Of a stretch of 64,000 bases of DNA, positions 1 to 64,000 are shown in pieces. The stretch is from Oligoflexia bacterium (GTDB lineage: Bacteria; Bdellovibrionota_C; UBA2361; JBGSMV01), in contig JAIBBU010000003.1 of assembly GCA_019694515.1 (NCBI GenBank), positions 124,001 through 188,000 of the forward strand, in the 5' to 3' direction. Under the pieces are notes generated by a model. That model searched no databases. It saw nothing but the letters and a program-made list of their open reading frames with translations, and was not told the DNA's origin. The translations under genes were made by a program, and so were the position numbers. The stretch's first letter is position 1; each line of letters opens with the position of its first letter.

Positions 1-37
1 CCGATGAATCGTCGACTATTAATACGTTATAACCCAT
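1..37 (-). CDS. Start of a response regulator (probably CheB or CheY), cut by the window edge
   Basis: Twelve codons are visible, reading MGYNVLIVDDSS. This is the first strand of a receiver domain with the acidic pair (DD) that binds magnesium. A GGAG Shine-Dalgarno sequence lies just upstream of the ATG, and only 8 bases separate it from the cheD stop, so it is the last visible member of the cheA-cheR-cheD operon. In that context CheB (receiver plus methylesterase) is the most likely identity, but the rest lies outside the window and a single-domain regulator is equally compatible. Confidence 0.7.
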   Translation of the reverse strand, partial: MGYNVLIVDDSS

Positions 38-45
38 AGTAGCTC

Positions 46-531
46 CTACGAGAGTTCAATCGTCTGCCCCTGAGTCTTAACCAACGTTTTTCCCGAACCG
101 ACATGCAGCGATACCGTACGACTAACCGATTCGCCGACATGCTCGGCCTTGAGCAGCAAATTATTTTTCCACAGAAACTTCTTAAGAACGGTAAGATTTT
201 TTTTACCAATCTCGAAAACGTTATTTTCGTCGTTGATGTTCGCTCCTCCGCCCACTGAAATGATCAGATGTTTGGGGTCGGCTCCGCGACTGACCATTTG
301 GTCCAGCATTGCTGCCATCCCGGTATCCACATACATATAAGGATTTTGTTGGGCCTTTTGCGGGTCGGACTTGGAAAGCGGCAATAAACAGTGGATCAAC
401 CCGGCAAGTCTGCGTTTCGGATCATACACGGACACTCCTAAGCAGGATCCCAGATTGGGCGCCACCAGGACCTCATTCGGGTCCTCGCTGATCTTCATCT
501 GCGCGATGCCGATGATTGTCTGAGCTTCCAC
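46..531 (-). CDS. cheD: CheD, chemoreceptor glutamine deamidase
   Basis: The 161-residue product has the usual length and motifs of CheD, which deamidates glutamines on chemoreceptors and in many species works with CheC/CheX phosphatases in adaptation. The catalytic cysteine is C30 in GSCLGV and the catalytic histidine is H47 in GLIHCLLP. A glycine-rich ISVGGGANI segment follows in mid-protein. It lies 6 bases downstream of cheR on the same strand, and the next receiver gene starts 8 bases further on, so it is inside a tight che operon. A CheX gene occurs in the divergent operon. Confidence 0.95.
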   Translation of the reverse strand: MEAQTIIGIAQMKISEDPNEVLVAPNLGSCLGVSVYDPKRRLAGLIHCLLPLSKSDPQKAQQNPYMYVDTGMAAMLDQMVSRGADPKHLIISVGGGANINDENNVFEIGKKNLTVLKKFLWKNNLLLKAEHVGESVSRTVSLHVGSGKTLVKTQGQTIELS

Positions 532-537
532 TTGCTC

Positions 538-1350
538 CTACACTTTTTGATAGACCGAGGTGGAGACCTTTTCGAAACGGTGCTCGATTCCGAGCAGGCT
601 TTCCGAAAGACTTAGAAACATGTACCCGCCCGTCGGCAGCAAACGGTAGCACTCGTCAATCACGCCTTGGCGAGTTGGGATATCGAAATAAATCAATACG
701 TTTCTACAGAATATAATATCAATCGGGCCTTTTAGCGGATAAGGATGTACAACCAGGTTGAGCTGCTTAAACAGCACTAATTGCTGCAACTCGGGAGAGA
801 CCTGCCATTGATGTTTTGCTTGGGCCTGCGGGTCGCTGGGGTGCATGAAGAAGCGTTTCAGTTTGTCCGCGGGCAGTTTGGAAACTTCTTCGTCGCTATA
901 TAGCCCCTGCTGGGCGATTTTTAGCACTTTGGTACTGACGTCGGTTGCTAGAATCCGGGCATCAACTTTTGCGCCGCTAAAGTGTTCGAGCACTTCCATT
1001 GCTAGAATGTAGGGTTCCTGCCCGGTGGAGGAGGCCGCGCACCAAATTCGCAGCTTTGATTTGCCCATGGCTTTATATTCAGCAAGAATTTCGCCAAGCG
1101 CTTCGAAGTGTGCGGGCTCTCTCCAGAAATAGGTGGTGTTGGTCGAGATTGCGTCGATCAAGCCAACCAGCTCCTCGCCACTAAGGTCGGATTCTACGAT
1201 CTCTAGATACTGCGCTTCGCTATCTAACTGCTTAGCTCGCAGCCGTTTTTGAATCCGAGAGGCTAACAAGGAGCGCTTCTCCTCGCTAAGTACTATGCCG
1301 CTCTTGTCATAAATAATGCGGCGAAATCTCTCGAAAACCTCTGGTTCCAC
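538..1350 (-). CDS. cheR: CheR, chemoreceptor glutamate methyltransferase
   Basis: This 270-residue protein has both CheR domains. The N-terminal helical domain (about residues 1-75) includes the basic KRLRA stretch. The SAM-dependent methyltransferase domain follows, with IWCAASSTGQEPY as the SAM-binding motif near residue 101 and the DIIFCRNVLIYF signature near residue 212. The TTYFWREPAHF segment is also typical. CheR methylates receptor glutamates, opposing CheB. It sits 12 bases after cheA and 6 bases before cheD, all on the minus strand. Confidence 0.96.
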   Translation of the reverse strand: MEPEVFERFRRIIYDKSGIVLSEEKRSLLASRIQKRLRAKQLDSEAQYLEIVESDLSGEELVGLIDAISTNTTYFWREPAHFEALGEILAEYKAMGKSKLRIWCAASSTGQEPYILAMEVLEHFSGAKVDARILATDVSTKVLKIAQQGLYSDEEVSKLPADKLKRFFMHPSDPQAQAKHQWQVSPELQQLVLFKQLNLVVHPYPLKGPIDIIFCRNVLIYFDIPTRQGVIDECYRLLPTGGYMFLSLSESLLGIEHRFEKVSTSVYQKV

Positions 1351-1362
1351 GGGACACTTAAC

Positions 1363-3897
1363 CTATTGAATCATTACCGCCGGCTGCTCTGAGGGAGTTC
1401 CTCTGCGGTGATAGGCTGCACGAGCCAAAGACACTAGCGCCCGGACATCCAGAATCAGCGCCACGTCTCCGTTAGGCATGACGGCGCAGCCTGAAACCCC
1501 CTTGGATTCGCTGAATAGCGCGCCCAAGCTCTTAATCACCGTAGAAAGCTCGCCCACGATATCATCCACCATCAAGGCCACGAGTTCTTCATGATTCTCG
1601 ACTACAATTAGGGTCGCCTCTTCCGGCGTGTGATACTGCGGTTCGATGCCAAAGAGGTCCGCCAGCCTAAAGATCGGCAGGTATTTCCCTCTAAAGCAGA
1701 ACGTTTCTCCTTGTTCCAGGGCGCTGTTGAGCATGTCCGGTGTGGGCTTCACGAATTCGATAATCGCGAGGCTTGGCAGGATCAAATGTTCTTGGCCTAC
1801 CAGTACTTCGACGCCATCGATGATCGCGAGCGTTAGCGGCAGTTCAATTGTGAAAGTGGTGCCCGAGCCTACCTCCGATTCAATATGAATCCGCCCGCGC
1901 AGGCTCTCCACGTTCTTTCGAACAACATCCATTCCGACTCCGCGTCCTGAGATGTCCGTGACTACGGCAGCAGTAGAGAAACCCGGAGCGAAGATAAGCT
2001 GATAGATCTCCTGTTCGCTGAGCTTCTGTCCCTCAGTAATAATTCCACGCTCTCGGGCCTTGGCCAGAAGCTTTTCTTGATTTAAACCGCGGCCATCGTC
2101 ACTGACCCGAATCAAGACGCAGCCGCCCGAATGCACCGCGGAAAGATGCACCTTTCCGACGCGCGGTTTTCCGGCCTTCTCGCGCTCTTCCGGCGGCTCC
2201 ACGCCGTGATCAAGGGCATTGCGCACCATATGCATCAGCGGGTCAGCAAGTTTGTCAATTAGATTGCGATCCAACTCGGTGTCCTCGCCGTCCATCGAAA
2301 AATTAATTTCCTTCTTGATCTTCTTGCTAGTATCCCAGACCAATCTCGACATCTTCTGGAACAGACCCTTGATCGGTACGAGGCGCATCGACATGCCGAC
2401 GTCCTGTAGATCTCGGGTGAATTTCTCGACTCGATGGGTGATGCTTTGAACCTCCTCATGCAGCGGCAGCAACTCGCGGCAGTGTCTGATTAGCATCGAG
2501 GAATAGATCACCATTTCCCCGATCGAATCAATTAAGTGATCCAACCGGACGGTGTCGACTTTGACGAAGTTCTTAACCTCAAGTTTCTCATTTTTGGCCG
2601 TGGCGGTTTCTTTCTCTTCCTTGTCTTCTCGAACGGGAGGATCTTGTAGCTTGGTCTCCGTCGACGTTGTCGCAGCAGCACTAGGCTTGCCGGAGACAAA
2701 CTTGTTAAGGGCGTCCAAAAATACGACCGTGGCCTGCGAGCGATTGATTTTTCCGTCGGCCTTCAGCGCGCGCTTGGCTGAGGCTAGCAGAGTCTTTTGC
2801 AGATCTATGTAGGAAAGGATCAATCCCGTCAGATCGGCATTCAGCTCGCGTTTTCCGGTACGTACCTCATCCAGCAGGTTCTCCAGCAAATGTGAGCTCT
2901 GGGTCATCTCCTTAAAGCTAAAATAAGCTGATCCCCCTTTGAGCGAGTGGATACCACGGAAAATCGTATCGATTGAGTCGCTGGTATAGGAGCCTTCCGC
3001 CTCCAAAACAACACTTTCGACATTTCCCAAATGCTCTTCCGCTTCGGCTACGAACTCCTGAAAGATATCGGGTTCGCCGGTCAACGCATAGCTCTCGTCG
3101 GTTTCGGTAGCTGCAGACCCAGCGGCCTTTGGCGGGGTGGAGGAGGTTTTAGCTTCTCGTGCCGAGGTGCCAAGGGCCGGCAGTAATAGCACGCACGCCT
3201 TCTTGAAGCGCCTTACGAATTGCTGTGCATCTTCGTTCGGAAATGCTTTACGGGTAAGGGCGTCGAAGTAGGAAAGCACCCACTCTCTAAAAAGCATCAG
3301 CGGCGGTGCCAATTCTCCAACTGAAGCTTGTGCTAACACGTCCTCGACGAAATGACAGGCTTCCTGAATACCATGCAATCCAATCGATCCAGCATCTCCC
3401 TTGAGGCTATGTACGTAGCGTTTAACAAGAGAATCAACATCTTCGTCATCGCTGCTCTTAAACTCACAGTCCAGAAGCCACGACTCAAAATCTTCAAGCT
3501 GCATTCTATGATTTTCGATGAACTCGGGCAGGAACCCCGCATCGACCCCAGCGAGGGGGTCTGCCTTAGCACCGGAACTAGCCCCGCCATTCTCGTTCGC
3601 AAATTTGATCGCTCCCGAGCCCTCGCAAAGCTGTACAGCTTTCGCTACGAGGTCTTGCAGCTGCGAGAAGAACTGCGCGGCGTCTAGGGTAGATTTAGCT
3701 CCCCTCAAGCTGCTCCAAGCGGTGTTGATGCGCTTAGTGGCTTCATTCTGGGGGCTGGTGCTGAGAGCGTCCAGCATTTCACACAGCATCGTGATGCCGA
3801 CATCGTCGTCCGCTGCGGTCATGATCAATAGCAGCGAGATCTCATTTATCTTCTCGCGATAGGCGGCTTCGATTTTAGACGTGGAGTCAGTCGTCAT
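1363..3897 (-). CDS. cheA: CheA chemotaxis histidine kinase with two HPt domains
   Basis: CheA autophosphorylates and passes phosphate to CheY and CheB. From an ATG at 3897 the product is 844 residues. A 14-residue-longer TTG start at 3939 is possible, but neither start has a clear Shine-Dalgarno. A helical N-terminal segment is followed by two HPt modules, with the phosphorylatable histidines in YVHSLKG (H163) and GIHSLKG (H317). Next come a Glu/Lys-rich linker, the dimerisation helices (VDTVRLDHLIDSIGEM), the HATPase domain (MVRNALDHG, DDGRGL, GRGVGMDVV, GSGTTF) and a C-terminal CheW-like domain. No separate P2 (CheY-binding) domain is obvious. Two HPt domains in one CheA are unusual for a canonical system but known in branched or twitching systems. 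Confidence 0.95.
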   Translation of the reverse strand: MTTDSTSKIEAAYREKINEISLLLIMTAADDDVGITMLCEMLDALSTSPQNEATKRINTAWSSLRGAKSTLDAAQFFSQLQDLVAKAVQLCEGSGAIKFANENGGASSGAKADPLAGVDAGFLPEFIENHRMQLEDFESWLLDCEFKSSDDEDVDSLVKRYVHSLKGDAGSIGLHGIQEACHFVEDVLAQASVGELAPPLMLFREWVLSYFDALTRKAFPNEDAQQFVRRFKKACVLLLPALGTSAREAKTSSTPPKAAGSAATETDESYALTGEPDIFQEFVAEAEEHLGNVESVVLEAEGSYTSDSIDTIFRGIHSLKGGSAYFSFKEMTQSSHLLENLLDEVRTGKRELNADLTGLILSYIDLQKTLLASAKRALKADGKINRSQATVVFLDALNKFVSGKPSAAATTSTETKLQDPPVREDKEEKETATAKNEKLEVKNFVKVDTVRLDHLIDSIGEMVIYSSMLIRHCRELLPLHEEVQSITHRVEKFTRDLQDVGMSMRLVPIKGLFQKMSRLVWDTSKKIKKEINFSMDGEDTELDRNLIDKLADPLMHMVRNALDHGVEPPEEREKAGKPRVGKVHLSAVHSGGCVLIRVSDDGRGLNQEKLLAKARERGIITEGQKLSEQEIYQLIFAPGFSTAAVVTDISGRGVGMDVVRKNVESLRGRIHIESEVGSGTTFTIELPLTLAIIDGVEVLVGQEHLILPSLAIIEFVKPTPDMLNSALEQGETFCFRGKYLPIFRLADLFGIEPQYHTPEEATLIVVENHEELVALMVDDIVGELSTVIKSLGALFSESKGVSGCAVMPNGDVALILDVRALVSLARAAYHRRGTPSEQPAVMIQ

Positions 3898-4103
3898 AGA
3901 TAACTCTAATGTGCAGTCGAAATAAGTTTTCTTGGACAATCAGATGAGGCAACGTTCACTCGGTCAGCATTGAGTGCGACTCGTGGTACGTCGATCAGAT
4001 CCTAATGTCCTGTAATAACTAACGGATGAAGCACAGGAAAACTAAAATAGGATTGGTACAAGACCTGATGAGATGAGGATGTCTAGGCTTCAGGCCCATG
4101 TCA

Positions 4104-4125
4104 CCCCGGAAAAACGGGGGTTTTT
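4104..4125 (+). terminator. Weak terminator-like hairpin in the che divergent region
   Basis: CCCCG (4104-4108) pairs with CGGGG (4115-4119) around a GAAAAA loop, followed by GTTTTTGT. This has the shape of an intrinsic terminator on the plus strand, but the stem is only 5 bp and no upstream plus-strand gene is evident. It could end a short untranslated RNA or act as a transcriptional buffer ahead of cheW. Confidence 0.35.
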
Positions 4126-4202
4126 GTATATGAAAAATACTCTCAAGTATCTGCGTTAACAGTTCGATGGTTGGATCGAACGCCTGCTCCCGCTTTATTG
4201 AT

Positions 4203-4230
4203 TAAAGCAAATTTCCTCAACAGACGATCT
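4203..4230 (+). promoter_or_regulatory. Candidate flagellar sigma-28-type promoter for the cheW operon
   Basis: TAAAGCAA, a 12-base spacer and GACGATCT resemble the FliA consensus TAAAGTTT-N11-GCCGATAA, about 110 bases upstream of cheW. The spacer is one base long and the -10 match is partial, so this is only a candidate. Confidence 0.25.
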
Positions 4231-4341
4231 ATCAACTGCTTATGGATAAATTGGGCGGAAATCCCGGCAAATTGTTCGGGATTGAGTCAGGCAGCCGCAT
4301 CTTGGGTTGAATGTTCCGTCTGAATTTAGTTTGGGGAGACT

Positions 4342-4845
4342 ATGGAGCTGCAGCAGGACGAGCGCGAACAGGCGCGACTCGCGGGAAGATATCTTACCTT
4401 CTCTCTAGCCAAGGAACGTTATGGCTTGGAGATACTGAAAGTCCAGGAAATCATCGGTGTTCCAAATATTACGTGTGTGCCCCGTTGTCCCGCCTTCATT
4501 AAAGGTGTGATCAATCTGCGCGGCCGGATCGTGCCGATCATAGATCTACGGCTGAAGTTTGGGTTGGTCGAGGTGCCCTACACCCCAAAAAGCTGCGTGG
4601 TAGTCGTTAACATCAATGCCGGCGACCAGGTGATCTCGTTAGGGGTGATCGTCGATACGGTACTTGAAGTCTTGGATTTCAAACCAGCGGAGATTGAAAC
4701 CGCTCCGAATTACGGCGTACAGGTTAAATCAAATTTTATCGTTGGCATGGGCCGCAAGAATGGCGGCGACCTGAATATCCTAATTGATATTGAGCGCGCC
4801 GTTTCAAGCGCTGAAGTGGGCGCGCTGATGCAGGTTACCAAATAG
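4342..4845 (+). CDS. cheW: CheW chemotaxis adaptor
   Basis: The 167-residue protein is a single CheW domain, which couples receptors to the CheA kinase. Visible signatures are [18 protein letters not shown] near the N-terminus, [19 protein letters not shown] in the middle, and [12 protein letters not shown] before the last strands. The ATG is preceded by a GGGGAG ribosome-binding site. It is the first gene of the plus-strand chemotaxis operon, 19 bases ahead of the receptor gene. Confidence 0.95.
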
Positions 4846-4864
4846 ATCTAAGGGGAGAACTACT

Positions 4865-6934
4865 ATGTTTAGCAATATGACCTTAAGAGCCAAGCTATTA
4901 ACGGCTTCCATCTTGATTGGACTGATTCCGGCAATCTGCATAACCTGGAACGCCAACCGGGCGGTAACGACTTTTCACGAGATATTTCCCTCGCAATTCG
5001 AGAATATCGCACGAAGCCTGACGGATACCATTGACCGCAACCTTTTTGAACGTTACGGCGATGTTCAAGCCTTCGGCTACAACGAGGTAGTGCATGACCG
5101 CGCCCACTGGTACACGCCTGGCGCCTCCGCGAATCCGATTGTCGAAGCCATGAATAAGTATGTGGTGGCATATGGTCTCTACGACCTAACGCTTTTGGTT
5201 GACTTAGAAGGCCGGGTAATCGCGGTCAATGACGTCAATTTTAAGAACGAACCGATTAATACGGCTTATCTGTACGAAAAGAATTTTGCGGAAAGCGGCT
5301 GGTTCAAAGACGTGATGGCCGGGAACTATTACACCGCCGGGGCCGGAGCCTTGACCGGAACGGTGATGGAAGATTTCTATGCCGACGAGGATGACGCCAA
5401 GATTTACAACAACGAGGGGCTAGTGATTGGCTTCTCGGCTCCCGTCACGGACTCGAGCGGTCAGACCATTGCGGTTTGGAAGAATTTTGCACAGTTTGGA
5501 TTGGTAGAGAGCATCGTTAAAGACTTCTATTCAAACCTGGCCACGCTCGGGCATAAGAATGTCGAACTCACGTTGCTGAATCGTGGTGGCACCGTCCTGC
5601 TTGATTATGATCCGATCAGGACCGGGAAAACCGACATTGTTCGCGATATGAAGGTGCTAGGAAAAGTCAGCTTGGTCGAGAGCGGCTTCGAAGCGGCCAA
5701 GGCTGCCATGATCGATGAGTCGGGTGTCAGCCGCTCGCATGAGCCGACCAGTGGAGAAATCCAGGTGGTTGGATATGCCCAGAATCGCGGTGCGCTGGGA
5801 TTCAAGGGCATGCCCTGGGTGGCCATGGTGCGAGAGAATGAAGAAGCAGTGTTTGGTTTCCTAACCTCGATTGAATATGCAGAGTGGATCATTCTCGGGG
5901 TATCTCTGCTTGCGATCGTAATTGCAGGTTTGTGGCTGGCTCGCAACATTACTGGTCCTATTGATCGCGTTTTAAAGGACCTTCGCTTGGGCTCGGACGA
6001 GCTACGTTCATCCGCGTCGCAGGTAGCCTCCAGTGCACAATCTCTGGCGCAAGGCGCAACAGAGCAGGCAGCCGCGCTCGAGGAATCGGCCGCTACTCTT
6101 GAGGAAGTCTCATCAACCTCTAAACACAATTCCGACAATTCCCAAGCGGCGCTCGGTCTCTCTGAGTGCGTACGCAAGGCATCCGAGAAGGGCTCAGTTT
6201 CGATGAATCAGATGACCTCGGCAATGAGCGAGATCAAGACAGCGGCAGACGAGACCGCCCAAATCATTAAAATCATCGATGAGATTGCCTTCCAGACCAA
6301 TTTGTTGGCGCTGAACGCAGCCGTAGAAGCGGCGCGCGCAGGCGATGCCGGCAAAGGATTTGCGGTCGTGGCAGAGGAGGTCAGAAATCTAGCGCAGCGG
6401 AGCGCGAATGCCGCCCGCGAAACAGCCGAGAAGATTAAACGCTCCAAAGACTTGGCGGATAACGGCGTGCGGGTCACAGCTGAAACTTCGACTTCGCTGG
6501 GTGAGATTCGCGACAATGCGGTTAAGTCTACCGACTTAGTGAAGGAGATTGCCGCTCAAAGTAGTGAGCAGGCGACCGCCATGGTGCAGTTGAGCACAGC
6601 GGTAACGGAGCTCGACAAGGTCACGCAGCAAAATTCTGCAGCTGCTGAAGAGTCCTCAGCCGCAGCCGAAGAACTTACCGCGCAGGCAAATCTGCTTGAT
6701 CAGATGGTAACAAGACTGGCGGCCACGATCTATGGCGCAAAAGCCGAAGTTCCCAAGACCGTGCGTGCCAGCGTTAGTAAGGCCACAACGCCTGAGCCTA
6801 AGAGCGAAGCAGCAACGCCGAAGAGCAGCGTAAAAATCGTGCAGCCCGTGCCCAATGCCAAGCGCGAGCCGTTGATTGAGTTGAAGCCCAGTCAGATTAT
6901 TCCGCTGGATGATGGCGACTTTCAGGGATTCTAA
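4865..6934 (+). CDS. Methyl-accepting chemotaxis protein
   Basis: The 689-residue receptor has an N-terminal transmembrane helix (about residues 9-28) and a periplasmic sensing region of about 310 residues, probably of the Cache type. A second membrane helix (about 341-359) is followed by a short HAMP-like stretch and a long cytoplasmic signalling domain. The conserved hairpin tip [20 protein letters not shown] lies near residues 473-492. Alanine/glutamate-rich heptads with likely methylation sites flank it. The C-terminus is a Pro/Lys-rich tether ending in DDGDFQGF, a type of acidic-aromatic tail often used to tether CheR/CheB. The ligand cannot be read from sequence. It lies between cheW and a receiver gene. 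Confidence 0.95.
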
Positions 6935-6936
6935 CC

Positions 6937-7362
6937 GTGAGTAAAATTCTTGTCATTGAAGATGACCAGATTTCGCGCAAGCTCTTGATGAAGACGCTTG
7001 AGAAGATGGGTCATGCCGTACTACAGGCCTCAACGGGTGTGCGCGGCTTACATGCGCTGCAGGACAATCCTGATGTGGCGATGATCGTAACAGATCTAAT
7101 GCTGCCGGAATTGAGCGGGCAGGAGCTGGTGCGCACGATTCGAGGTAATAGCAGCTGGCTGAATCTCCCAATCCTAATGGTCTCGGGAGTTATTCAGTTA
7201 AAGGAAATCGTACATATTTTGGAATTAGGAGCTTCGCGATTTTTGCCCAAACCGGTGAACGTCTCCGACTTGAAGGCGTATGTATCGAGCTGCCTGAGCC
7301 CAAAGGAAATGGACCGCACTCTCACTGAGGAAGCCGAGTTATCAAGGGAAGTTGAAATATGA
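6937..7362 (+). CDS. Single-domain response regulator
   Basis: This 141-residue product consists of one receiver domain starting MSKILVIEDDQISRK, with the phospho-acceptor in VTDLMLP and the conserved lysine in FLPKPV. The start is a GTG two bases after the receptor stop. Its stop overlaps the cheV ATG (ATGA), so the two are translationally coupled. It is distinct from the canonical CheY at 8872. Its partner may be CheA, or it may act as a phosphate sink; that is inference. Confidence 0.9.
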   Translation: MSKILVIEDDQISRKLLMKTLEKMGHAVLQASTGVRGLHALQDNPDVAMIVTDLMLPELSGQELVRTIRGNSSWLNLPILMVSGVIQLKEIVHILELGASRFLPKPVNVSDLKAYVSSCLSPKEMDRTLTEEAELSREVEI

Positions 7363-8282
7363 ACGCTGCTCAGAAAAATGGCGGAATTTTGCTCGAGTCT
7401 GGCACGAACGAGGTAGAGTTCTTACTCATAACCTTGGGCTCTCAGCGCTACGGCATTAATGTCTCCAAGATTTGTAATATTCAAGTTTTCGATCCAACCA
7501 AGCTGGCGCCACTACCGCTAAAGAATCCGGAAGAACTCGGGCTGCTGGAATTTAGAAACAAAACCATCTCTGTGATCGATCTTAGCGTAGCGCTGCAGTG
7601 GAAGCCGCTTGCGGATCAGAGTTTACGCCGTTTGCTGGTGGTAGCGGAGTTCAATCAGCGCACAACCGGATTTGTGGTCGATGCGGTTGACCGCATCGAG
7701 CGCTTTAGCTGGTCTAATTTTGAGCCCATCTCCGAAACTACACTGGATGCCGGGGAGACCAGCGTTCTGGGTACGGTGCACACCAGCAATGGTCTAGTCC
7801 TGATCCTCGACCTTGAGACGATCTTGGCAAAGTTAGATCCCAGTATGAGTGTGCAGCACTATGCCTCCAGCATTGGGCAGCCCACCTTATCTCGCGACAA
7901 GGTGAAAATTTTGCATTGTGATGATTCGCCCTTGATTCAGAAAGTAGTCGCGAAAACTCTGCAGGATGCCGGCTTCTCGGCGTTGACGCAGTGCTCCAAT
8001 GGAGAGATGGCGCTGAATTACCTGAAGGAACATGGTCCGCAATGTGTCGATATCGTTTTGAGTGACATCGAGATGCCGCGGATGGACGGGCTATCGCTTT
8101 GCCGAGCGGTGCGAGAAGAGCTGGCCTGGAAGAATCTTCCGGTGGTTTTCTTCTCCTCTCTGATCACTGATCAAATGCGATCAAAATGCGAAAATGTCGG
8201 GGGTAATGGCGCGTTTTCGAAACCCCAGATCAACATGCTGGTGCAGGAGCTGGAGCGGTTGCTCCGAAGCACCGGCAGCTAG
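7359..8282 (+). CDS. cheV: CheV, CheW-receiver hybrid adaptor
   Basis: The 307-residue protein begins with a CheW-like domain (about 20-160: VEFLLITLGSQRYGINVSKI, then FVVDAVDRIERFSW). It ends with a receiver domain (about 180-305) that has the DDSPLIQK acid patch, the acceptor in VLSDIEMPRMDG and the lysine in FSKPQ. This is the CheV architecture, an adaptor whose receiver tunes receptor-kinase coupling. It overlaps the upstream receiver gene by 4 bases. Confidence 0.94.
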   Translation: MNAAQKNGGILLESGTNEVEFLLITLGSQRYGINVSKICNIQVFDPTKLAPLPLKNPEELGLLEFRNKTISVIDLSVALQWKPLADQSLRRLLVVAEFNQRTTGFVVDAVDRIERFSWSNFEPISETTLDAGETSVLGTVHTSNGLVLILDLETILAKLDPSMSVQHYASSIGQPTLSRDKVKILHCDDSPLIQKVVAKTLQDAGFSALTQCSNGEMALNYLKEHGPQCVDIVLSDIEMPRMDGLSLCRAVREELAWKNLPVVFFSSLITDQMRSKCENVGGNGAFSKPQINMLVQELERLLRSTGS

Positions 8283-8313
8283 ATTCGCTGGTTAATATAG
8301 GGCAGGTACATTA

Positions 8314-8784
8314 ATGGGCGCTGATCTAATAGGTCCCTTTCGGAACGCCACGATTAGCGTTCTCAGCACCATGGCTGCTACCGTTCCGGTTCCCGGTGAG
8401 CCACGCCAGAGTGGTGACGCCGTACATTTCGGCGCTGTCACGGGCTTGATCGGTCTAACGAGTCCCACCGCTCACGGAAATCTGCTCTTAACTTTTGACG
8501 AACAAAGCATTCTAAACGTCGTCAGTCGGATGTTCGGGGAACAAATCTTGGCGATCAATCAGGAAGTAATTGATGCGGTTGGCGAGATCACCAATATGGT
8601 GTGTGGTGGGGCAAAAAGAGAGCTAGCCGAGCAGGGACTGAAATTCGATATGGCGACCCCTTTGGTCGTAACCGGAAATCACCTGGAACTATTGCATATC
8701 TCCAAGTCGCGGATTGTGAGCATTCCATTCAGCACGCCTGAAGGGAAATTCGAGGTCGCGACTACCTTGGAGGTACAAGACTAG
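8314..8784 (+). CDS. cheX: CheX-type CheY-P phosphatase
   Basis: The 156-residue protein matches CheX/CheC-like phosphatases, which dephosphorylate CheY-P. The key signature is DAVGEITNMVCGGAK, containing the E and N residues of the catalytic ExxN motif. A single motif copy and this length favour CheX over CheC, which has two. It follows cheV by 31 bases and precedes cheY, so the phosphatase and its likely substrate are adjacent. Confidence 0.88.
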   Translation: MGADLIGPFRNATISVLSTMAATVPVPGEPRQSGDAVHFGAVTGLIGLTSPTAHGNLLLTFDEQSILNVVSRMFGEQILAINQEVIDAVGEITNMVCGGAKRELAEQGLKFDMATPLVVTGNHLELLHISKSRIVSIPFSTPEGKFEVATTLEVQD

Positions 8785-8871
8785 GCGGTTGTTATGGCCA
8801 CGCTTAACTTTGGCGGATTATCGATCGATATATAGATTAAGAAGTAATTTTTGTAACTCGGAAGATTGAAC

Positions 8872-9273
8872 ATGTCAGGGCTAGATGCCGTAAATAAGAA
8901 CATGCCGATTTTGGTGGTCGACGATTTTTCGACGATGCGCCGAATCGTAAAAACGTGTCTCAAGCAGCTTGGATTTGAGAACATAACCGACGCCGAAGAC
9001 GGAGCTGTAGCACTGTCGAAGCTTCAAAACAGCGAATTCCAGCTGATCATTTCGGACTGGAACATGCCCAACATGATGGGCATCGATCTGCTGAAAGCGG
9101 TGCGGGCCGACCAAAAGCTTAAGAGCATTCCATTTCTGATGATCACGGCCGAGGCGCAGAAGGAAAATGTGCTGGAAGCAGCTAAGGCCGGCGTGTCTAA
9201 TTATATCGTAAAGCCCTTTACCCCTGATCAGCTGCAGTCCAAGTTGACCGCAATCTTTGCCAAGAAAGCTTAA
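8872..9273 (+). CDS. cheY: CheY chemotaxis response regulator
   Basis: This 133-residue single receiver domain has canonical CheY features: ILVVDDFSTMRRIVK, the acceptor aspartate in LIISDWNMPNM, the switch threonine in FLMITAEAQ and the lysine in YIVKPFTP. An ATG at 8872 preceded by CGGAAG is preferred over an in-frame TTG two codons upstream. It would bind the flagellar switch; fliG is encoded about 15 kb away. Confidence 0.95.
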   Translation: MSGLDAVNKNMPILVVDDFSTMRRIVKTCLKQLGFENITDAEDGAVALSKLQNSEFQLIISDWNMPNMMGIDLLKAVRADQKLKSIPFLMITAEAQKENVLEAAKAGVSNYIVKPFTPDQLQSKLTAIFAKKA

Positions 9274-9290
9274 GCATTAAGGAGCGCACG

Positions 9291-9587
9291 ATGAGCTGGA
9301 AAACCCCCTTCGTCGTCTACCGTTTTTCAGGCGACAAGCAGGTCACCGAGATATTTGAATGCGAAGATCTTCAGAAGGCCAAGTACTGGATTAAGTACAT
9401 CGCCGAGCCGGGAGACGTGCTCTGCCGCACGCCGCTCAGCCCTAAGCACTCAAAGAGTAGCGACCGGGCGGAGTATTGGTGCCACAAAGAGCAGAGCGGC
9501 CAGGCCGAAACTAATGAAGAGCGTTGGAAGGAGACGCTGAAGCAGACCTGGCCGGATTTCCAATTCCCATCCAAGACCGGCGCATAG
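9291..9587 (+). CDS. Small protein of unknown function following cheY
   Basis: The 98-residue product is rich in aromatic and charged residues (MSWKTPFVVYRFSGDKQ, then KAKYWIKYIAEPGDV). It has no signal peptide and no membrane segment. The ATG has a good AAGGAG site, and the gene lies 17 bases after cheY, so it is probably in the chemotaxis operon. I do not recognise a family. Two cysteines (in VLCRTP and WCHKE) are the only candidate functional residues. Confidence 0.75.
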   Translation: MSWKTPFVVYRFSGDKQVTEIFECEDLQKAKYWIKYIAEPGDVLCRTPLSPKHSKSSDRAEYWCHKEQSGQAETNEERWKETLKQTWPDFQFPSKTGA

Positions 9588-9609
9588 TATCAGTCTTTAG
9601 GCGCGACCC

Positions 9610-9754
9610 TGTCATTGCGAGCGGAGCGAAGCAATCCCTAACGCTATGGCGCTCGTTGCTTTCCCCATCTCTGACTAGGAGAGAAAGCCTTTGCACTATC
9701 AGGCAAAATGGGAGGGCGGGTTAGACCCTCGATAAGCGTGCGCTCGCAACGACA
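9610..9754. repeat. Inverted-repeat element with tgtcattgcgagc ends
   Basis: The left end TGTCATTGCGAGC and the right end GCTCGCAACGACA are inverted copies with one mismatch, about 145 bp apart. The left arm continues as GGAGCGAAGCAATCCCTAAC, shared with copies at 21.7, 27.0 and 36.1 kb. The interior differs from the 211-bp copies, so this is a sub-family or a decayed copy. No coding capacity. Confidence 0.75.
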
Positions 9755-9822
9755 GCGTTACGCAGCCGGTTTGACTGGGGTGAGCCGTCTTGTTTAGATT
9801 TATGATTTGAGCGAGCTGGAAA

Positions 9823-10290
9823 ATGGATCTTAGAATCGAACTTCTGCAGCACGAAGATCAGCCGGCGATCGACTTTTGCTCTCAGTATCTTTCCAATACA
9901 TGGGAAATCTCTCTTCAAGAAGCGCATGAGCGGCTCGTCAGTTATGCATTAGGTAAAGACAAAGCGTTTTGTGTGATTGCAAAGATCGATGGGTTGGCAG
10001 TTGGTATGATGACACTTTTTCCCCGAACGCGCCTAACAACAGATGGTGTCTACGAGCCCTGGAGCGCCGGCTTGTTTGTAACGGAACAATGGAGAAGCCG
10101 TGGGATTGGGAGACGGATCCTTGAAGAGATCATTGCCGAGGCCAAACGGAGGGGGTTTCCAAAAATACACCTAGGCACTGATCAAGACCATCTCAAGCGC
10201 TGGTATATATCGCTGGGGTGGACTCCTGTGGGGAGAGCTTTCGATGGAGATCACGAATATGAAGTCTTTCAGTATCACCTGGGAGGATAG
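9823..10290 (+). CDS. GNAT-family N-acetyltransferase
   Basis: The 155-residue protein has the GNAT fold signature. A central strand (VAGLFVTEQW-like, here AGLFVTEQW) is followed by the acetyl-CoA pyrophosphate loop RSRGIGRRIL (about residues 88-97) and a C-terminal ISLGWTPVG segment typical of the last strand pair. The substrate is not predictable. It sits alone between a repeat and a convergent outer-membrane protein gene with a terminator between them. Confidence 0.9.
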   Translation: MDLRIELLQHEDQPAIDFCSQYLSNTWEISLQEAHERLVSYALGKDKAFCVIAKIDGLAVGMMTLFPRTRLTTDGVYEPWSAGLFVTEQWRSRGIGRRILEEIIAEAKRRGFPKIHLGTDQDHLKRWYISLGWTPVGRAFDGDHEYEVFQYHLGG

Positions 10291-10326
10291 AGGGGCGGCG
10301 CCTGGGACTTAAATTACTCTCTGTAC

Positions 10327-10363
10327 AAAAAAAAGCGCTCGGATGCAAAAGCATCCGAGCGCT
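10327..10363 (-). terminator. Strong intrinsic terminator for the outer-membrane protein gene
   Basis: AGCGCTCGGATGC (10334-10346) pairs perfectly with GCATCCGAGCGCT (10351-10363) around an AAAA loop. Read on the minus strand it is followed by eight T residues (10327-10334). It lies directly downstream of the minus-strand barrel gene. Confidence 0.92.
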
Positions 10364-10377
10364 GTTGGTTTGTGTTC

Positions 10378-11238
10378 TTACAGTTCGAAACGGTAAATTA
10401 AGTCCGCAGTTACACGGTAGTCGATGATGCGTGTGCCAGTGCTGCGTTCCAACGGGAACTGCCAAGCTGCGCCGGCATCGATGTTATCAGCAATGCGGTA
10501 ACGAGCGCCGATTGCCATGGTTGTGATGGTTTCGTGATCGGATTCAGATGAGCCAAGATTGAAATAATCTTCGCCTTCATCCGCGATCGGAAGCCGGGTT
10601 CCGCCGTTCAAGACGGTAACCATGCCAAATTCCACCAAGGGGTAGAAATTCTCCATCTTGTAGCTGACATGCATGTTCAGGTCGTAGAACGAGCTGTCGT
10701 CGTTGTCCAACGGCAGTCTGAGTCCTGTGCCAACGATGAAGTTCCAGTTACAGGAAGTTGTCCCGTAGCTGAAGAACGGATTGAAAAGTCCGTCGCCATG
10801 ACCTTGTAGTACTTTCTTCTGGCCTGACGGAATTTCATAGGTCAATCCGCCGGTTAGAATCGAATCCTCGCTGCGGAAGAAGGAGTACTTCGCGCCGCCG
10901 GTGATGTTCGCAAAACCAGTGTCCTGTGGAACAACACCATCAGGATTCAGATCGACGAAGCCGTCTTTGACAGCAATAATCGAAAGATCATCACTGACCT
11001 TGAAACGCGCTTGCAGAGCCCAGATCGTTGCGTCTCCGCCGCCCGTCACGAATTTATCGTCGAGCTTGTGGTAAACGTACAACGGTTTCAGTTCGGTGCT
11101 GTGACGCGGATCTTCAAACACTACCGGATGTGTCACAGGGGAAATCATGTCGTCCAGGGGAGTAGCAACGGCTTTGTTGCCGCTCACTCCGAGCGCCGCA
11201 CCGCAGAGCAGGGCAGCTGCTAATATTCTAATTCGCAT
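10378..11238 (-). CDS. Secreted beta-barrel outer-membrane protein
   Basis: The 286-residue product begins with a signal peptide (MRIRILAAALLCGAALGVSG, cleavage near AVA-TP). The rest is a string of alternating amphipathic strands and ends with YRFEL, an aromatic-rich barrel-assembly tail. The ATG at 11238 is chosen because AGGAGG lies 9 bases upstream; a longer reading adds 21 residues before the signal peptide. It resembles transporter-type or phenol-degradation-type barrels but no family is certain. A 7-bp palindromic hairpin (11266-11284) lies in its leader, and it sits next to the cbb3 assembly genes. Confidence 0.82.
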   Translation of the reverse strand: MRIRILAAALLCGAALGVSGNKAVATPLDDMISPVTHPVVFEDPRHSTELKPLYVYHKLDDKFVTGGGDATIWALQARFKVSDDLSIIAVKDGFVDLNPDGVVPQDTGFANITGGAKYSFFRSEDSILTGGLTYEIPSGQKKVLQGHGDGLFNPFFSYGTTSCNWNFIVGTGLRLPLDNDDSSFYDLNMHVSYKMENFYPLVEFGMVTVLNGGTRLPIADEGEDYFNLGSSESDHETITTMAIGARYRIADNIDAGAAWQFPLERSTGTRIIDYRVTADLIYRFEL

Positions 11239-11391
11239 AAGTCTAAATCCTCCTAAGCAAAACAACGCGTCACGAATTGACGCGCGAGTTAACTGTAACA
11301 ATCCCCGCGCGGAATTTCACCCCACGAAAGGTTGATCTTACGGTTCAGGTAAGCGCATCTTCTGAGAGCAATAGAAAGTTGAGCATTATGC

Positions 11392-12087
11392 TCAATGATG
11401 ACAGTGCATCTCCTGATGACCGTGAGTTGTATGATGCGGTTGAAGGTGCGTCAGCAGAGAAAAAAATCCGGCGCTGAGGAGCAGCACAGCTGTAACACGC
11501 GGCACATATGCGCCGAGACGCGAAAGCAATGCGCGCGCAAAGACTCCGAGGCTTAACATGGCCGGCAGAGTGCCAACCCAAAATGTCGCCATAATGCCCG
11601 CTCCGGTAGCAACGGCGCCTGAGGCAGCCGCGAGTGCTACAAAGGTATAGAGCCACCCGCATGGGAGCAAAGTCGTGAAGAGGCCGATAGCGAAAGGTTT
11701 GCTCCAAGCGGGTAAGCGATCGGATTTAATCAGCGTGGTCAGCAGTTTTCCAATATACGGTGTTTGAAAACTGCCCGCGGATCCGTTTTTGGCCCCAAAT
11801 ACAGACGGAATTAGGGCTTTAATGCCCCAATAAATCATTAGTACGCCCATTACCAAGGCGCTAATGCGCTGTACGCCCCAAATCAATCCAACCGAGTCGA
11901 GATTCCCTCCGATCCATCCTGCGATCACTCCGAGACACAAATAGGTCGTGAGGCGGCCAAAGCTGTATCCCAGATGGGCACGCCAACCTGATCGTTCAGC
12001 TGAATAAAGCGTCACAAAACCGCCGCACATTCCCACACAATGGGCACTTCCCAGCAAGCTGGCCATCAGGACGGCAAGTGTGTTCAT
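11392..12087 (-). CDS. SafE/TauE-like membrane protein of the cbb3 oxidase locus (COG2836 type)
   Basis: This 231-residue polytopic protein has about six helices. It starts with SAHCVGMCGGFV near residues 14-25, the signature of the short TauE/SafE-like proteins that commonly accompany ccoI in cbb3 oxidase loci and are linked to copper handling. The C-terminus is histidine-rich (LQPHHTTHGHQEMHCHH), which suggests metal binding. It is divergent from ccoI with a 104-base spacer. Its stop overlaps a 17-bp palindrome (11379-11395). A role in copper supply to the oxidase is inferred from context. Confidence 0.85.
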   Translation of the reverse strand: MNTLAVLMASLLGSAHCVGMCGGFVTLYSAERSGWRAHLGYSFGRLTTYLCLGVIAGWIGGNLDSVGLIWGVQRISALVMGVLMIYWGIKALIPSVFGAKNGSAGSFQTPYIGKLLTTLIKSDRLPAWSKPFAIGLFTTLLPCGWLYTFVALAAASGAVATGAGIMATFWVGTLPAMLSLGVFARALLSRLGAYVPRVTAVLLLSAGFFSLLTHLQPHHTTHGHQEMHCHH

Positions 12088-12191
12088 GCCAACAATTATT
12101 GCACAAGCGATATTGCGGGGGTAGTTTGGTGCTGAGATGACTGCTTCAGCTTACAGATCGTCTTCAACCGAGTATTGAATGCGTCACAGTT

Positions 12192-14669
12192 ATGACTGAG
12201 CCGGCCCCTGTCTGTCCCATACCCGGGCAACGCACGGTGTGTAAGCACTGTGGTTTGGCCTTGCCTGAACAGGCTTCTGAATTCTGTTGTTCCGGCTGCA
12301 AGGCGGTGTACGAGATTTTGCACGAATATGGACTGCAAAACTTTTACCGGCTGCGCGAACGTGGCGGGGCTTGGAGCACTAAGCCAGTTAGTGCCTCGCA
12401 TCGTAAGTTCGATTATTTGGACGGAACCGACGCGCATGCGGAGTTCGTGGGAGAGGAAGGCGGCGGCATTCTGCGTGCACGCGTCTTCTTGGAGGGCTTA
12501 CACTGTTCCGCTTGTGTTTGGCTGCTTGAACAGCTACCGAAGATTCATCCCGGGCTGCTTGAGTTGAGAGTGAATTTTGTACGGGGCTCAGCTGAGATAG
12601 TTTTTGATTCCAAGGTCACAAAGCTTTCCGCCATCGCTGCGCGCCTGAGTTCCCTGGGCTACACTCCATATCCGATTGGAGTAAACGGTGCTGAGAAAAA
12701 TGTTCCCCGGGCCGATCGCAGGCTTCTGACACAGCTTGGTGTGGCTGGCTTTTGCGCTTCCAATACGATGTTGCTTGCAATTGGCCGTTATCAAGGCCTC
12801 TTCACCGGCATGGACAGCGACATTAATAGTCTCTTCGCCTGGATCAGCATGCTGCTCTCGTTGCCGGTAATATTTTTTTCGGCGCTACCATTCTTTCGCG
12901 CAGCCTGGAGCGGACTAAAGCTGGGCCGTTTGCATATCGACTTGCCGCTTTCAATCGCCATTATCGGCGGTTTCGTACCGAGTGCATTTAATACGATTAG
13001 AGGCGCGGGAGAGATCTATTTTGATACCATTACGGCGCTGGTGTTCTTGCTATTGGCAGGGCGCTGGATGCAGCGCCGTTCGTTAGGTGCCGCGCTCGAT
13101 CGTTCCGCAATGCTCTCTGCTCTAGCACCTCGAACTGCGCAACGTATTCGGGGTGGAGCAGTGCAAGAGGTGCTGATCGAGGCATTGCAGCCTGGCGATA
13201 TTGTAAGGTTGACTGACGGTGACATCGTGCCCGCTGATGGTTTGGTACATAAGGGCACCGCGCTGATCGATCCGTCCTTATTGACCGGAGAATCTATGCC
13301 CATCACATTGGGTGAGCGGGCCCGGGTCTTCGCCGGAACCCGCAGCGTTGGCAGCCAGTTCGAACTGCTCGTGGAGCGGCAATTTGCACAGTCGCGTATC
13401 GCGGAAATTGTTAACCTAGTGCATTCGGCTGCGCAATCCAAGGCACCGATCGTACAGCTAACTGATAAGATTGGCGCCTGGTTTGTAGCGGCCGTCTTGG
13501 TGTTAAGTGTGGTTACGTTCGTTGTCTGGCTTCCGGCAGGCGGCTTTACGGCGTTAGATCGAGTCATCGCGCTATTGGTTGTGACCTGCCCGTGTGCCGT
13601 GGGCATCGCGACTCCGATTACATTGAGCTTGGCTTTTGCCCGTGCAGCCGCATCCGGAATTCTAATCAAGAGTCAGGATGCGATCGATCTGGCTTGTCAG
13701 GTTAAGTCGATTTATTTGGACAAGACCGGAACCTTGACACGAGGACAGATGCACTTGCGGGCCTACCGCGTTGCACCCGCAATGGTCTCTGATTTGGCGC
13801 TGCTCCGCAGCGCCGTACAGGGGCTTGAGGCGGGCTCGCACCATCCTGTCGCGGCTGCGCTGGCGCTCGGTTTTGCCGGGGACATCGAAGCCCTTGCACT
13901 TCGTAATCGCACGGAAGAAGCGGGCCGCGGAGTAACCGCCGTCGATCAGAGCGGTACACGCTGGACCCTGGGCTCGGAAGCTTTCTCCAGAACGAGCGGC
14001 GTGGCAGAGCGGGGTCTTTTCTCTGAAGCAGAGTTAACGGGGCAGGAGGCTCTGACCGTTGTGTCGTTAGTACGCAACGAGAAATTAGCCGCTCAATTTT
14101 TGGTGGGAGATGTGATCCGCGATGAGAGTCCTGAGGTAGTCGCGAAACTTCGCCGCATGGGAATGGAACTGTTCTTGGTATCTGGGGACAGTGTGCTGCC
14201 CACACGGTTGGTAGGACGCCAGCTCAAGTTTCCTGAAACCCATGTATTTGCGGAGGTCTCCCCCGAGGAGAAAAGTCTGCTGGTGTCTAGGGCTACTGCA
14301 CAGCAAACCACCGCGATGGTGGGGGACGGGATCAATGACGCTGTGGCACTAAAGTCAGCCTCGCTCGGGATTGGGTTGCGAGGCGGTGCCGAGGCGTGTC
14401 TAAGAGTTGCCGACGTTTTTCTAGCCAAAGCGGATTTAACTAGCCTCTTAGATTTCTTTGAGGGATCCCGACGTACCCTAGGCATTGTAAGGCGTGGTCT
14501 TCTTATCTCAATCTTCTATAATGGAGCAGGAGCTGCACTGGCTGTCGCTGGTCTAGTCGGGCCGCTTGTAGCAGCTTTGGTAATGCCGATCAGCTCTCTG
14601 ACTGTGATCTCATTAGCAATCATGAGTAAAAGCTTCAACGTGGCGCCGCTCAGGTCGAACAAGGTGTAG
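12192..14669 (+). CDS. ccoI: CcoI/FixI, copper-transporting P1B-type ATPase
   Basis: The 825-residue ATPase exports copper for cbb3 oxidase assembly. It has an N-terminal cysteine-rich metal module (C17xxC20, C32-C33xxC36) and an HMA domain with HCSACVW (C105, C108). The membrane CPC ion site is TCPCAVGIATP (C466, C468), the phosphorylation site is DKTGTLT (D510), and GDGINDAVAL marks the hinge. This combination with the extra Cys-rich N-terminus is typical of CcoI rather than CopA. ccoS follows after 5 bases and the oxidase genes come next. Confidence 0.95.
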   Translation: MTEPAPVCPIPGQRTVCKHCGLALPEQASEFCCSGCKAVYEILHEYGLQNFYRLRERGGAWSTKPVSASHRKFDYLDGTDAHAEFVGEEGGGILRARVFLEGLHCSACVWLLEQLPKIHPGLLELRVNFVRGSAEIVFDSKVTKLSAIAARLSSLGYTPYPIGVNGAEKNVPRADRRLLTQLGVAGFCASNTMLLAIGRYQGLFTGMDSDINSLFAWISMLLSLPVIFFSALPFFRAAWSGLKLGRLHIDLPLSIAIIGGFVPSAFNTIRGAGEIYFDTITALVFLLLAGRWMQRRSLGAALDRSAMLSALAPRTAQRIRGGAVQEVLIEALQPGDIVRLTDGDIVPADGLVHKGTALIDPSLLTGESMPITLGERARVFAGTRSVGSQFELLVERQFAQSRIAEIVNLVHSAAQSKAPIVQLTDKIGAWFVAAVLVLSVVTFVVWLPAGGFTALDRVIALLVVTCPCAVGIATPITLSLAFARAAASGILIKSQDAIDLACQVKSIYLDKTGTLTRGQMHLRAYRVAPAMVSDLALLRSAVQGLEAGSHHPVAAALALGFAGDIEALALRNRTEEAGRGVTAVDQSGTRWTLGSEAFSRTSGVAERGLFSEAELTGQEALTVVSLVRNEKLAAQFLVGDVIRDESPEVVAKLRRMGMELFLVSGDSVLPTRLVGRQLKFPETHVFAEVSPEEKSLLVSRATAQQTTAMVGDGINDAVALKSASLGIGLRGGAEACLRVADVFLAKADLTSLLDFFEGSRRTLGIVRRGLLISIFYNGAGAALAVAGLVGPLVAALVMPISSLTVISLAIMSKSFNVAPLRSNKV

Positions 14670-14674
14670 GCTAA

Positions 14675-14857
14675 ATGGAGATCGTTTACCTGCTAGTCCC
14701 AGTATCGGTTTTATTAGCATTGGCGTTTCTGCTCGCTTACATCTGGTCTGTGCGGGGCGGACAACTTGAAGATCTTAACACTCCCGCGCTGCGTATGTTG
14801 CACGACGATGAACCTAGCGCGGAACGCAAGGCCGTGGACAAAATTCCGCATCGTTGA
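14675..14857 (+). CDS. ccoS: CcoS, cbb3 oxidase assembly protein
   Basis: The 60-residue protein has one transmembrane helix (about 5-25) followed by the CcoS signature QLEDLNTPALRMLHDDE. CcoS is needed for cofactor insertion into cbb3 oxidase. It follows ccoI by 5 bases, the standard order. Confidence 0.93.
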   Translation: MEIVYLLVPVSVLLALAFLLAYIWSVRGGQLEDLNTPALRMLHDDEPSAERKAVDKIPHR

Positions 14858-14870
14858 GTGCCGCGCTCAA
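14854..14870 (+). terminator. Weak hairpin at the end of ccoS
   Basis: TTGAGTG (14854-14860) pairs with CGCTCAA (14864-14870), with one G-T wobble and a 3-base loop. CAAGAATATTTTT follows. It overlaps the ccoS stop codon and may attenuate read-through into ccoNO. Confidence 0.35.
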
Positions 14871-15122
14871 CAAGAATATTTTTGGCGTTAACACCTCCAG
14901 GTTAACTGCATCTTACAATCGAATCTTGATCGGATTAACCATACTGGTGAATACTCGTTCTAAGGCAGCTGCCTGAGAGCATCTCCAGCTTGGATCTGCT
15001 TTTAGCGCTGTATCAATCGGTGGCACATCAGTGCGCCGATCGACCACCAGGGGGCTTCAAGGTACGGTTACTAGTCCCCCCGCTTAGTTACGATTTACAT
15101 ATTTCTTTCGGCGGAGAACGTC

Positions 15123-17255
15123 TTGGACACACGGGTAGAACGATTCAACTACGATGATAAGGTTGTAAGGCAGTTTGTTTTGGTCACTCTCCTCTGGGGG
15201 GTGGTGGGAATGCTGGTGGGGGTAATCATTGCTCTGCAGCTAGTGTTTCCAGAGCTTAACTTTGGATTGCCCTGGCTTAGTTTCGGACGGTTGCGACCGC
15301 TGCACACCAATGCAGTGATCTTCGCCTTTGCCGGCAATACAATTTTCGCCGGTATTTACTACTCCACCCAGCGCTTGCTCAAAGCCCGCATGTTCAGTGA
15401 CTTTTTGAGCAGGGTGCACTTCTGGGGCTGGCAGCTAATCATCGTATCCGCAGCGGTCACCCTAGTATCAGGCATAACCGTTTCAAAAGAGTACGCTGAG
15501 CTCGAGTGGCCGATCGACATTGCAATTACCCTAATTTGGGTTGTGTTCGCGATTAACTTCTTCGGCACGATAATCAAGCGCCGCGAGAAGCACATCTACG
15601 TAGCATTGTGGTTCTATATCGCTACGATCGTAACGGTGGCGGTTCTGCATATCTTCAATTCCTTGGAGATTCCAGTTTCATTCCTAAAGAGCTACTCGGT
15701 ATATGCCGGTGTACAGGATGGCTTGGTGCAGTGGTGGTATGGGCATAACGCCGTCGCTTTCTTCTTAACTACCCCGTTCTTGGGACTGATGTACTACTTT
15801 ATGCCGAAAGCCGCCGAACGGCCGGTTTATTCTTACCGCCTTTCGATCGTGCACTTCTGGTCGCTTGTTTTCCTCTATATCTGGGCGGGACCGCATCATC
15901 TGCTGAATACTTCGCTCCCCGAATGGGCTCAGACCACCGGCATGCTCTTTTCCTTGATGCTGATTGCGCCGTCTTGGGGCGGCATGATCAACGGTCTGCT
16001 GACGTTGCGCGGCGCATGGGACAAGCTCCGAGCTGATCCGATTCTTAAATTCATGGTGGTGGGCATTACCTTCTACGGTATGTCGACCTTCGAGGGCCCT
16101 ATGATGTCAGTGCGTTCGATCAACGCGCTTTCACACTACACTGATTATACGATCGGACACGTGCATGGCGGCGCCTTGGGTTGGAACGGCTTTATTGCCT
16201 TCGGTATGATTTACTACCTCCTGCCGAAGCTTTGGAAAGTTCCAGTTTTCAGTAAGAAGTTGATGATGGCCCATTTCTGGACGGCCACCATCGGGATCGT
16301 GCTGTATGTCACTTCAATGTGGACGGCCGGAATCACTCAGGGGCTGATGTGGCGAGCCTTCACACCCGAGGGTGTACTTAAGTATCCCGATTTCATCTCG
16401 ACGGTGGTGAAGTTACAGCCTTTCTACCTAACACGCGTGCTAGGCGGGGTGCTGTATTTAACCGGCCTATTGATCATGGTGTACAACGTGGCAAAAACTT
16501 TGGCCGCTTCCAAAGCTGCCAATGCTGATCTGTCGGATGTCGAAGCTTCAGCTCCGGCCTTGGTAGCGCATGATTCACATGAGCACACCTGGCATCAGCG
16601 CCTTGAGGGTAAGCCGGTGTTGTTCACTGTTCTGGTTCTTCTGGCAATTCTAGTCGGCGGTATCGTTGAGATCGTGCCGATGATTGCGGTGGCTAGCAAC
16701 ATTCCGACAATTGCTTCGGTGAAGCCCTATAGCCCCTTGGAACTCGAAGGGCGGGATATCTACATCCGCGAAGGCTGCTACACCTGTCACTCCCAGATGG
16801 TTCGGCCATTCCGGGAAGAGGTGGCGCGCTATGGAGAGTACTCTAAGAGCGGTGAATTCGTTTATGACCATCCGTTCCAGTTTGGTTCGAAGCGTACCGG
16901 TCCGGACTTGCACCGCGTCGGAGGGAAGTATCCGAATATGTGGCACTTCCAGCACTTCAAAGCCCCGGCCGATGTCACCAAGGGTTCGATCATGCCGCCT
17001 TATCCGTGGCTGTACTCGAATGACCTCGGCACCAGTCTGACCTCTAAGAAGTTATCGGTAATGAAGACACTTGGTGTCCCATATAGCGAGTCCGAAATTT
17101 CCGGAGCTGTGGATGCTCTGAATGCCCAGGCTAAACAGGTCGCGGATGCCCTGTTCCGTGAGGGCGTAGCGCATGACGAAACGCTTTACCGTAAAGAGGT
17201 GATCGCGTTGATTGCATACATTCAGCGGCTCGGTACCGATATCAAGGCCAAGTAA
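15123..17255 (+). CDS. ccoNO: Fused CcoN-CcoO, catalytic and monoheme cytochrome c subunits of cbb3 oxidase
   Basis: The 710-residue protein joins two normally separate subunits. Residues 1 to about 470 are the 12-helix CcoN heme-copper oxidase core, including [10 protein letters not shown] and GPHHLLN segments that carry haem and copper ligands. A linker and membrane anchor near 500-530 lead into CcoO, with the haem c site C552-x-x-C555-H556. It reduces oxygen at high affinity while pumping protons. The start is a TTG with GGAG seven bases upstream. CcoN-CcoO fusions are known in some lineages, such as Bacteroidota. Confidence 0.95.
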
Positions 17256-17257
17256 AT

Positions 17258-17419
17258 ATGAAAGATTTACTTCAGCCGGTTTTGGTATCGAATTGGACGA
17301 TTTGTATTACGCCAATCTTCCTAATGTTCTTTGTTGCCGCCTGTTGGTGGATCTTTCGCCGGGAGCGTGCCTCGCTTTATAAAACCATCGAGCGCATGCC
17401 CCTTGGCGATGACGATTAG
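17258..17419 (+). CDS. ccoQ: CcoQ/FixQ-like small subunit
   Basis: A 53-residue protein starting MKDLLQPVLVSNWTICI, with a single transmembrane helix (about 14-32) and a basic then acidic tail ending MPLGDDD. Size, topology and position between ccoNO (2 bases upstream) and ccoP identify it as the CcoQ-type subunit that stabilises the oxidase. There is no strong ribosome-binding site, so translational coupling to ccoNO is likely. Confidence 0.85.
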   Translation: MKDLLQPVLVSNWTICITPIFLMFFVAACWWIFRRERASLYKTIERMPLGDDD

Positions 17420-17458
17420 AAAGGTTGAATTGATTAAATTTTTTGAGCGGAGACGACG

Positions 17459-18019
17459 ATGAAGAAGGACGAACTTCGGGGCCATAATTTCGACGGGATT
17501 GAGGAATATGACAATTCGCTCCCGCGCTGGTGGGTCTGGTTGTTTATAATTACGATTGTCTTTAGCGTAATTTATCCGTTCTATTATGATTTTGGTCCGG
17601 GGCAGTTTGCTCCGGAGACCGTGGATGCCGAGATGGCGGCTTTAGCGCAATTGCGGCAGGCCAGCGGCGGGGCGACTGGCGGCGTGCTCGATGAAAGCGC
17701 GCTACTTAAGTTGGCCTCGAACGGTGCCACGGTTTCCCAAGGATCTGCGGTTTTTACGGCTAAATGCGTGGTGTGCCACGGCGCCCAAGGGCAGGGACTT
17801 ATCGGACCGAATTTGACCGACAACTACTGGATCCATGGTGGAAAGATTACCGATATTCACAATGTCGTTACGAACGGCGTGCTTGAAAAGGGCATGTTGG
17901 CATGGAAGGATCAGTTGACTGCCGACGAGCTTAACTCGGTCGTCGCGTTTGTTTGGTCAATTCGGGGAACGACGCCTCCTAATCCTAAGGCACCGCAGGG
18001 CGACGCAGTTAGCCCTTAA
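17459..18019 (+). CDS. ccoP: CcoP, short one-haem cytochrome c subunit of cbb3 oxidase
   Basis: The 186-residue protein starts with the CcoP-type segment DGIEEYDNSLPRWW and a membrane helix (about 24-43). It has a single cytochrome c domain with haem site C103-x-x-C106-H107 and a methionine-ligand region near GMLAWKDQL. Typical proteobacterial CcoP is about 290-310 residues with two haem sites, so one cytochrome domain is missing. It delivers electrons to CcoNO. There is a 39-base gap from ccoQ and GGAG lies upstream of the ATG. Confidence 0.93.
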   Translation: MKKDELRGHNFDGIEEYDNSLPRWWVWLFIITIVFSVIYPFYYDFGPGQFAPETVDAEMAALAQLRQASGGATGGVLDESALLKLASNGATVSQGSAVFTAKCVVCHGAQGQGLIGPNLTDNYWIHGGKITDIHNVVTNGVLEKGMLAWKDQLTADELNSVVAFVWSIRGTTPPNPKAPQGDAVSP

Positions 18020-18033
18020 CGATAAGGTAGTAA

Positions 18034-19419
18034 ATGGATGACCATTTTCGTGAAACCCTGTACACGATCGATACGAAAGGCAGGAGAAAATGGGTCTATG
18101 CCCATCTTGTAGCGGGTAAGTTCATCAAGAGCAGGGCCGTTGTCGCCTACCTGCTAATGGCGCTTTACCTTTTGATGCCCTGGATTTCGATCAACGGCAA
18201 GCAGGGGGTCTTGCTTAACATCTATGAGCGGCGCTTTATTTTCTTTGGGCTCGAACTTTGGGCCACAGACACAATCTTCCTTTTTCTAACGCTCGGTTTT
18301 TTCGCGATCACGCTGTTTTTTGTAACGGCGATGCTGGGGCGGCTTTGGTGCGGGTGGGCCTGTCCAGAAACGGTCTTTTTGGAGTTTTTATTCCGTCCGA
18401 TAGAGCGGTTGATTGAGGGACCCCCTGCCAAGCGTATCCGATTGGATCAGCAGCCTTGGAATTTCGAAAAGATATTTAAAAAGGGCCTTAAGCATCTGCT
18501 TTGTGCAGCTTTTGCCTGGGTGCTAGCCAGCACCGCGTTGGCTTATTTCATTGGTCGCGAACCCTTGCTCGCCATGATGGAGGGATCACCGCTCGATCAT
18601 CTGGGCCCGTTCGTCATGACCCTGATCCTAATGGGTGTCATGGGATTTCAGTTCGGTTGGTTTAGGGAACAGTTTTGCACCGTACTTTGTCCTTATGCGC
18701 GATTCCAATCGGTGATGATGGATCAAGATTCGCTCGTCATCGGATATGATCCCGGTAGAGGTGAACCGCGCGGTAAGGCAGCTAGGGGAGCTAAGGAACC
18801 GGACAATGGTGACTGTATTGATTGTGGACTATGTGTGCGGGTCTGCCCCACTGGTATCGACATTCGCAATGGTTTGCAACTCGAATGTGTGGCATGCGCT
18901 GCCTGTGTTGATGCCTGCAATTCGATCATGGACAAGATGGGTTGGGCGCGCGGCCTGATTCGCTATGATACCGAGAATCGACTGCAGGGCCGTACTACCC
19001 ATTTCCTTCGACCCCGGTTGTTTGTATATGCCACTCTGCTGGTGCTGTACCTGTCGGCTTTCGGCTATTTTCTCTCGGTCCGGCAGCCCGATGACCTGGA
19101 AGTGGTGCGCGCCACCAAGGAAACGCCATTTACGATCGCTGAAAATGTGATTACCAATCACTTTACTATGCGGCTCTCAAATAAAAGCGATCGGCCGATG
19201 AACTTCAAACTGGCGCCGGCCGCGGATCCGCGTTTTGAAGTGGTTTTGCCGCTAACTGAAACGGTTGTTATGCCCGGCAAAATTCAAGAGCTGCCGCTAT
19301 TTGTGCGCTTCGGGCGGGGCGTGCTAGATCATGGCAAAGGAGCGCTCGATATAACAGTATCGCGAGACGGTGCTCCAGACCGGGTGTTGAAAGCTAAACT
19401 GTTAGGTCCGAATGAATAA
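18034..19419 (+). CDS. ccoG: CcoG/FixG, iron-sulfur protein of cbb3 oxidase assembly
   Basis: The 461-residue membrane protein has several N-terminal helices with WCGWACPETVF and CTVLCPYARFQS loops. Two 4Fe-4S cysteine clusters follow (CIDCGLCVRVCP and CVACAACVDAC). The C-terminus is an Ig-like periplasmic domain. CcoG is a cupric reductase needed for copper delivery to cbb3 oxidase. It lies 14 bases after ccoP and overlaps ccoH by 8 bases. Confidence 0.95.
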   Translation: MDDHFRETLYTIDTKGRRKWVYAHLVAGKFIKSRAVVAYLLMALYLLMPWISINGKQGVLLNIYERRFIFFGLELWATDTIFLFLTLGFFAITLFFVTAMLGRLWCGWACPETVFLEFLFRPIERLIEGPPAKRIRLDQQPWNFEKIFKKGLKHLLCAAFAWVLASTALAYFIGREPLLAMMEGSPLDHLGPFVMTLILMGVMGFQFGWFREQFCTVLCPYARFQSVMMDQDSLVIGYDPGRGEPRGKAARGAKEPDNGDCIDCGLCVRVCPTGIDIRNGLQLECVACAACVDACNSIMDKMGWARGLIRYDTENRLQGRTTHFLRPRLFVYATLLVLYLSAFGYFLSVRQPDDLEVVRATKETPFTIAENVITNHFTMRLSNKSDRPMNFKLAPAADPRFEVVLPLTETVVMPGKIQELPLFVRFGRGVLDHGKGALDITVSRDGAPDRVLKAKLLGPNE

Positions 19420-19897
19420 ATCGTGGGTAGAAAGGGGACTACACTGGCCGCTTGGAATTGTGACCTTCTTTCTGCTCTTGGCCGCATTTAATGTTTACGT
19501 CGGATGGGCGGCGTATCATAGCCGAACCACTTATATAGAAGATGGACCCTACGAAAAGGGGCTGGCCTACGAGAATACTATTGAGGATCTCCAGCGAGCA
19601 AAGGATTCTGGAGTTCAGGTCAAATACGCGATCTCACCAGCGGACAGCGCGGGGATGCGGCAAGTTAGCTTAACACTTCTGGACGCGCAGCAGCGTCCCG
19701 TATCCGGCGCTGAGGTAGAGCTATCTGTATTGCGTCTGTCGGATGGTTCGCTTGATCGCAGTGCCGCTTTGCAGGCGGAAGGTGATGGGTATCGGGCCAC
19801 AATGCATCTGCCCCTTAGTGGGCTTTGGCTGTTTCGATTAACGATCCGGCTAGATCAGCGGTCGCTGGCGTTTGAATCCAAGCAGATGCTTTCTTAG
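19412..19897 (+). CDS. ccoH: CcoH/FixH, cbb3 oxidase assembly factor
   Basis: The 161-residue protein has one N-terminal transmembrane helix (about 14-32, GIVTFFLLLAAFNVYVGW) and a FixH-type extracytoplasmic domain beginning TTYIEDGPYEKGLAYENTI. It is required for stable cbb3 assembly. It overlaps ccoG by 8 bases and is the last gene of the cco cluster. Confidence 0.9.
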   Translation: MNKSWVERGLHWPLGIVTFFLLLAAFNVYVGWAAYHSRTTYIEDGPYEKGLAYENTIEDLQRAKDSGVQVKYAISPADSAGMRQVSLTLLDAQQRPVSGAEVELSVLRLSDGSLDRSAALQAEGDGYRATMHLPLSGLWLFRLTIRLDQRSLAFESKQMLS

Positions 19898-20056
19898 TAC
19901 GCAGCGCGGCTCGAGCGTTTCTTCAAATCCGATTCAGACTGCTTAACGTATTGTATTTCCTCTATATTTTCTGTGTAGCGCGAGAATCATTAACGCCCGC
20001 TGCTAAGCTCGGTCGCTTGAGTTTTGCACATAACTATGTGAAGTCAGGAATCTGCT

Positions 20057-21679
20057 ATGAATTCGCCTCAGCGTATAAGTTCGCCGATCAATACCGGCCC
20101 GGAGGAGACCGATTATTCGTCGTCCCTCGCGCAGTTGGCACCGCTGATGGAGCAGTACCGCCAGGATCTCAAATCGAAGGTTGCTCCCGGTGAATGCTTC
20201 AATCCCATTAGTCCAGTTCTGGTGGCGTTGATCCCGCATGTGCAAAGTTGCACCCGTGCTGCCCTGATCGAAGGACTCTTCGGTGCGGAGTCTGCACAGT
20301 CGCTGTACGAAGCCAATCGCATCTTCCACTACTCGACACTGCCGGAACTAGCGCAGCGCGAAGTAGCTAGTATATTGCAGAATGCATTTGCGCGGGTCGA
20401 TATGCGATTGGCGATACGGCAGATTGATCCAACCGCGAATAAGCGCGACCATTTTACAAAGCCGCCCATGAGCCTCGAGCCTGTGCTGCGTAACTTCTCC
20501 CTCGACGGACTGCTATCCTATCAGACCGCGCAGCTTTTTAGTGATCAGCTTTCTCAACAGTGTCAGTCTTCTGCAAACTATGGTGTCGAGCTGCGAGAGA
20601 CCGGACCCGGAAGGTTTAAGGTTGATGTAGTATTCTCACCTTCTCTAGCCGGAGTAATTGGACGGGAAGCACGGCAGGCTTTGAGGTCCATTCTTACCTT
20701 GATGCATCGCGCTAATCTTGCCGTTGATTTATTTGCTGCGTTGGATTTGGAACTTAGCGCGCCTGTGCTGCGAGCGATACTGCGTGATCCCCGCGATCCT
20801 TGGAAGATGCTTGAAATCAGGGAGGTCAGGAATCAGATTGCGCTGCACCAGGCATTTAACGACGAATACCCCGAGGCTACTCAGGAGCAGCGCCAATGGG
20901 CGTTCGCAAATCTTCTAGGCTCGCGTGCTCCGCTGCGCCGTCTTGCCGAAAAGTTACGACCCACTCCAGAAGTTTCGTCTGAGGCGGAGGCGACAGCGGA
21001 AACGCCGACGCTAAAGAGGTTAGATTATCGCACTGCTTTTATCGAGGGCATTGCCGGACTTTTACGCCAGGGGTACCCGGAGTTGGCCGACCTGAAACAG
21101 GTGTCTCGGCGCTTTTATGCTTTACACGCGCGCGGATGCTCTTATACGGAGATCGCGGCGGTGCTGCTGACTGAAATTGACAAAGCTCCCGGGGAGCGCC
21201 GTTCTCCGTTTGATCTGGCTGAAGAAATTTATCTAGCGCGGCTGAGAGGAGTTGCCCCGAGCACCGGGCAAAAACCAGCGATTAGTGTGGAGGTAGTGCC
21301 ACCAAAAGATGATCCGGAGCCTGAATCCTCGACGATTGCGGCCTTTGAACCTGCCGGAGGGAGCTCCTTCTCGAAGTGGTTCGAGGGACTTGATACAGAC
21401 TCTAAGCGCGTAATCGGGGCGAGATTGTTTAGGGTCGAACAGGGCAACTTCGGCGATTATGATCGGGTAGCGCGAGGGAAGGAACCGCTTTTCGAGCTAC
21501 GCTGGCCTGGCAAGCGTTATGATTTCCGGATCTATTTTTGTCTGCCTTCGCCAAACGAAGTGGTGGTGCTTTATGGCGGAACTAAAGATACACAGGAACG
21601 CGACATTCGGCGCGCGCTGGAGCTCTATCAGGAATATCAGGGCATGAATGGCGGAGCATCCCTCAGGCCGTTGGTTTAG
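20057..21679 (+). CDS. Large protein of unknown function with a C-terminal RelE/HigB-like (HI1419-type) domain
   Basis: This 540-residue soluble protein has an N-terminal part (about 1-430) I do not recognise, mostly helical, with a Pro/Glu-rich linker near 315-330 and another near 405-430. Residues about 436-530 resemble the small HI1419/Gp49-like killer proteins of type II toxin-antitoxin systems. These features include FSKWFEGL, an RVEQGNFGDYD stretch, FELRWPG, a YDFRIYF strand, VVVLYGG-KDTQERDI and a final helix. In the family this is a free-standing protein of about 100 residues, usually with an HTH antitoxin gene beside it; no such gene is here. An AGGA site precedes the ATG. Toxin activity is unproven. 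Confidence 0.75.
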   Translation: MNSPQRISSPINTGPEETDYSSSLAQLAPLMEQYRQDLKSKVAPGECFNPISPVLVALIPHVQSCTRAALIEGLFGAESAQSLYEANRIFHYSTLPELAQREVASILQNAFARVDMRLAIRQIDPTANKRDHFTKPPMSLEPVLRNFSLDGLLSYQTAQLFSDQLSQQCQSSANYGVELRETGPGRFKVDVVFSPSLAGVIGREARQALRSILTLMHRANLAVDLFAALDLELSAPVLRAILRDPRDPWKMLEIREVRNQIALHQAFNDEYPEATQEQRQWAFANLLGSRAPLRRLAEKLRPTPEVSSEAEATAETPTLKRLDYRTAFIEGIAGLLRQGYPELADLKQVSRRFYALHARGCSYTEIAAVLLTEIDKAPGERRSPFDLAEEIYLARLRGVAPSTGQKPAISVEVVPPKDDPEPESSTIAAFEPAGGSSFSKWFEGLDTDSKRVIGARLFRVEQGNFGDYDRVARGKEPLFELRWPGKRYDFRIYFCLPSPNEVVVLYGGTKDTQERDIRRALELYQEYQGMNGGASLRPLV

Positions 21680-21739
21680 CTGCGGTACAATCGCACGGCA
21701 AAACCGCGCTCACGGCTACACGAGTTATGCGATTTGAGT

Positions 21740-21797
21740 ATGAAGTTCCTGCAAGGATGATTTGAACTGTCATTGCGAGCGGAGCGAAAGCCTGCCT
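21740..21797. repeat. Partial copy of the dispersed repeat
   Basis: The stretch ATGAAGTTCCTGCAAGGA, a short variable part, then TGTCATTGCGAGCGGAGCGA also occurs at about 36069-36117. The continuation AAAGCCTGCCT matches about 26942-26954. The right arm is absent, so this is a half element lying between the toxin-domain gene and ung. Confidence 0.7.
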
Positions 21798-21803
21798 CGC
21801 GTT

Positions 21804-22526
21804 CTAGCCGCGCAGCGACCAGTCGATCTCGGCAAGGCCCTTATCCTTGAGAAACTGATTCGCTTTTATGAAGTGGCCGCAGCCAAAAAATCCGCGCGAG
21901 GCCGAGAGCGGCGAAGGATGTGGAGATTCTAATACCAGATGCCTGGAGCGATCGATAAATGCACATTTCTTCTGAGCATAGGCACCCCATAACATGAACA
22001 CCAGATTGGTTCGATGCAGCGCAAGTTCATGAATCACCCGATCGGTAAACCGCTCCCAACCGCGGTTGGCATGTGAACCGGCCCGCCCGGCTTCAACCGT
22101 CAGTACTGCGTTTAGCAGCAGTACTCCCTGCGCAGCCCATTGTTCGAGGCAACCAAAATGGCGATCAAATTCGACGCCGAGTTCATTTTTAATCTCTTTG
22201 AAGATATTCTGAAGCGAAGGCGGTGGCTCAATGCCTGGTTTTACCGAGAATGATAAGCCATGAGCCTGGTTAGGGCCGTGATAGGGATCCTGCCCGACGA
22301 TTACGACTTTGACCGCGGAGAAGTCGGTAAAATGGAGCGCGTTGAAAACCTCCGAGTTGCGGGGATAAATCAATTTACCGGCGGCGCGCTCTCTTTCGAC
22401 AGTCGCAATCAGCTCTTTAAAATACGGTTGATCCCGCTCGCCATGCAGGACTTCTTTCCATGTTAGAGGCTCGTGGTCAATCGCAGCTGCTGAATTCTCC
22501 ATAGACGTTAATTTGGTTTGTACCAT
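21804..22526 (-). CDS. ung: Uracil-DNA glycosylase, family 1
   Basis: The 240-residue enzyme removes uracil from DNA in base-excision repair. It carries the water-activating motif VGQDPYHG (catalytic D80), the [12 protein letters not shown] segment and the C-terminal [13 protein letters not shown] loop. All family 1 motifs are intact. An alternative ATG eight codons later would give a product closer to the family norm; neither has a clear ribosome-binding site. Confidence 0.96.
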
Positions 22527-22567
22527 AAATCATACGAAAATGAAGCTTTGGGTCCGGGTGGGCGGTG

Positions 22568-23053
22568 TCAGGCCAGTTGAGTTGCGTTAAGGAGGCGCGA
22601 CTGCAGCTCGGCATGGTCGAAGTAGCCCTTGAGCGTTTTCAGGGTCTGAATGACATAATCCAATATCGCCATCCAATCCACCTGATCCCCGTAGCGATTG
22701 ATTATTAGACTGACACCGGTGAATACAATCGGAGCTAATAGCGCGGGCAAGATTCCCTCGACTTCGATACCGGGCAGCAATTTTACTAAGATCCAGAAAA
22801 TCAATCCGTTCGTTAGAAAGAGAAATGCGGCGCGGGTAGTAAAATGGTCGGGAACGCTGAAGAAAAGGGCAGCATCCCAATATTTTGAATTTACAAAGGC
22901 GAGGGCTACTACGATCAGCAGAGCGCCGAATGGACTGCTTACCGAGAGCCGCGGAATCAGCAGACACGTAATTAACATCGCTACAGTCTGCAAGAACCAA
23001 TAGCTTATATTAAGCGAGAACAGCGCCGGTAAATGGTTGGCTACCTCAGGCAT
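22568..23053 (-). CDS. Four-helix membrane protein of the phage-holin 4 superfamily (PF04020 type)
   Basis: The 161-residue protein has four hydrophobic helices with the arrangement of the widespread PF04020 (formerly DUF360) proteins, for example ALAFVNSKYWDAALFF and FLTNGLIFWILVKLLPGIEVEG. Despite the name these are mostly chromosomal proteins of unknown function. It follows the Yip1-like gene by 22 bases on the same strand, suggesting co-transcription. The C-terminal tail of about 30 residues is helical and charged. Confidence 0.75.
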   Translation of the reverse strand: MPEVANHLPALFSLNISYWFLQTVAMLITCLLIPRLSVSSPFGALLIVVALAFVNSKYWDAALFFSVPDHFTTRAAFLFLTNGLIFWILVKLLPGIEVEGILPALLAPIVFTGVSLIINRYGDQVDWMAILDYVIQTLKTLKGYFDHAELQSRLLNATQLA

Positions 23054-23075
23054 TTTGAGAGTCGTCCGCCCGATA

Positions 23076-23849
23076 CTATTCGTGGGCCTGTGGAATCATC
23101 TTCTCAAACTGCTTCAGCCCCTCCTGGATCTTATTCAGATCAATCTCGCCGTTATCAGTCTTGAAGCTGACCGGCGGAGGATTGGTGGAGGGTGTCACGA
23201 TTGCAAAGAGCACGCTTAGTACGATTCCGGCAATTATGCTGACAACGATCGTTACCGCAAAATAGGGGAGTCGCTTGGCTTCCGGCACGCCGGTCATCAC
23301 CGGGATGGCGTTCCAGATCAAATACAAGCCATACAAGCCGCCAACCAAAGCTAACAATCCGTTGATGCCCAATGATGGCAGGATGTTGAAAAGCCCGGCG
23401 ATGTAGCTGGGGGTCGCAGCAAAAGCAACCATCTTCAAACAGGAGACGAGGTTGGTTGAGCCTTCAAATTTGGGCGCAAGCTTGTCTGCGATGAACGCGA
23501 AGAGGTAAGCCCCGACGAGACTCATAACAAAAGCCATTAGCTGGCCGCCAAATGCCGACACTATCCCCGGCCGAAACGTTCCAATGAAGGGAACATGCTT
23601 GCCAAAAATCACTAGCCCCAAAAATCCGCACAATGCAGGGAGCCCGGCCATCGGCAAAATCCAGCGCTTGTAAAGCTCTGGGATACCCATTGAATCGTTC
23701 TTCAGGTCCTGCCAAACCGTGGTCGGATTGAAGAGGATGGCTTTGCTACGCGCAATCAGCCATTGCCAATCAATTGGTCCGCCGTTGGAGGAGCCGCCTG
23801 AAGTTGAATTGGAGGAGTTGGTCGAACCGAGATCTTGCGCGAAATTCAT
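23076..23849 (-). CDS. Yip1-domain membrane protein
   Basis: The 257-residue protein has a Gly/Ser/Asn-rich N-terminus, then the Yip1 signature NPTTVWQDLKNDSMGIPELYKRWILP and about five transmembrane helices. A short cytoplasmic or periplasmic tail follows. Bacterial Yip1 proteins have no established function. AGGAG lies seven bases upstream of the ATG. It is the first gene of a two-gene unit with the holin-superfamily protein. Confidence 0.85.
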   Translation of the reverse strand: MNFAQDLGSTNSSNSTSGGSSNGGPIDWQWLIARSKAILFNPTTVWQDLKNDSMGIPELYKRWILPMAGLPALCGFLGLVIFGKHVPFIGTFRPGIVSAFGGQLMAFVMSLVGAYLFAFIADKLAPKFEGSTNLVSCLKMVAFAATPSYIAGLFNILPSLGINGLLALVGGLYGLYLIWNAIPVMTGVPEAKRLPYFAVTIVVSIIAGIVLSVLFAIVTPSTNPPPVSFKTDNGEIDLNKIQEGLKQFEKMIPQAHE

Positions 23850-23977
23850 AGCCGGCTCCTAAGCCGAAAAATAAGTTATTCCGGGGATTTACTACGTAAA
23901 GGCGGGAAATACAAGTTCTTTATCCGGGCAGCCAGCGGACGGGCAGCGGCAACGTGATACTGATGGAAGTAAAGGTC

Positions 23978-24014
23978 CGCCGAGCTAGTGATATTGTATA
24001 TCTCCAGCTCGGCG
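23978..24014 (-). terminator. Hairpin downstream of the secreted-protein gene
   Basis: CGCCGAGCT (23978-23986) pairs perfectly with AGCTCGGCG (24006-24014) around a 19-base loop, 11 bases past the stop of the minus-strand gene at 24025. The T-tract is weak, so it may be a terminator or an RNA-stabilising stem. Confidence 0.4.
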
Positions 24015-24024
24015 CGGGGGTGCG

Positions 24025-24417
24025 TTAGTTTTTTAGCACGCCATTAAAGGTAAAATTAGAGGTTTTCCCGGCTTTGTCGGTAACCTGTGCGGTGCCATGG
24101 ATCTTTTTCCCCTTGAGCACCCCGTTCCAGACCAGTTTGTTGCCGTCTTTATTGGTGGTGCTGGCGTTAAAGCGGGTCTTTTTGCCATCCAAGCTTGAGG
24201 CATACTCAGCGGCCCGGTAGCCCTGCTTATCCCAGTTTAGGCTGTGAAACTTGCCATCTTTAAACTCGAAGCTATCCGGATCGCCCTTTTTCTTGCCATC
24301 CATGACCGTGGCCCCGGTGTAGGATTTCCCATCTAGGGTGTTAGGTGTGGCAGCTAAGACAGGGACGGAGATCAAACAGGCCGCGGTAAGCAGAGTAATC
24401 AATAAGCGCGCTTTCAT
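24025..24417 (-). CDS. Small secreted protein of unknown function
   Basis: The 130-residue product has a signal peptide (MKARLLITLLTAACLISVPVLA, cleavage after VLA). The mature part of about 108 residues is lysine- and glycine-rich and appears all-beta (FEFKDGKFHSLNWDKQGY, then GKTSNFTFNGVLKN). There are no cysteines in the mature part. AGGAG lies ten bases upstream of the ATG. I do not recognise a family; a periplasmic beta-barrel-like fold is a guess. Confidence 0.8.
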   Translation of the reverse strand: MKARLLITLLTAACLISVPVLAATPNTLDGKSYTGATVMDGKKKGDPDSFEFKDGKFHSLNWDKQGYRAAEYASSLDGKKTRFNASTTNKDGNKLVWNGVLKGKKIHGTAQVTDKAGKTSNFTFNGVLKN

Positions 24418-24470
24418 AATTGGTGTGCTCCTAAATAAGCCGACTTAGGCGCATACTAGTCGCCCCGACA

Positions 24471-24494
24471 GCTGGGCACAAGTATTTGCCCAGC
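24471..24494 (-). terminator. Hairpin downstream of fliG
   Basis: GCTGGGCA (24471-24478) and TGCCCAGC (24487-24494) form a perfect 8-bp stem with an 8-base loop, about 70 bases past the fliG stop. No T-run follows on the minus strand, so the call rests on position and stem strength. Confidence 0.4.
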
Positions 24495-24563
24495 TCCAGT
24501 GATTCATGGGGTGCAGATCCAAAGCGACACTCAGGATAATCTTGGCAGAATGGGAAAAAGGGG

Positions 24564-25574
24564 TTAGACGAAGGCTTCTTCGGCGCCGGCGCCACCCACT
24601 GCGATCTTACCTTCAGCTTCCAGACGCCGCACAATATCGACAATGCCTTGCTGCGCCTTCTCCACGTCTTTGAGTTTAACGGGTCCGAGCGCCTCCAAGT
24701 CCTCGTTGATCATTTGGGCCGCACGTTGCGAAACGTTTCTGAAGAGCAGGTCTTTGAGATCTGGGCTGGCGGTCTTCAATGACAAGACCAACTGATCGCG
24801 CGGCACTTCCTTGAGCACAGCCTGGATACCCTTATCGTCGATCTTCTTAACATCCTCGAAGGTGAACATCAGGTTGCGAATCTGTTCGGCCAGATCCGGA
24901 TACATCTCTTCAATTTCGGTAAGGATGCGCTCCTCGTTCGTGCGATCAACGAAGTTCAGGATATCTGCGGCGGATTTGGGTCCTACGACTTCCTCTTCGT
25001 TCGAACCGGTGACACGCAGCTGTGCACGCAATACTTCGCGCACCTCATCCACCACATCACCTTTGACATTATTCAGATTGGCGATGCGAATCAAAATATC
25101 CGTTTGTCCCTCCTCGGCCAGCGTCTGCAAGACCTTGGCGGCTTGATCCGGGTTCATCTTGGTCATCAGGAAGGCGACGGTCTGGGGATGCTCAGCGGAG
25201 ATGAAGGCGTTGAGAATTTTTTCAGGTACGTCGGCAAGGATGGCGCTGATCGGCTCCTTGCGTGCGCCGGTAATATATTCGAGGAGTCCCTGTCCCTCGG
25301 CGTCACCGAAGGCTTCGGCGATAACTTCCTTGGCGAATTCGCGGCCGTCGACCAGCACGTTCGAGCCGCCCTTCATCATGTTCATGAATTCGCGGGTTAC
25401 TTCGAACTGCGATTCGCGGTCGACTTCCGACACCGCCATGAAAGCGCGGCTGATACGCTTGACTTCCTGTTCGTTGAGGTGCTGCAGTACCTCTGACGCT
25501 AGCTCCTTACCTAAGGTAAGAAGGGTCAGGGCTGCTTTCTCAACGTTGGTAAAGTTTCGTTTGCCTGCTGGCAC
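24564..25574 (-). CDS. fliG: FliG, flagellar motor switch protein
   Basis: The 336-residue protein has the three FliG domains. The middle domain carries EHPQTVAFLMTKMNPDQAAKVL near residues 127-146. The C-terminal torque domain contains DLVLSLKTAS-type and DLKDLLFRNVSQRAA segments with the charged residues that face the stator. Length is typical. The start is GTG with AAGGAG upstream. It is the only flagellar structural gene in the window, separate from the che operons, and its end carries an Ala/Gly-rich tail. Confidence 0.96.
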   Translation of the reverse strand: MPAGKRNFTNVEKAALTLLTLGKELASEVLQHLNEQEVKRISRAFMAVSEVDRESQFEVTREFMNMMKGGSNVLVDGREFAKEVIAEAFGDAEGQGLLEYITGARKEPISAILADVPEKILNAFISAEHPQTVAFLMTKMNPDQAAKVLQTLAEEGQTDILIRIANLNNVKGDVVDEVREVLRAQLRVTGSNEEEVVGPKSAADILNFVDRTNEERILTEIEEMYPDLAEQIRNLMFTFEDVKKIDDKGIQAVLKEVPRDQLVLSLKTASPDLKDLLFRNVSQRAAQMINEDLEALGPVKLKDVEKAQQGIVDIVRRLEAEGKIAVGGAGAEEAFV

Positions 25575-25661
25575 CTATTACACTCCTTGCTCTAGGATAT
25601 TCAGATGACGATTAGGGTCCGGTGGTCGCCTGAAAATCGAGTCGGCTAACTAGTTGATATT

Positions 25662-26078
25662 ATGAATAAACCCGCTAATCCTTCGCCAGCGCTGACAGTC
25701 TCGATTGAGAGTTTCTCTTATCGCAAGGGTCTCCCGGCTCCTCCCACCGAGCATGGAGGGGGCTTTGTTTTCGATTGCCGCTGCGTCCCAAACCCTGGGC
25801 GCGAAGAGCGTTTTAAGGCTCTGACCGGCCAGAACCAGGCGGTGGCGGATTACCTTAGGGAGCGCAGCGAGGCTAGCGCCTTTGAACTACACTGCTTCGC
25901 GTTGATCGAGCAGGCCGTTAGTAGCTACCTTGAACGCGGTTTCAATAGTCTGGAAGTGGCTTTCGGCTGCACGGGAGGTCAGCATCGCTCAGTGTATTTT
26001 GCCGAGAAATTAGCCGCCAAGTTGCAGAGTGTTAAGAATGTCACAGTTAAACTCTCGCACCGGGATATGCCGCGCTGA
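25662..26078 (+). CDS. Stand-alone RapZ C-terminal domain protein
   Basis: The 138-residue protein corresponds to the C-terminal domain of RapZ (YvcJ) without the N-terminal P-loop domain. Matching features are FVFDCRCVPNPG, LTGQNQAVADYL, the loop GCTGGQHRSV and the final LSHRDMP. In E. coli this domain binds glucosamine-6-phosphate and RNase E. It lies 3 bases ahead of a sugar nucleotidyltransferase gene, which supports an amino-sugar-linked role, but no kinase gene is beside them. Confidence 0.85.
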   Translation: MNKPANPSPALTVSIESFSYRKGLPAPPTEHGGGFVFDCRCVPNPGREERFKALTGQNQAVADYLRERSEASAFELHCFALIEQAVSSYLERGFNSLEVAFGCTGGQHRSVYFAEKLAAKLQSVKNVTVKLSHRDMPR

Positions 26079-26081
26079 ACT

Positions 26082-26798
26082 ATGAAGGCCATGATTTTAG
26101 CAGCGGGATTTGGCACACGCTTAGGCGCGATCGGGAAGACTACCCCTAAGTGCCTGGTTGAGGCGGGCGGCAAGGCCATGCTTGAGCATGTCGCTCAACG
26201 CCTGAAGCTGGCCGGCGTTACCGAACTTGTGATCAATCTTCATCACCTCGGAGATCAGGTTAAAAGTTTTGTAGAACGCCGTGGGAATTTCGGTGTGCAA
26301 GTCACCTTCTCGCATGAAGCCACGATTCTGGGCACGGGCGGCGGTATCAAGGCCGCCAGGAAATTCCTGGCCGATGCCCCGTACTTTTTGGTGCATAACG
26401 GGGATGTCTATTCTGAATTCGATCTCGCGGCATTAGCACAGACGCATGTTGCTACTCGCGCCTTGGCAACACTAGCTGTGATGACGCGGGAAACCAGTCG
26501 TCCGTTGCTCTTTACACCGGAGGGTAGGTTGGCTGGGTGGCAAGGGGGGACGGGCAGTTCGGAAATTATCGGAGACGAAAGTACCTTGATCAAACGCGCC
26601 TTCAGCGGGATTCATATTCTCTCGCGTGAAATTTTTGAGTACATGGATCAGCAGTCCGGCGAGTTTTCTATTATCTCGACCTACATGCGGGCGGTGAAGG
26701 CCGGTGCACAAATCGCTGCGTGTGAAACCGGCAATAGTTTTTGGATTGATATTGGAACTCCCGAAAAGCTGCAGGAATTGCGGCGGCGACTGGGCTAA
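26082..26798 (+). CDS. Sugar-1-phosphate nucleotidyltransferase, MurU-like
   Basis: The 238-residue enzyme has the nucleotidyltransferase signature MILAAGFGTRLGAIGKTTPKC, the product loop GTGGGIK and the metal-binding VHNGDVYS. It ends with FWIDIGTPEKL, typical of the MurU/mannose-1-phosphate guanylyltransferase group. MurU makes UDP-MurNAc from MurNAc-1-phosphate in cell-wall recycling; another sugar-1-phosphate is possible. It is coupled to the RapZ-like gene. An AmpG-type muropeptide importer is encoded at 42.4-43.6 kb, which fits a recycling role. Confidence 0.85.
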   Translation: MKAMILAAGFGTRLGAIGKTTPKCLVEAGGKAMLEHVAQRLKLAGVTELVINLHHLGDQVKSFVERRGNFGVQVTFSHEATILGTGGGIKAARKFLADAPYFLVHNGDVYSEFDLAALAQTHVATRALATLAVMTRETSRPLLFTPEGRLAGWQGGTGSSEIIGDESTLIKRAFSGIHILSREIFEYMDQQSGEFSIISTYMRAVKAGAQIAACETGNSFWIDIGTPEKLQELRRRLG

Positions 26799-26805
26799 GG
26801 CGCGT

Positions 26806-26911
26806 GTCTTACTGCTCGTAAGAAACCTTTACAATTATCTAGAGACAAAGCCTACATCGACATAATGTTAGGGGTTGCTTCACCCTCGCCAAGCTCGGGT
26901 TCGCAATGACA
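26806..26911. repeat. Right half of the 211-bp repeat element
   Basis: This segment matches the right half of the full element at 27010-27220 almost base for base, starting at GTCTTACTGCTCGTA and ending CGGGTTCGCAATGACA. The similarity continues past both copies through AAGGTAACATCCATAATTGC. So bases 26806 to about 26945 and 27115 to about 27250 form a direct repeat about 309 bases apart, suggesting a local duplication. It begins 8 bases after the nucleotidyltransferase stop. Confidence 0.85.
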
Positions 26912-27009
26912 GAAGGTAACATCCATAATTGCGAGCGGAGCGAAAGCCTGCCTCCGCTTATGCCTGAACGCGCCCCCTGTCAATACAAGCTCCTGTCAAT
27001 GCGAGCCCC

Positions 27010-27220
27010 TGTCATTGCGAGCGGAGCGAAGCAAACCCTAACTTTAAGTCGTAATGGTCTCTGGGCTGAAAAAGTTAGGAGAATTTTCTGCGCATCTTCT
27101 AACCAGTAGCCGTAGTCTTACTGCTCGTAGGAAACCTTTACAATTATCTAGAGACAAAGCCTACATCGACATAATGTTAGGGGTTGCTTCGCCCTCGCCA
27201 AGCTCGGGTTCGCAATGACA
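27010..27220. repeat. Full 211-bp inverted-repeat element, copy 1
   Basis: The left arm TGTCATTGCGAGCGGAGCGA continues to CCCTAAC. The right arm is its imperfect inverse, from GTTAGGGGTTGCTTC to CGCAATGACA, with about 12 extra bases. The interior contains a GTTAGGAGAA/TTCTAAC stem and no ORF of note. An equally long copy lies at 36097-36307, so the element is a defined MITE-like or REPIN-like unit. No target duplication was visible at its ends. Confidence 0.85.
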
Positions 27221-27304
27221 TAAGGTAACATCCATAATTGCGAGCATAGCGAGGTAATCCCTGTGTAACCCGGACCGCAATGATCGGAAATCGCTCCTCG
27301 AATT

Positions 27305-27328
27305 CTGCCGCAGCAAAAACCGCGGCAG
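27305..27328 (+). terminator. Terminator-like hairpin after the repeat block
   Basis: CTGCCGC (27305-27311) pairs with GCGGCAG (27322-27328) around a 10-base loop, followed by AGCTTTTCTTCC on the plus strand. It could end transcripts from the RapZ-like/nucleotidyltransferase unit and lies just before the convergent ankyrin gene. Confidence 0.5.
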
Positions 27329-27355
27329 AGCTTTTCTTCCCGTGCCAAGCTCCCT

Positions 27356-28567
27356 TCAAACCCCATATTTCGCTTTGAGCCGCGCCAGTAAATTGCAGGC
27401 CTCAGGCGGATTCTCTGTCAGGAGTCGCGCAAAATCTTTGGTATCTTCGTTGAAGGTGCGAAAGATATCGGAATCCATTTTTCCGGCGTCAACCTGCGCC
27501 TGCAACAACCCGTGCAGCTCCATCTGCTTCCGGGCCGCGTCCACGATGGTGCAGTCTTTACCACCAAAATCTGCAGCATATACCTTATATCCTCCGACCT
27601 CTTTACCCGTGTCCGGCGCTGTGTGTTTGCGGAGTAGATCAGCAATCTCTGACTGTGCATTGCGTTCGGCCAGCTGTAAAAGGGTGCTGCCATCATTGGC
27701 GGTCACAGAGAGATCCGCTTTGTTCTCGATCAAGGTCTTAGCTGAATCGGTGTTGCCGTTCTGAATGGCTTCAATCAACGGTACGGCGTTGTGCTCGGAG
27801 TGCTTATTAGGATCGGCTTTGAACTTAAGCAGGAGCGCTACCAATTCCGCGTTGTCCAGAACTGCTTCGAGCGGCAATTTGCCGCTCTGCGTTGGGATGT
27901 TGGGATCGGCTCCGGCTTCCAGCAGGGTTGTAACCAGCGCCGTGTTTTCTTGTTCTAGCGCATACACTAGCGGCGTATAGGCAGCATTCGAAGCATTCAG
28001 GTTCGCTCCGGCCTTGCCCAATATGCGGAGGATCTCCAAGCTCTCCGGCATGCCGTCCTGGGCAGCGGTCAGCGCCGGGGAATCGCCCTCCGGTGTTACC
28101 GCCTTCATATCGGCGCCCCCATCTACTAAAGCCTGCACAATTTCCGGCTTACGGCTCTCAGCTCCCATGCTGAGGCACGTTTTGCCGTCAGGTGTCTTGG
28201 CGTTCGGGTTGGCTCCGCCTTTCAGTAAGGCCTTTACGATTGCAGTCTGCTGGGTATCGATGGCCCGCATTAGGGGGGTGTGACCGGTACCTCCGCTATC
28301 GGACGTATTTGGATTGGCACCGGCTCTGAGAAGCGCCTCAACCACTTCGACACTTCCAGACTGTGCTGCCCAACCCAAAAGTGGCCGTCCGTTCTGCTGG
28401 TAATCGGCCTTCGCTCCCTTGGCCAAAAGAGCCTGCACTGCCGGCAGGTCCTGAAACTGGACGGCCTCAAATAATTTCTCCCCAACTGCTGTTCCCTGCG
28501 GCTCGGCGCAAGAGAGTGATGCAGCAAAGAAATTGATCAACACAGCCAAGATCAAAATATTTTTCAT
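27356..28567 (-). CDS. Exported ankyrin-repeat protein
   Basis: The 403-residue protein starts with a signal peptide (MKNILILAVLINFFAASLSC, cleaved near SCA-EP). About eight or nine ankyrin repeats of the type G-TPL-AA---G-AEIV--LL-AGA-PN follow (roughly residues 30-325). A C-terminal region of about 75 residues has a conserved-looking CTIVDAARKQMELHG stretch. The ATG at 28567 is preferred over one 19 codons upstream because it begins the signal peptide. Ankyrin repeats bind proteins; a periplasmic partner is expected. It lies downstream of a SulP gene on the same strand. Confidence 0.88.
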   Translation of the reverse strand: MKNILILAVLINFFAASLSCAEPQGTAVGEKLFEAVQFQDLPAVQALLAKGAKADYQQNGRPLLGWAAQSGSVEVVEALLRAGANPNTSDSGGTGHTPLMRAIDTQQTAIVKALLKGGANPNAKTPDGKTCLSMGAESRKPEIVQALVDGGADMKAVTPEGDSPALTAAQDGMPESLEILRILGKAGANLNASNAAYTPLVYALEQENTALVTTLLEAGADPNIPTQSGKLPLEAVLDNAELVALLLKFKADPNKHSEHNAVPLIEAIQNGNTDSAKTLIENKADLSVTANDGSTLLQLAERNAQSEIADLLRKHTAPDTGKEVGGYKVYAADFGGKDCTIVDAARKQMELHGLLQAQVDAGKMDSDIFRTFNEDTKDFARLLTENPPEACNLLARLKAKYGV

Positions 28568-28708
28568 CTTAAACGATCCCTGGATAAGGGACTCCGATTT
28601 CACGAGTCCGGTGGTGAAGCGCACTACGAGGACCGTTGTGAGCTTAGTCCTGAAGCGCGGAGCAAGGCAAGCGCACTCCGTTCTGGTTTATTAGCTTGAT
28701 GGAGTGAC

Positions 28709-30373
28709 TCAGCTTAGAACGTTACAGAATCTGCAACTTTTTTCGCTGGCTGCCGCGATCGCTTGGTCGGAGCTCCAGAAAATATTCTTGTCCCCAATTA
28801 GCTCATATAGGCCGCCCCGTTTGAGTGTTGCCAAGACATCTTCGTGTACTCCGGCCAGCATCAAGGTGCCGCCATCAGCAGAGAGTTTTTCAATCAGATG
28901 CTCCAGCGCCTGTAGTCCAGAGACATCGATCAAGGGAACGCCCCTCATCGAGAGCACCAGCACATGGCAGTCCTTTAGCCCGGAGAGCGCTTCATTGAAA
29001 TGGCCGGTGGCAGCAAAGAAAAGCGGCCCGGTGATGAATGCTACCCGGGTATGAGGGCACTTCCGCGGCGGAATAATGCCCCGCTCTAATAACTTCTCAG
29101 ATTCAATCTCCTGCAGCTCCACGTCGATCTGTGCAATCTGGCTGAGAAAGACGGCGGCCGAAAGGACCGTACCCAAAATGATTGCTTCCGTTAAATCCAG
29201 AGAAACTGTTGCGGCCATGGTGAGGAGGAAGCTGGCAATAGCGGTCTTGAGCCGATGCTTAAAGATATAATGGATCTCCTCCCACTCGTTCATACGCCAG
29301 GCAGTGATAATTAGAATTCCCGCTAGAGCTGAGAGTGGGACTCTCGACATTATTGGCCCCAGGACATAGATCGAAGCCAGCAGCATCAGGGCGTGCACGA
29401 TACTAGTCAGGCGCGTTTGACCGCCCGACTTAATCGCTACGCTAGTGCGGGCGATGGCGGCGGTTGCGGGCACTCCGCCAAAAAAAGGAATAATGATATT
29501 GCCAACCCCTTGAGCAATCAGTTCTTGGTTGGCGTGCAGCCGAATGCCGGTCATATTCGCCGCCACCGCACCGCAAAGCAGACTCTCGATTCCGCCCAAG
29601 GCTGCGATAGAGAAGGCCGGCGCGACCAGGCTCTTTAGATCGTCCCATGGAATAGACTGCCAGGTAAGTCTGTCACCTAGGAGCAAGGTCGAGGGAATCT
29701 CAGCGACATGCGCAATTGGCCACCCCAGAAGAACCACTCCGCCGGTGACCAAAATTAGCCCCAGTAAAGAGCCGGGGAATTTTAGGTTCCAATCCTTTGG
29801 CCAGAGTAGCATGCAGAGCATCACCAAGCCGCCGGCGATCAGTGATTGCAAGTTCACACTCCAGCCACCCTGGAGAAAATTCCACAGTTTGCCTGCCGCC
29901 GACTCAGATCCGGGTAGCTTGATGCCCAACAAATTTTCTAGCTGTCCGATAATAATTATGGCGGAGATACCGCTGGTAAAGCCGGTGATAACCGGGGAGG
30001 GAATAAACGCTAAAAATCTCCCCAGCTTTAAGATCCCAATCAACAGTAGAAAAACTCCGGCCATGGCGCCCGCCACCCATACCCCCTGGATGCCGTGGCG
30101 CTGAGCCAACAACACCAACACTGCGCTCATTGCACCAGTCGGCCCCGAGATCTGGTACGGCGCGCCAGAGAGTCCGCCGATGATCAACCCGCCCAGAATC
30201 GCGGTCACCAAGCCGGCCGGAGCTGTGGCACCCGAGGCCACACCGAAGGCCAATGCAAGTGGCAATGCCACCGCGGCCACAGTCAACCCTGCTAGGAAAT
30301 CCCGGTAAAATTTGGCGTAGTTATAGCCGCTAAACTCATGCTGCAGCAGTTCTTTAAAGCTCTTGCGGTGCAT
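28709..30373 (-). CDS. SulP-family anion transporter with STAS domain
   Basis: The 554-residue protein has the SulP (SLC26) membrane domain of about 14 segments. It begins with a FLAGLTVAAVALPLALAFGVASG signature and continues with YQISGPTGAMSAV. A C-terminal STAS domain follows (about 425-550, with LVLSMRGVPLIDVSGLQALEHL). Members carry sulfate, bicarbonate or dicarboxylates; sequence alone does not decide which. Length is typical. The start codon has no strong ribosome-binding site. Confidence 0.93.
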   Translation of the reverse strand: MHRKSFKELLQHEFSGYNYAKFYRDFLAGLTVAAVALPLALAFGVASGATAPAGLVTAILGGLIIGGLSGAPYQISGPTGAMSAVLVLLAQRHGIQGVWVAGAMAGVFLLLIGILKLGRFLAFIPSPVITGFTSGISAIIIIGQLENLLGIKLPGSESAAGKLWNFLQGGWSVNLQSLIAGGLVMLCMLLWPKDWNLKFPGSLLGLILVTGGVVLLGWPIAHVAEIPSTLLLGDRLTWQSIPWDDLKSLVAPAFSIAALGGIESLLCGAVAANMTGIRLHANQELIAQGVGNIIIPFFGGVPATAAIARTSVAIKSGGQTRLTSIVHALMLLASIYVLGPIMSRVPLSALAGILIITAWRMNEWEEIHYIFKHRLKTAIASFLLTMAATVSLDLTEAIILGTVLSAAVFLSQIAQIDVELQEIESEKLLERGIIPPRKCPHTRVAFITGPLFFAATGHFNEALSGLKDCHVLVLSMRGVPLIDVSGLQALEHLIEKLSADGGTLMLAGVHEDVLATLKRGGLYELIGDKNIFWSSDQAIAAASEKSCRFCNVLS

Positions 30374-30451
30374 TGATCAGTTTTATCAGGTCCATTCGAA
30401 GCATGCACGCTGCAAAGAGGCATGCGCGTGTGTGCGCTGATGGTTCAATGT

Positions 30452-31258
30452 TTACGCAGCCGGCGCTGCCCCATGAAACATATGCAATAGCTCCCGATGG
30501 ATGCCCGGTACGGCTGCCAAGGCCGAAGTGGCATGCGTGGGGTCCTTGCCGCTCAAACTGGTGATTATTCCGCCCGCCCCGCGTACCACAGGAATTAAGG
30601 GCAGGATATCCCAGGCGCTCATTACCGGATCGATGGCGGCGTGCGCAAAACCGGAAGCCACTAAGGTATAGGCGTAACAGTCGCCCCAGGTACGAAAGAT
30701 GTTGGCGCGGCGGGTAACCTCCTCGAAGGCCGCTTGGTGACCATGCGCCTGATTCAATCCTGGATCTGAGGTTAGCACAGTGGCTTTGCTTAAATCGGAG
30801 ATATCAGCAACCGCGAGTCTGTCCCCGTTGCACAGAGTCTGTTTGGAATCGCCCAAGGTCAAAAGTCGGAGCGCGGGGTGGTTAATTGCTCCCAAGACCG
30901 GTTCGCCGCGAAACAGAAGTCCAATCAGCGTCCCATATAAAGGACAGCCGGAGATGAAGGAGCGCGTGCCATCGATTGGATCGAGAATCCAAACGTACTC
31001 GGCCTCATCGTTTTCGCTGCCGTACTCCTCGCCGATCAATCCATGTGAAGGATAGCGCCGTCGGATTGCATTGCGCAAAAATTCTTCAGCTTTTTGATCA
31101 GCCTCGCTGACCGGAGATAAGTCAGATTTGCTTTCAACTCTAAGATTAGGCGTTCGATAGAAGGATTGAATGATGCGAGCGCTGCCTTCGCAGAGTTCGA
31201 TCAGTAAATCGACCATGTCGGCCGAATCCAGGCTCGGTCTGCCGCTGTTAGTCGTCAT
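30452..31258 (-). CDS. Inositol-monophosphatase-family phosphatase, HisN-like
   Basis: The 268-residue enzyme has the IMPase metal motifs: GEEYG, DPIDGTRSFISGCPLYGT and, near the C-terminus, SAWDILPLIPVVRGAGG. The RSFISG variant is characteristic of IMPase-type histidinol-phosphate phosphatases rather than SuhB, so a role in histidine biosynthesis is possible. The ATG at 31258 avoids overlap with the upstream ubiD-like gene, whose stop is 8 bases away; a longer in-frame start exists. A second family member is at 47.2 kb. Confidence 0.85.
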   Translation of the reverse strand: MTTNSGRPSLDSADMVDLLIELCEGSARIIQSFYRTPNLRVESKSDLSPVSEADQKAEEFLRNAIRRRYPSHGLIGEEYGSENDEAEYVWILDPIDGTRSFISGCPLYGTLIGLLFRGEPVLGAINHPALRLLTLGDSKQTLCNGDRLAVADISDLSKATVLTSDPGLNQAHGHQAAFEEVTRRANIFRTWGDCYAYTLVASGFAHAAIDPVMSAWDILPLIPVVRGAGGIITSLSGKDPTHATSALAAVPGIHRELLHMFHGAAPAA

Positions 31259-31266
31259 ATTCAAAT

Positions 31267-33033
31267 TTAGGCATGCGGAAGCGAAATTCCGTACTCGCGC
31301 CAACGCCGCGTCACCAGCTGGGATGTGACGTCGTCGCACTCCAGCTCCTTAGGATACCACGGCTTCATGCGAGCGTCGATTAGAATGGGAGGCGTATAGG
31401 CGACGTGGTTGCGTTCTATTTGCTGCGCGCGGGCATGAATATCAGCAGCCGGTTCAAAACGGGTAAACGTGGTCCATAGAAAGTTTGAAACAGAGCTGGA
31501 AGCCTCATTAACGTTATCCACCAGCACGATTAACGGCCAGCCATTGAAGATCGAATTCTTCAAGATTAGCTGCGGGAGCTCTTTCGCTGCTGCGTAGTTA
31601 TCGCCCGAGACCAGCAGACAGCCCCGACAAAACGGCTGGGCCGCAGTCAGCCCAGCAGGCAGCGGCCCCACGAACTCTCCTGGAAGCTCACGAATCGGCG
31701 CGCCTACCCCCAATAGGCAGCCTTTGCTGCCCTCGTTGACCTGGGGTCCGGTGTAATCGAGTGTATCCATGGAAAGATTGGAAAAAATGTAGAGATCGCT
31801 TCGAAAATCGGCGCGCTCAAGAATATGCTCGAGCAGCCCGCGGAAATCTTTGAGATCGCGCGGCTGATCGGTCAAAAGCAGAAACTTGGTCAGTGAGAGC
31901 TGGCCTTCACCTAAGATCCTGAAGGCCGATGCCATGGCCTCACGCTTGTAGCGCTGTTTCACCACGGCGGCGGCTAGGGAGTGATAGCCGGTCTCACCAT
32001 ACGACCAGAGGTCTGAAACCGCCGGCATCACCACGGGGAACAAAGGCGCTAGCAGCTGCTGAAGGTAATCTCCCAAATAGAAGTCTTCTTGTTTAGGCTT
32101 GCCAACAACGGTGGCGGTACAGATCGCATCGGCTCTTCTTAGCATTCCGCGGCAGCGGAAGACCGGATAATCATGCTGCAAAGAATAGTATCCATAATGA
32201 TCACCGAAAGGTCCCTCCGCCCTACGTTCAACTGGATCGACCTCGCCTACCAAAACAAATTCAGCATTGGAGATAACGGGCAGGGGACCTAAGGGATTGT
32301 GCGCCATCGACAGTTTGCCGCCCATTACCAGCGAGGCCAGTAAAAGTTCCGGTACGTTTTCGGGCAGCGGCGCGATGGCGCTCAGGATCAAAGCTGGTGG
32401 TCCACCGATGTGCACATTCACTGGCAGTCTCTTCCCCAAAGCTTGAGCGGCCTGGAGATGAAAACCACCGCCCTTGCCAATCTGACAGTGCATGCCGGTG
32501 GTGGTGTCGTCGAAGCGTTGCAGCCGATACATCCCCAAATTGTGAATGCCGGTATTCGGATCTTCCGTGTAGACCAGGGGCAGGGTAACAAAGGGACCGC
32601 CGTCCTCCTGCCAGGTTGTGAGGAGCGGTAAGCGGCCAAGCTGCGGCGGCGTATCGATTACTGCGGTAACTGCCGCACTGCGGTGATTTTTCAAACCCAC
32701 CTTCGCTAAATCCAGTAACAATGAGCGATGGGACCAAAGCTTGGAGAGTGACGGGGGCATCAGCGTGTGGGGCAATGCTGCCGCTTGACGCACCAACTGC
32801 TCCGGCTTCGGACCGAAGGCTAGCTGCATGCGCTTTTGAGTTCCGAATAGGTTGGTTACTAGTGGGAAAGCTGCTCCCTTGATCTTGGTAAAGAGCAGCG
32901 CCGGACCGCTCTCTGCAATCACGCGCCGATGGATCTCGGCGGCCTCCAGGTGTGGATCGATGGCAGCGTCGATCGTGACTATTTCATGCTCGCGCCGGAG
33001 CAATTCGATAAAGGCCCTTAGATCATGCAGCAT
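31267..33033 (-). CDS. ubiD: UbiD-family decarboxylase
   Basis: The 588-residue protein is a full-length UbiD-type prenylated-FMN-dependent decarboxylase. Visible signatures include GPALLFTKIKG, LGMYRLQRFDDTTTGMH, IGKGGGFH and EFVLVGEVDPVERRAEGPFGDHYGYY. It is longer than E. coli UbiD (497), like the versions linked to menaquinone (futalosine) pathways, so it could be MqnL-like. It belongs to a two-gene minus-strand unit with the HisN-like phosphatase and is divergent from an enoyl-CoA hydratase-like gene. Confidence 0.9.
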   Translation of the reverse strand: MLHDLRAFIELLRREHEIVTIDAAIDPHLEAAEIHRRVIAESGPALLFTKIKGAAFPLVTNLFGTQKRMQLAFGPKPEQLVRQAAALPHTLMPPSLSKLWSHRSLLLDLAKVGLKNHRSAAVTAVIDTPPQLGRLPLLTTWQEDGGPFVTLPLVYTEDPNTGIHNLGMYRLQRFDDTTTGMHCQIGKGGGFHLQAAQALGKRLPVNVHIGGPPALILSAIAPLPENVPELLLASLVMGGKLSMAHNPLGPLPVISNAEFVLVGEVDPVERRAEGPFGDHYGYYSLQHDYPVFRCRGMLRRADAICTATVVGKPKQEDFYLGDYLQQLLAPLFPVVMPAVSDLWSYGETGYHSLAAAVVKQRYKREAMASAFRILGEGQLSLTKFLLLTDQPRDLKDFRGLLEHILERADFRSDLYIFSNLSMDTLDYTGPQVNEGSKGCLLGVGAPIRELPGEFVGPLPAGLTAAQPFCRGCLLVSGDNYAAAKELPQLILKNSIFNGWPLIVLVDNVNEASSSVSNFLWTTFTRFEPAADIHARAQQIERNHVAYTPPILIDARMKPWYPKELECDDVTSQLVTRRWREYGISLPHA

Positions 33034-33105
33034 ATTTATCCGGGCAATAAATCATGATTACATACTACCAGCAACTTTCCCCCCTGCTTTGAAAGGATTC
33101 GGCCT

Positions 33106-33879
33106 ATGACACTCGTATTGTTCGACAAACTGAACCCGGCGATCGGAAGAATTACGCTTAACGATCCCGATTCCTTAAACGCCATGAGTGAAAAGATGGC
33201 CGACGAGTTCGCAGCTTTGGTAGTCAAACTCAGGGGCGATACCGCGCTACGCTGTTTGATTCTGACCGGAGCGGGCAGAGCCTTCTCTGCCGGAGGTGAT
33301 CTAGAGATGCTTGAGCGCAAAACTGCCTTAAGCGCCGCAGAGAATAAGCGCTTAATGCTAAAATTTTACGACTCATTTTTATCTCTGCTTGAATTGAATG
33401 TGCCATTGATCGCCGCGATCAATGGGCATGCGATCGGGGCGGGACTATGCGTGGCCTGTGCCTGCGATGTGCGAATTGCCGCCGTGGGAGCCAAGCTTGG
33501 ATTTACCTTCACTAAGTTGGGACTTCATCCGGGCATGGGCGCGACATGGTTCCTGCCGCGCGTCGTCGGTCTCGCAGCCGCCACGGAGTTGGTGATTACA
33601 GGCCGGGTGGTCGAAGCGCAGGACGCGCTGAAGATGGGATTGGTGTCCCGGGTGCTTCCAGCGGATCAGATTATGAACGAAGTGCAGCGTGTCGCCGATG
33701 AGATTTTACAATGCGGACCTGAATCTATTGCCCAGGTGCTGCAGAGCATGCGAAATCCCCTCCCCACATTAAGGGAATCATTAGTGCGGGAAGCAGATTT
33801 TCAGAGTGTCAATTATGCCAGCGCGCAATTTAAGGAGGGGGTGCGCGCCACCCGAGAAAAAAGAAAACCCTCCTGGTAA
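33106..33879 (+). CDS. Enoyl-CoA hydratase/isomerase family protein
   Basis: The 257-residue crotonase-fold protein has the oxyanion-hole segment FSAGGDLEML and the second loop NGHAIGAGLCVACACD, then GLHPGMGATWFLPRVVG. In classic hydratases the second loop carries a catalytic glutamate (GGGCELAM); here that position reads GLCVAC, so the usual Glu is absent and isomerase or other activity is possible. AAGGA precedes the ATG. The stop lies inside a terminator hairpin. Confidence 0.9.
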   Translation: MTLVLFDKLNPAIGRITLNDPDSLNAMSEKMADEFAALVVKLRGDTALRCLILTGAGRAFSAGGDLEMLERKTALSAAENKRLMLKFYDSFLSLLELNVPLIAAINGHAIGAGLCVACACDVRIAAVGAKLGFTFTKLGLHPGMGATWFLPRVVGLAAATELVITGRVVEAQDALKMGLVSRVLPADQIMNEVQRVADEILQCGPESIAQVLQSMRNPLPTLRESLVREADFQSVNYASAQFKEGVRATREKRKPSW

Positions 33880-33891
33880 AAACCAGCAGGG
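33868..33891 (-). terminator. Terminator between convergent genes
   Basis: CCCTCCTGGT (33868-33877) pairs with ACCAGCAGGG (33882-33891) with one internal mismatch. On the minus strand it is followed by TTTTCTTTTTT, giving a good intrinsic terminator for the gene at 33919. It overlaps the stop codon of the convergent hydratase-like gene and may work in both directions. Confidence 0.75.
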
Positions 33892-33918
33892 CTCTTGCAA
33901 CTTATTTAGTTCTAACGG

Positions 33919-34245
33919 CTAACGCAGGAACGAGAGACGTTCTTGAATCTCGTCCGGCTTGCTCTCGTACTCTCGCAGACTCTGCTGCAGGGCCAAGGGT
34001 TCCAGATCGAGATGCAGCGCCACCCATGCGAAGCTGAACGGCTTCTTGGGTGTAAGCTTCCCAAACAACCACTGCCGGGCGCTTCTAACGATGTGCCGTT
34101 CACAGTGCGCCGTGCCGAAAGCGTCGCAAATCGCTCGGGCTAAAACGGCGGCTAACAAATTACGTTCGGGTTTAACGGGGGAGTGGGCTTCAAAATCCTC
34201 TTCGCGTTCAGGTGAGAACCGATTAACGGCTCCAGAATTACTCAT
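33919..34245 (-). CDS. Small protein of unknown function
   Basis: The 108-residue soluble protein has a charged N-terminus, a helical core (NLLAAVLARAICDAFG, then ARQWLFGK) and PFSFAWVALHLDLEPLALQQSL near the end. The layout resembles short unnamed proteins in many deltaproteobacteria that end in a PFSF...LGLDP helix-turn region, possibly nucleic-acid binding. AGGA lies upstream of the ATG. It is divergent from the RRM-bS18 gene, sharing a 282-base promoter region. Confidence 0.7.
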   Translation of the reverse strand: MSNSGAVNRFSPEREEDFEAHSPVKPERNLLAAVLARAICDAFGTAHCERHIVRSARQWLFGKLTPKKPFSFAWVALHLDLEPLALQQSLREYESKPDEIQERLSFLR

Positions 34246-34475
34246 AAAATCCTAATCTCCAGCAAAGAATAAAACCGCAAAACCACTACAAAACCGGTTA
34301 GTTTAACACACCTAAAGCTTTTAACGACTTAAACCATAGGCGTCAAGCAGCTTAGATCAGATAGTTATGGCTAAGTATCGATTCTTATTATTCGCTGTTT
34401 TTTACGCATTAATGAGCCGTTCTGTTTTGCGGTATGAGACAGAACTTGAACAATATTTGTAAAACGACGTACTCT

Positions 34476-34504
34476 TTGACATTTTTATAGCCATTAGCTA
34501 ATCT
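34476..34504 (+). promoter_or_regulatory. Strong sigma-70-type promoter for the RRM-bS18 gene
   Basis: TTGACA (34476-34481), a 17-base spacer and TAATCT (34499-34504) form a near-consensus promoter with a perfect -35 box. The expected start near 34511 gives a short leader of about 17 bases ending in AGGGA and the ATG at 34528. Such strength suits a ribosomal-protein gene. Confidence 0.8.
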
Positions 34505-34527
34505 TTCAGCCCACTTGTAGGGAAACT

Positions 34528-35073
34528 ATGAAGAAAAAGCTATTTATCAGTAATTTGGATTTCGAAATCACCACTGAACAGCTCCGTGAGATGTTTGCTG
34601 AGCTTGGTGGTGTAGTCAGCGCAGTCATCGCAACCGATCGTGAGACCAAACGCTCCAAGGGCTTCGCCTTTGTTGAGATGGAGGCTGAAGATGGTGCGGA
34701 GAAGGCCATCAAGCAGCTCAACAATAAGATCATGAATGGTCGGCCGATGAAGGTCTGTGAAGACCGCGGCAAGACCGGCGGTTCCTCTGAAGAGGGTGCG
34801 GGCGGTGAAGGCGGTGAACGTAAGCGCGAGTTTCTCCCCCCGATTCAGCGCATGCAGCTTTTCAAACGACGGAAGAAGCTCGATCCTTTCATGCAGGATC
34901 CGAAGCTCACCGTTGACTATCGCGATGTTGCAATGCTCTCCAAGTTCTTAAGTGAAAGAGGACGCATTCTCTCGCGGCGGCTTACTGGCCTGACCGCGTA
35001 TAATCAGCGCAAGGTTACGAAGGCAATTAAGCGGGCTCAGCATTTAGGCCTGATGCCGTTCTCAGCAGTTTAG
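34528..35073 (+). CDS. rpsR: Fusion of an RRM RNA-binding domain with ribosomal protein bS18
   Basis: The 181-residue product has two recognisable parts. Residues 2-80 are a bacterial RRM with RNP2 LFISNL (5-10) and RNP1 KGFAFVEM (44-51), keeping the aromatic RNA-stacking positions F6, F46 and F48. Residues 81-105 are a Gly/Glu-rich linker. Residues about 109-181 are bS18, with FKRRKK, VDYRDVAMLSKFL, ERGRILSRRLTG and RKVTKAIKRAQHLGLMPF. There is no stop or frameshift between them. An in-frame ATG (M109, base 34852) lacks a Shine-Dalgarno but could allow separate bS18 synthesis. The window's rpsF-rplI pair lacks rpsR, so this is probably the functional bS18. Confidence 0.93.
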   Translation: MKKKLFISNLDFEITTEQLREMFAELGGVVSAVIATDRETKRSKGFAFVEMEAEDGAEKAIKQLNNKIMNGRPMKVCEDRGKTGGSSEEGAGGEGGERKREFLPPIQRMQLFKRRKKLDPFMQDPKLTVDYRDVAMLSKFLSERGRILSRRLTGLTAYNQRKVTKAIKRAQHLGLMPFSAV

Positions 35074-35382
35074 ATCTAGTTCACCTCTTTTTTAGTTCCT
35101 CGGCTCTTTGAGAGTAATAACGGGGTAGAGTGAAGAAAGCGGGCATCTCGCTTCGGAGACCTTAAGAGGATCACCGAAGGGGGGTGCCCGTGAACGTTTT
35201 CACTGGGTAATTCCTAGGAAGGAGGTTCTTACATCAGAATGTTGTCAACCTATATGGTGTTGCCGGGAAATACCCGTGCGCACCGTTAGCGTTCGCTCCC
35301 TCTTCCGCAGTGCACGCATCTTGCTCAGCATCCAGGCCGCACGAACGACCCATCTTTTGGGTCAAAAAAGGAAGAGTCCACC
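35074..35382 (+). promoter_or_regulatory. Structured untranslated leader upstream of the orphan gene
   Basis: This gene-free stretch holds several RNA-like hairpins. One has arms 35140-35156 and 35174-35190 (17 positions, ending CTTCGG/CCGAAG, with two G-T wobbles and one mismatch). Another is GTGAA/TTCAC near 35190-35203, and a third is GACCCA/TGGGTC at 35347-35363. A strong AAGGAGG site near 35220 precedes a 16-codon ORF beginning MLSTYMVLPG. No known riboswitch class was recognised. Confidence 0.45.
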
Positions 35383-35793
35383 ATGGCTGTGATGCAGCAT
35401 GTTCTCTCCCCTGCCGAAATCAAGGAGGCGCTTGGCGAGGGGCGTGATCAGTACAGACTGCTTTGCTCCGGCTTCTTTGGAGTCGGGGATTGTTTCAAGT
35501 GGCAGATGGTCGAGGAACGTCAGGCGCCGACGGCGCTGAAGGGCGAGCGGCACTTTCACGTGCTGCTCAACCACCAGCTGTCGACCGGCGCTGAGGACGT
35601 GATCGCCGCGATTAGTCCGTCTCACGAAGTGCAGGCGGAGTGGGGTATGTGGCGATTCGAAGTGCACCTCAAGCACGAACGGAGGGGCGGTCGCCTTGAA
35701 TGCATCGTGTCCCGACGGGAAATGTTCGATCCCGCGTACCGAACGGTCACGACCTTCGAGTGTCGATTGGAGAGGAACGGGGGCGTACGGTAA
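35383..35793 (+). CDS. Orphan protein of unknown function in an apparently foreign segment
   Basis: The 136-residue soluble protein (MAVMQHVLSPAEIKEALGEG, then GMWRFEVHLKHERRGGRLE) has no signal peptide or membrane segment and matches no family I know. GGAAGAG lies about eight bases upstream of the ATG, after a hairpin. Its codon choice favours CTG, CTC, GTG and AAG and avoids the TTA/CTA codons that neighbours use. With the structured flanks this suggests transfer from another lineage or a chimeric assembly join. Confidence 0.6.
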   Translation: MAVMQHVLSPAEIKEALGEGRDQYRLLCSGFFGVGDCFKWQMVEERQAPTALKGERHFHVLLNHQLSTGAEDVIAAISPSHEVQAEWGMWRFEVHLKHERRGGRLECIVSRREMFDPAYRTVTTFECRLERNGGVR

Positions 35794-35836
35794 CTGTACC
35801 GCCGCCGCACCGCTGCCAAGGGAGCATCGGGGTTCT

Positions 35837-35878
35837 GGGATCTGCGAGCCTCGGTCAAGCCGAAGCTTCGCAGATCCC
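35837..35878 (+). terminator. Long hairpin downstream of the orphan gene
   Basis: GGGATCTGCGA (35837-35847) pairs perfectly with TCGCAGATCCC (35868-35878), and the stem continues inward as GC...TCGG/CCGA...GC with one bulge and a mismatch around a TCAAG loop. There is no T-run, so it may be a terminator of a different type or an mRNA 3' stabiliser. Confidence 0.5.
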
Positions 35879-36096
35879 TAAGGTTGAATCAGCGGCACCC
35901 CCCAAACCACCCATTCAAACGATGGATCATCATTAGCTCCGATAGATCTGTGCGCTGCGCTCGCAGTTAGATGTTACATATTTCAAAGACACGATCGCTC
36001 TCCGTGCGCGCGGCTCTGTCATTGCTGTGCGAGTTGCGCAATTGGAGGACAGAATTGCTGCGCTGTTGATGAAGTTCCTGCAAGGACGCTTTGATC

Positions 36097-36307
36097 TGTC
36101 ATTGCGAGCGGAGCGAAGCAAACCCTAACTTTAAGCCGTAATGGTCTCTGGTCCAAACAAGTTAGGAGAATGTTCTGCGTATTTTCCAGCCAATAGCTGT
36201 AGTCTTAATGCTCGTAAAAAATTTTTGCGATTCTCTAGAAATAAAGCCTACCTCGACCTAATGTTAGGGGTTGCTTCACCCTCGCCGAGCTCGGGTTCGC
36301 AATGACA
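36097..36307. repeat. Full 211-bp inverted-repeat element, copy 2
   Basis: Same length and structure as the copy at 27010-27220. The left arm is TGTCATTGCGAGCGGAGCGA continuing to CCCTAAC. The interior again has TTTAAGCCGTAATGGTCTCTGG and GTTAGGAGAAT, and the right arm runs from GTTAGGGGTTGCTTC to CGCAATGACA. Sequence differences are scattered, mostly in the interior. It is preceded by ATGAAGTTCCTGCAAGGA, also seen at 21740. Confidence 0.85.
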
Positions 36308-36424
36308 GAATTGTTGCCGTCGAAATATGTAACTTCCACAGCAATGCCAGGAATTTTGTCCTCGAAATGCGTACCTCGTACAGCGCTGCCAGCAAGGGCG
36401 AGCCAAGAAAGAATCAGCAGCAGG

Positions 36425-36916
36425 TCATTGTTTTGCCGGGCGCCGCAGGGTGCGGATAAATTGCAGTACTTCCTTGGAGTGCGTGCGCGGATCGACGTCA
36501 TCAAAACGATGTACAAGCTTGCCCTGTTTGTCGAGCAGGAAGGTCACTCGAAAGATGCCATTGTATTTCCGTCCCATAAAGGACTTTGGGCCGTACACTC
36601 CGTACTTCTTAGCGACTTTAAAATCACCATCAGCTATCAGCGGAGTTTTCAATCGGGCTTTACGGCAAAAGGCGGCTTTGGAACCCCGATCGCCCCCCGA
36701 GATCCCGAGCAGCCTTGCTCCGTAGCGCTTAAATTTCAGCAGGTCCTTGGTAAACGCTTGTGCCTCGAGTGTGCAGCCGGGGGTGTTATCCTTGGGGTAA
36801 AAGAACAGCACGGTGTAATCGTATCCCTGCGCGGTAGGTTTATGAATCTCGCCGTCTTTATCCTCGAGAGCGAATGCGGGAGCGCGCTTGCCCGGTGTTA
36901 GTTCTTTTGCTCCCAT
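36425..36916 (-). CDS. bcp: Bcp/PrxQ-type peroxiredoxin
   Basis: The 163-residue thiol peroxidase has the active-site segment YPKDNTPGCTLEA with T45 and peroxidatic C48. In many Bcp proteins a resolving cysteine lies five residues later (CTxEAC); here it is Q53. C84 or an external thiol may resolve instead. GGGAG lies nine bases upstream of the ATG, and the gene overlaps the end of the receiver-DHp gene by 19 bases, so the two are probably co-transcribed. Confidence 0.93.
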   Translation of the reverse strand: MGAKELTPGKRAPAFALEDKDGEIHKPTAQGYDYTVLFFYPKDNTPGCTLEAQAFTKDLLKFKRYGARLLGISGGDRGSKAAFCRKARLKTPLIADGDFKVAKKYGVYGPKSFMGRKYNGIFRVTFLLDKQGKLVHRFDDVDPRTHSKEVLQFIRTLRRPAKQ

Positions 36917-37587
36917 GGCTTGTCTCCCGGAATATGAAAAACCTTATGACTAGCCTTCGTCACGGGCTCAAGCTCGATCGCTTTGCAAAGCTCGTCTAGA
37001 ACATGCTTGATGCGTTTGCCGCTGGACTCCACCAGTTCCGCGGCTTCCTTCTGTTCGGGAGCCGCATCCTTATTGCGCTGCAACACATAGGCGGCGCCTA
37101 ACACAGCGCCCAACGGGTTGTTGATTTCATGCCTGAGGGTTCCGACCAGCGTTTTCACTGTATCGAGGATAGTGTTGTTGATCCGCACCGCATCGAGCTG
37201 TCGCTGCAGCCGGTTGCGATCGATAATTCCACTTACCAGCGGACGGAAAAGCGCTTCGGATACGCTGCGTTTACCAACGAAATAGGTAGCACCCGCCTGA
37301 ATCACTGCACCTGGAATCTCCGGCGCATCATCGGAGCTCATCGAAATCACGGCCAAGTTTTGCAGCCAGCCTTCCGCGATGAACTCCGCCCCGCGGCCGT
37401 CCGGCAGGTGTTCATCTATGATCACCAGATCAAATAGATCGCTGCGCACTTCACGCAGCAGCTTGCGCGCTGCTTCGAGCGCTTCACAATTGCTGACGGT
37501 GAGTTCAGGAATGAAAGAAGTCAGCCGCTTTTCTAGAATCTTTCGAAAGGCAGCATCGTCGTCGATGATCAAAACGTGGAAAGCCAT
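36898..37587 (-). CDS. Receiver domain fused to a histidine-kinase DHp-like domain lacking the ATPase domain
   Basis: The 229-residue protein has an N-terminal receiver (residues 1-120: LIIDDD acid patch, acceptor D58 in IIDEHLP). A helical region follows with the H-box LRHEINNPLGAV (H153), then a second helix (GKRIKHVLDELCKAI). It stops where a catalytic HATPase domain would start. So it may accept and relay phosphate but not make it, like a phosphotransfer protein. An unusual detail is VGKRS where receivers usually have KP. It overlaps the peroxiredoxin gene. Confidence 0.85.
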   Translation of the reverse strand: MAFHVLIIDDDAAFRKILEKRLTSFIPELTVSNCEALEAARKLLREVRSDLFDLVIIDEHLPDGRGAEFIAEGWLQNLAVISMSSDDAPEIPGAVIQAGATYFVGKRSVSEALFRPLVSGIIDRNRLQRQLDAVRINNTILDTVKTLVGTLRHEINNPLGAVLGAAYVLQRNKDAAPEQKEAAELVESSGKRIKHVLDELCKAIELEPVTKASHKVFHIPGDKPWEQKN

Positions 37588-37610
37588 AAGGTTCTAAGAT
37601 GATACGCGCA

Positions 37611-39371
37611 TTATCTAGAGCTGATCAAGCTCTCCGAGAAGAGCTTCTGCTTTTCAGCCAATTCACGATAGAGCCCCTCCTGCTGCGAGAGGGACGCATG
37701 CGTTCCGCGCTGCACAATTTGACCCTGGTCAAATACCAAGAGCTGGTCAGCGCTCTTCACCGTCGAGAGGCGATGCGCGATCACTAAAGCGGTGGTGCTG
37801 CGGGAAATCTCGTTGATCGCCTGCTGAATCTCAGCCTCATTCTGGCTATCCAACGCCGAAGTAGCTTCATCCATGATTAATAAGGCCGGACGGCAAAGGA
37901 TCGCCCTGGCGATGGCGATGCGTTGCCGTTCGCCTCCGCTGAATTTCATTCCGGCCTGCCCGGCGTTGGTCTCGAAACCTTCCGGCAATGAGCGTATGAA
38001 ATCGAGAATGTTGGCTTTGTGACAAGCTTCCTCGATCTCTGCGAGCGAGGCGTCTGCTCGGCCATAACGGATGTTATCGAGCAGCGAAACGGCAAAGAGC
38101 TGCGGCTCTTGCGGGACTAATGCGATGGCCTGTCTGAGAGCAGCGGGATCCAGCTCCGCAATAGAGCGGCCATCGAACGTCACGACGCCGGAGGTGGGTC
38201 GATAGAATCCGAGGATTAGATTAACAATTGTGGTTTTGCCCGAGCCGGACGGTCCCACGACCGCAGTCATTTTTCCGGCGGGCACCGTGAAGGAGACTTG
38301 ATCCAAAGCCGCAATTTCCGGACGGGTTGGATATGAGAAGGAGACGCGGGTGAATTGCACCTCCCCGCGAGTCGGAATTGTCAAGGCAGCCGCGGCATCC
38401 TTGAGCGCGGGAGCAACCGGAAGATCAAGCATTTCAAAAACGCGCTCGGCTGCGCCCATCGACTGAGCAAATTCACTGTATCCGCCGCTGATAAACGCGA
38501 ATGACACAGCCACGATCGCTCCGTAAAGCATGAAGGCCGTCAGATCGCCAGCGCTAAGCTGCTGCAGGCTGATTAAACTGACGCCGTACAACAGCACCAG
38601 TACAATGCAGCCGTTCATCAAGAAGCTGACAAACGACGCGAAAAATGCGGCAATCTGCCCGCGCTTCAGACCGAACGCCAGCGAGCGGGTAACCGCCGCG
38701 CTGAAGCGCCGATCCTCATGGGCCTCCTTGGCAAAGGCGCTCACTGTCTTGATGGCGCTTAATGATTCGCTGGCGATCGTAGTTGCCGCGCCTAGCTCGT
38801 TCTGCTGCAGCCGGGTGTAACGCTTTAACATGCGCGCAAAGAAGATCGAAATTATTACTAAGAGGGGGATGGAGATGATAATTGCGAGGGTCAGCTTCAG
38901 CGAGATGCAGGCCATCAGCGTTACCCCGGCGATCACCTGAATACCGTAGCGGATGAAGACCGATATTTTGACGCTGACCGCGTCCTGTATTAGCTGGGTA
39001 TCTGATAAGATTCTAGAGACCAAATCACCGACCCGCTCGCGATCAAAAAATTCTACCGACTGCCGCACCAGCTTGGCGAAAAGCGCCGTCCGAAGATCGG
39101 CAACGACGCGCTGCCCCACATTATTGAAAATTAGCGAGCGCAAATAAAAGAATACACCTTGGATTGCAAATAACCCCAGCAATAGCGCTCCCACCTTGAT
39201 TGGTGAATGCACCAACCAAGAATTGACTGAATCATTCAGGAGCCGCCGGATCACCTCGGGAAAAAGAAGATTGATGCCGCTGCCCCCCGCTAATGCCAGC
39301 ATGCCAAGTATCATGATCAGCCAGTGCGGGCGGATTAAGCTGAGCAGCTTGTAGGTGGAGTTCTTCTTCAT
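37611..39371 (-). CDS. ABC exporter, MsbA/ABCB-type half transporter
   Basis: The 586-residue protein has six N-terminal transmembrane helices (about 15-310) and an ATPase domain with Walker A GPSGSGKTTI, Q-loop VPQEPQLF, signature FSGGERQRIAIARAI, Walker B LLIMDEATSALD and switch histidine in VIAHRLSTV. It works as a dimer. Lipid A, lipids or peptides are all possible substrates. It is 23 bases upstream of the receiver-DHp gene on the same strand. Confidence 0.95.
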   Translation of the reverse strand: MKKNSTYKLLSLIRPHWLIMILGMLALAGGSGINLLFPEVIRRLLNDSVNSWLVHSPIKVGALLLGLFAIQGVFFYLRSLIFNNVGQRVVADLRTALFAKLVRQSVEFFDRERVGDLVSRILSDTQLIQDAVSVKISVFIRYGIQVIAGVTLMACISLKLTLAIIISIPLLVIISIFFARMLKRYTRLQQNELGAATTIASESLSAIKTVSAFAKEAHEDRRFSAAVTRSLAFGLKRGQIAAFFASFVSFLMNGCIVLVLLYGVSLISLQQLSAGDLTAFMLYGAIVAVSFAFISGGYSEFAQSMGAAERVFEMLDLPVAPALKDAAAALTIPTRGEVQFTRVSFSYPTRPEIAALDQVSFTVPAGKMTAVVGPSGSGKTTIVNLILGFYRPTSGVVTFDGRSIAELDPAALRQAIALVPQEPQLFAVSLLDNIRYGRADASLAEIEEACHKANILDFIRSLPEGFETNAGQAGMKFSGGERQRIAIARAILCRPALLIMDEATSALDSQNEAEIQQAINEISRSTTALVIAHRLSTVKSADQLLVFDQGQIVQRGTHASLSQQEGLYRELAEKQKLFSESLISSR

Positions 39372-39516
39372 TTGTTGTACACAAACTTAGCGCAGTAGCG
39401 GCGGGCTTTCAAATCAGGATAGGGGTGGCTTGGAAGTCGCTTTACGCGGATTGGCGAGTTACTCGCGCCATGGGAGAATTAGCTTGCTCGGTCGGATACT
39501 TTGAGGAGCTAAAACC

Positions 39517-39831
39517 ATGCAAAAATTCTGCGCTCTATTCCTGCTGACGATTTGGCTCAATTCCCCTGCGCATCTTTGGGCCGCCGATGCCGCGACCGTA
39601 GTGTTTGAAAGCGGCTTGGTTGTGACGATTGAGGATGGTTACCGGCAAATCGTAGAGGCACTAAAGGCCACATCGGGGAAAGATGATCGCGCCAGTATAT
39701 TAGAGCTCAATCTGAACGGGGGCTCGTTTCTGCTGAATGTCGCCGAGGTCGTGGTGGTATGCCGCGATGAATGCAAGGGACTTAAGGTGCGGCATCAGCT
39801 TGATCCGGCGCGCGCCCGCCCGTCTGGGTAA
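39517..39831 (+). CDS. Small secreted protein of unknown function
   Basis: The 104-residue product has a signal peptide (MQKFCALFLLTIWLNSPAHLWA, cleavage before ADAAT). The mature part contains VVFESGLVVTIEDGYRQIVEAL and ends RARPSG. Two cysteines lie in VVVCRDECKG. GAGGAG precedes the ATG by eight bases. No family recognised; it stands alone divergent from the ABC exporter gene. Confidence 0.78.
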   Translation: MQKFCALFLLTIWLNSPAHLWAADAATVVFESGLVVTIEDGYRQIVEALKATSGKDDRASILELNLNGGSFLLNVAEVVVVCRDECKGLKVRHQLDPARARPSG

Positions 39832-39995
39832 GTTGCTGAATATCCAGTTCTTTTTAAATTGCCCTGGGGCGTTAAATTTGGCCAATTTAGCCGCGCTTTC
39901 GAAAGGGTGAAGGCCTCTCTGTCGATACATTTGATAGTCCGCAGCAATGCGGGGTCGGAAATGGATTCCGGTCAGTACGATATGGAGGTTGTAAT

Positions 39996-40184
39996 ATGAC
40001 TCGCAGCACTTCAGTGGAAAACCACTCAATTTCGCAGATCTCCCGGGATCTAAGAATCCTGGCCTTAAAAGCTAATCGAGCTAATTCAGATTTCGGATAC
40101 GTTGAAGTTAAGACCTGGCTGGAGACTTTAAAGCAGCGCTTAAAAAGAGAGTCGCCGCGCGCCGAAGCGCTCAGTCTGCTCTAG
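39996..40184 (+). CDS. Very small protein of unknown function
   Basis: The 62-residue product starts MTRSTSVENHSISQISRDLR and is helical and basic in the second half (VKTWLETLKQRLKRE). The main support is a strong GGAGG site seven bases before the ATG. No family recognised and the length is marginal, so it could be spurious. Confidence 0.5.
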   Translation: MTRSTSVENHSISQISRDLRILALKANRANSDFGYVEVKTWLETLKQRLKRESPRAEALSLL

Positions 40185-40446
40185 CTCTGCGGGGCGAGAC
40201 TTCTGCACAATACCCTGTTTTCGGCCGGATATTGGCAGAGTGCCCCGAGTCAAAAATAGTGTATTGAGAGGAAGATCCTAGATCCGAGACTTCGGGGGTG
40301 CACTGCCTAAGCGCATCCCTGCATCTCTCGTTCCACCGTTTCCCAGGCTGATTAGTCCGGGAGGCACCCGTACCGGAGATGCTGTATTTTGTGTGGGACG
40401 CCTTGCAGTGGACCTAGGCCGACCTGCATGTTATCTTGCTCGGCGC

Positions 40447-40890
40447 ATGCCAATCGCTGAAAAGGATCGCTATAACCTAGCCTCCGGCTCTTTGTGGGAG
40501 CCTCTACGCGGATACTCCCGCGCGGTCAAAGTTGGAGATCAGCTTTTTATATCCGGTACCACTGCGGTTGATCAGACCGGTGAAGTCGTCGGACCCAATG
40601 ATGCCTTCGAGCAGACGCGCTACGTCATTCGGGTAATCAATAAAATTTTGCGTGAGGCTGGATTTAAGCCCACCGATATCGTGCGCACACGTTTGTATGT
40701 CACCGACATGAGCAAATGGAAGGAATATGCGCGCGCTCATCGCGAGGCTTTTGAGAATATTCGACCCGCGAGCTCGATCGTGCAGGTCACTAAGTTGGTC
40801 GACCCGCGTCTGATGATTGAGATGGAAGCGGAAGCTGTTCTCGGTTCACATCTGGTTGAGACACTAAAGATCGTCTATCCCGAGACGTAG
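40447..40890 (+). CDS. RidA-family enamine/imine deaminase
   Basis: The 147-residue protein has RidA (YjgF) features: an N-terminal YSRAVKVGDQLFISGTTAVD, FEQTRYVIRVINKILREAG, RTRLYVTDM and the C-terminal arginine-containing VDPRLMIEMEAEAV. RidA hydrolyses reactive enamines from PLP enzymes. A GTG 18 codons upstream would give a longer form, but the ATG at 40447 fits the family better. It precedes kdsB by 67 bases. Confidence 0.9.
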   Translation: MPIAEKDRYNLASGSLWEPLRGYSRAVKVGDQLFISGTTAVDQTGEVVGPNDAFEQTRYVIRVINKILREAGFKPTDIVRTRLYVTDMSKWKEYARAHREAFENIRPASSIVQVTKLVDPRLMIEMEAEAVLGSHLVETLKIVYPET

Positions 40891-40957
40891 AGCGGTGTTT
40901 AACTGCGAGAGATTATTTCGCTGGGGCGCAGCAATTTTGTTTCCAAGGCACTAGCCA

Positions 40958-41734
40958 ATGTCCGTGATAATCGTCATCCCCGCACGTTACGGCTCTTCGC
41001 GATTTCCGGGAAAGCCCCTGGCAGTAATAAAAGGTCGTACTTTAATCGAACGAGTTTGGAGTATCTGCAAAACCGTTCGCTCGGTCGATCGGGTATACAT
41101 CGCCACAGACGATCAAAGAATCGAAGCAGCCGCGAAGAAATTCAAGGCCGAGGTCGTATTAACGGACCCGCACTGCGCGAACGGGACCGAGCGGGTTTTT
41201 GACGCGCTCAAGCGCTTAGCGATCGAGCCGCAGGTGGTGGTGAATATGCAGGGTGACGCGGTGCTGACGCCGCCCGGGGTGCTTGAGGCCCTGTGTGCCT
41301 ACATGCTGGCGCATCCCGAGGTTCAGATGGCCACTCCGGCCGCAGAGCTCAGCGCGGAAGAGTACAGCGCTGCAACTCGCAATCCCGGCCGCCATTCCGC
41401 AACCTATGTAACCTTCGACAACAGTCAAAATGCCCTATACTTTTCGCGCGCGTTAATTCCTAAATTGCGCGACGCTGATCATGAAAAAGGGTCGGCTTTC
41501 CGCCATATCGGCATCTACGCTTATCGTCCCGAGACCTTGCGGCGCTATTTGGAATTGCCGGAAGGCCGGCTTGAAAAGATTGAGAAGCTGGAACAGCTGC
41601 GGGCTTTGGAAAACGGCATACCAATTAAAGTTGTCACGGTGAACTTAGCCGGCCGAACTCCCTGCTCGATCGACCGGCCGGAAGATATCTCGCGAGCGGA
41701 AGAGCTGATCAGCGCTCAGGGTGAACTCACTTGA
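40958..41734 (+). CDS. kdsB: KdsB, CMP-KDO synthetase
   Basis: The 258-residue cytidylyltransferase activates KDO for lipopolysaccharide inner-core synthesis. It starts IPARYGSSRFPGKPLAVIKG and has VVNMQGDAVLTPPG (canonical: VNVQGDEP), HIGIYAYRPETL and EKIEKLEQLRALENG. All core motifs are present, although the usual GDEP reads GDAV, so one metal-near acidic residue differs. Its presence shows an LPS-bearing outer membrane. The stop overlaps the next gene's TTG start (TTGA). Confidence 0.95.
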   Translation: MSVIIVIPARYGSSRFPGKPLAVIKGRTLIERVWSICKTVRSVDRVYIATDDQRIEAAAKKFKAEVVLTDPHCANGTERVFDALKRLAIEPQVVVNMQGDAVLTPPGVLEALCAYMLAHPEVQMATPAAELSAEEYSAATRNPGRHSATYVTFDNSQNALYFSRALIPKLRDADHEKGSAFRHIGIYAYRPETLRRYLELPEGRLEKIEKLEQLRALENGIPIKVVTVNLAGRTPCSIDRPEDISRAEELISAQGELT

Positions 41735-42438
41735 ACCGTCCCGACTTTGACAAATCTGCGCTGATCATCGTGGCGCGGCATGGCAATACCTTTGGTCCCG
41801 GCGAGATTCCCCGCTGGATCGGTGCTCGTACGGATCTGCCTTTGGTGGAGAGTGGCCGGCTGCAGGCGCAGGCCCTCAGCAGTTTGTTTCGAGCAGTGCG
41901 ACTATTTCCGGCCGAGATCATCTGCGGACCGTTACTGCGGACCAGGCAGTTCGCTCAGATCATTGGAGACGATTGCGCTCCCGCTGTTCGGCCCCGCGTC
42001 GATGGACGGCTCGCCGAACTGGATTATGGGGACTGGGAAGGGCTGAGCGATGCCGAAGTTGAGGCACGCGGTGATGCGGAGCTGCAGCGGCGCTGGCGCG
42101 AAGAGTCGATCCGCCCGGAGAACGCGCATTGGGGAGATGATGAAGACTTGCTTGCCAGGGAGAGCGCTCAGCTACTGGACGATCTGTCCAGGCGCTTAGC
42201 GCCCGGTGCAGCAGCATTGTGCGTCACCAGTAGTGGGCGGATGCGGTATCTCTTGCGGGCCATGCCGCCGGAATTCGAAAGATGCAAGGCGCAGCACACT
42301 CTAGGTGTGAGAACCGGTCATTTAGCCCTGATTATTGCGCAAGCAGGGCAGTTAGCGCTGGCGGGTTGGAACTTGGATGTGCCTCAGGCCGCCGCGCTAT
42401 TTCGCAGCCGGCTGGCCCCATTTACCGGCGCGGCTTAA
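41731..42438 (+). CDS. Histidine-phosphatase-family protein
   Basis: The 235-residue protein has the RHG catalytic motif (IVARHGNTF, H17), LVESGRLQAQALS, LRTRQFAQI and LAELDYGDWEGLSDAEVEARG, typical of the phosphoglycerate-mutase-like phosphatases (CobC/GpmB type). The second catalytic histidine region reads ALCVTSSGRMRYLL, where the usual histidine of the VTHG motif is replaced by serine. The TTG start overlaps the kdsB stop. The end overlaps the convergent ampG-like gene by 42 bases. Confidence 0.85.
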   Translation: MNRPDFDKSALIIVARHGNTFGPGEIPRWIGARTDLPLVESGRLQAQALSSLFRAVRLFPAEIICGPLLRTRQFAQIIGDDCAPAVRPRVDGRLAELDYGDWEGLSDAEVEARGDAELQRRWREESIRPENAHWGDDEDLLARESAQLLDDLSRRLAPGAAALCVTSSGRMRYLLRAMPPEFERCKAQHTLGVRTGHLALIIAQAGQLALAGWNLDVPQAAALFRSRLAPFTGAA

Positions 42439-43632
42439 CAGCAGCAGCCCTGGAATGCCGCTGAGTGCGCAAATCACAAAGAAATTGCTCCAACCAATTG
42501 AGCTCACCAAGAAGCCTGTGGCGCTACCGGCACCGTAGCGTGTTATCGCCATCAAGCTAGTCAGCAGCGCGTACTGAGTTGCAGTATAGTTGCGGTTACA
42601 AAGTCCCATCAGGAAGGCAGTAAATGCTGCCGTGGCCATGCCATTGCAGACATTTTCAAACGCCACTGCCGCCGCCATGCACGCCAGATTGTTTCCAATT
42701 TGCGCTAGCCCCGCGAACGCCAGTACCGAAACGGCCTGCAGGATCCCGAAAATGAAAAGCGCACGCACTGTGCCAAGCCTAACCATCAGCGTGCCGCCGA
42801 TCAGCGCTCCGCCAATCGTCGCAATAAGTCCAAAACTTTTGGCAACGGATCCGATGGCGGTCTTGGTGAAGCCCAGATCCATCATGAAGCGCGTCGTAAG
42901 CGCAGCCGCCAGCACATCGGGTAATTTGTAAATCAGTACCAGCGCTAAAAATTCCAACGCTCCCGGTCGGCCAAAGATCTCGCGCAGGGCCGAAAACGCA
43001 GCCTGCTTGACTTCAGTCCATCCGCCCTCGAGGTGCGGAACTTCGGCGCAAAGCAAAGTGGCGCCAATTCCAAGCGCTTGGGTAATAGCCGCAATCAAAT
43101 AGACCTGCTGCCATGGCAGGTAATCAGCCAGCAGAATGCTTAGCCCTCCGCACAACAAAGCCAATCGATAACCGAGTATGAAGATCGCGGCACCGGGCCC
43201 GCGCTCGCTTTCACTCAAAACATCCGTGCGGTAGGCATCGACTACAATATCCTGGCTGGCGCCTGCAAATGCCACGCCTACGGCCAGCAATGCCAGTAAC
43301 TCCAAATCGTGGGACGGGTTGATCAGTGCCATCGCAGTCAACAGCAGCACCAAACTGGCCTGGGTAAAGACCATCCAGGCGCGACGCAGACCCAGCGCCG
43401 TACCAATCATCGGGGGCCTGAGCGTGTCCATGAAGGGTGCCCACAGCAGTTTGTAAGCGTAGGGCAGGCCGACCAGCGTAAAAAGGCCCACCGTCTTTAT
43501 GTCGGTTCCGACATCGGTCATCCAGGCTTGCAAGGTTCCGCCAATCAGGGGCAACGGCAGCCCGGACGAAAAGCCCAGCAGCATCATCAGCGCCATTTTA
43601 CGGCTGAAGTAAGTCGTGCGCTCCTCGCTCAT
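42397..43632 (-). CDS. ampG: AmpG-type muropeptide permease (MFS)
   Basis: The 411-residue 12-helix transporter has AmpG features: LLGFSSGLPLPLIGGTLQAWM, VGLPYAYKLLWAPFMD and RRAWMV near the N-terminus, and CNRNYTATQYALLTSL in the second half. AmpG imports anhydro-muropeptides in cell-wall recycling, consistent with the MurU-like enzyme at 26 kb. It overlaps the DUF445 gene (ATGA) on the same strand. Confidence 0.92.
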   Translation of the reverse strand: MSEERTTYFSRKMALMMLLGFSSGLPLPLIGGTLQAWMTDVGTDIKTVGLFTLVGLPYAYKLLWAPFMDTLRPPMIGTALGLRRAWMVFTQASLVLLLTAMALINPSHDLELLALLAVGVAFAGASQDIVVDAYRTDVLSESERGPGAAIFILGYRLALLCGGLSILLADYLPWQQVYLIAAITQALGIGATLLCAEVPHLEGGWTEVKQAAFSALREIFGRPGALEFLALVLIYKLPDVLAAALTTRFMMDLGFTKTAIGSVAKSFGLIATIGGALIGGTLMVRLGTVRALFIFGILQAVSVLAFAGLAQIGNNLACMAAAVAFENVCNGMATAAFTAFLMGLCNRNYTATQYALLTSLMAITRYGAGSATGFLVSSIGWSNFFVICALSGIPGLLLLSRAGKWGQPAAK

Positions 43633-44258
43633 CCTGGCCCGTGTTGTAAGCTGATCATAAACAACTGCAGAACCCCCACAATCAATCCCAGTACTCCCCC
43701 CAGATATTCGATCGCTTTTAGCTCATGCGAGGCAATGCGGTAAACAATATCCTCCAGCTTGGTCAATTCGAACGCTTCAATGCGCTCTTTAACCAATGCA
43801 CGAAAATCGAGAGAGTTCTCGACCTTCTGCACCAGGCGCTCCAACATCTCCGGAGTAGTGTCATGAATCTGATCAACCAAGACCGACTTTAGCTGCTGTG
43901 AAATGCCGGAGCTGGCCATGCTGCTAAGAATCGGTATTCTGCCGACCGTCCGGGCGATCATGTTGTCCACCTGTGATGAAATAGCGGCGCGGATCTCCGC
44001 ATCTACTCCCGGGCTCTTCAGTACATTTTCAATGTCTTTATGAGAAATCAATTCAGCATTAACGGTTTCGGAGATGCGTTCAGCCAGTTCTGCTTGACGC
44101 CGCGGGATCAGGCCGATCACAGTCATGCCAAGGATACGCCACGGACGGCGCGGCCTAAAAAGCATCTTGATTGCGATATAATTTGTGACCCAGCCAATCA
44201 GCGCGCCCGTTACTGGCACGGAAATCAACACAGATAACGGCAAATTCATTAGAGTCAT
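43629..44258 (-). CDS. DUF445-family membrane protein
   Basis: The protein has an N-terminal helix with the DUF445 signature ALIGWVTNYIAIKMLFRPRRP, then GLIPRRQAELAERISETVNAEL. A long amphipathic central part follows and a final helix (EYLGGVLGLIVGVLQLFMIS). The family has no assigned function. From the chosen ATG it is 209 residues, a single-repeat version; an in-frame start 28 codons upstream exists. It is coupled to ampG by an ATGA overlap. Confidence 0.85.
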   Translation of the reverse strand: MTLMNLPLSVLISVPVTGALIGWVTNYIAIKMLFRPRRPWRILGMTVIGLIPRRQAELAERISETVNAELISHKDIENVLKSPGVDAEIRAAISSQVDNMIARTVGRIPILSSMASSGISQQLKSVLVDQIHDTTPEMLERLVQKVENSLDFRALVKERIEAFELTKLEDIVYRIASHELKAIEYLGGVLGLIVGVLQLFMISLQHGPG

Positions 44259-44448
44259 TTTAATGCTGGCGCAGCGAAAATTAGTGAATTCAGATATTTG
44301 CCGCTTTGTTATAACTTTAACAGGCTCAGAGCGAAACCTCATCAGCTGTTTCGAGCCAGCCTTTATGGATTGACACCTTTGCCCTTTTCTTTCTCTAATT
44401 CCGTGTTAAACTTCGGCCCCTTAAATTTGGCGGGAGAAGCCCTAGAAA

Positions 44449-44877
44449 ATGAAGAAAAAAGATCTCGATAAGTTCAAAGCGCTGCTTGAGGAAGAAAAGC
44501 GCAAGATTCTACGACACCTCGAAGAGCTCAGTGATTCGTCCGAAGAGAGCATGGAGCTCGGTACCACCGCCGGAGATCCGGCTGACATCGCTTCGGCTGA
44601 AATCAATCAGGCCGCTCTGCAAAAGATCGGCAAGCGGGAGGCCTATCTTTTGAAGAAGATCGAACTGGCGCTGCGCAAGATTGAGGAAGGCACTTACGGC
44701 GAGTGTGAATCATGCGGCGAGGAGATCGGAGTCGCGCGTTTGACTGCGCGACCGGTCGCGCAGTTGTGCATTGATTGCAAGACCGAACAGGAAAATAACG
44801 AGCGTCGTTTTTCCTCACGCAAGGAAGAAGAGGAATCCGAAGAAGATCTGTTCCAAGAGGAAACGGAAGAGGTTTAG
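44449..44877 (+). CDS. dksA: DksA/TraR-family zinc-finger RNA-polymerase-binding protein
   Basis: The 142-residue protein has a coiled-coil N-terminal half with the DksA-type tip region (GDPADIASAEINQAAL). A four-cysteine zinc finger follows (GECESCGEEIGVARLTARP, QLCIDCKTEQE). It ends with an acidic tail of about 25 residues. DksA-type proteins bind the RNA polymerase secondary channel and tune transcription with ppGpp. Length and both domains are typical. Confidence 0.93.
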   Translation: MKKKDLDKFKALLEEEKRKILRHLEELSDSSEESMELGTTAGDPADIASAEINQAALQKIGKREAYLLKKIELALRKIEEGTYGECESCGEEIGVARLTARPVAQLCIDCKTEQENNERRFSSRKEEEESEEDLFQEETEEV

Positions 44878-44980
44878 AGCGGTCACTGGGGGAAGACTCC
44901 CGAGTCAGGTAGTATCCCGTTCGCTGCTCATCCCTCGGACCTGCTGTACCTTGCAACTCGTCTAGTTTTGAACAGCGGCT

Positions 44981-47164
44981 TTGAGCTTATCTAGCGCCAC
45001 TCCAGCGGCACGGGCTCCGCAAATCCAAATTGCGGCGTGCGCTTCCGCGCTTCTGATTTTGCTCGGCAGCCTGACCTTCATTTCTGCGAACGATCAAGCG
45101 GCGGGGCGGCTGACGCTCGGTTTTTTGCAGCCCGCGATTTCATTACTCTCTAAATTTAGCGCCTTTACCGAAGCCGAGCCGCTGCGCCGGGTGACATGGT
45201 GGGGCGGAGGCTTGGCCCTACTGCTCGGGATAATTGGTTGCATAGCGCAGAGCATGCGCCGGACCCGGCCGGCAGCGCTCGTCTTGCTCGGGTGCGGGAC
45301 AGGTTTAGCGGCGGAGCTGTTACTGTTAAACGGAGCTACGTCGTGGGGTCTTCTCGCTTTCGCAGCGGGCTTAGTATTAGTCAGCCGCGCGGTTTCGCAT
45401 CAGAACGTCCCCAGCTTTGAACCGGCCGCCTCGGTACTGCCGGAGAGCCGCACCGAATGGTTGGTGCTGGGAATGATCCTGGTTGTCGCAGCGCTGCTGC
45501 GTTTCTATGGGTTGAACCGTTTGCCCAATTTTTTTGAGGGTGAGCTTAGCGCTTATTCCGCAGGTGCAACCCGGTTGGGCGGGATTGCAGCGGCTAACAA
45601 GGGGCTCAACGGGCCGTGGGCGCCACTTGGGCTGCTTTACTACGTTCCGATCTACCTGACGACATCTCTACTCGGCACTAATCTATTGGCGCTGCGAATA
45701 TCCTCGGCCTGGGTCGGGGTTCTGACGGTTCCTCTGCTTTATTTCTTCGCGCGCGGAATTTCAGGACGCCGCACCGCACAGTTTGCGGCCATGCTGTTTT
45801 CATTAGATCAGCTTCACATCGGCTGGTCTCGCACCGATGTTCATCCTCACGGGGTCACGACTTGGCCTGCTTTACTTTTGGCGCTCTGCCTGCTGCGTGC
45901 GCTTCGGACCGGAAAGTTTCGATGGTGGTTCTGCAGTGCGCTCTGTATGGGGCTCTCTTGGCACCAATATCCATCGGGACAAAGCGCTGTTGCGCTGCCG
46001 CTGCTGGCTTTGGGGTTGCTGTGTTTTAGCAATCAGACACTTCCGCCGCGCGGTCAAGCCGCGCTGATCTTCATGCCATTAGGGGTGCTGCTGTGGTACT
46101 TCGGGTTGCCTCTCAGTTATTACGTCGCTGATTGGCAGTGGTCCTGGCTCAACCCTTTCACCCTGACCAGCGTACGAACCTCGTGGGGAGTTGTGCAGGA
46201 CCAGAGCTTAGCGCAGCAGCTTTGGGATGTCGCAGCCTTGGTGTCCCGCAATTTCTATGACTTGGTTCAGGGCATTTTCATCGCAGCGCCGCAGCTTCAT
46301 TTCCAGGATCAGCTGCCGCATTATATGCAGCTCGGGGCGCGCACCTTGGCATGGCCGATTGCCGCATGTTTTGGGCTTTCGTTACCGCTCTTGGCTAAGA
46401 ACTGGCGCCGGCCCGAAGCTATTATTCTGTTGTCGTTCTTGGTTGTGGCCATACTACCTGGGGTCTTGTCCGAAAAACTCTATCCAAAACGGGCCTCGAC
46501 TTTTTTCCCGGCGGCGGAGTGTTGCGCCGCGATATTTATATCCTGGTTCGTGCAGTGTTCACGCGGCTCGCTGGGCCGAGCGGGGCAGGTCATTGCAGCT
46601 CTGCCCTATCTTGGGCTGATATTTTACGCGGTCTTGAGTTGCAGGCTATGGTTCTCGGAGGACCGCTGGCAGTACGGCATTTCACCGGAGGAGCAGATTG
46701 TAAGGGATCTTTCCTCCGAGACGCAGCCCAATACCATTTTCATCGTTGACGCGGGCATTAGCTACCTAGAGGCTAAGCTCACCTATCTGATGCTCGATCA
46801 ACTCAGCAATCCTGAAAACCGACCTAATCTTTGGCTGCGCTTCAAGGAGAGTGGGCCCGCCTGGGATACCCTGCTTAGCAATCCGGCGCAGGCCGTCCAG
46901 TATCTAGAGCGCCCCGACTGGACCTATCACTGGACCAAGCTTGCTCCGCAGCTGAAAGAATCAATTCAAAACCAAAACTGGAGGCGCGTGGTGTGGATTG
47001 TGCAACAGCGCGAAGGCGCTGAAGCGATGATTTCGGCGCAAAAGGTTGAGCAGGTGCAGCGCAGTTGTCGGACGCTGCGCAGACGTAGTTATCCGCCCAC
47101 GCGCCAACTGCCCTTTCTGATCACCGTTATGATCTGTGAGCCTCCGATCTGGCCGAACGGTTAG
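44981..47164 (+). CDS. Polytopic glycosyltransferase-like membrane protein (PMT/ArnT type)
   Basis: This 727-residue protein has about a dozen helices and a large extracytoplasmic C-terminal part. The first loop after the membrane start contains NRLPNFFEGELSAYSAGATRL, similar to the acidic catalytic loop of GT39/GT83 dolichyl- or undecaprenyl-phosphate-dependent transferases. LFSLDQLHIGWSRTDVHPH and GLSWHQYPSGQSA are also in the style of that group. It probably transfers a sugar from a lipid carrier; the substrate is unknown. The start is a TTG with no clear ribosome-binding site, so the N-terminus is uncertain. Confidence 0.82.
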   Translation: MSLSSATPAARAPQIQIAACASALLILLGSLTFISANDQAAGRLTLGFLQPAISLLSKFSAFTEAEPLRRVTWWGGGLALLLGIIGCIAQSMRRTRPAALVLLGCGTGLAAELLLLNGATSWGLLAFAAGLVLVSRAVSHQNVPSFEPAASVLPESRTEWLVLGMILVVAALLRFYGLNRLPNFFEGELSAYSAGATRLGGIAAANKGLNGPWAPLGLLYYVPIYLTTSLLGTNLLALRISSAWVGVLTVPLLYFFARGISGRRTAQFAAMLFSLDQLHIGWSRTDVHPHGVTTWPALLLALCLLRALRTGKFRWWFCSALCMGLSWHQYPSGQSAVALPLLALGLLCFSNQTLPPRGQAALIFMPLGVLLWYFGLPLSYYVADWQWSWLNPFTLTSVRTSWGVVQDQSLAQQLWDVAALVSRNFYDLVQGIFIAAPQLHFQDQLPHYMQLGARTLAWPIAACFGLSLPLLAKNWRRPEAIILLSFLVVAILPGVLSEKLYPKRASTFFPAAECCAAIFISWFVQCSRGSLGRAGQVIAALPYLGLIFYAVLSCRLWFSEDRWQYGISPEEQIVRDLSSETQPNTIFIVDAGISYLEAKLTYLMLDQLSNPENRPNLWLRFKESGPAWDTLLSNPAQAVQYLERPDWTYHWTKLAPQLKESIQNQNWRRVVWIVQQREGAEAMISAQKVEQVQRSCRTLRRRSYPPTRQLPFLITVMICEPPIWPNG

Positions 47165-47213
47165 CGCGCCGCTGCTGATTCCTTTTTTCGGCAGTACAAC
47201 CTAACAGCGGTCT

Positions 47214-48020
47214 CTAATCCGGAACCTGCAAGAGCGCGCGCAATTTATCGTAAACCCCCGCAGACGCAACAAAGAATTCTTGGCCGACCAGTTCGCGCGG
47301 GATGCCTGTGGCAGCATCATAATCGATCAGGCTGCCCACACGCGCCCCGGACTCGCTGGCAACTAGCGCCGCCGCCGCGAAATCCCACGGTTTAATCGTT
47401 TCGTAATATCCGTCAATACGTCCGCTCGCCACCGCACAGATATCCAGCGAAGCCGCGCCGAAACGTCGAATATCACGGCAGTTCTTCATGATCGCCTCGA
47501 GCTGCGCGATCTCGCGCGCGGTGCCTTGCCGCAATCCCTTGAACCCCGTTGCCACCAGCGCCATTTTCAACTCGGTAGTTTGTCGTGGGATCAGAGTATG
47601 ACCGTTCAGCTGGGCTCCTTGACCTCGGACGGCGGTGTAAGTTTCATTGAGGAAGGGCGCGTGCACTACTCCTACCTGAATTTCACCCCTTTCCGCATAA
47701 GCAATGCAGACCGCGCAGTAAGGAATGTTGTAGGCGTAGTTAGTGGTGCCGTCGATCGGATCGATGATCCAGAGCGGCTTTAACATATCGGAGGTGCTGA
47801 TTGTCGGGCTGGATTCTTCGGCTAAGATCAGGGTGCCGGGCATGATAGTGGCGAGCTGATCAATGATCAGTTTTTCTGATTCGATATCCGCTGAAGTAAC
47901 GGGATCTACACCGCTCTTAAACGACAGGGAAAAATCGCCACTCAGCCGTTTGGATTTAATTAAATTGCCAGCCTTGATCGCCGCCGCTGTGGCGGCCTGG
48001 AGTACTTTGGCCTTATCCAT
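47214..48020 (-). CDS. suhB: SuhB-type inositol monophosphatase
   Basis: The 268-residue enzyme has the IMPase motifs DPIDGTTNYAYNIPYCAVC (metal-binding) and, near the end, KPWDFAAAALVASESGARVG, with AEESS for the first glutamate. Unlike the 30.4-kb paralogue its DPIDGTTNY motif is the SuhB/IMPase form, so inositol-1-phosphate or a related phosphate is likely. Convergent with the upstream glycosyltransferase-like gene. Confidence 0.92.
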   Translation of the reverse strand: MDKAKVLQAATAAAIKAGNLIKSKRLSGDFSLSFKSGVDPVTSADIESEKLIIDQLATIMPGTLILAEESSPTISTSDMLKPLWIIDPIDGTTNYAYNIPYCAVCIAYAERGEIQVGVVHAPFLNETYTAVRGQGAQLNGHTLIPRQTTELKMALVATGFKGLRQGTAREIAQLEAIMKNCRDIRRFGAASLDICAVASGRIDGYYETIKPWDFAAAALVASESGARVGSLIDYDAATGIPRELVGQEFFVASAGVYDKLRALLQVPD

Positions 48021-48113
48021 ATAGTTATTGATCGTATTAGTATGTTTAAATCGTATCGGACAGCGGCGCGGTTAGCCATGCACAAAGCGAATTCGGCGTA
48101 GGAGGCGAGATTT

Positions 48114-48578
48114 GTGGGGACACACTATAAGGGTTCAGCCGACGAGAAGCGCGCATTGAACGCTTTTATCTGCCTGAGTCGCTCAGCCGAAACTTTGTCT
48201 CGCGTCGCTGAAGCGCATTTAGCAAAGGCCGGCATGGGCATGCGGCAGTTTGCGGTGTTGGAGGCGCTATATCATCTGGGGCCGCTGCAGCAGAGTGAAA
48301 TAGCCCAGAAGATGCTTTGCACCCCAGGACATATCACGGGATTACTCGATAAATTGGAACGCGCCGGATTGCTGCGCCGCAGGGCCAAGCCCGGTGACCG
48401 GCGGGTCAAGGCCGTAGAATTAACCGAGCGCGGCCGTGCGTTGGTGCGCAAACTGCTGCCGGGGCATGTGCGTGCGATCACTTCGGCAGCCAGCGCGCTT
48501 AGCGCCGCAGAACTTTCTACGCTGAGACTGTTGTGCCGTAAGCTCGGGCTCGCTCTCAGCCTTGCGCGAGCAAAATAA
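48114..48578 (+). CDS. MarR-family transcriptional regulator
   Basis: The 154-residue regulator has a winged-helix domain (about 30-125) with MRQFAVLEALYHLGPLQQSEIA, CTPGHITGLLDKLERAGLL (recognition helix) and a wing KPGDRRVKAVELTERG. The start is GTG with AGGAGG eight bases upstream. It converges on a pirin gene whose upstream region contains MarR-type palindromes, so it probably represses pirin and itself; that is inference. The signal it senses is unknown. Confidence 0.92.
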   Translation: MGTHYKGSADEKRALNAFICLSRSAETLSRVAEAHLAKAGMGMRQFAVLEALYHLGPLQQSEIAQKMLCTPGHITGLLDKLERAGLLRRRAKPGDRRVKAVELTERGRALVRKLLPGHVRAITSAASALSAAELSTLRLLCRKLGLALSLARAK

Positions 48579-48612
48579 TCTTGGCTGCAAGCGCTGACCA
48601 GCGATCTAAGAG

Positions 48613-49305
48613 CTAACGCCCAAGATCAAAAAGGATCGCGCTGCTGTCCGAACCTGCTTCAAGCTGCAGATGTTTCTCGCCTTCGACCGCCAGCCCGTCG
48701 CCGGACTGCAGCGTGAACTCGGCACAGCGTAAATTTCCCGAAACCACCTGCACCCAGGCTTGTGAAGAGAGGTCTGCCGCAAAGCTCTGCCCAGCAGCAA
48801 GGCTCAATCTTGAGATGTTGGCGCGCTGATTGATACGCAGCGAACCGTCTCTGCCATCCGGCGAGACCAGCAGCCGCGACTTTTCCCCGGGCATGGGCAA
48901 AAACGGCTTTTGCTCATAGCTTGGTGCCAATCCCCGAGTTTGGGGTTGAATCCAGATCTGCAGTAGATGAGCAGAAGTAGTCGAGGAGGGGTTCATCTCA
49001 CTGTGCATCACTCCTTTGCCGGCCGTCATACGCTGCACCTCCCCGGCATTGATGATCGATGAGTTGCCCATGTCATCGCGGTGCTGCAATGCGCCCTGCA
49101 GAATAATCGTCACGATCTCCATGTCGTTATGTGAATGCATGCCGAAGCCTTTCCCAGGCGCCACAAAATCTTCATTGATGACGCGGAGCGGACCGAAACC
49201 CATCTGTTCCGGGTCGTAATAATCGGCGAAGGAAAAGGTGTGGTACGTCTTAAGCCAGCCATGGTCGGCGTGGCCGCGTGCTTGCCCGGGTCGTACAATC
49301 TTCAT
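48613..49305 (-). CDS. Pirin-family protein
   Basis: The 230-residue bicupin has YHTFSFADYYDP and GFGPLRVINEDFVAPGKGFGMHSHNDMEIVT, which carries the metal-binding H-x-H-x(n)-E residues, and QRMTAGKGVMHSEMNP. The YhhW-type pirins can act as quercetinases; physiological function is usually unclear. GAGG lies nine bases upstream of the ATG. Palindromes in its promoter region point to control by the convergent MarR gene. Confidence 0.93.
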   Translation of the reverse strand: MKIVRPGQARGHADHGWLKTYHTFSFADYYDPEQMGFGPLRVINEDFVAPGKGFGMHSHNDMEIVTIILQGALQHRDDMGNSSIINAGEVQRMTAGKGVMHSEMNPSSTTSAHLLQIWIQPQTRGLAPSYEQKPFLPMPGEKSRLLVSPDGRDGSLRINQRANISRLSLAAGQSFAADLSSQAWVQVVSGNLRCAEFTLQSGDGLAVEGEKHLQLEAGSDSSAILFDLGR

Positions 49306-49320
49306 AAGAATTACCTCAAT

Positions 49321-49353
49321 TAGTTCATTATTGAATAGTTTACTAATAAACTA
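49321..49353 (-). promoter_or_regulatory. Two palindromic operator candidates upstream of pirin
   Basis: TAGTTTACTAATAAACTA (49336-49353) is a perfect inverted repeat (7-bp arms, 4-base centre). Next to it TAGTTCATTATTGAATA (49321-49337) is an imperfect second copy. Their size and A+T content match MarR-family operators, and they sit 15-48 bases upstream of the pirin ATG. Confidence 0.65.
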
Positions 49354-49456
49354 ATCATGCGGGCGGGCTTTTTCAAGCCAGGCTAAACCATTGCTAACGA
49401 TGTGTAGCACTAATTTGCCAATCTTCCTAATATGTTGAATAAAGTATCCGTAAATT

Positions 49457-50368
49457 ATGGACACCCAGATCGGCGTCACAGCCCCGGCTAAAATCAATTT
49501 GAGGCTCAAAGTTTGCGGCCTGCGCGAGGACGGCTATCACCTGCTCAGTATGCTCAATGCCACGCTGTCATTGTCCGATGCGCTCGCTATTACCCGGACC
49601 GCTACGCCTGGAGTTAGTCTGCGGCTCGATCCGCAGCACGCCCTGCCGGGTTTAGGGGCCGGACCAGAGAATCTTTGCGTAAAGGCGGCAGCAGCTTATC
49701 TGGCGCAGAATCCTCTGGCCGGTGGGGTAGCGATCGATCTCACAAAGCGTATTCCGATTGGGGGCGGTTTGGGTGGTGGCAGCAGCGATGCTGCTGCGGT
49801 GTTAATGGCGCTTAATCAGATGAGCGAGCGCCCGCTGGATCGCGCTGCACTCTTTAAATTAGCACTGCGGCTGGGTGCCGACGTGCCCTATTTCTTAGCA
49901 GGAGGATTGTGTTGGGTCGGCGGAGTAGGAGAGGAATGTGTGAGGGTCGATCCGCATCCGCTTGCGGGCAATGAGTGTATCCTGATTGACCCCGGTTTTC
50001 CGACAGCTACCGCCGAGGTGTACGCCCTTAGTCGGCGACGAGCGGCGATTAAGCCGACTCCCGATCAACCGCTAGCGCGATTGGACCAGCCTTCCCGGGA
50101 AACCATACTTGAACTGATTGATAATGACCTTTGGCCGTTTGTTGAGGAGCTGAAACCGGCACTTAAAACCCTCAGGGCGGTGCTTGGCACATTTCGCTTT
50201 GCGAAATGCGGTTTATCCGGAAGCGGATCAACATTGTTTCTGGTCCACGTTTCGCGAGATAAGTTTGAGCCGTCCGAAATCACAGAGATTGCGGGGGCCT
50301 TGCGGCCCTTCAAGGTTAATTTTTTGGTCACGAATTTCTTGCCTAATCCAAAAAGTCATGTAAAGTGA
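49457..50368 (+). CDS. ispE: IspE, CDP-methylerythritol kinase
   Basis: The 303-residue GHMP kinase phosphorylates CDP-methylerythritol in the MEP isoprenoid pathway. The start PAKINLRLKVCGLREDGYH is characteristic, the ATP loop is PIGGGLGGGSSDAAAV (about residues 98-113), and the C-terminal motif is CGLSGSGSTLF. All core motifs are intact. The tRNA-Gln gene follows after 26 bases. Confidence 0.95.
   Translation: MDTQIGVTAPAKINLRLKVCGLREDGYHLLSMLNATLSLSDALAITRTATPGVSLRLDPQHALPGLGAGPENLCVKAAAAYLAQNPLAGGVAIDLTKRIPIGGGLGGGSSDAAAVLMALNQMSERPLDRAALFKLALRLGADVPYFLAGGLCWVGGVGEECVRVDPHPLAGNECILIDPGFPTATAEVYALSRRRAAIKPTPDQPLARLDQPSRETILELIDNDLWPFVEELKPALKTLRAVLGTFRFAKCGLSGSGSTLFLVHVSRDKFEPSEITEIAGALRPFKVNFLVTNFLPNPKSHVK
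50339..50366 (+). promoter_or_regulatory. Candidate promoter for tRNA-Gln
   Basis: TTGCCT (50339-50344), a 16-base spacer and TAAAGT (50361-50366) lie about 29 bases upstream of the tRNA. Both boxes are four-of-six matches to the sigma-70 consensus. It overlaps the end of ispE. Confidence 0.35.
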
Positions 50369-50394
50369 CACACGCTGTAACTCCCTATAATTAC

Positions 50395-50466
50395 TGGCCG
50401 GTCGCCAAGTGGTAAGGCACCGGGTTTTGATCCCGGCACCCGCAGGTTCGAATCCTGCCCGGCCAA
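50395..50466 (+). tRNA. tRNA-Gln (anticodon TTG)
   Basis: The 72-base gene folds as a complete cloverleaf. The acceptor TGGCCGG pairs with CCGGCCA. The D arm is GCC/GGC, the anticodon stem CCGGG/CCCGG encloses TTTTGAT (anticodon TTG), and the T arm is GCAGG-TTCGAAT-CCTGC. CCA is not encoded. The U1-A72 pair and sequence fit bacterial tRNA-Gln. Confidence 0.97.
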
Positions 50467-50542
50467 TTTGCTGTTTGCGGGGAGATGCAGTGACGCTTTG
50501 ACTTGATCTAGAAGCCGTCTCATAATTGTCGAATTAGAGAGG

Positions 50543-50566
50543 ACTTTTAGGGTCTTCACTAAAAGT
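50543..50566 (+). other. Hairpin in the prs leader
   Basis: ACTTTTAG (50543-50550) and CTAAAAGT (50559-50566) form a perfect 8-bp stem with an 8-base loop, extendable by two pairs. A second short stem GGGG-TAAT-CCCC follows at 50590-50601. The pair lies 25-83 bases before the prs start and may influence expression; no known riboswitch matches. Confidence 0.4.
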
Positions 50567-50625
50567 TCGAACGCGTCGAAGATCTTCCAGGGGTAATCCC
50601 CACTTCTCAGTCTGGAGGCACAGCT

Positions 50626-51570
50626 TTGAAACCATCGGTTCTTGTTTTCTCGGGTCGTTCCAACCCTAAACTCACAGGTTCAATTTGCGAAGCTTTAGGC
50701 CAGGACATCGGCCGTCTTGAGGTAATTAAGTTCAGCGATGGCGAGTTATCAATCGAGATCAACGAGAATGTGCGGGGGCGAGATTGTTTTATTGTGCAGA
50801 GCACCAATAGCCCCGGCAACGATCACTTGATGGAGCTGCTGATATCGATCGATGCGTTCAAGCGCGCGTCCGCTTCGCGCATCACGGCGGTGTTGCCGTA
50901 CTTCGGTTACGCCCGTCAAGATCGCAAACTCAAGGCGCGCGTGCCGATAACTTCGAAATTGATTGCCGATCTGCTTACAACCGCCGGCGCTGACCGAATT
51001 TTGACCATGGATTTGCACTCCGGACAGATCGTGGGATTTTTCAACATTCCGGTGGACAACTTGAATGCTCTTCCGGTGATGCTGCCCTACATCCGGGAAA
51101 AATACGGTTCTAAGGGTATTACGATTGTCTCCCCGGATGCCGGAGGGGTGGAACGGGCGCGCAACTTTGCGCAGCGCTTGGATGATGCCCCTTTGGCGGT
51201 GATTGATAAACGCCGCTCGGGCCCCAATCAGGTGGCCGAAATGAATGTCGTTGGTGAAGTCAAAGGCCGCACCTGTGTGATCGTAGACGACATGATAGAT
51301 ACCGGGGGAACTTTGGTTAAGGCTGGTGAAACTTTGCTTAAAGAAGGGGCCAAGAAGGTGATCGCCTGTTGCGTGCACGCGGTATTCTCAGGCAACTCAG
51401 AAGAAGGGTTAACTGCATCCGGGTTCGAGGAGATTGTAGTAACTGACACGATCCAAATTCCGCGCTCTTTCAACTGCGCGAAGGTGACACGGCTTTCGGT
51501 GGCTTCGCTGTTTGCCGAAGCTATCCGCAGAATTCACTCCGAGGATTCGATCAGCAGCCTCTTCAAATAG
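50626..51570 (+). CDS. prs: Ribose-phosphate pyrophosphokinase
   Basis: The 314-residue enzyme makes PRPP for nucleotide, histidine and tryptophan synthesis. Motifs include KFSDGELSIEINENVRG, YFGYARQDRK (ATP loop), TMDLHSGQIVGFF (metal) and the PRPP-binding VIVDDMIDTGGTL. Length is typical. The start is a TTG with GGAGG seven bases upstream. Order ispE-tRNA-prs-rplY-pth is a common conserved cluster. Confidence 0.96.
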   Translation: MKPSVLVFSGRSNPKLTGSICEALGQDIGRLEVIKFSDGELSIEINENVRGRDCFIVQSTNSPGNDHLMELLISIDAFKRASASRITAVLPYFGYARQDRKLKARVPITSKLIADLLTTAGADRILTMDLHSGQIVGFFNIPVDNLNALPVMLPYIREKYGSKGITIVSPDAGGVERARNFAQRLDDAPLAVIDKRRSGPNQVAEMNVVGEVKGRTCVIVDDMIDTGGTLVKAGETLLKEGAKKVIACCVHAVFSGNSEEGLTASGFEEIVVTDTIQIPRSFNCAKVTRLSVASLFAEAIRRIHSEDSISSLFK

Positions 51571-51787
51571 AATGCCGGCTCTGAGGCGGAAAATTTACCG
51601 GCGGAGCGGCAATCCAGGCCATTTTCACTAGGCGCGATTTGAGCCGCGGGCTGGCCCAATGCCAGAGTCGGGCTGAAACATCAGTGAAATCACGCCCTTT
51701 GCGGCCAAAAATGAGCCCCCAAGTATTTACTGTGAAGCGCTTTTGTGCTTACATTACGGGTCCTTAAACCTATCGAGGAATCGTGTC

Positions 51788-52492
51788 GTGGAATGGATCA
51801 CATTTGAAGCAGAAGTAAGGTCGGGAATCGGGTCAGCGCTTAATCGTCGCTTACGACGTGAGGGCATGCTCCCGGCGGTTGTCTATTCGCACGGTGAAGA
51901 CACCATCCCCGTTACCTTGAATTATAACACTTTCATGCGTGCCGCTGAAAAAAGCCGCAATTCTCAGATCTTTATCTTCAAGAGTCCTGATAAGCGCATT
52001 GATGGCCGTACAGCCGTGGTGAAGGAAGTGCAGAAGGACGGATTGCGCGGCGATGTGCTGCACGTAGATTTTCAGGCACTCAAGGAAAACGAGGCCATCA
52101 CGGTTCGGATCACCCTGCAAATTAAGGGCGAGCCTGTCGGCGTCAAGATGGACGGCGGTATTTTGTCTGTTGCACAGCATGAAGTAGCCGTGAGCTGTCT
52201 GCCGAAATTAATTCCTGATGTGATCGAGGTTGATGTGTCGACGTTGAAAGTCGGCGATACCATCCACGCCAAAGATCTTAACCTGCCCACGGGCGTTGAG
52301 CTGGAGGATGATCCGGATGAGACCATCGCCAGCGTCGTCTTGCCGAAGATCGTCGAAGAGGAGAAACCGGCCGAGGTGGCAGCTGAAGGTGCTGTGGCCG
52401 CGGGGGCTGAGGGTGCTGCTGCAGCACCGGCCGCTGGAGCCGCTGCTCCGGCTGCTGATGCGGGCAAGGAGAAGGGCGCTAAGAAAGAATAG
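51788..52492 (+). CDS. rplY: Ribosomal protein bL25 (CTC type)
   Basis: The 234-residue protein starts at a GTG with GAGGAA seven bases upstream; an upstream in-frame TTG lacks support. It has the bL25 domain (RRLRREGMLPAVVYSHGE) that binds 5S rRNA and the C-terminal TL5/CTC domain (AKDLNLPTGVELEDDPDETIASV). An alanine-rich low-complexity tail of about 40 residues follows. It sits in the usual position between prs and pth. Confidence 0.95.
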   Translation: MEWITFEAEVRSGIGSALNRRLRREGMLPAVVYSHGEDTIPVTLNYNTFMRAAEKSRNSQIFIFKSPDKRIDGRTAVVKEVQKDGLRGDVLHVDFQALKENEAITVRITLQIKGEPVGVKMDGGILSVAQHEVAVSCLPKLIPDVIEVDVSTLKVGDTIHAKDLNLPTGVELEDDPDETIASVVLPKIVEEEKPAEVAAEGAVAAGAEGAAAAPAAGAAAPAADAGKEKGAKKE

Positions 52493-52545
52493 CGTTCTGC
52501 ACCTTCCGATCCTAAAATTGGTCTGGGACAATAGGTGAGACGTGC

Positions 52546-53157
52546 GTGATTAAACTAATCGCCGGTCTTGGAAACCCTGGGCCAAAATATCAACATACCC
52601 GACATAATGCGGGCTTTATGCTGCTCGATCGTTACGGTTCGCAGCAGCCGATGCCTGCTAGTTGGCGCGAATCCAACGGCGCTTTGTTGTGCGACGGACA
52701 GAGCCGCACGCATAAACTATTCTTGGTGAAACCGCTGAAGTTCATGAATCTGAGCGGTGTGCCGCTCCGCGAGCTGATGGACTTTTACAAAATCGAGCCG
52801 GGTGAAATCTTGGTGGCTTACGATGATATCGATTTGCCCTTGGGGAGCTTGCGACTAAAGCAGGGCGGTGGCGATGGGGGACATAATGGCATCGGTTCGA
52901 TCATCGATGAATTAGGCAGCCGTGAATTCGCGCGGATAAAGTTAGGAATCGGTCGACCCCCGCGCATTCCGAATGTTCAAGCGCAGCCTGAAGATGCTGT
53001 GAGCAATTGGGTATTGGGTCGATTTACAGCGTCCGAGCAGCTGGAAGTGGAGAATATGTTAGAGCGCGGCTGCCGGGCGCTGGATGAGATTTTGGAAAAT
53101 GGGCTAATCTCCGCCCAGAATAAGTTCAATCTGATCAAATCAGAACCTAACATTTAG
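52546..53157 (+). CDS. pth: Peptidyl-tRNA hydrolase
   Basis: The 203-residue enzyme recycles peptidyl-tRNA. Key residues are visible: N10 in GLGNPG, catalytic H20 in YQHTRHNAGF, the FMNLSG asparagine and the YDDIDLPLGSLRLKQGGGDGGHNGI motif. GTG start. A 9-base gap separates it from the following membrane-protein gene. Confidence 0.96.
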   Translation: MIKLIAGLGNPGPKYQHTRHNAGFMLLDRYGSQQPMPASWRESNGALLCDGQSRTHKLFLVKPLKFMNLSGVPLRELMDFYKIEPGEILVAYDDIDLPLGSLRLKQGGGDGGHNGIGSIIDELGSREFARIKLGIGRPPRIPNVQAQPEDAVSNWVLGRFTASEQLEVENMLERGCRALDEILENGLISAQNKFNLIKSEPNI

Positions 53158-53166
53158 GGAGCGCTT

Positions 53167-54894
53167 ATGATGATCGTGGTTGTGCTTCTCGCGTGTGTGA
53201 TCAATGCGCTAGCTGTAAGACAGCTGCATCTGCGGATAATGCCTCAAAATTCGCTGCAAGGCTCGCTGTCGGGGTGGGAGGCCTGGAGCAAAGCTGCGCA
53301 GGGGCTGGTATTAAGCGAATCCTACCTGGCCTTGCTGGCCCTCGGACCGTTATTTCTAATCTTTTGGGCACTGTGCGGACTTAACTTTGCGGCGCTTTTC
53401 GTGCTGGGGGCAGCGTTGCTGCTGCTTTTTTCTTGGTGGCTGATTGCGGCTATCCGACCTCATTTAGCGGCATTGATTTCAAGCTGCAGCCAGCAGCGCG
53501 AGGAGGAAACCGCCGCACTGTTGCTGGATCACCTGCTTGCCGCAGGCCTGAGCGGCGAGGTGGTGGTTGGAATTGGTCTTCTCTGCACCTTGCTTGGTGA
53601 GATTCTCGGATTAGACCGCCTTACCACAATTTCGGCCCTCAGCTTGGGAATGCTGATGTCGCTCGCCGGGATCGCCATTTTCCGTGAAACATTGGCAGCG
53701 GAGCGCGGGTCGGCTGCGCTGAATGAAAGTGTGTTGGTCCGTAGCCTGAGTAATTTTCAGCGTCCTGTACTAGAGGCCGTGGTCTTAGAGAGTGTGTTGT
53801 TGGGGTGCGGCCTGCTAATTGCCTCCAAGTTTCCGGCCCCTCAGTCCGTTACGTTGGGTGCTTTGCCGATTTTCTTGCTATTGGTTAAGGCCGCGGCAAC
53901 CCTTGGGGCGCTGCGGATGAGTCAGGCCATGGTTGGTTTTCAACCGTTCCCGCGCTTTGAGCGTGCTCAGCACGTCGCAGCGGGGTGTGTGTTGCTATTA
54001 GTTGCCGCAGCCTCCCTCTTTAGCTCCGTGCTAACTCTGACCATTACGGCCGCACTCGGTGTCGGCTGGCTCTTAGCGCGCGGTTGGTGGTTGACGAGAT
54101 TATCGACTGCTTTGCATGTCGCCCCTGAGAATTCATCTTTTTGGGGCGCAGCCGCTCTGATCTTAACTCTGGCATTAATACCCGCGATCTTCGCAATCGC
54201 TGGGGGCAGTACCTTGGGCTTCTTTCACTTTGCAGTTTTCTTGATGGGACTGCTGGGGCTCTCAGGCTTTGATCTCGTCACACGCAGCATCGACGAGAGC
54301 TTAATCGGACTGGCATTAATGTCTACGCAGACCGGACAGACGGCCGCTGCAGAACCAGGACTCGTAGCGCTGCAGAAACAATTATCGCCCGTCGGCGCAG
54401 CAGCGGCACGTCAATGGTCCTATCTCGGTGGGTGGCTGCTGGTGCTCTGTGGCGTCTCAGCGATCTTAACATCGGGCGCAGAATCGCAGCTCCGTGCAAA
54501 TTTGCTGAATCCGAGCCTGATTAGTTTCCTATTACTGGGGGTCGCTGCCCTGGCGGCCTTGAACTCAACGGCAGCCTTAATCGCTAGGGGGGCCGCGGCC
54601 TCAGAGCCCACCGCCGATCTGCCGGTCCTCCCAGTTTATCGTCCATTTGACCCGGTGCTGCGAAACGCTGCGGCGATCATGGTAGGGGGACTGCTTGCGC
54701 TGACTGCGGTAGGATTGGCGATTATCAAGATTACCCCGGTGGAGCTGCTGGGCGCGCTGCTAATTGGTGGAGGAATCGGGCTGCTATTTAACGCCGTTAA
54801 TTACCTAATGGGGCGGGCCTCGGGCCCTACATATGCGATGCCGGCCCTTCTGTATTTTGGCTTTTGGTGTCTTTTTGGGGGCTACTTATTGTAA
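53167..54894 (+). CDS. Polytopic membrane protein, possible non-catalytic relative of H+-pyrophosphatase
   Basis: The 575-residue protein has about 14-16 hydrophobic helices and very few charged residues. Its order of segments recalls membrane pyrophosphatase (HppA): an N-terminal helix pair, a loop before a YLA-rich helix, then late segments GFDLVTRSIDESLIG, LQKQLSPVGAAAARQWSYL and FDPVLRNAAAIMVGGL near the end. The PPi-binding DxxxD-type acidic clusters of active enzymes are missing. If related, it is a degenerate copy. It lies between pth and rpsF, in the ribosomal gene block. AGGGAG precedes the ATG. Confidence 0.6.
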   Translation: MMIVVVLLACVINALAVRQLHLRIMPQNSLQGSLSGWEAWSKAAQGLVLSESYLALLALGPLFLIFWALCGLNFAALFVLGAALLLLFSWWLIAAIRPHLAALISSCSQQREEETAALLLDHLLAAGLSGEVVVGIGLLCTLLGEILGLDRLTTISALSLGMLMSLAGIAIFRETLAAERGSAALNESVLVRSLSNFQRPVLEAVVLESVLLGCGLLIASKFPAPQSVTLGALPIFLLLVKAAATLGALRMSQAMVGFQPFPRFERAQHVAAGCVLLLVAAASLFSSVLTLTITAALGVGWLLARGWWLTRLSTALHVAPENSSFWGAAALILTLALIPAIFAIAGGSTLGFFHFAVFLMGLLGLSGFDLVTRSIDESLIGLALMSTQTGQTAAAEPGLVALQKQLSPVGAAAARQWSYLGGWLLVLCGVSAILTSGAESQLRANLLNPSLISFLLLGVAALAALNSTAALIARGAAASEPTADLPVLPVYRPFDPVLRNAAAIMVGGLLALTAVGLAIIKITPVELLGALLIGGGIGLLFNAVNYLMGRASGPTYAMPALLYFGFWCLFGGYLL

Positions 54895-54977
54895 TTTCCT
54901 ACGGTTAGGTCTAGAATCGGGCGCCCAAAACTTAGTTAGAATTGAGCCGGTTGCGGTCTCTTTTTCCCAGAAATTTT

Positions 54978-55361
54978 ATGAGAAACTACGAGTCCATAGT
55001 TATATTTGATCCCACGATTACCGAGGAGAATCTCAAGAAGGAGATCTCCAAGATTGAAACCCTGCTTCAAGGCGCGGGTGCAGCGACCATCAACGTCGAT
55101 ATTTGGGGCCGGCGCGAGATTGCCTATCTAGTGGGCAAACATAAGCACGGGCATTTCGTCTCTTTTAGCTACAGCGGAGAAGATACCGAGCTCGCCAATA
55201 AGTTAACCGCCCAGCTTCGGCTGACGGAGGTCGTGATCAAATTTCAGTCCTACCGCACCAACCTTAAGTCCCGCAAATTCAAGGGACGTCCCGGTGGTAA
55301 GTCGGTTGGCGGCGATTGGGGTTTTGACGAAGAAGGCGATGAAGCCCAAGGCGCATTTTAA
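54978..55361 (+). CDS. rpsF: Ribosomal protein bS6
   Basis: The 127-residue protein starts at MRNYESIVIFDPTITEENL; an upstream TTG would add 12 residues of non-family sequence. GRREIAYLVGKHKHGHFVSFSY is a clear bS6 motif. A C-terminal Gly/Arg/Lys-rich and acidic tail of about 25 residues follows. In most bacteria rpsR (bS18, its binding partner) follows directly; here the next gene is rplI, and bS18 is encoded 20 kb away as an RRM fusion. Confidence 0.95.
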   Translation: MRNYESIVIFDPTITEENLKKEISKIETLLQGAGAATINVDIWGRREIAYLVGKHKHGHFVSFSYSGEDTELANKLTAQLRLTEVVIKFQSYRTNLKSRKFKGRPGGKSVGGDWGFDEEGDEAQGAF

Positions 55362-55415
55362 TTTCCCGGCGATCTAATTTCAGTAGCATAGGATGGCTAA
55401 TCTCAGGAGCATACG

Positions 55416-56006
55416 ATGGAAGTGATTCTACAGCAGGATTTCCCGGCACTCGGATATGTCGGTGATCGAGTTTCGGTGCGGCGCGGTTTTGCCCGTAATT
55501 TTCTTGTGCCGCGAGGGATTGCGGTAGAAATCGGTTCGCGCAGCGCACGCGAGCTAGCGCACCGCGTTCAGGGCATTAATGCTCACAAAGCCAAGCTTAA
55601 GCTGCAGGCTCAGGAGCAGGGTGCGAAGTTGGGAGCTTTAGCGCTGGAGTTCGTGCTTAAGCTCGGCGGGCAGGGCAAAACTTTCGGCTCGGTGAGCGTG
55701 CACGATATCGAGGTGGCGCTTAAGGAGAAGGGCGTTGCTTTAGATCGCAGACAGATTCGTTTGCCGGAGCAGATCAAGAGCGGCGGCACCTTTGAAGCGA
55801 TCATCAAGCTGCATTCTGAAGTTACAGTGAATATACCAATCAAGGTAACTGTAGAGCGCGTGGCCGCACCGGAGACTGTTGACGGTGGGTCCGAGCGTAA
55901 GAAGAACAAGCGCAAAGGTCGGGGACGTGCTGAAGAGCAGACCGAGGGCGCTTCCGAATCGCCCGAGGCGGCTGCCGAAACCCCGGCTGCAGACGACCAC
56001 AACTAG
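55416..56006 (+). CDS. rplI: Ribosomal protein bL9 with an extended C-terminus
   Basis: Residues 1-150 are bL9: MEVILQQDFPALGYVGDRVSVRRGFARNFLVPRGIA at the N-terminus, a long connecting helix, then VALDRRQIRLPEQIKSGGTFEAIIKLH. About 45 extra residues follow, a basic KKNKRKGRGR stretch and an acidic Ala/Glu-rich end. bL9 is usually about 148 residues, so the tail is an addition. AGGAG precedes the ATG. It is only 54 bases from rpsF, with no room for rpsR. Confidence 0.95.
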   Translation: MEVILQQDFPALGYVGDRVSVRRGFARNFLVPRGIAVEIGSRSARELAHRVQGINAHKAKLKLQAQEQGAKLGALALEFVLKLGGQGKTFGSVSVHDIEVALKEKGVALDRRQIRLPEQIKSGGTFEAIIKLHSEVTVNIPIKVTVERVAAPETVDGGSERKKNKRKGRGRAEEQTEGASESPEAAAETPAADDHN

Positions 56007-56165
56007 CTAACCTCCGAGCCCTTCACTGGAACACATCTTTGGGCTGTGGCGCTGAAGTGTATTCAGCTGCACTGTTTGGATTGTTTTTCCGGGCCTGCAT
56101 TGCGGCCGGTAGTGCGTAGTTTAGGCGTCCATCCGACATGTTCGACGCTGTTTTAGGAGTGCAAG

Positions 56166-56204
56166 ATGGGCGCGCTATTCCGCTCCAAGGCGCATTTATT
56201 CTAG
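56166..56204 (+). CDS. Possible 12-codon leader ORF
   Basis: ATG at 56166 with AGGAG about seven bases upstream encodes MGALFRSKAHLF and ends at TAG, 10 bases before the next gene's GTG, which itself has no clear ribosome-binding site. It may couple translation to that gene. Short length makes the call weak. Confidence 0.3.
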   Translation: MGALFRSKAHLF

Positions 56205-56214
56205 ACTGCAGCTA

Positions 56215-57120
56215 GTGTCGAGTCACAGTCAGCATATCCGGTCCCGCAGCGCTGCTGCATCACGTTCTTCCAAGTGGCGTGACACGCCGATCTTTTGGTG
56301 GCTGTTAGCCGGTCTTTTTGCGGCAGCGTTCGTGATCCCCTTTTTGTTTGCCGCTAAAATCCCCCAGCTTCTCGCGTCCAAAGCATCCGAGATCGCCAGT
56401 GAAGAGGGCGCCGATTCGCTCTTCCCCGATTCGGTTTTCATCGGGGGGGCGGACGCCCTCATAACAGTTCGCGAGTCAGCCGTGCTTAATCCGCCGGTCG
56501 ACAAAGATTTTCTATTGGTAGCATGGTTCAAGCTTCGCAACTTGCCGGCTAATGGCGACGACGTGCGACTGCTCTCGCATATCGATGATTCCCAGAAACA
56601 GCGCCCGGGGTACGCCATTGCCTTGGCACGGCACAAAAACGAGATGCGTCCAATAGTGTACTGGAATGCGGTCAATCAGCGCGCGAAATGGAAGATCTTT
56701 GATTCGGTCAAACTCAATCCTAAGAGCTGGTTTATGATTGCGCTTAGCTTTTACCGACAGCGCTACCTGGGAGTGCATATCATTGAATTGAGCAGCGACG
56801 GCAAAGGCGAACAACGGCTATTGGGCGGTTATGATGTGGGAGAGGCGGGGCTGCCGGGAGGTAGCGCTAGTCTGCTGCTGGGATCGCACGGCACCAAGTC
56901 GTTCCGCGGCAAAGTGGGCCCCTTTGGCATCTTTAATATCCGCGACCTGGGAGCCGATCTGAATGAGATTATCAAGGAATTCAGAACGCAACCCCTAAAG
57001 CTGCCATCCCGATTTGCTGACGCGAATGTAATGCTTTGGTCGGTTGACGGTCGCACGGACCAGAGCAAGAATTCACTTAAGATCACGGCGCCTTCCGAAA
57101 AGAAACGTCCAAAGAAATAG
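56215..57120 (+). CDS. Membrane-anchored LamG/concanavalin-like domain protein
   Basis: The 301-residue protein has a basic Ser/Arg-rich cytoplasmic start, one transmembrane helix (about 26-48) and an extracytoplasmic LamG-like domain. Visible features are VWSFKL-like strands (here LLVAWFKLRNLPANG), RPGYAIALARHKNEMRPIVYW, and GGSASLLLGSHGTKSFRGKVGPFGIFN, the usual last strands of LamG folds. It may bind a polysaccharide. GTG start without clear Shine-Dalgarno. It overlaps by one base the O-antigen-ligase-like gene, so the two are translationally coupled. Confidence 0.7.
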   Translation: MSSHSQHIRSRSAAASRSSKWRDTPIFWWLLAGLFAAAFVIPFLFAAKIPQLLASKASEIASEEGADSLFPDSVFIGGADALITVRESAVLNPPVDKDFLLVAWFKLRNLPANGDDVRLLSHIDDSQKQRPGYAIALARHKNEMRPIVYWNAVNQRAKWKIFDSVKLNPKSWFMIALSFYRQRYLGVHIIELSSDGKGEQRLLGGYDVGEAGLPGGSASLLLGSHGTKSFRGKVGPFGIFNIRDLGADLNEIIKEFRTQPLKLPSRFADANVMLWSVDGRTDQSKNSLKITAPSEKKRPKK

Positions 57121-58922
57121 TGCTGCCGATAGAACTTTTAGCGCTGGTCCTGGCCGCCGCTGCTCTTAAACCGGCGGCGCTGCTGCTGTTGTGCAGCGGC
57201 GCTATTGTCGCCGTCCTCTATTCCCGACTGCGCCGCGTCTCCTGTGTGCAGACTGCTGCTCCGGTGCTCGGTTTCGGCGCCGTGGTTTTGCCGCTGCTCG
57301 ACCCGCGCGCCATTCTGGCGTGGGGATTTTTCTGTTTGATTTTGCGGCAGCAAACCTTTAAGACCCTTAGTTGGGCCGCGCCGTTGTTGCTACTCGGCCT
57401 GATCTGGTCGACCGCGGGAGTCGCTGCCTCCGTTAGCACCGCCGATTGGCAGCTTCTGCGAAGCAATCCTGGACAATTTCTCACTTGGTACAGCACGGCA
57501 CCTGCGCCGGAGCTGCAAAATCTAGAGCTTATGCTCCGCTGGTTTCTATTGGCGGCGCTGCTTCCGGTACTCGCCTCAGATCGGGAGCTGCTCCGGCAGG
57601 TTTTGAGGGGAGCGTTGTTGGCCGTGCCGATCGCTTTAATCGCGCTGGTGTTGCAGCTTAACGGCAGCGCGCACTTTGTGACACAAAGTTCCTTTTGGGC
57701 TGCGCTGGGCCGCCCGGCTGCGAGCTTTTCCGATCCGAATGCGCTCGGGATTGGTGCATTTCTGCTGCTGCTGCTAACCCTAACGAGTGAGGCCCGAACA
57801 ATTGCGGGACGTCGCGGTAGTTTTGGTCTAGTGGTGTGCTGTCTGGCGTTAGGACTCTATTCGGGGTCTAGAAGCTTCATCTTTGGAATCATCGCATATG
57901 CGTTGATCAGACTCTGGGGCAATCGGCCGAAACAGTTTGTGGGTGGGCTGGCGATCCTGGTAGCAATACTGTTGGGATTGAACGGGCTTAATCGCGCGAC
58001 ACCTGAAGTGTTGCAAGGCTTGCGAGCTAACGCGCCTTCCGCAATCGTGCGGGTGGCAGATACTTTGAATTATTCCACCAGTCAAGAAGCGCTCTTTAGC
58101 CGTTGGGCATTTCTGCGGATTGCCGCCGAGATTTGGCATGCGCATCCGATTTTAGGTGTGGGACCAGCCGCATTCGCCGGATTGGTGCCGGTCACAGCCT
58201 CCAAGCTGGGTCTTTCAACGGGTCTATGGGCCGACAATCCGAACAATTTCTACCTTGGGATCTTAGCTGAGTTCGGATTGCTTGGGTTCTTCGCGCTATT
58301 TTTGTGCATGCGCCGTCTGGGTTTTAGCCCTGGTGCCGAGCCCGCGATGCGGGCTGGAGTGGGGGCCTTCATGTTATTACTGTTGTTAGGTCCGCATCTT
58401 GATTTCAACGAAATTACAGTTCTCTTTGCCGTGTTGTCTGGATTTGCGCTCACACCGCGGCCTGAGCGCGCGCAACTTACCGGTGCACCGTTCTTGTTGC
58501 TCTGCAGCGCAGCTGCGATCGCGACGGCGGCATGGAGCGGCCCTCGCGGACTCTATAATTGGGAGCCCGATGGTAACTCAGGCGTTGCTCGTTGGACGAT
58601 CTCGCGGGCCCGCACCTTCGTTGATTGCGGTGCAAATAATTCTGCCACGTTGCATTATCAGCTGCTTAATCCCGATCTTGAGCGTCGTCCTGTAGTTGTG
58701 CAGCTGAGTGTGCCGGGTGAACCTGCGCTGCAGCAGCTACATCGCCGCGCCGGATCGTTCGATCAGAGTTGGCGCTGTATTTCGGATCAGGCCGGATTGC
58801 CCGCAGCCATTCCGATCGACATATCTGTTTCTAGAATGTGGATTCCTGCGGCCTATAAACTGAGCTCAGATCCGCGGGCGCTTGGAATCAGATTGCTCTT
58901 CGACAAGCTGCCCCAGCAATAG
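57120..58922 (+). CDS. O-antigen-ligase-like (Wzy/WaaL superfamily) membrane protein
   Basis: The 600-residue protein has about 12 helices and the Wzy_C signature ADNPNNFYLGILAEFGLLGFFALFL near residues 370-394, after a large periplasmic loop. It likely polymerises or ligates a lipid-linked glycan. A C-terminal domain of about 140 residues, largely soluble, is additional. GTG start overlaps the previous gene's stop. The end overlaps the convergent HAD gene by 57 bases. Confidence 0.85.
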   Translation: MLPIELLALVLAAAALKPAALLLLCSGAIVAVLYSRLRRVSCVQTAAPVLGFGAVVLPLLDPRAILAWGFFCLILRQQTFKTLSWAAPLLLLGLIWSTAGVAASVSTADWQLLRSNPGQFLTWYSTAPAPELQNLELMLRWFLLAALLPVLASDRELLRQVLRGALLAVPIALIALVLQLNGSAHFVTQSSFWAALGRPAASFSDPNALGIGAFLLLLLTLTSEARTIAGRRGSFGLVVCCLALGLYSGSRSFIFGIIAYALIRLWGNRPKQFVGGLAILVAILLGLNGLNRATPEVLQGLRANAPSAIVRVADTLNYSTSQEALFSRWAFLRIAAEIWHAHPILGVGPAAFAGLVPVTASKLGLSTGLWADNPNNFYLGILAEFGLLGFFALFLCMRRLGFSPGAEPAMRAGVGAFMLLLLLGPHLDFNEITVLFAVLSGFALTPRPERAQLTGAPFLLLCSAAAIATAAWSGPRGLYNWEPDGNSGVARWTISRARTFVDCGANNSATLHYQLLNPDLERRPVVVQLSVPGEPALQQLHRRAGSFDQSWRCISDQAGLPAAIPIDISVSRMWIPAAYKLSSDPRALGIRLLFDKLPQQ

Positions 58923-59555
58923 TTCCGCCACCGCACGCAGCGAATCCACCACCGGTGCTCCAACTTTTTCGAGTCTCTCGGGGTGCTGCAGGCCATGCGA
59001 AACTAAAAGGCAATCGGCCCCCAGCAGCTGCGCCATTTCAAAGTCATGATCGGTATCGCCAACCACTAGGATGCGGGCACCTTCTACCGGAATAATTTCT
59101 CGGATCCAGTCTTCGGCCAGCTCTAGCTTGCCGTCGCCTAGCGGGTGCTGTTTGCCCTTGACCACATCGAAAAACGGCGTCAAGCCATGGTGCTGGAGCA
59201 TAAACCACAGCATGTCTTGAGGGTGGGCTGAGATAATCGATTGATGCAGACCTAAAGATTTTATGCGCTGCAGAATAGTGCGTGCCTGATCATGTAATGC
59301 GCACTCGATGCGGCGTTCAGCATAATCGCGGTGAAAATCGTGGGATAGCTGCGCATACTCCTCGCTACTCAAAGGCAGGCCCATTCTGCGAAAGAATTCA
59401 CTAAATGGGTGGGCTGTATGCAAGCGGTAGTGATCAAACTCCATGCCCGGGTGCTGACGCTTCAGAAACTGCAGATTCGCCAATTCGTAACAAAGCCGCG
59501 CATCATCGAGCAGCGTTCCGTTCCAGTCCCAAACTATATACTCGTATTTATTCAC
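58866..59555 (-). CDS. HAD-superfamily hydrolase, phosphoglycolate-phosphatase-like
   Basis: The 229-residue protein starts with the HAD motif I VWDWNGTLLDD. The nucleophile is D10; the usual second Asp (DxD) is N12, a variant seen in a recognised sub-family. A cap domain follows (about 20-85), then motif II IISAHPQ, the lysine and motif IV ILVVGDTDHDFEMA. The substrate is unknown. It overlaps the flippase-like gene by 4 bases on the same strand and the O-antigen-ligase-like gene at its other end. Confidence 0.88.
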   Translation of the reverse strand: MNKYEYIVWDWNGTLLDDARLCYELANLQFLKRQHPGMEFDHYRLHTAHPFSEFFRRMGLPLSSEEYAQLSHDFHRDYAERRIECALHDQARTILQRIKSLGLHQSIISAHPQDMLWFMLQHHGLTPFFDVVKGKQHPLGDGKLELAEDWIREIIPVEGARILVVGDTDHDFEMAQLLGADCLLVSHGLQHPERLEKVGAPVVDSLRAVAELLLGQLVEEQSDSKRPRI

Positions 59556-61594
59556 CTCGCTCCTGCGCGCATTAAGAGTTTGGGCCAGCGATTGTTAAAG
59601 GCATCGAAAGTCAGCCGTGCTACAACCCCAGAATCCATGGCTTTAATAAAGAGTTGATAGTTGGAATCCTCGTGCGAATGTTGATCGGGCGAGCAGGCGC
59701 CGAATAGCAAAAACTTGCCATCAGGGGTCATAGTTGGAAAGTATTCGTGTCCACGCGGCGCATCGCCGTCCTGCACCTCGTATGACCTGTCCTGCGCCGG
59801 ATTGTAGCCGTAAATCCCGGAACGCTCCCTGACCGCCGTGGTTGAAACCCAAAGTACGTCACCATTGTCGAGCCACGACGGCTCGCAACCATGGGCAATC
59901 TGAGACGATTTCTGGGTCTTTAAATCGGCACACCACACATTCCAACGGCCTTTTCTGTCGGAGGTGAAGCAGACCTGGCTCTGATCGGAGGACAAACGCG
60001 GCATTACGATCTGATATTTGAAATCTTTGGGTTTGAGCGGGAACAGCAGCGCCTCTTTACCGCTTAGGAGGTCAAAACTGTAGACTGATTCACGACCACG
60101 CTCAAAAAATATCTTGGAGCCGTCGCGGCTAAAAGTAGGGAAGGTGCCATCTTCCGTGATGCGGCGCTGCGTGCCGTCATTTAAATTCTTGATCCAAATC
60201 TCGGAGGGCGAGTTGCGCTGCAGCGAAAGCGCCACCGCGTAAGCAATAAAATTGCCGTCCGGCGATGGATCAGGGTACATCTCATGCTGCGGACCATCCG
60301 CGATCGTCTCGATACCGCTGCCATCAGGGTGAATTGTGTATATTCCGAAAGTACCAGAACGGTTGGAATCAAAGACGATCGTTCCCGGTAGCTGGGCGCT
60401 GATTTGGCTGCGAAGCTGCAGCTGCGCGGCGTCCGGCTGATCGGCGCTGAACTGCTGAAAGGACTGGGTATAAGGAAAGGTCTGATAAGCTAGTCTGCAG
60501 AGCAGCGCCGCGGTTAAACACACACCCAGCATTAAGCCATAAAAGGCAAAGGCACTCTCCCGCCGACGCGGTTGTTTAAGACTTGAGTCCTGCAGCTTGA
60601 GAAAGGGCAGCATCAAGACCAGCATCGCGCCAATACCAAGCAGGTAACCATAGGCCTGGGTGAAGATATGGTGAGAAAGGCTGGTGAGTTTCGCAATATG
60701 TTCCGAGAATCCGAGTAGATGAAAGACCAGGGCCCAGGCACCTTGATACACTCCGAATCCAGCGATCCCCGAGATCGGCAAGCTGGCGGCTAGCTCGGCC
60801 GCAAGAATGCCGAGAAAGACTCGGTTTGGTTCAAGCTGCGATAAGGTAAAGCCCATGGGCCTAAGCAGCGCATACAGGAACATATAGAGGCCGCCATACT
60901 TAAAGATCCGCACCATCGCCGACAAAAATAGCAATCTCAGAAATACGCCCTGATCACGAGTGCGGACGACCTCTGATTCGGTCAACTTGAGCTGCGCGCC
61001 CAAGGACGATTTGGTTCCTGCGGACAATAGCGGCATCCTTTCGATTAGCGTCGCGGCGATCCGAAAGAATTTTGGCAGCAGGAGAATCGCGATGCTGACA
61101 ATCAGCGCCAGGACCAAACTGCCGCCAATCAACGCCGGCACTGACAGCATAGTGCTGCCCCCGGTGATAAAGGCAGCCAAAATCACCAATGGCGTGACGG
61201 CTAGCATGTCGAAAACGAATGAATAGGCCCAGCTATTCAGCGCTGCCTGCATCGGCACTCCCAATCGAGTGGTGACGACTGCGACATATGCCAGGGTGCC
61301 GACTCGCGCGGGCAGCAGATCCGAAAAGAGGTTACGCACGAGTACCACCATGAACATCGAGAAACGCGGCGGGGCGTATCCGGAGAGACCCAGCAGCAGG
61401 CGGTAGCGCCAAGTTCTAAAGATATTCATGGTGAAAGAGAGCACCAAGAACATCAGAACTCCTCCCAAATCCGCTTCACGAATGAGGTTGAGCACCTCCC
61501 CCGGAGAGATTTGACTGAGAAAAGAGCCTAAGATGACAACGGTCAGCAGCAGGCTAATCAGGGTATAGAGAGAGCCTTTGAGTGAAATCTTCAT
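59552..61594 (-). CDS. Flippase-like (UPF0104/LPG-synthase TM) domain fused to a TolB-like beta-propeller
   Basis: The 680-residue protein has two parts. The first (about 1-345) has eight or so helices with the UPF0104 features NIFRTWRYRLLL, RVGTLAYVAVVTTRLGVP and ISGIAGFGVYQGAWALVFHLLG. The second (about 400-680) is a periplasmic propeller with TolB/PD40 repeats: FDSNRSGTFGIYTIHPDGSGIE, DPSPDGNFIAYAV, PTFSRDGSKIFFERG and PTMTPDGKFLLFGA. A helix connects them. The ATG at 61594 is preferred over a GTG 19 codons upstream; neither has a clear Shine-Dalgarno. Probably a lipid flippase with a sensing or binding domain. Confidence 0.82.
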   Translation of the reverse strand: MKISLKGSLYTLISLLLTVVILGSFLSQISPGEVLNLIREADLGGVLMFLVLSFTMNIFRTWRYRLLLGLSGYAPPRFSMFMVVLVRNLFSDLLPARVGTLAYVAVVTTRLGVPMQAALNSWAYSFVFDMLAVTPLVILAAFITGGSTMLSVPALIGGSLVLALIVSIAILLLPKFFRIAATLIERMPLLSAGTKSSLGAQLKLTESEVVRTRDQGVFLRLLFLSAMVRIFKYGGLYMFLYALLRPMGFTLSQLEPNRVFLGILAAELAASLPISGIAGFGVYQGAWALVFHLLGFSEHIAKLTSLSHHIFTQAYGYLLGIGAMLVLMLPFLKLQDSSLKQPRRRESAFAFYGLMLGVCLTAALLCRLAYQTFPYTQSFQQFSADQPDAAQLQLRSQISAQLPGTIVFDSNRSGTFGIYTIHPDGSGIETIADGPQHEMYPDPSPDGNFIAYAVALSLQRNSPSEIWIKNLNDGTQRRITEDGTFPTFSRDGSKIFFERGRESVYSFDLLSGKEALLFPLKPKDFKYQIVMPRLSSDQSQVCFTSDRKGRWNVWCADLKTQKSSQIAHGCEPSWLDNGDVLWVSTTAVRERSGIYGYNPAQDRSYEVQDGDAPRGHEYFPTMTPDGKFLLFGACSPDQHSHEDSNYQLFIKAMDSGVVARLTFDAFNNRWPKLLMRAGAR

Positions 61595-61820
61595 GCCACA
61601 ATATTTCGCAATGCGTCGGGCATCATAGCTGAAAGCGGTTATTTTGGACACCGCTTGTAAGTATCTGTACTGATCGGGGCGGATCTCAGAGCTGGGACTT
61701 CTGCCGGTGCAGCACTGCGTTAATATTGCGCTCGAACACGTTGGAGCAGCTTGGCGGCAGTTTAGGCCGGGCCAAACTTAGGACAGACCCTGTTTGCGTA
61801 TATTGTTCACGCGGCTTTGA

Positions 61821-63413
61821 ATGCGAATGGTGAAGTGCAGCTCTGAACGTGGCTCGGCCATTGTGCTGATGTTGGGGTTAGTGCTCCCGGTACTGTGTGT
61901 GCTCCTCGCCTTGTCATTGCAGCTGGGCACATTCTCCGCTGATCGCGCGCGGGAAGAATCCGTGGTTCGGCAGGCAGCGCTATTGGGGGTCAAGTTCCTG
62001 CCGGATAACGCCGCTGCTTCTGACGCTGTACGTCGGTACATTGCGCAATATAGCCCCGGCTTTCAGGCGCTTTCCGCGGAGCTTCAACCCGCAGCGATCG
62101 AGAGTGTCTTTGCGTCCGGTCAGCTGCGTGTGACACTCCAGCTTCCGGCGCGCATGCCGCTCGGTATCCCTGCGGACCTTACACCAGCTCTAAAATATAC
62201 GGCCAAGGCTTCGATCACTCCCCGTGATGTCGCTATATTTCTTGACAGTAGTAACTATATGGCTCCCCCCGAAGGTGGAGAAGAGTTTTGGGTCAAGCAC
62301 ATCCAATACGGGGTGCTGAATCTTTTCGCAGCCACTACCGAGTTGTCGGAAAGTCAGCAGTGGCCCGCCGCGGATTACTTTCGGGCGCGTCATGATCTGC
62401 GGAACCAGCCCGTCCGTCAGCTGGTTTATAGTCAGCAATGCTTCAATCCCAGCTTTTCTGCATTCAAAGAGGCGGCGCTGCTGTTGTTCGACAAGATCTC
62501 TGCAGCGGATCTAAATTCAGTTGCAGTTCTGTCCGGACCGGACGCGGGAGGCGGGGTTTTTGAGCTGCATGCGCTGGGACCAAGCGGCTTTCACGACTTT
62601 GATGGGGCAGGAGCAATTGAAAACCATAACTACGCAAATGTTAAGGACAGCGAATGTCTAAGCGCTGCGGAGACGGCCTTCTTCGGAAACGGCATTGACG
62701 GCGGCCTGTCGAGCTGGTTTCAGCGCCCGCCCGGCGCACACTGGGAGCTGCCTCCGGCGCCGCTGCGTTATGGATTTCCTGCCAATAGCGTCGATTTGAG
62801 TCAAACCTTGCCGTTGGCGCCGGCCCGAAACAGCAACGAGCGTCTGACTGATCCCGATAGTGGAGTTTTGCTTCCTAACGCTGCTCGGTATCTTAGTGCG
62901 CGCGAGGCGATTTGGAGCAGGCGGGTGAATCCCAGCCGGGCAATCGATATAGGGACAGTACTTGCGGCTGTGGGTGGGCGGCTGCTTGCAGCGGATCGGC
63001 GCGCTGAAAGACGACGTGAATTGACGCCCTTCATCACTTCCAGCGGCTATATCCTGCTAGGTGATTTTCCGCGGCATGGCAGCGCAAAGTTTCCCGCGGC
63101 AGCAGTACAATCAGAGCTGCGGCACTCCCTGCGCGAGCTGGATCACAGTGCGGCCGCGGCTGAAAAACACCTCGCGCTTTACCTAGTAATCACACGCCAT
63201 GAGGGCATGCTGCCGGCCGCAGTTTGTCCGACCCTGGAGTGTGCTGAATTTCTCGATCAATTTACGGCACTGCAGGATTTTCTCACGGATCTGCAAACGA
63301 ATCTATCTAATCTCACGATCACTCCGATCCGTGCACCCGATGTCTCGACTGTAGCGCTCGATTTGATGTCGTATCTACCGCTGACCGAACGGGGAATAAT
63401 ATTGGCGAATTAG
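61821..63413 (+). CDS. TadG-like pilus-locus protein with a von Willebrand-type start
   Basis: The 530-residue protein begins ERGSAIVLMLGLVLPVLCVLLALSLQLGTFSADRAR, a class III-type membrane segment in the style of Tad-pilus pseudopilins. A DVAIFLDSSNYM strand (about residue 136) is like the start of a VWA domain, as in TadG. The remaining extracytoplasmic region of about 380 residues is unrecognised, with several Cys residues. The next gene starts one base after the stop and encodes a TadE-like protein. A role in surface attachment is inferred. Confidence 0.7.
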   Translation: MRMVKCSSERGSAIVLMLGLVLPVLCVLLALSLQLGTFSADRAREESVVRQAALLGVKFLPDNAAASDAVRRYIAQYSPGFQALSAELQPAAIESVFASGQLRVTLQLPARMPLGIPADLTPALKYTAKASITPRDVAIFLDSSNYMAPPEGGEEFWVKHIQYGVLNLFAATTELSESQQWPAADYFRARHDLRNQPVRQLVYSQQCFNPSFSAFKEAALLLFDKISAADLNSVAVLSGPDAGGGVFELHALGPSGFHDFDGAGAIENHNYANVKDSECLSAAETAFFGNGIDGGLSSWFQRPPGAHWELPPAPLRYGFPANSVDLSQTLPLAPARNSNERLTDPDSGVLLPNAARYLSAREAIWSRRVNPSRAIDIGTVLAAVGGRLLAADRRAERRRELTPFITSSGYILLGDFPRHGSAKFPAAAVQSELRHSLRELDHSAAAAEKHLALYLVITRHEGMLPAAVCPTLECAEFLDQFTALQDFLTDLQTNLSNLTITPIRAPDVSTVALDLMSYLPLTERGIILAN

Positions 63414-63414
63414 A

Positions 63415-64000
63415 ATGAGGCTTTTGCGAAAATCAGCTCCAAGCTCCGGCATCGCCGCGCTCGAAACGGCGCTGGTTCTAACGGTTTTGCTGCCTGCCCT
63501 GTATGCTGGTTTTATTATCGCCGACGCGCTTTATACTGAGTCGCAGCTGCGCGGCGCGATTGAAAATTTCGCCGAGGGGATTACTGTTCGGCCGGCCAAG
63601 GTGACCGCAGGATTGCAGGATATATGGCTCTACGGGGAAAGCGCTGAATTACGGGGCAGCCTCCGGGCTAAACTTCCGCAGTTCAAGCGGCAGCTGCAAG
63701 CCATATTGGGTTCCAGCCGCAAACTCGAGTCAGTCGAGATCGGATATCTGCGGGTGCAGTTTAATATGCAGTCTGGATCAATTCGGCCTGATATCACCGA
63801 GGACAGTATCGCCGATGATCAAGGCCATCGCCCCGGCGACCTGTGGTATTTGCGTGATGCGGCGGATCGGCTACTGGAGTCCGAAGCGATCGTGCATAGT
63901 GAAACTGGTTGGATCGAAGATTTGCATTGCTCACAATTTAGATTGTGTGGAGCATTTTCAGCGCTAGTCGCAAACCCGACGGCTCAGAATGGGTTGATTG
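63415..64000 (+). CDS. TadE-like protein, cut by the window edge
   Basis: The open reading frame starts at ATG 63415 and runs without stop to the end of the window (195 codons). The N-terminus is MRLLRKSAPSSGIAALETALVLTV, the TadE-type anchor with the ALETAL motif. The membrane helix follows (VLLPALYAGFIIADALY), then an extracytoplasmic part with two cysteines. It is 1 base after the TadG-like gene, so they form an operon. Confidence 0.75.
   Translation, partial: MRLLRKSAPSSGIAALETALVLTVLLPALYAGFIIADALYTESQLRGAIENFAEGITVRPAKVTAGLQDIWLYGESAELRGSLRAKLPQFKRQLQAILGSSRKLESVEIGYLRVQFNMQSGSIRPDITEDSIADDQGHRPGDLWYLRDAADRLLESEAIVHSETGWIEDLHCSQFRLCGAFSALVANPTAQNGLI

Follow-up and report, generated by a model that had tools for sequence, protein, structure and literature searches.

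A single gene in the window (the whole stretch of DNA analysed here, 64,000 nucleotides in length) joins an RNA-binding RRM domain, through a flexible linker, to a complete ribosomal protein bS18. The evidence laid out below supports the view that this fusion protein serves as the cell's bS18, and the same architecture recurs throughout the phylum, so that every ribosome of the phylum probably carries an extra RNA-binding arm at the mRNA exit of the small subunit. Our favoured reading, to which we would give a probability of about one half, is that the 30S platform holds the RRM on a tether close to the mRNA exit, where it binds the single-stranded leaders of mRNAs. The features of the locus are as follows.

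34528..35073, + strand: RRM-bS18 fusion gene (the rpsR equivalent), 181 aa, from ATG at 34528 to TAG at 35071-35073; full-length homologues in 39 genomes
34540..34749, + strand: RRM_1 domain, residues 5-74 (Pfam PF00076, E=1.8e-23; Foldseek RRM matches with E of about 1e-9)
34540-34557, + strand: RNP2 motif LFISNL, within RRM_1
34657-34680, + strand: RNP1 motif KGFAFVEM, within RRM_1
34768..34842, + strand: Gly/Glu-rich flexible linker, about residues 81-105 (AlphaFold pLDDT below 50 at residues 83-97), variable in length and sequence across the phylum
34846..35070, + strand: complete bS18, residues 107-181 (PF01084, TIGR00165; pLDDT above 90 over most of it)
34852..34854, + strand: in-frame ATG (M109), a proposed internal start, kept only inside the window's order
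34476..34504, + strand: probable promoter, TTGACA - 17 nt - TAATCT, with TTGAC[AT]-N17-TANNNT at the matching place in genus g11
33919..34245, - strand: conserved 108-aa all-helical protein, divergent from the fusion gene and found beside it in both sets of orders

The uninterrupted frame described in the initial annotation is real: translation from 34528 to 35073 meets no internal stop, its exact coordinates and both Pfam domains were confirmed, and the RNP2 and RNP1 motifs fall at residues 5-10 and 44-51. The Ribosomal_S18 domain (PF01084) covers residues 126-176 with E=2.6e-24 and 85.5 bits against a cut-off of 21, and the NCBIfam model TIGR00165 scores 77.7 bits against a cut-off of 38.75 over residues 112-178, which indicates that the bS18 part is complete. 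It is without the zinc cysteines that some canonical copies have. When given the phylum alignment, AlphaFold predicts two confident domains and a disordered linker with a pTM of 0.43, as expected if the domains are free to move. In a Foldseek comparison the RRM resembles many RRMs of known structure, that of the chloroplast ribosomal protein cS22 among them. Chance cannot account for a frame that holds two curated domains and recurs in dozens of genomes.

The fusion is the only S18 in its host assembly (3.5 Mb in 86 contigs, 92% complete). A separate full-length rpsR elsewhere, a possibility raised in the initial annotation, was not found in this 92% complete genome. The gene for the bS6 partner is present, and it lies in the window, about 20 kb from the fusion gene, as part of an rpsF-rplI pair that lacks rpsR.

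54978..55361, + strand: rpsF (bS6; PF01250, E=2e-18), head of the operon that is missing rpsR; the bS6 match in assembly coordinates is G000:C74:178984-179250
55416..56006, + strand: rplI (bL9; PF03948 and PF01281), 54 nt after rpsF, this gap being the empty rpsR site

The normal rpsR locus is thus empty, as had been claimed from the sequence of the window, and the vacancy is not peculiar to this genome. None of ten relatives checked has an S18-like frame 3' of rpsF, and in nine of the ten rplI directly follows rpsF, at a spacing of about 5-157 nt or with a slight overlap; the deep family f14 is among these. Since rpsR is gone from its usual place throughout, it looks as if the gene moved once and became fused.

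The phylum, which to our knowledge is so far uncultured, was sampled with 46 genomes from one class and 31 genera. An S18 was recovered from 40 of these, and from all 20 that are 90% or more complete and no more than 5% contaminated. Reading of the frames in the 40 genomes gave 39 intact RRM-bS18 fusions and one frame-broken copy, so the fusion was found in every phylum member with a recovered S18. The broken copy belongs to isolate HTM.30 (G029, the assembly behind L013/L031), where the RRM and bS18 halves stand in two overlapping frames, split near RRM residue 70 (at about L031:1340-1360); this most likely reflects an error of sequencing or assembly, the contig having low coverage. An unbroken junction of the two domains in 39 independent genomes excludes sequencing error and with it the worry, also voiced at the outset, that a stop codon between the domains had been missed.

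Only one canonical S18 turned up among the phylum genomes, a zinc-type copy on contig C34 of genome G019 (L085). This copy was rejected as a genuine second S18, for C34 carries it within rpsF-ssb-rpsR, while elsewhere G019 encodes the fusion and also an rpsF of its own. The contig is a probable contaminant; its GC content is 33% against 29%, and GC together with tetranucleotide composition gave no proof of contamination.

Searches outside the phylum did not turn up the fusion. A profile built from the 39 fusions and run over 383 genomes gave full-length matches, at 210-301 bits, only inside the phylum; in 339 genomes from many other families of Bacteria there was no RRM-bS18 fusion, and the matches there, the best of 105 bits, were to genes with the RRM or S18 alone. 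Nor was a fusion found in plasmids, viral contigs or the PDB. A phage or plasmid source was considered and rejected, the matches being to the RRM only and the two longer viral alignments crossing stop codons.

Probable forebears of the fused RRM are the Rbp-type single-RRM proteins (NF058537; cyanobacterial Rbp1-3), which have the same type of RRM and a Gly-rich tail resembling the fusion linker. Stand-alone genes of this type are present in the same phylum, and indeed in the same genome as the fusion. The fusion itself scores 91.2 bits against Rbp_regulator NF058537, below the cut-off of 100, and is therefore a relative of that family rather than a member. It differs from the Rbp-type proteins in being covalently part of a ribosomal protein, and the fused RRMs group separately: in a tree of RRMs, a single branch (support 93/75; 95% of bootstrap trees) divides all 39 from the RRMs that are encoded on their own, whether in this phylum or in others. 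The alignment has only 80 columns, so the tree is consistent with a single origin and does not prove it. Taken together with the empty rpsR site, these observations are consistent with one early fusion in the phylum, after rpsR had left the rpsF-rplI operon. We infer that an Rbp-type gene, tail included, was then joined to the front of rpsR, the product being kept as the sole bS18.

The deepest relatives, L054 and L055 of family f14, show a divergent bS18 N-terminal segment from which the DPF motif is lost. Their bS6 proteins score low (E=7e-9 and 1e-12), and the bS6:bS18 pair in f14 may have been remodelled, as these sequences suggest.

The RRM is under strong purifying selection. In nine species from genus g11, median omega by the Nei-Gojobori method is lowest in bS18 (0.036), slightly higher in the RRM (0.053) and highest in the linker (0.147); these ratios are rough, with dS near saturation, and still clearly low. 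The RNP aromatics F6 (RNP2), F46 and F48 (RNP1) are kept in all 39 fusions, with one Y at F6, which marks the domain as an RRM of the RNA-binding type and not a decayed or purely structural one; it would accordingly be expected to bind single-stranded RNA. The linker, in turn, consists mostly of Gly and of charged or small residues and spans about 15-60 residues across the phylum.

What such a domain might do is suggested by the surroundings of bS18. The protein lines the mRNA exit site together with uS11 and uS7 (PMC10901742). If the bS18 part sits next to bS6 on the 30S platform as usual, every 30S subunit would bear a flexibly tethered RRM close to the mRNA exit and the Shine-Dalgarno (SD) cleft, and with a linker of this length the RRM would hover beside the emerging leader. 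At initiation it could then grip single-stranded RNA, most likely the mRNA 5' leader (or nascent transcripts), and so raise mRNA retention or selectivity, adding to SD pairing and bS1 and not replacing them. There is precedent for an arrangement of this kind in SLIRP, an RRM protein docked on the small subunit of the mitoribosome, where it holds mRNA (PMC11637978).

The remaining machinery of initiation is in place. The anti-SD sequence CCTCCTTT is intact in all eight 16S tails read, a full-length bS1 is encoded, with about six S1 domains, and bS21 was found in 42 of the 46 phylum genomes. SD motifs show an enrichment at -8 to -14 that is weaker than what the same crude caller gives for E. coli, which points to moderate SD use. 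On these grounds the idea that the RRM makes up for a lost recruiting element was rejected; the domain is best regarded as giving the ribosome an additional hold on mRNA.

The chief rival to this mRNA grip makes rRNA the target of the RRM, which would be a built-in assembly chaperone for the 30S platform or would clamp a fixed site on the 16S rRNA, with mRNA contact being unimportant. We regard it as unlikely, though it has points in its favour: bS18 joins the assembling platform already paired with bS6 in a heterodimer (PMC10931766), bacterial RRM proteins have been linked to cold adaptation (PMC9333190), and the RNP residues are kept. Against it, full 16S matches in the phylum measure 1505-1535 nt, an ordinary length, which leaves no expansion to serve as a new site (a 16S expansion as the target of the RRM was rejected for this reason), and a long linker of variable length is more in keeping with a domain that moves than with one clamped at a fixed site.

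A further proposal is that the RRM couples transcription to translation, catching nascent RNA near the site where RNA polymerase docks (bS6:bS18, uS2 and bS21). It is a special case of the mRNA grip, and we hold it to be very improbable. It draws on the finding that bS6:bS18 and bS21 belong to the interface between the 30S subunit and RNA polymerase (PMC6566652), and on the disordered N-terminal extension that bS21 has gained in the order to which the window belongs. This extension is of low complexity and about 20-90 residues long (L086 = G000:C19:68010-68165, L102, L266, L251-L265); in the sister orders bS21 is ordinary, at about 70 aa. In genomes G020 and G024 the bS21 core has Leu in place of Met and thus no ATG of its own, so that in these two genomes translation has to include the extension.

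A bolder form of the mRNA-grip reading is that a sequence-specific, eukaryote-like RRM on every 30S subunit provides a second mRNA-recruitment code at the exit, besides SD pairing and throughout the phylum, with which the bS21 extension cooperates in the window's order. We think this version unlikely.

In another reading the RRM does not stay attached. If the fusion were separated, either by initiation at M109 or by proteolysis, the products would be a normal bS18 and a free RRM that is never on the ribosome. The ATG at 34852 does lie at the start of bS18 in nearly all members of the window's order, and the linker is disordered. That said, the ATG is absent outside that order; several genomes (L040, L016, L038, L044, L041 and L055) have no ATG at all between the RRM and the bS18 core; no SD-like motif precedes M109 (ttctccccccgattcagcgcATG); and the linker keeps no fixed cleavage motif. 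The restriction to one order, the genomes without any inter-domain ATG and the missing SD motif make a conserved programme for producing free bS18 unlikely, and separation as an account of the fusion very hard to credit. The comparative evidence thus also speaks against the third refuting case of the initial annotation, a cell with nothing but short bS18 made from M109.

Expression of the gene bears on another possibility, that the RRM serves autoregulation or some other role away from the ribosome, with free RRM-bS18 binding and controlling its own or other mRNAs. The near-consensus promoter of the initial annotation stands in part. Its -35 element (TTGACA, 34476-34481) is perfect, and TTGAC[AT]-N17-TANNNT recurs, equally far from the start, in each of the nine g11 species with an intact gene; the -10 element (TAATCT, 34499-34504) matches at only three of six positions, and a strict standard promoter scan did not call the element. 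The recurrence in nine species makes it plausible. The 5' UTR would then measure about 17-25 nt (about 17-20 nt in the window), which leaves no room for a leader of the known S6:S18 type, and Rfam has no match upstream of the fusion gene and only sub-threshold, irrelevant ones upstream of rpsF; an S6:S18 leader was rejected for want of a match above threshold. Control of its own mRNA, which had been put forward as one use of the RRM, is accordingly less likely than it seemed. In E. coli bS6:bS18 does repress its own rpsF operon, and related leaders are widespread (PMC10931766); with rpsR out of that operon, some other control would be needed. With the short leader and the empty Rfam searches on the other side, an off-ribosome role strikes us as improbable.

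On its other side the fusion gene is followed by a 300-nt intergenic stretch and then a 136-aa ORF (35383-35793, + strand) with no Pfam match. The upstream 108-aa protein is divergent from the fusion in the window's order and lies upstream in the same direction in other orders. It is highly conserved and carries the motif PERNLLAAVLARAICDAFG...ARQWLFG...FSFAWVA..LDLDP, with further copies of the protein at L050:5715-6038, L061:4364-4699 and other loci across the class, and has no Pfam match above cut-off and none in NCBIfam, PHROGs or the PDB, while Foldseek found nothing. Both this protein and the bS21 extension invite follow-up as partners of the fusion.

Set beside canonical bS18 (rpsR), the fusion shares a complete bS18 domain above the cut-offs, sole-copy status and the presence of bS6, and it departs from it in the additional N-terminal RRM and linker, in a gene outside the rpsF-rplI operon and in the missing zinc cysteines. 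An RRM on a ribosomal protein is, as such, known. In plant mitochondria uS19 (Arabidopsis RPS19) is fused to an N-terminal RNP/RRM domain; that case concerns another ribosomal protein and another site on the subunit, is organellar and nuclear-encoded, and arose independently. Plant cS22 (PSRP2, chloroplast) and mS86 (mitochondrial) are RRM proteins of the small subunit and are among the PDB sequence or fold matches of the fusion, but they are separate, lineage-specific extra proteins, unfused to a core bacterial protein, and cS22 is dispensable in Arabidopsis (PMC11987935). The mammalian SLIRP/LRPPRC system likewise has a small-subunit RRM in contact with mRNA (PMC11637978); SLIRP is unfused, sits at another position and works with a PPR-type partner. 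Closest in location are the Bacteroidia, where bS18, bS6 and bS21 form a pocket that hides the anti-SD (PMC9976891). There too the proteins lining the platform have changed across a whole lineage, but the change lies in residues that conceal the anti-SD, whereas here a new RNA-binding domain has been added. What is unusual in the present case is the site, the bacterial host and the fixation across a phylum. We found no prior description of an RRM-bS18 fusion in the PDB, in NCBIfam or Pfam, or in the open-access literature searched, and none in that literature of any RRM-bearing core ribosomal protein in bacteria.

bS18 is an essential small-subunit protein of the bacterial ribosomal core, and its architecture rarely changes; in this lineage the fusion is fixed across an entire phylum. 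A phylum-wide fusion with a selected RNA-binding face would mean ribosomes equipped with an RNA-binding device where mRNA emerges. This makes testable how mRNAs are chosen in bacteria with weak or moderate SD use, and whether a sequence preference may be carried by the ribosome itself. The fusion can also serve as a clean marker of the phylum in phylogenetic work, and it offers a natural guide for putting RNA-binding domains on the N-terminus of bS18 in laboratory ribosomes.
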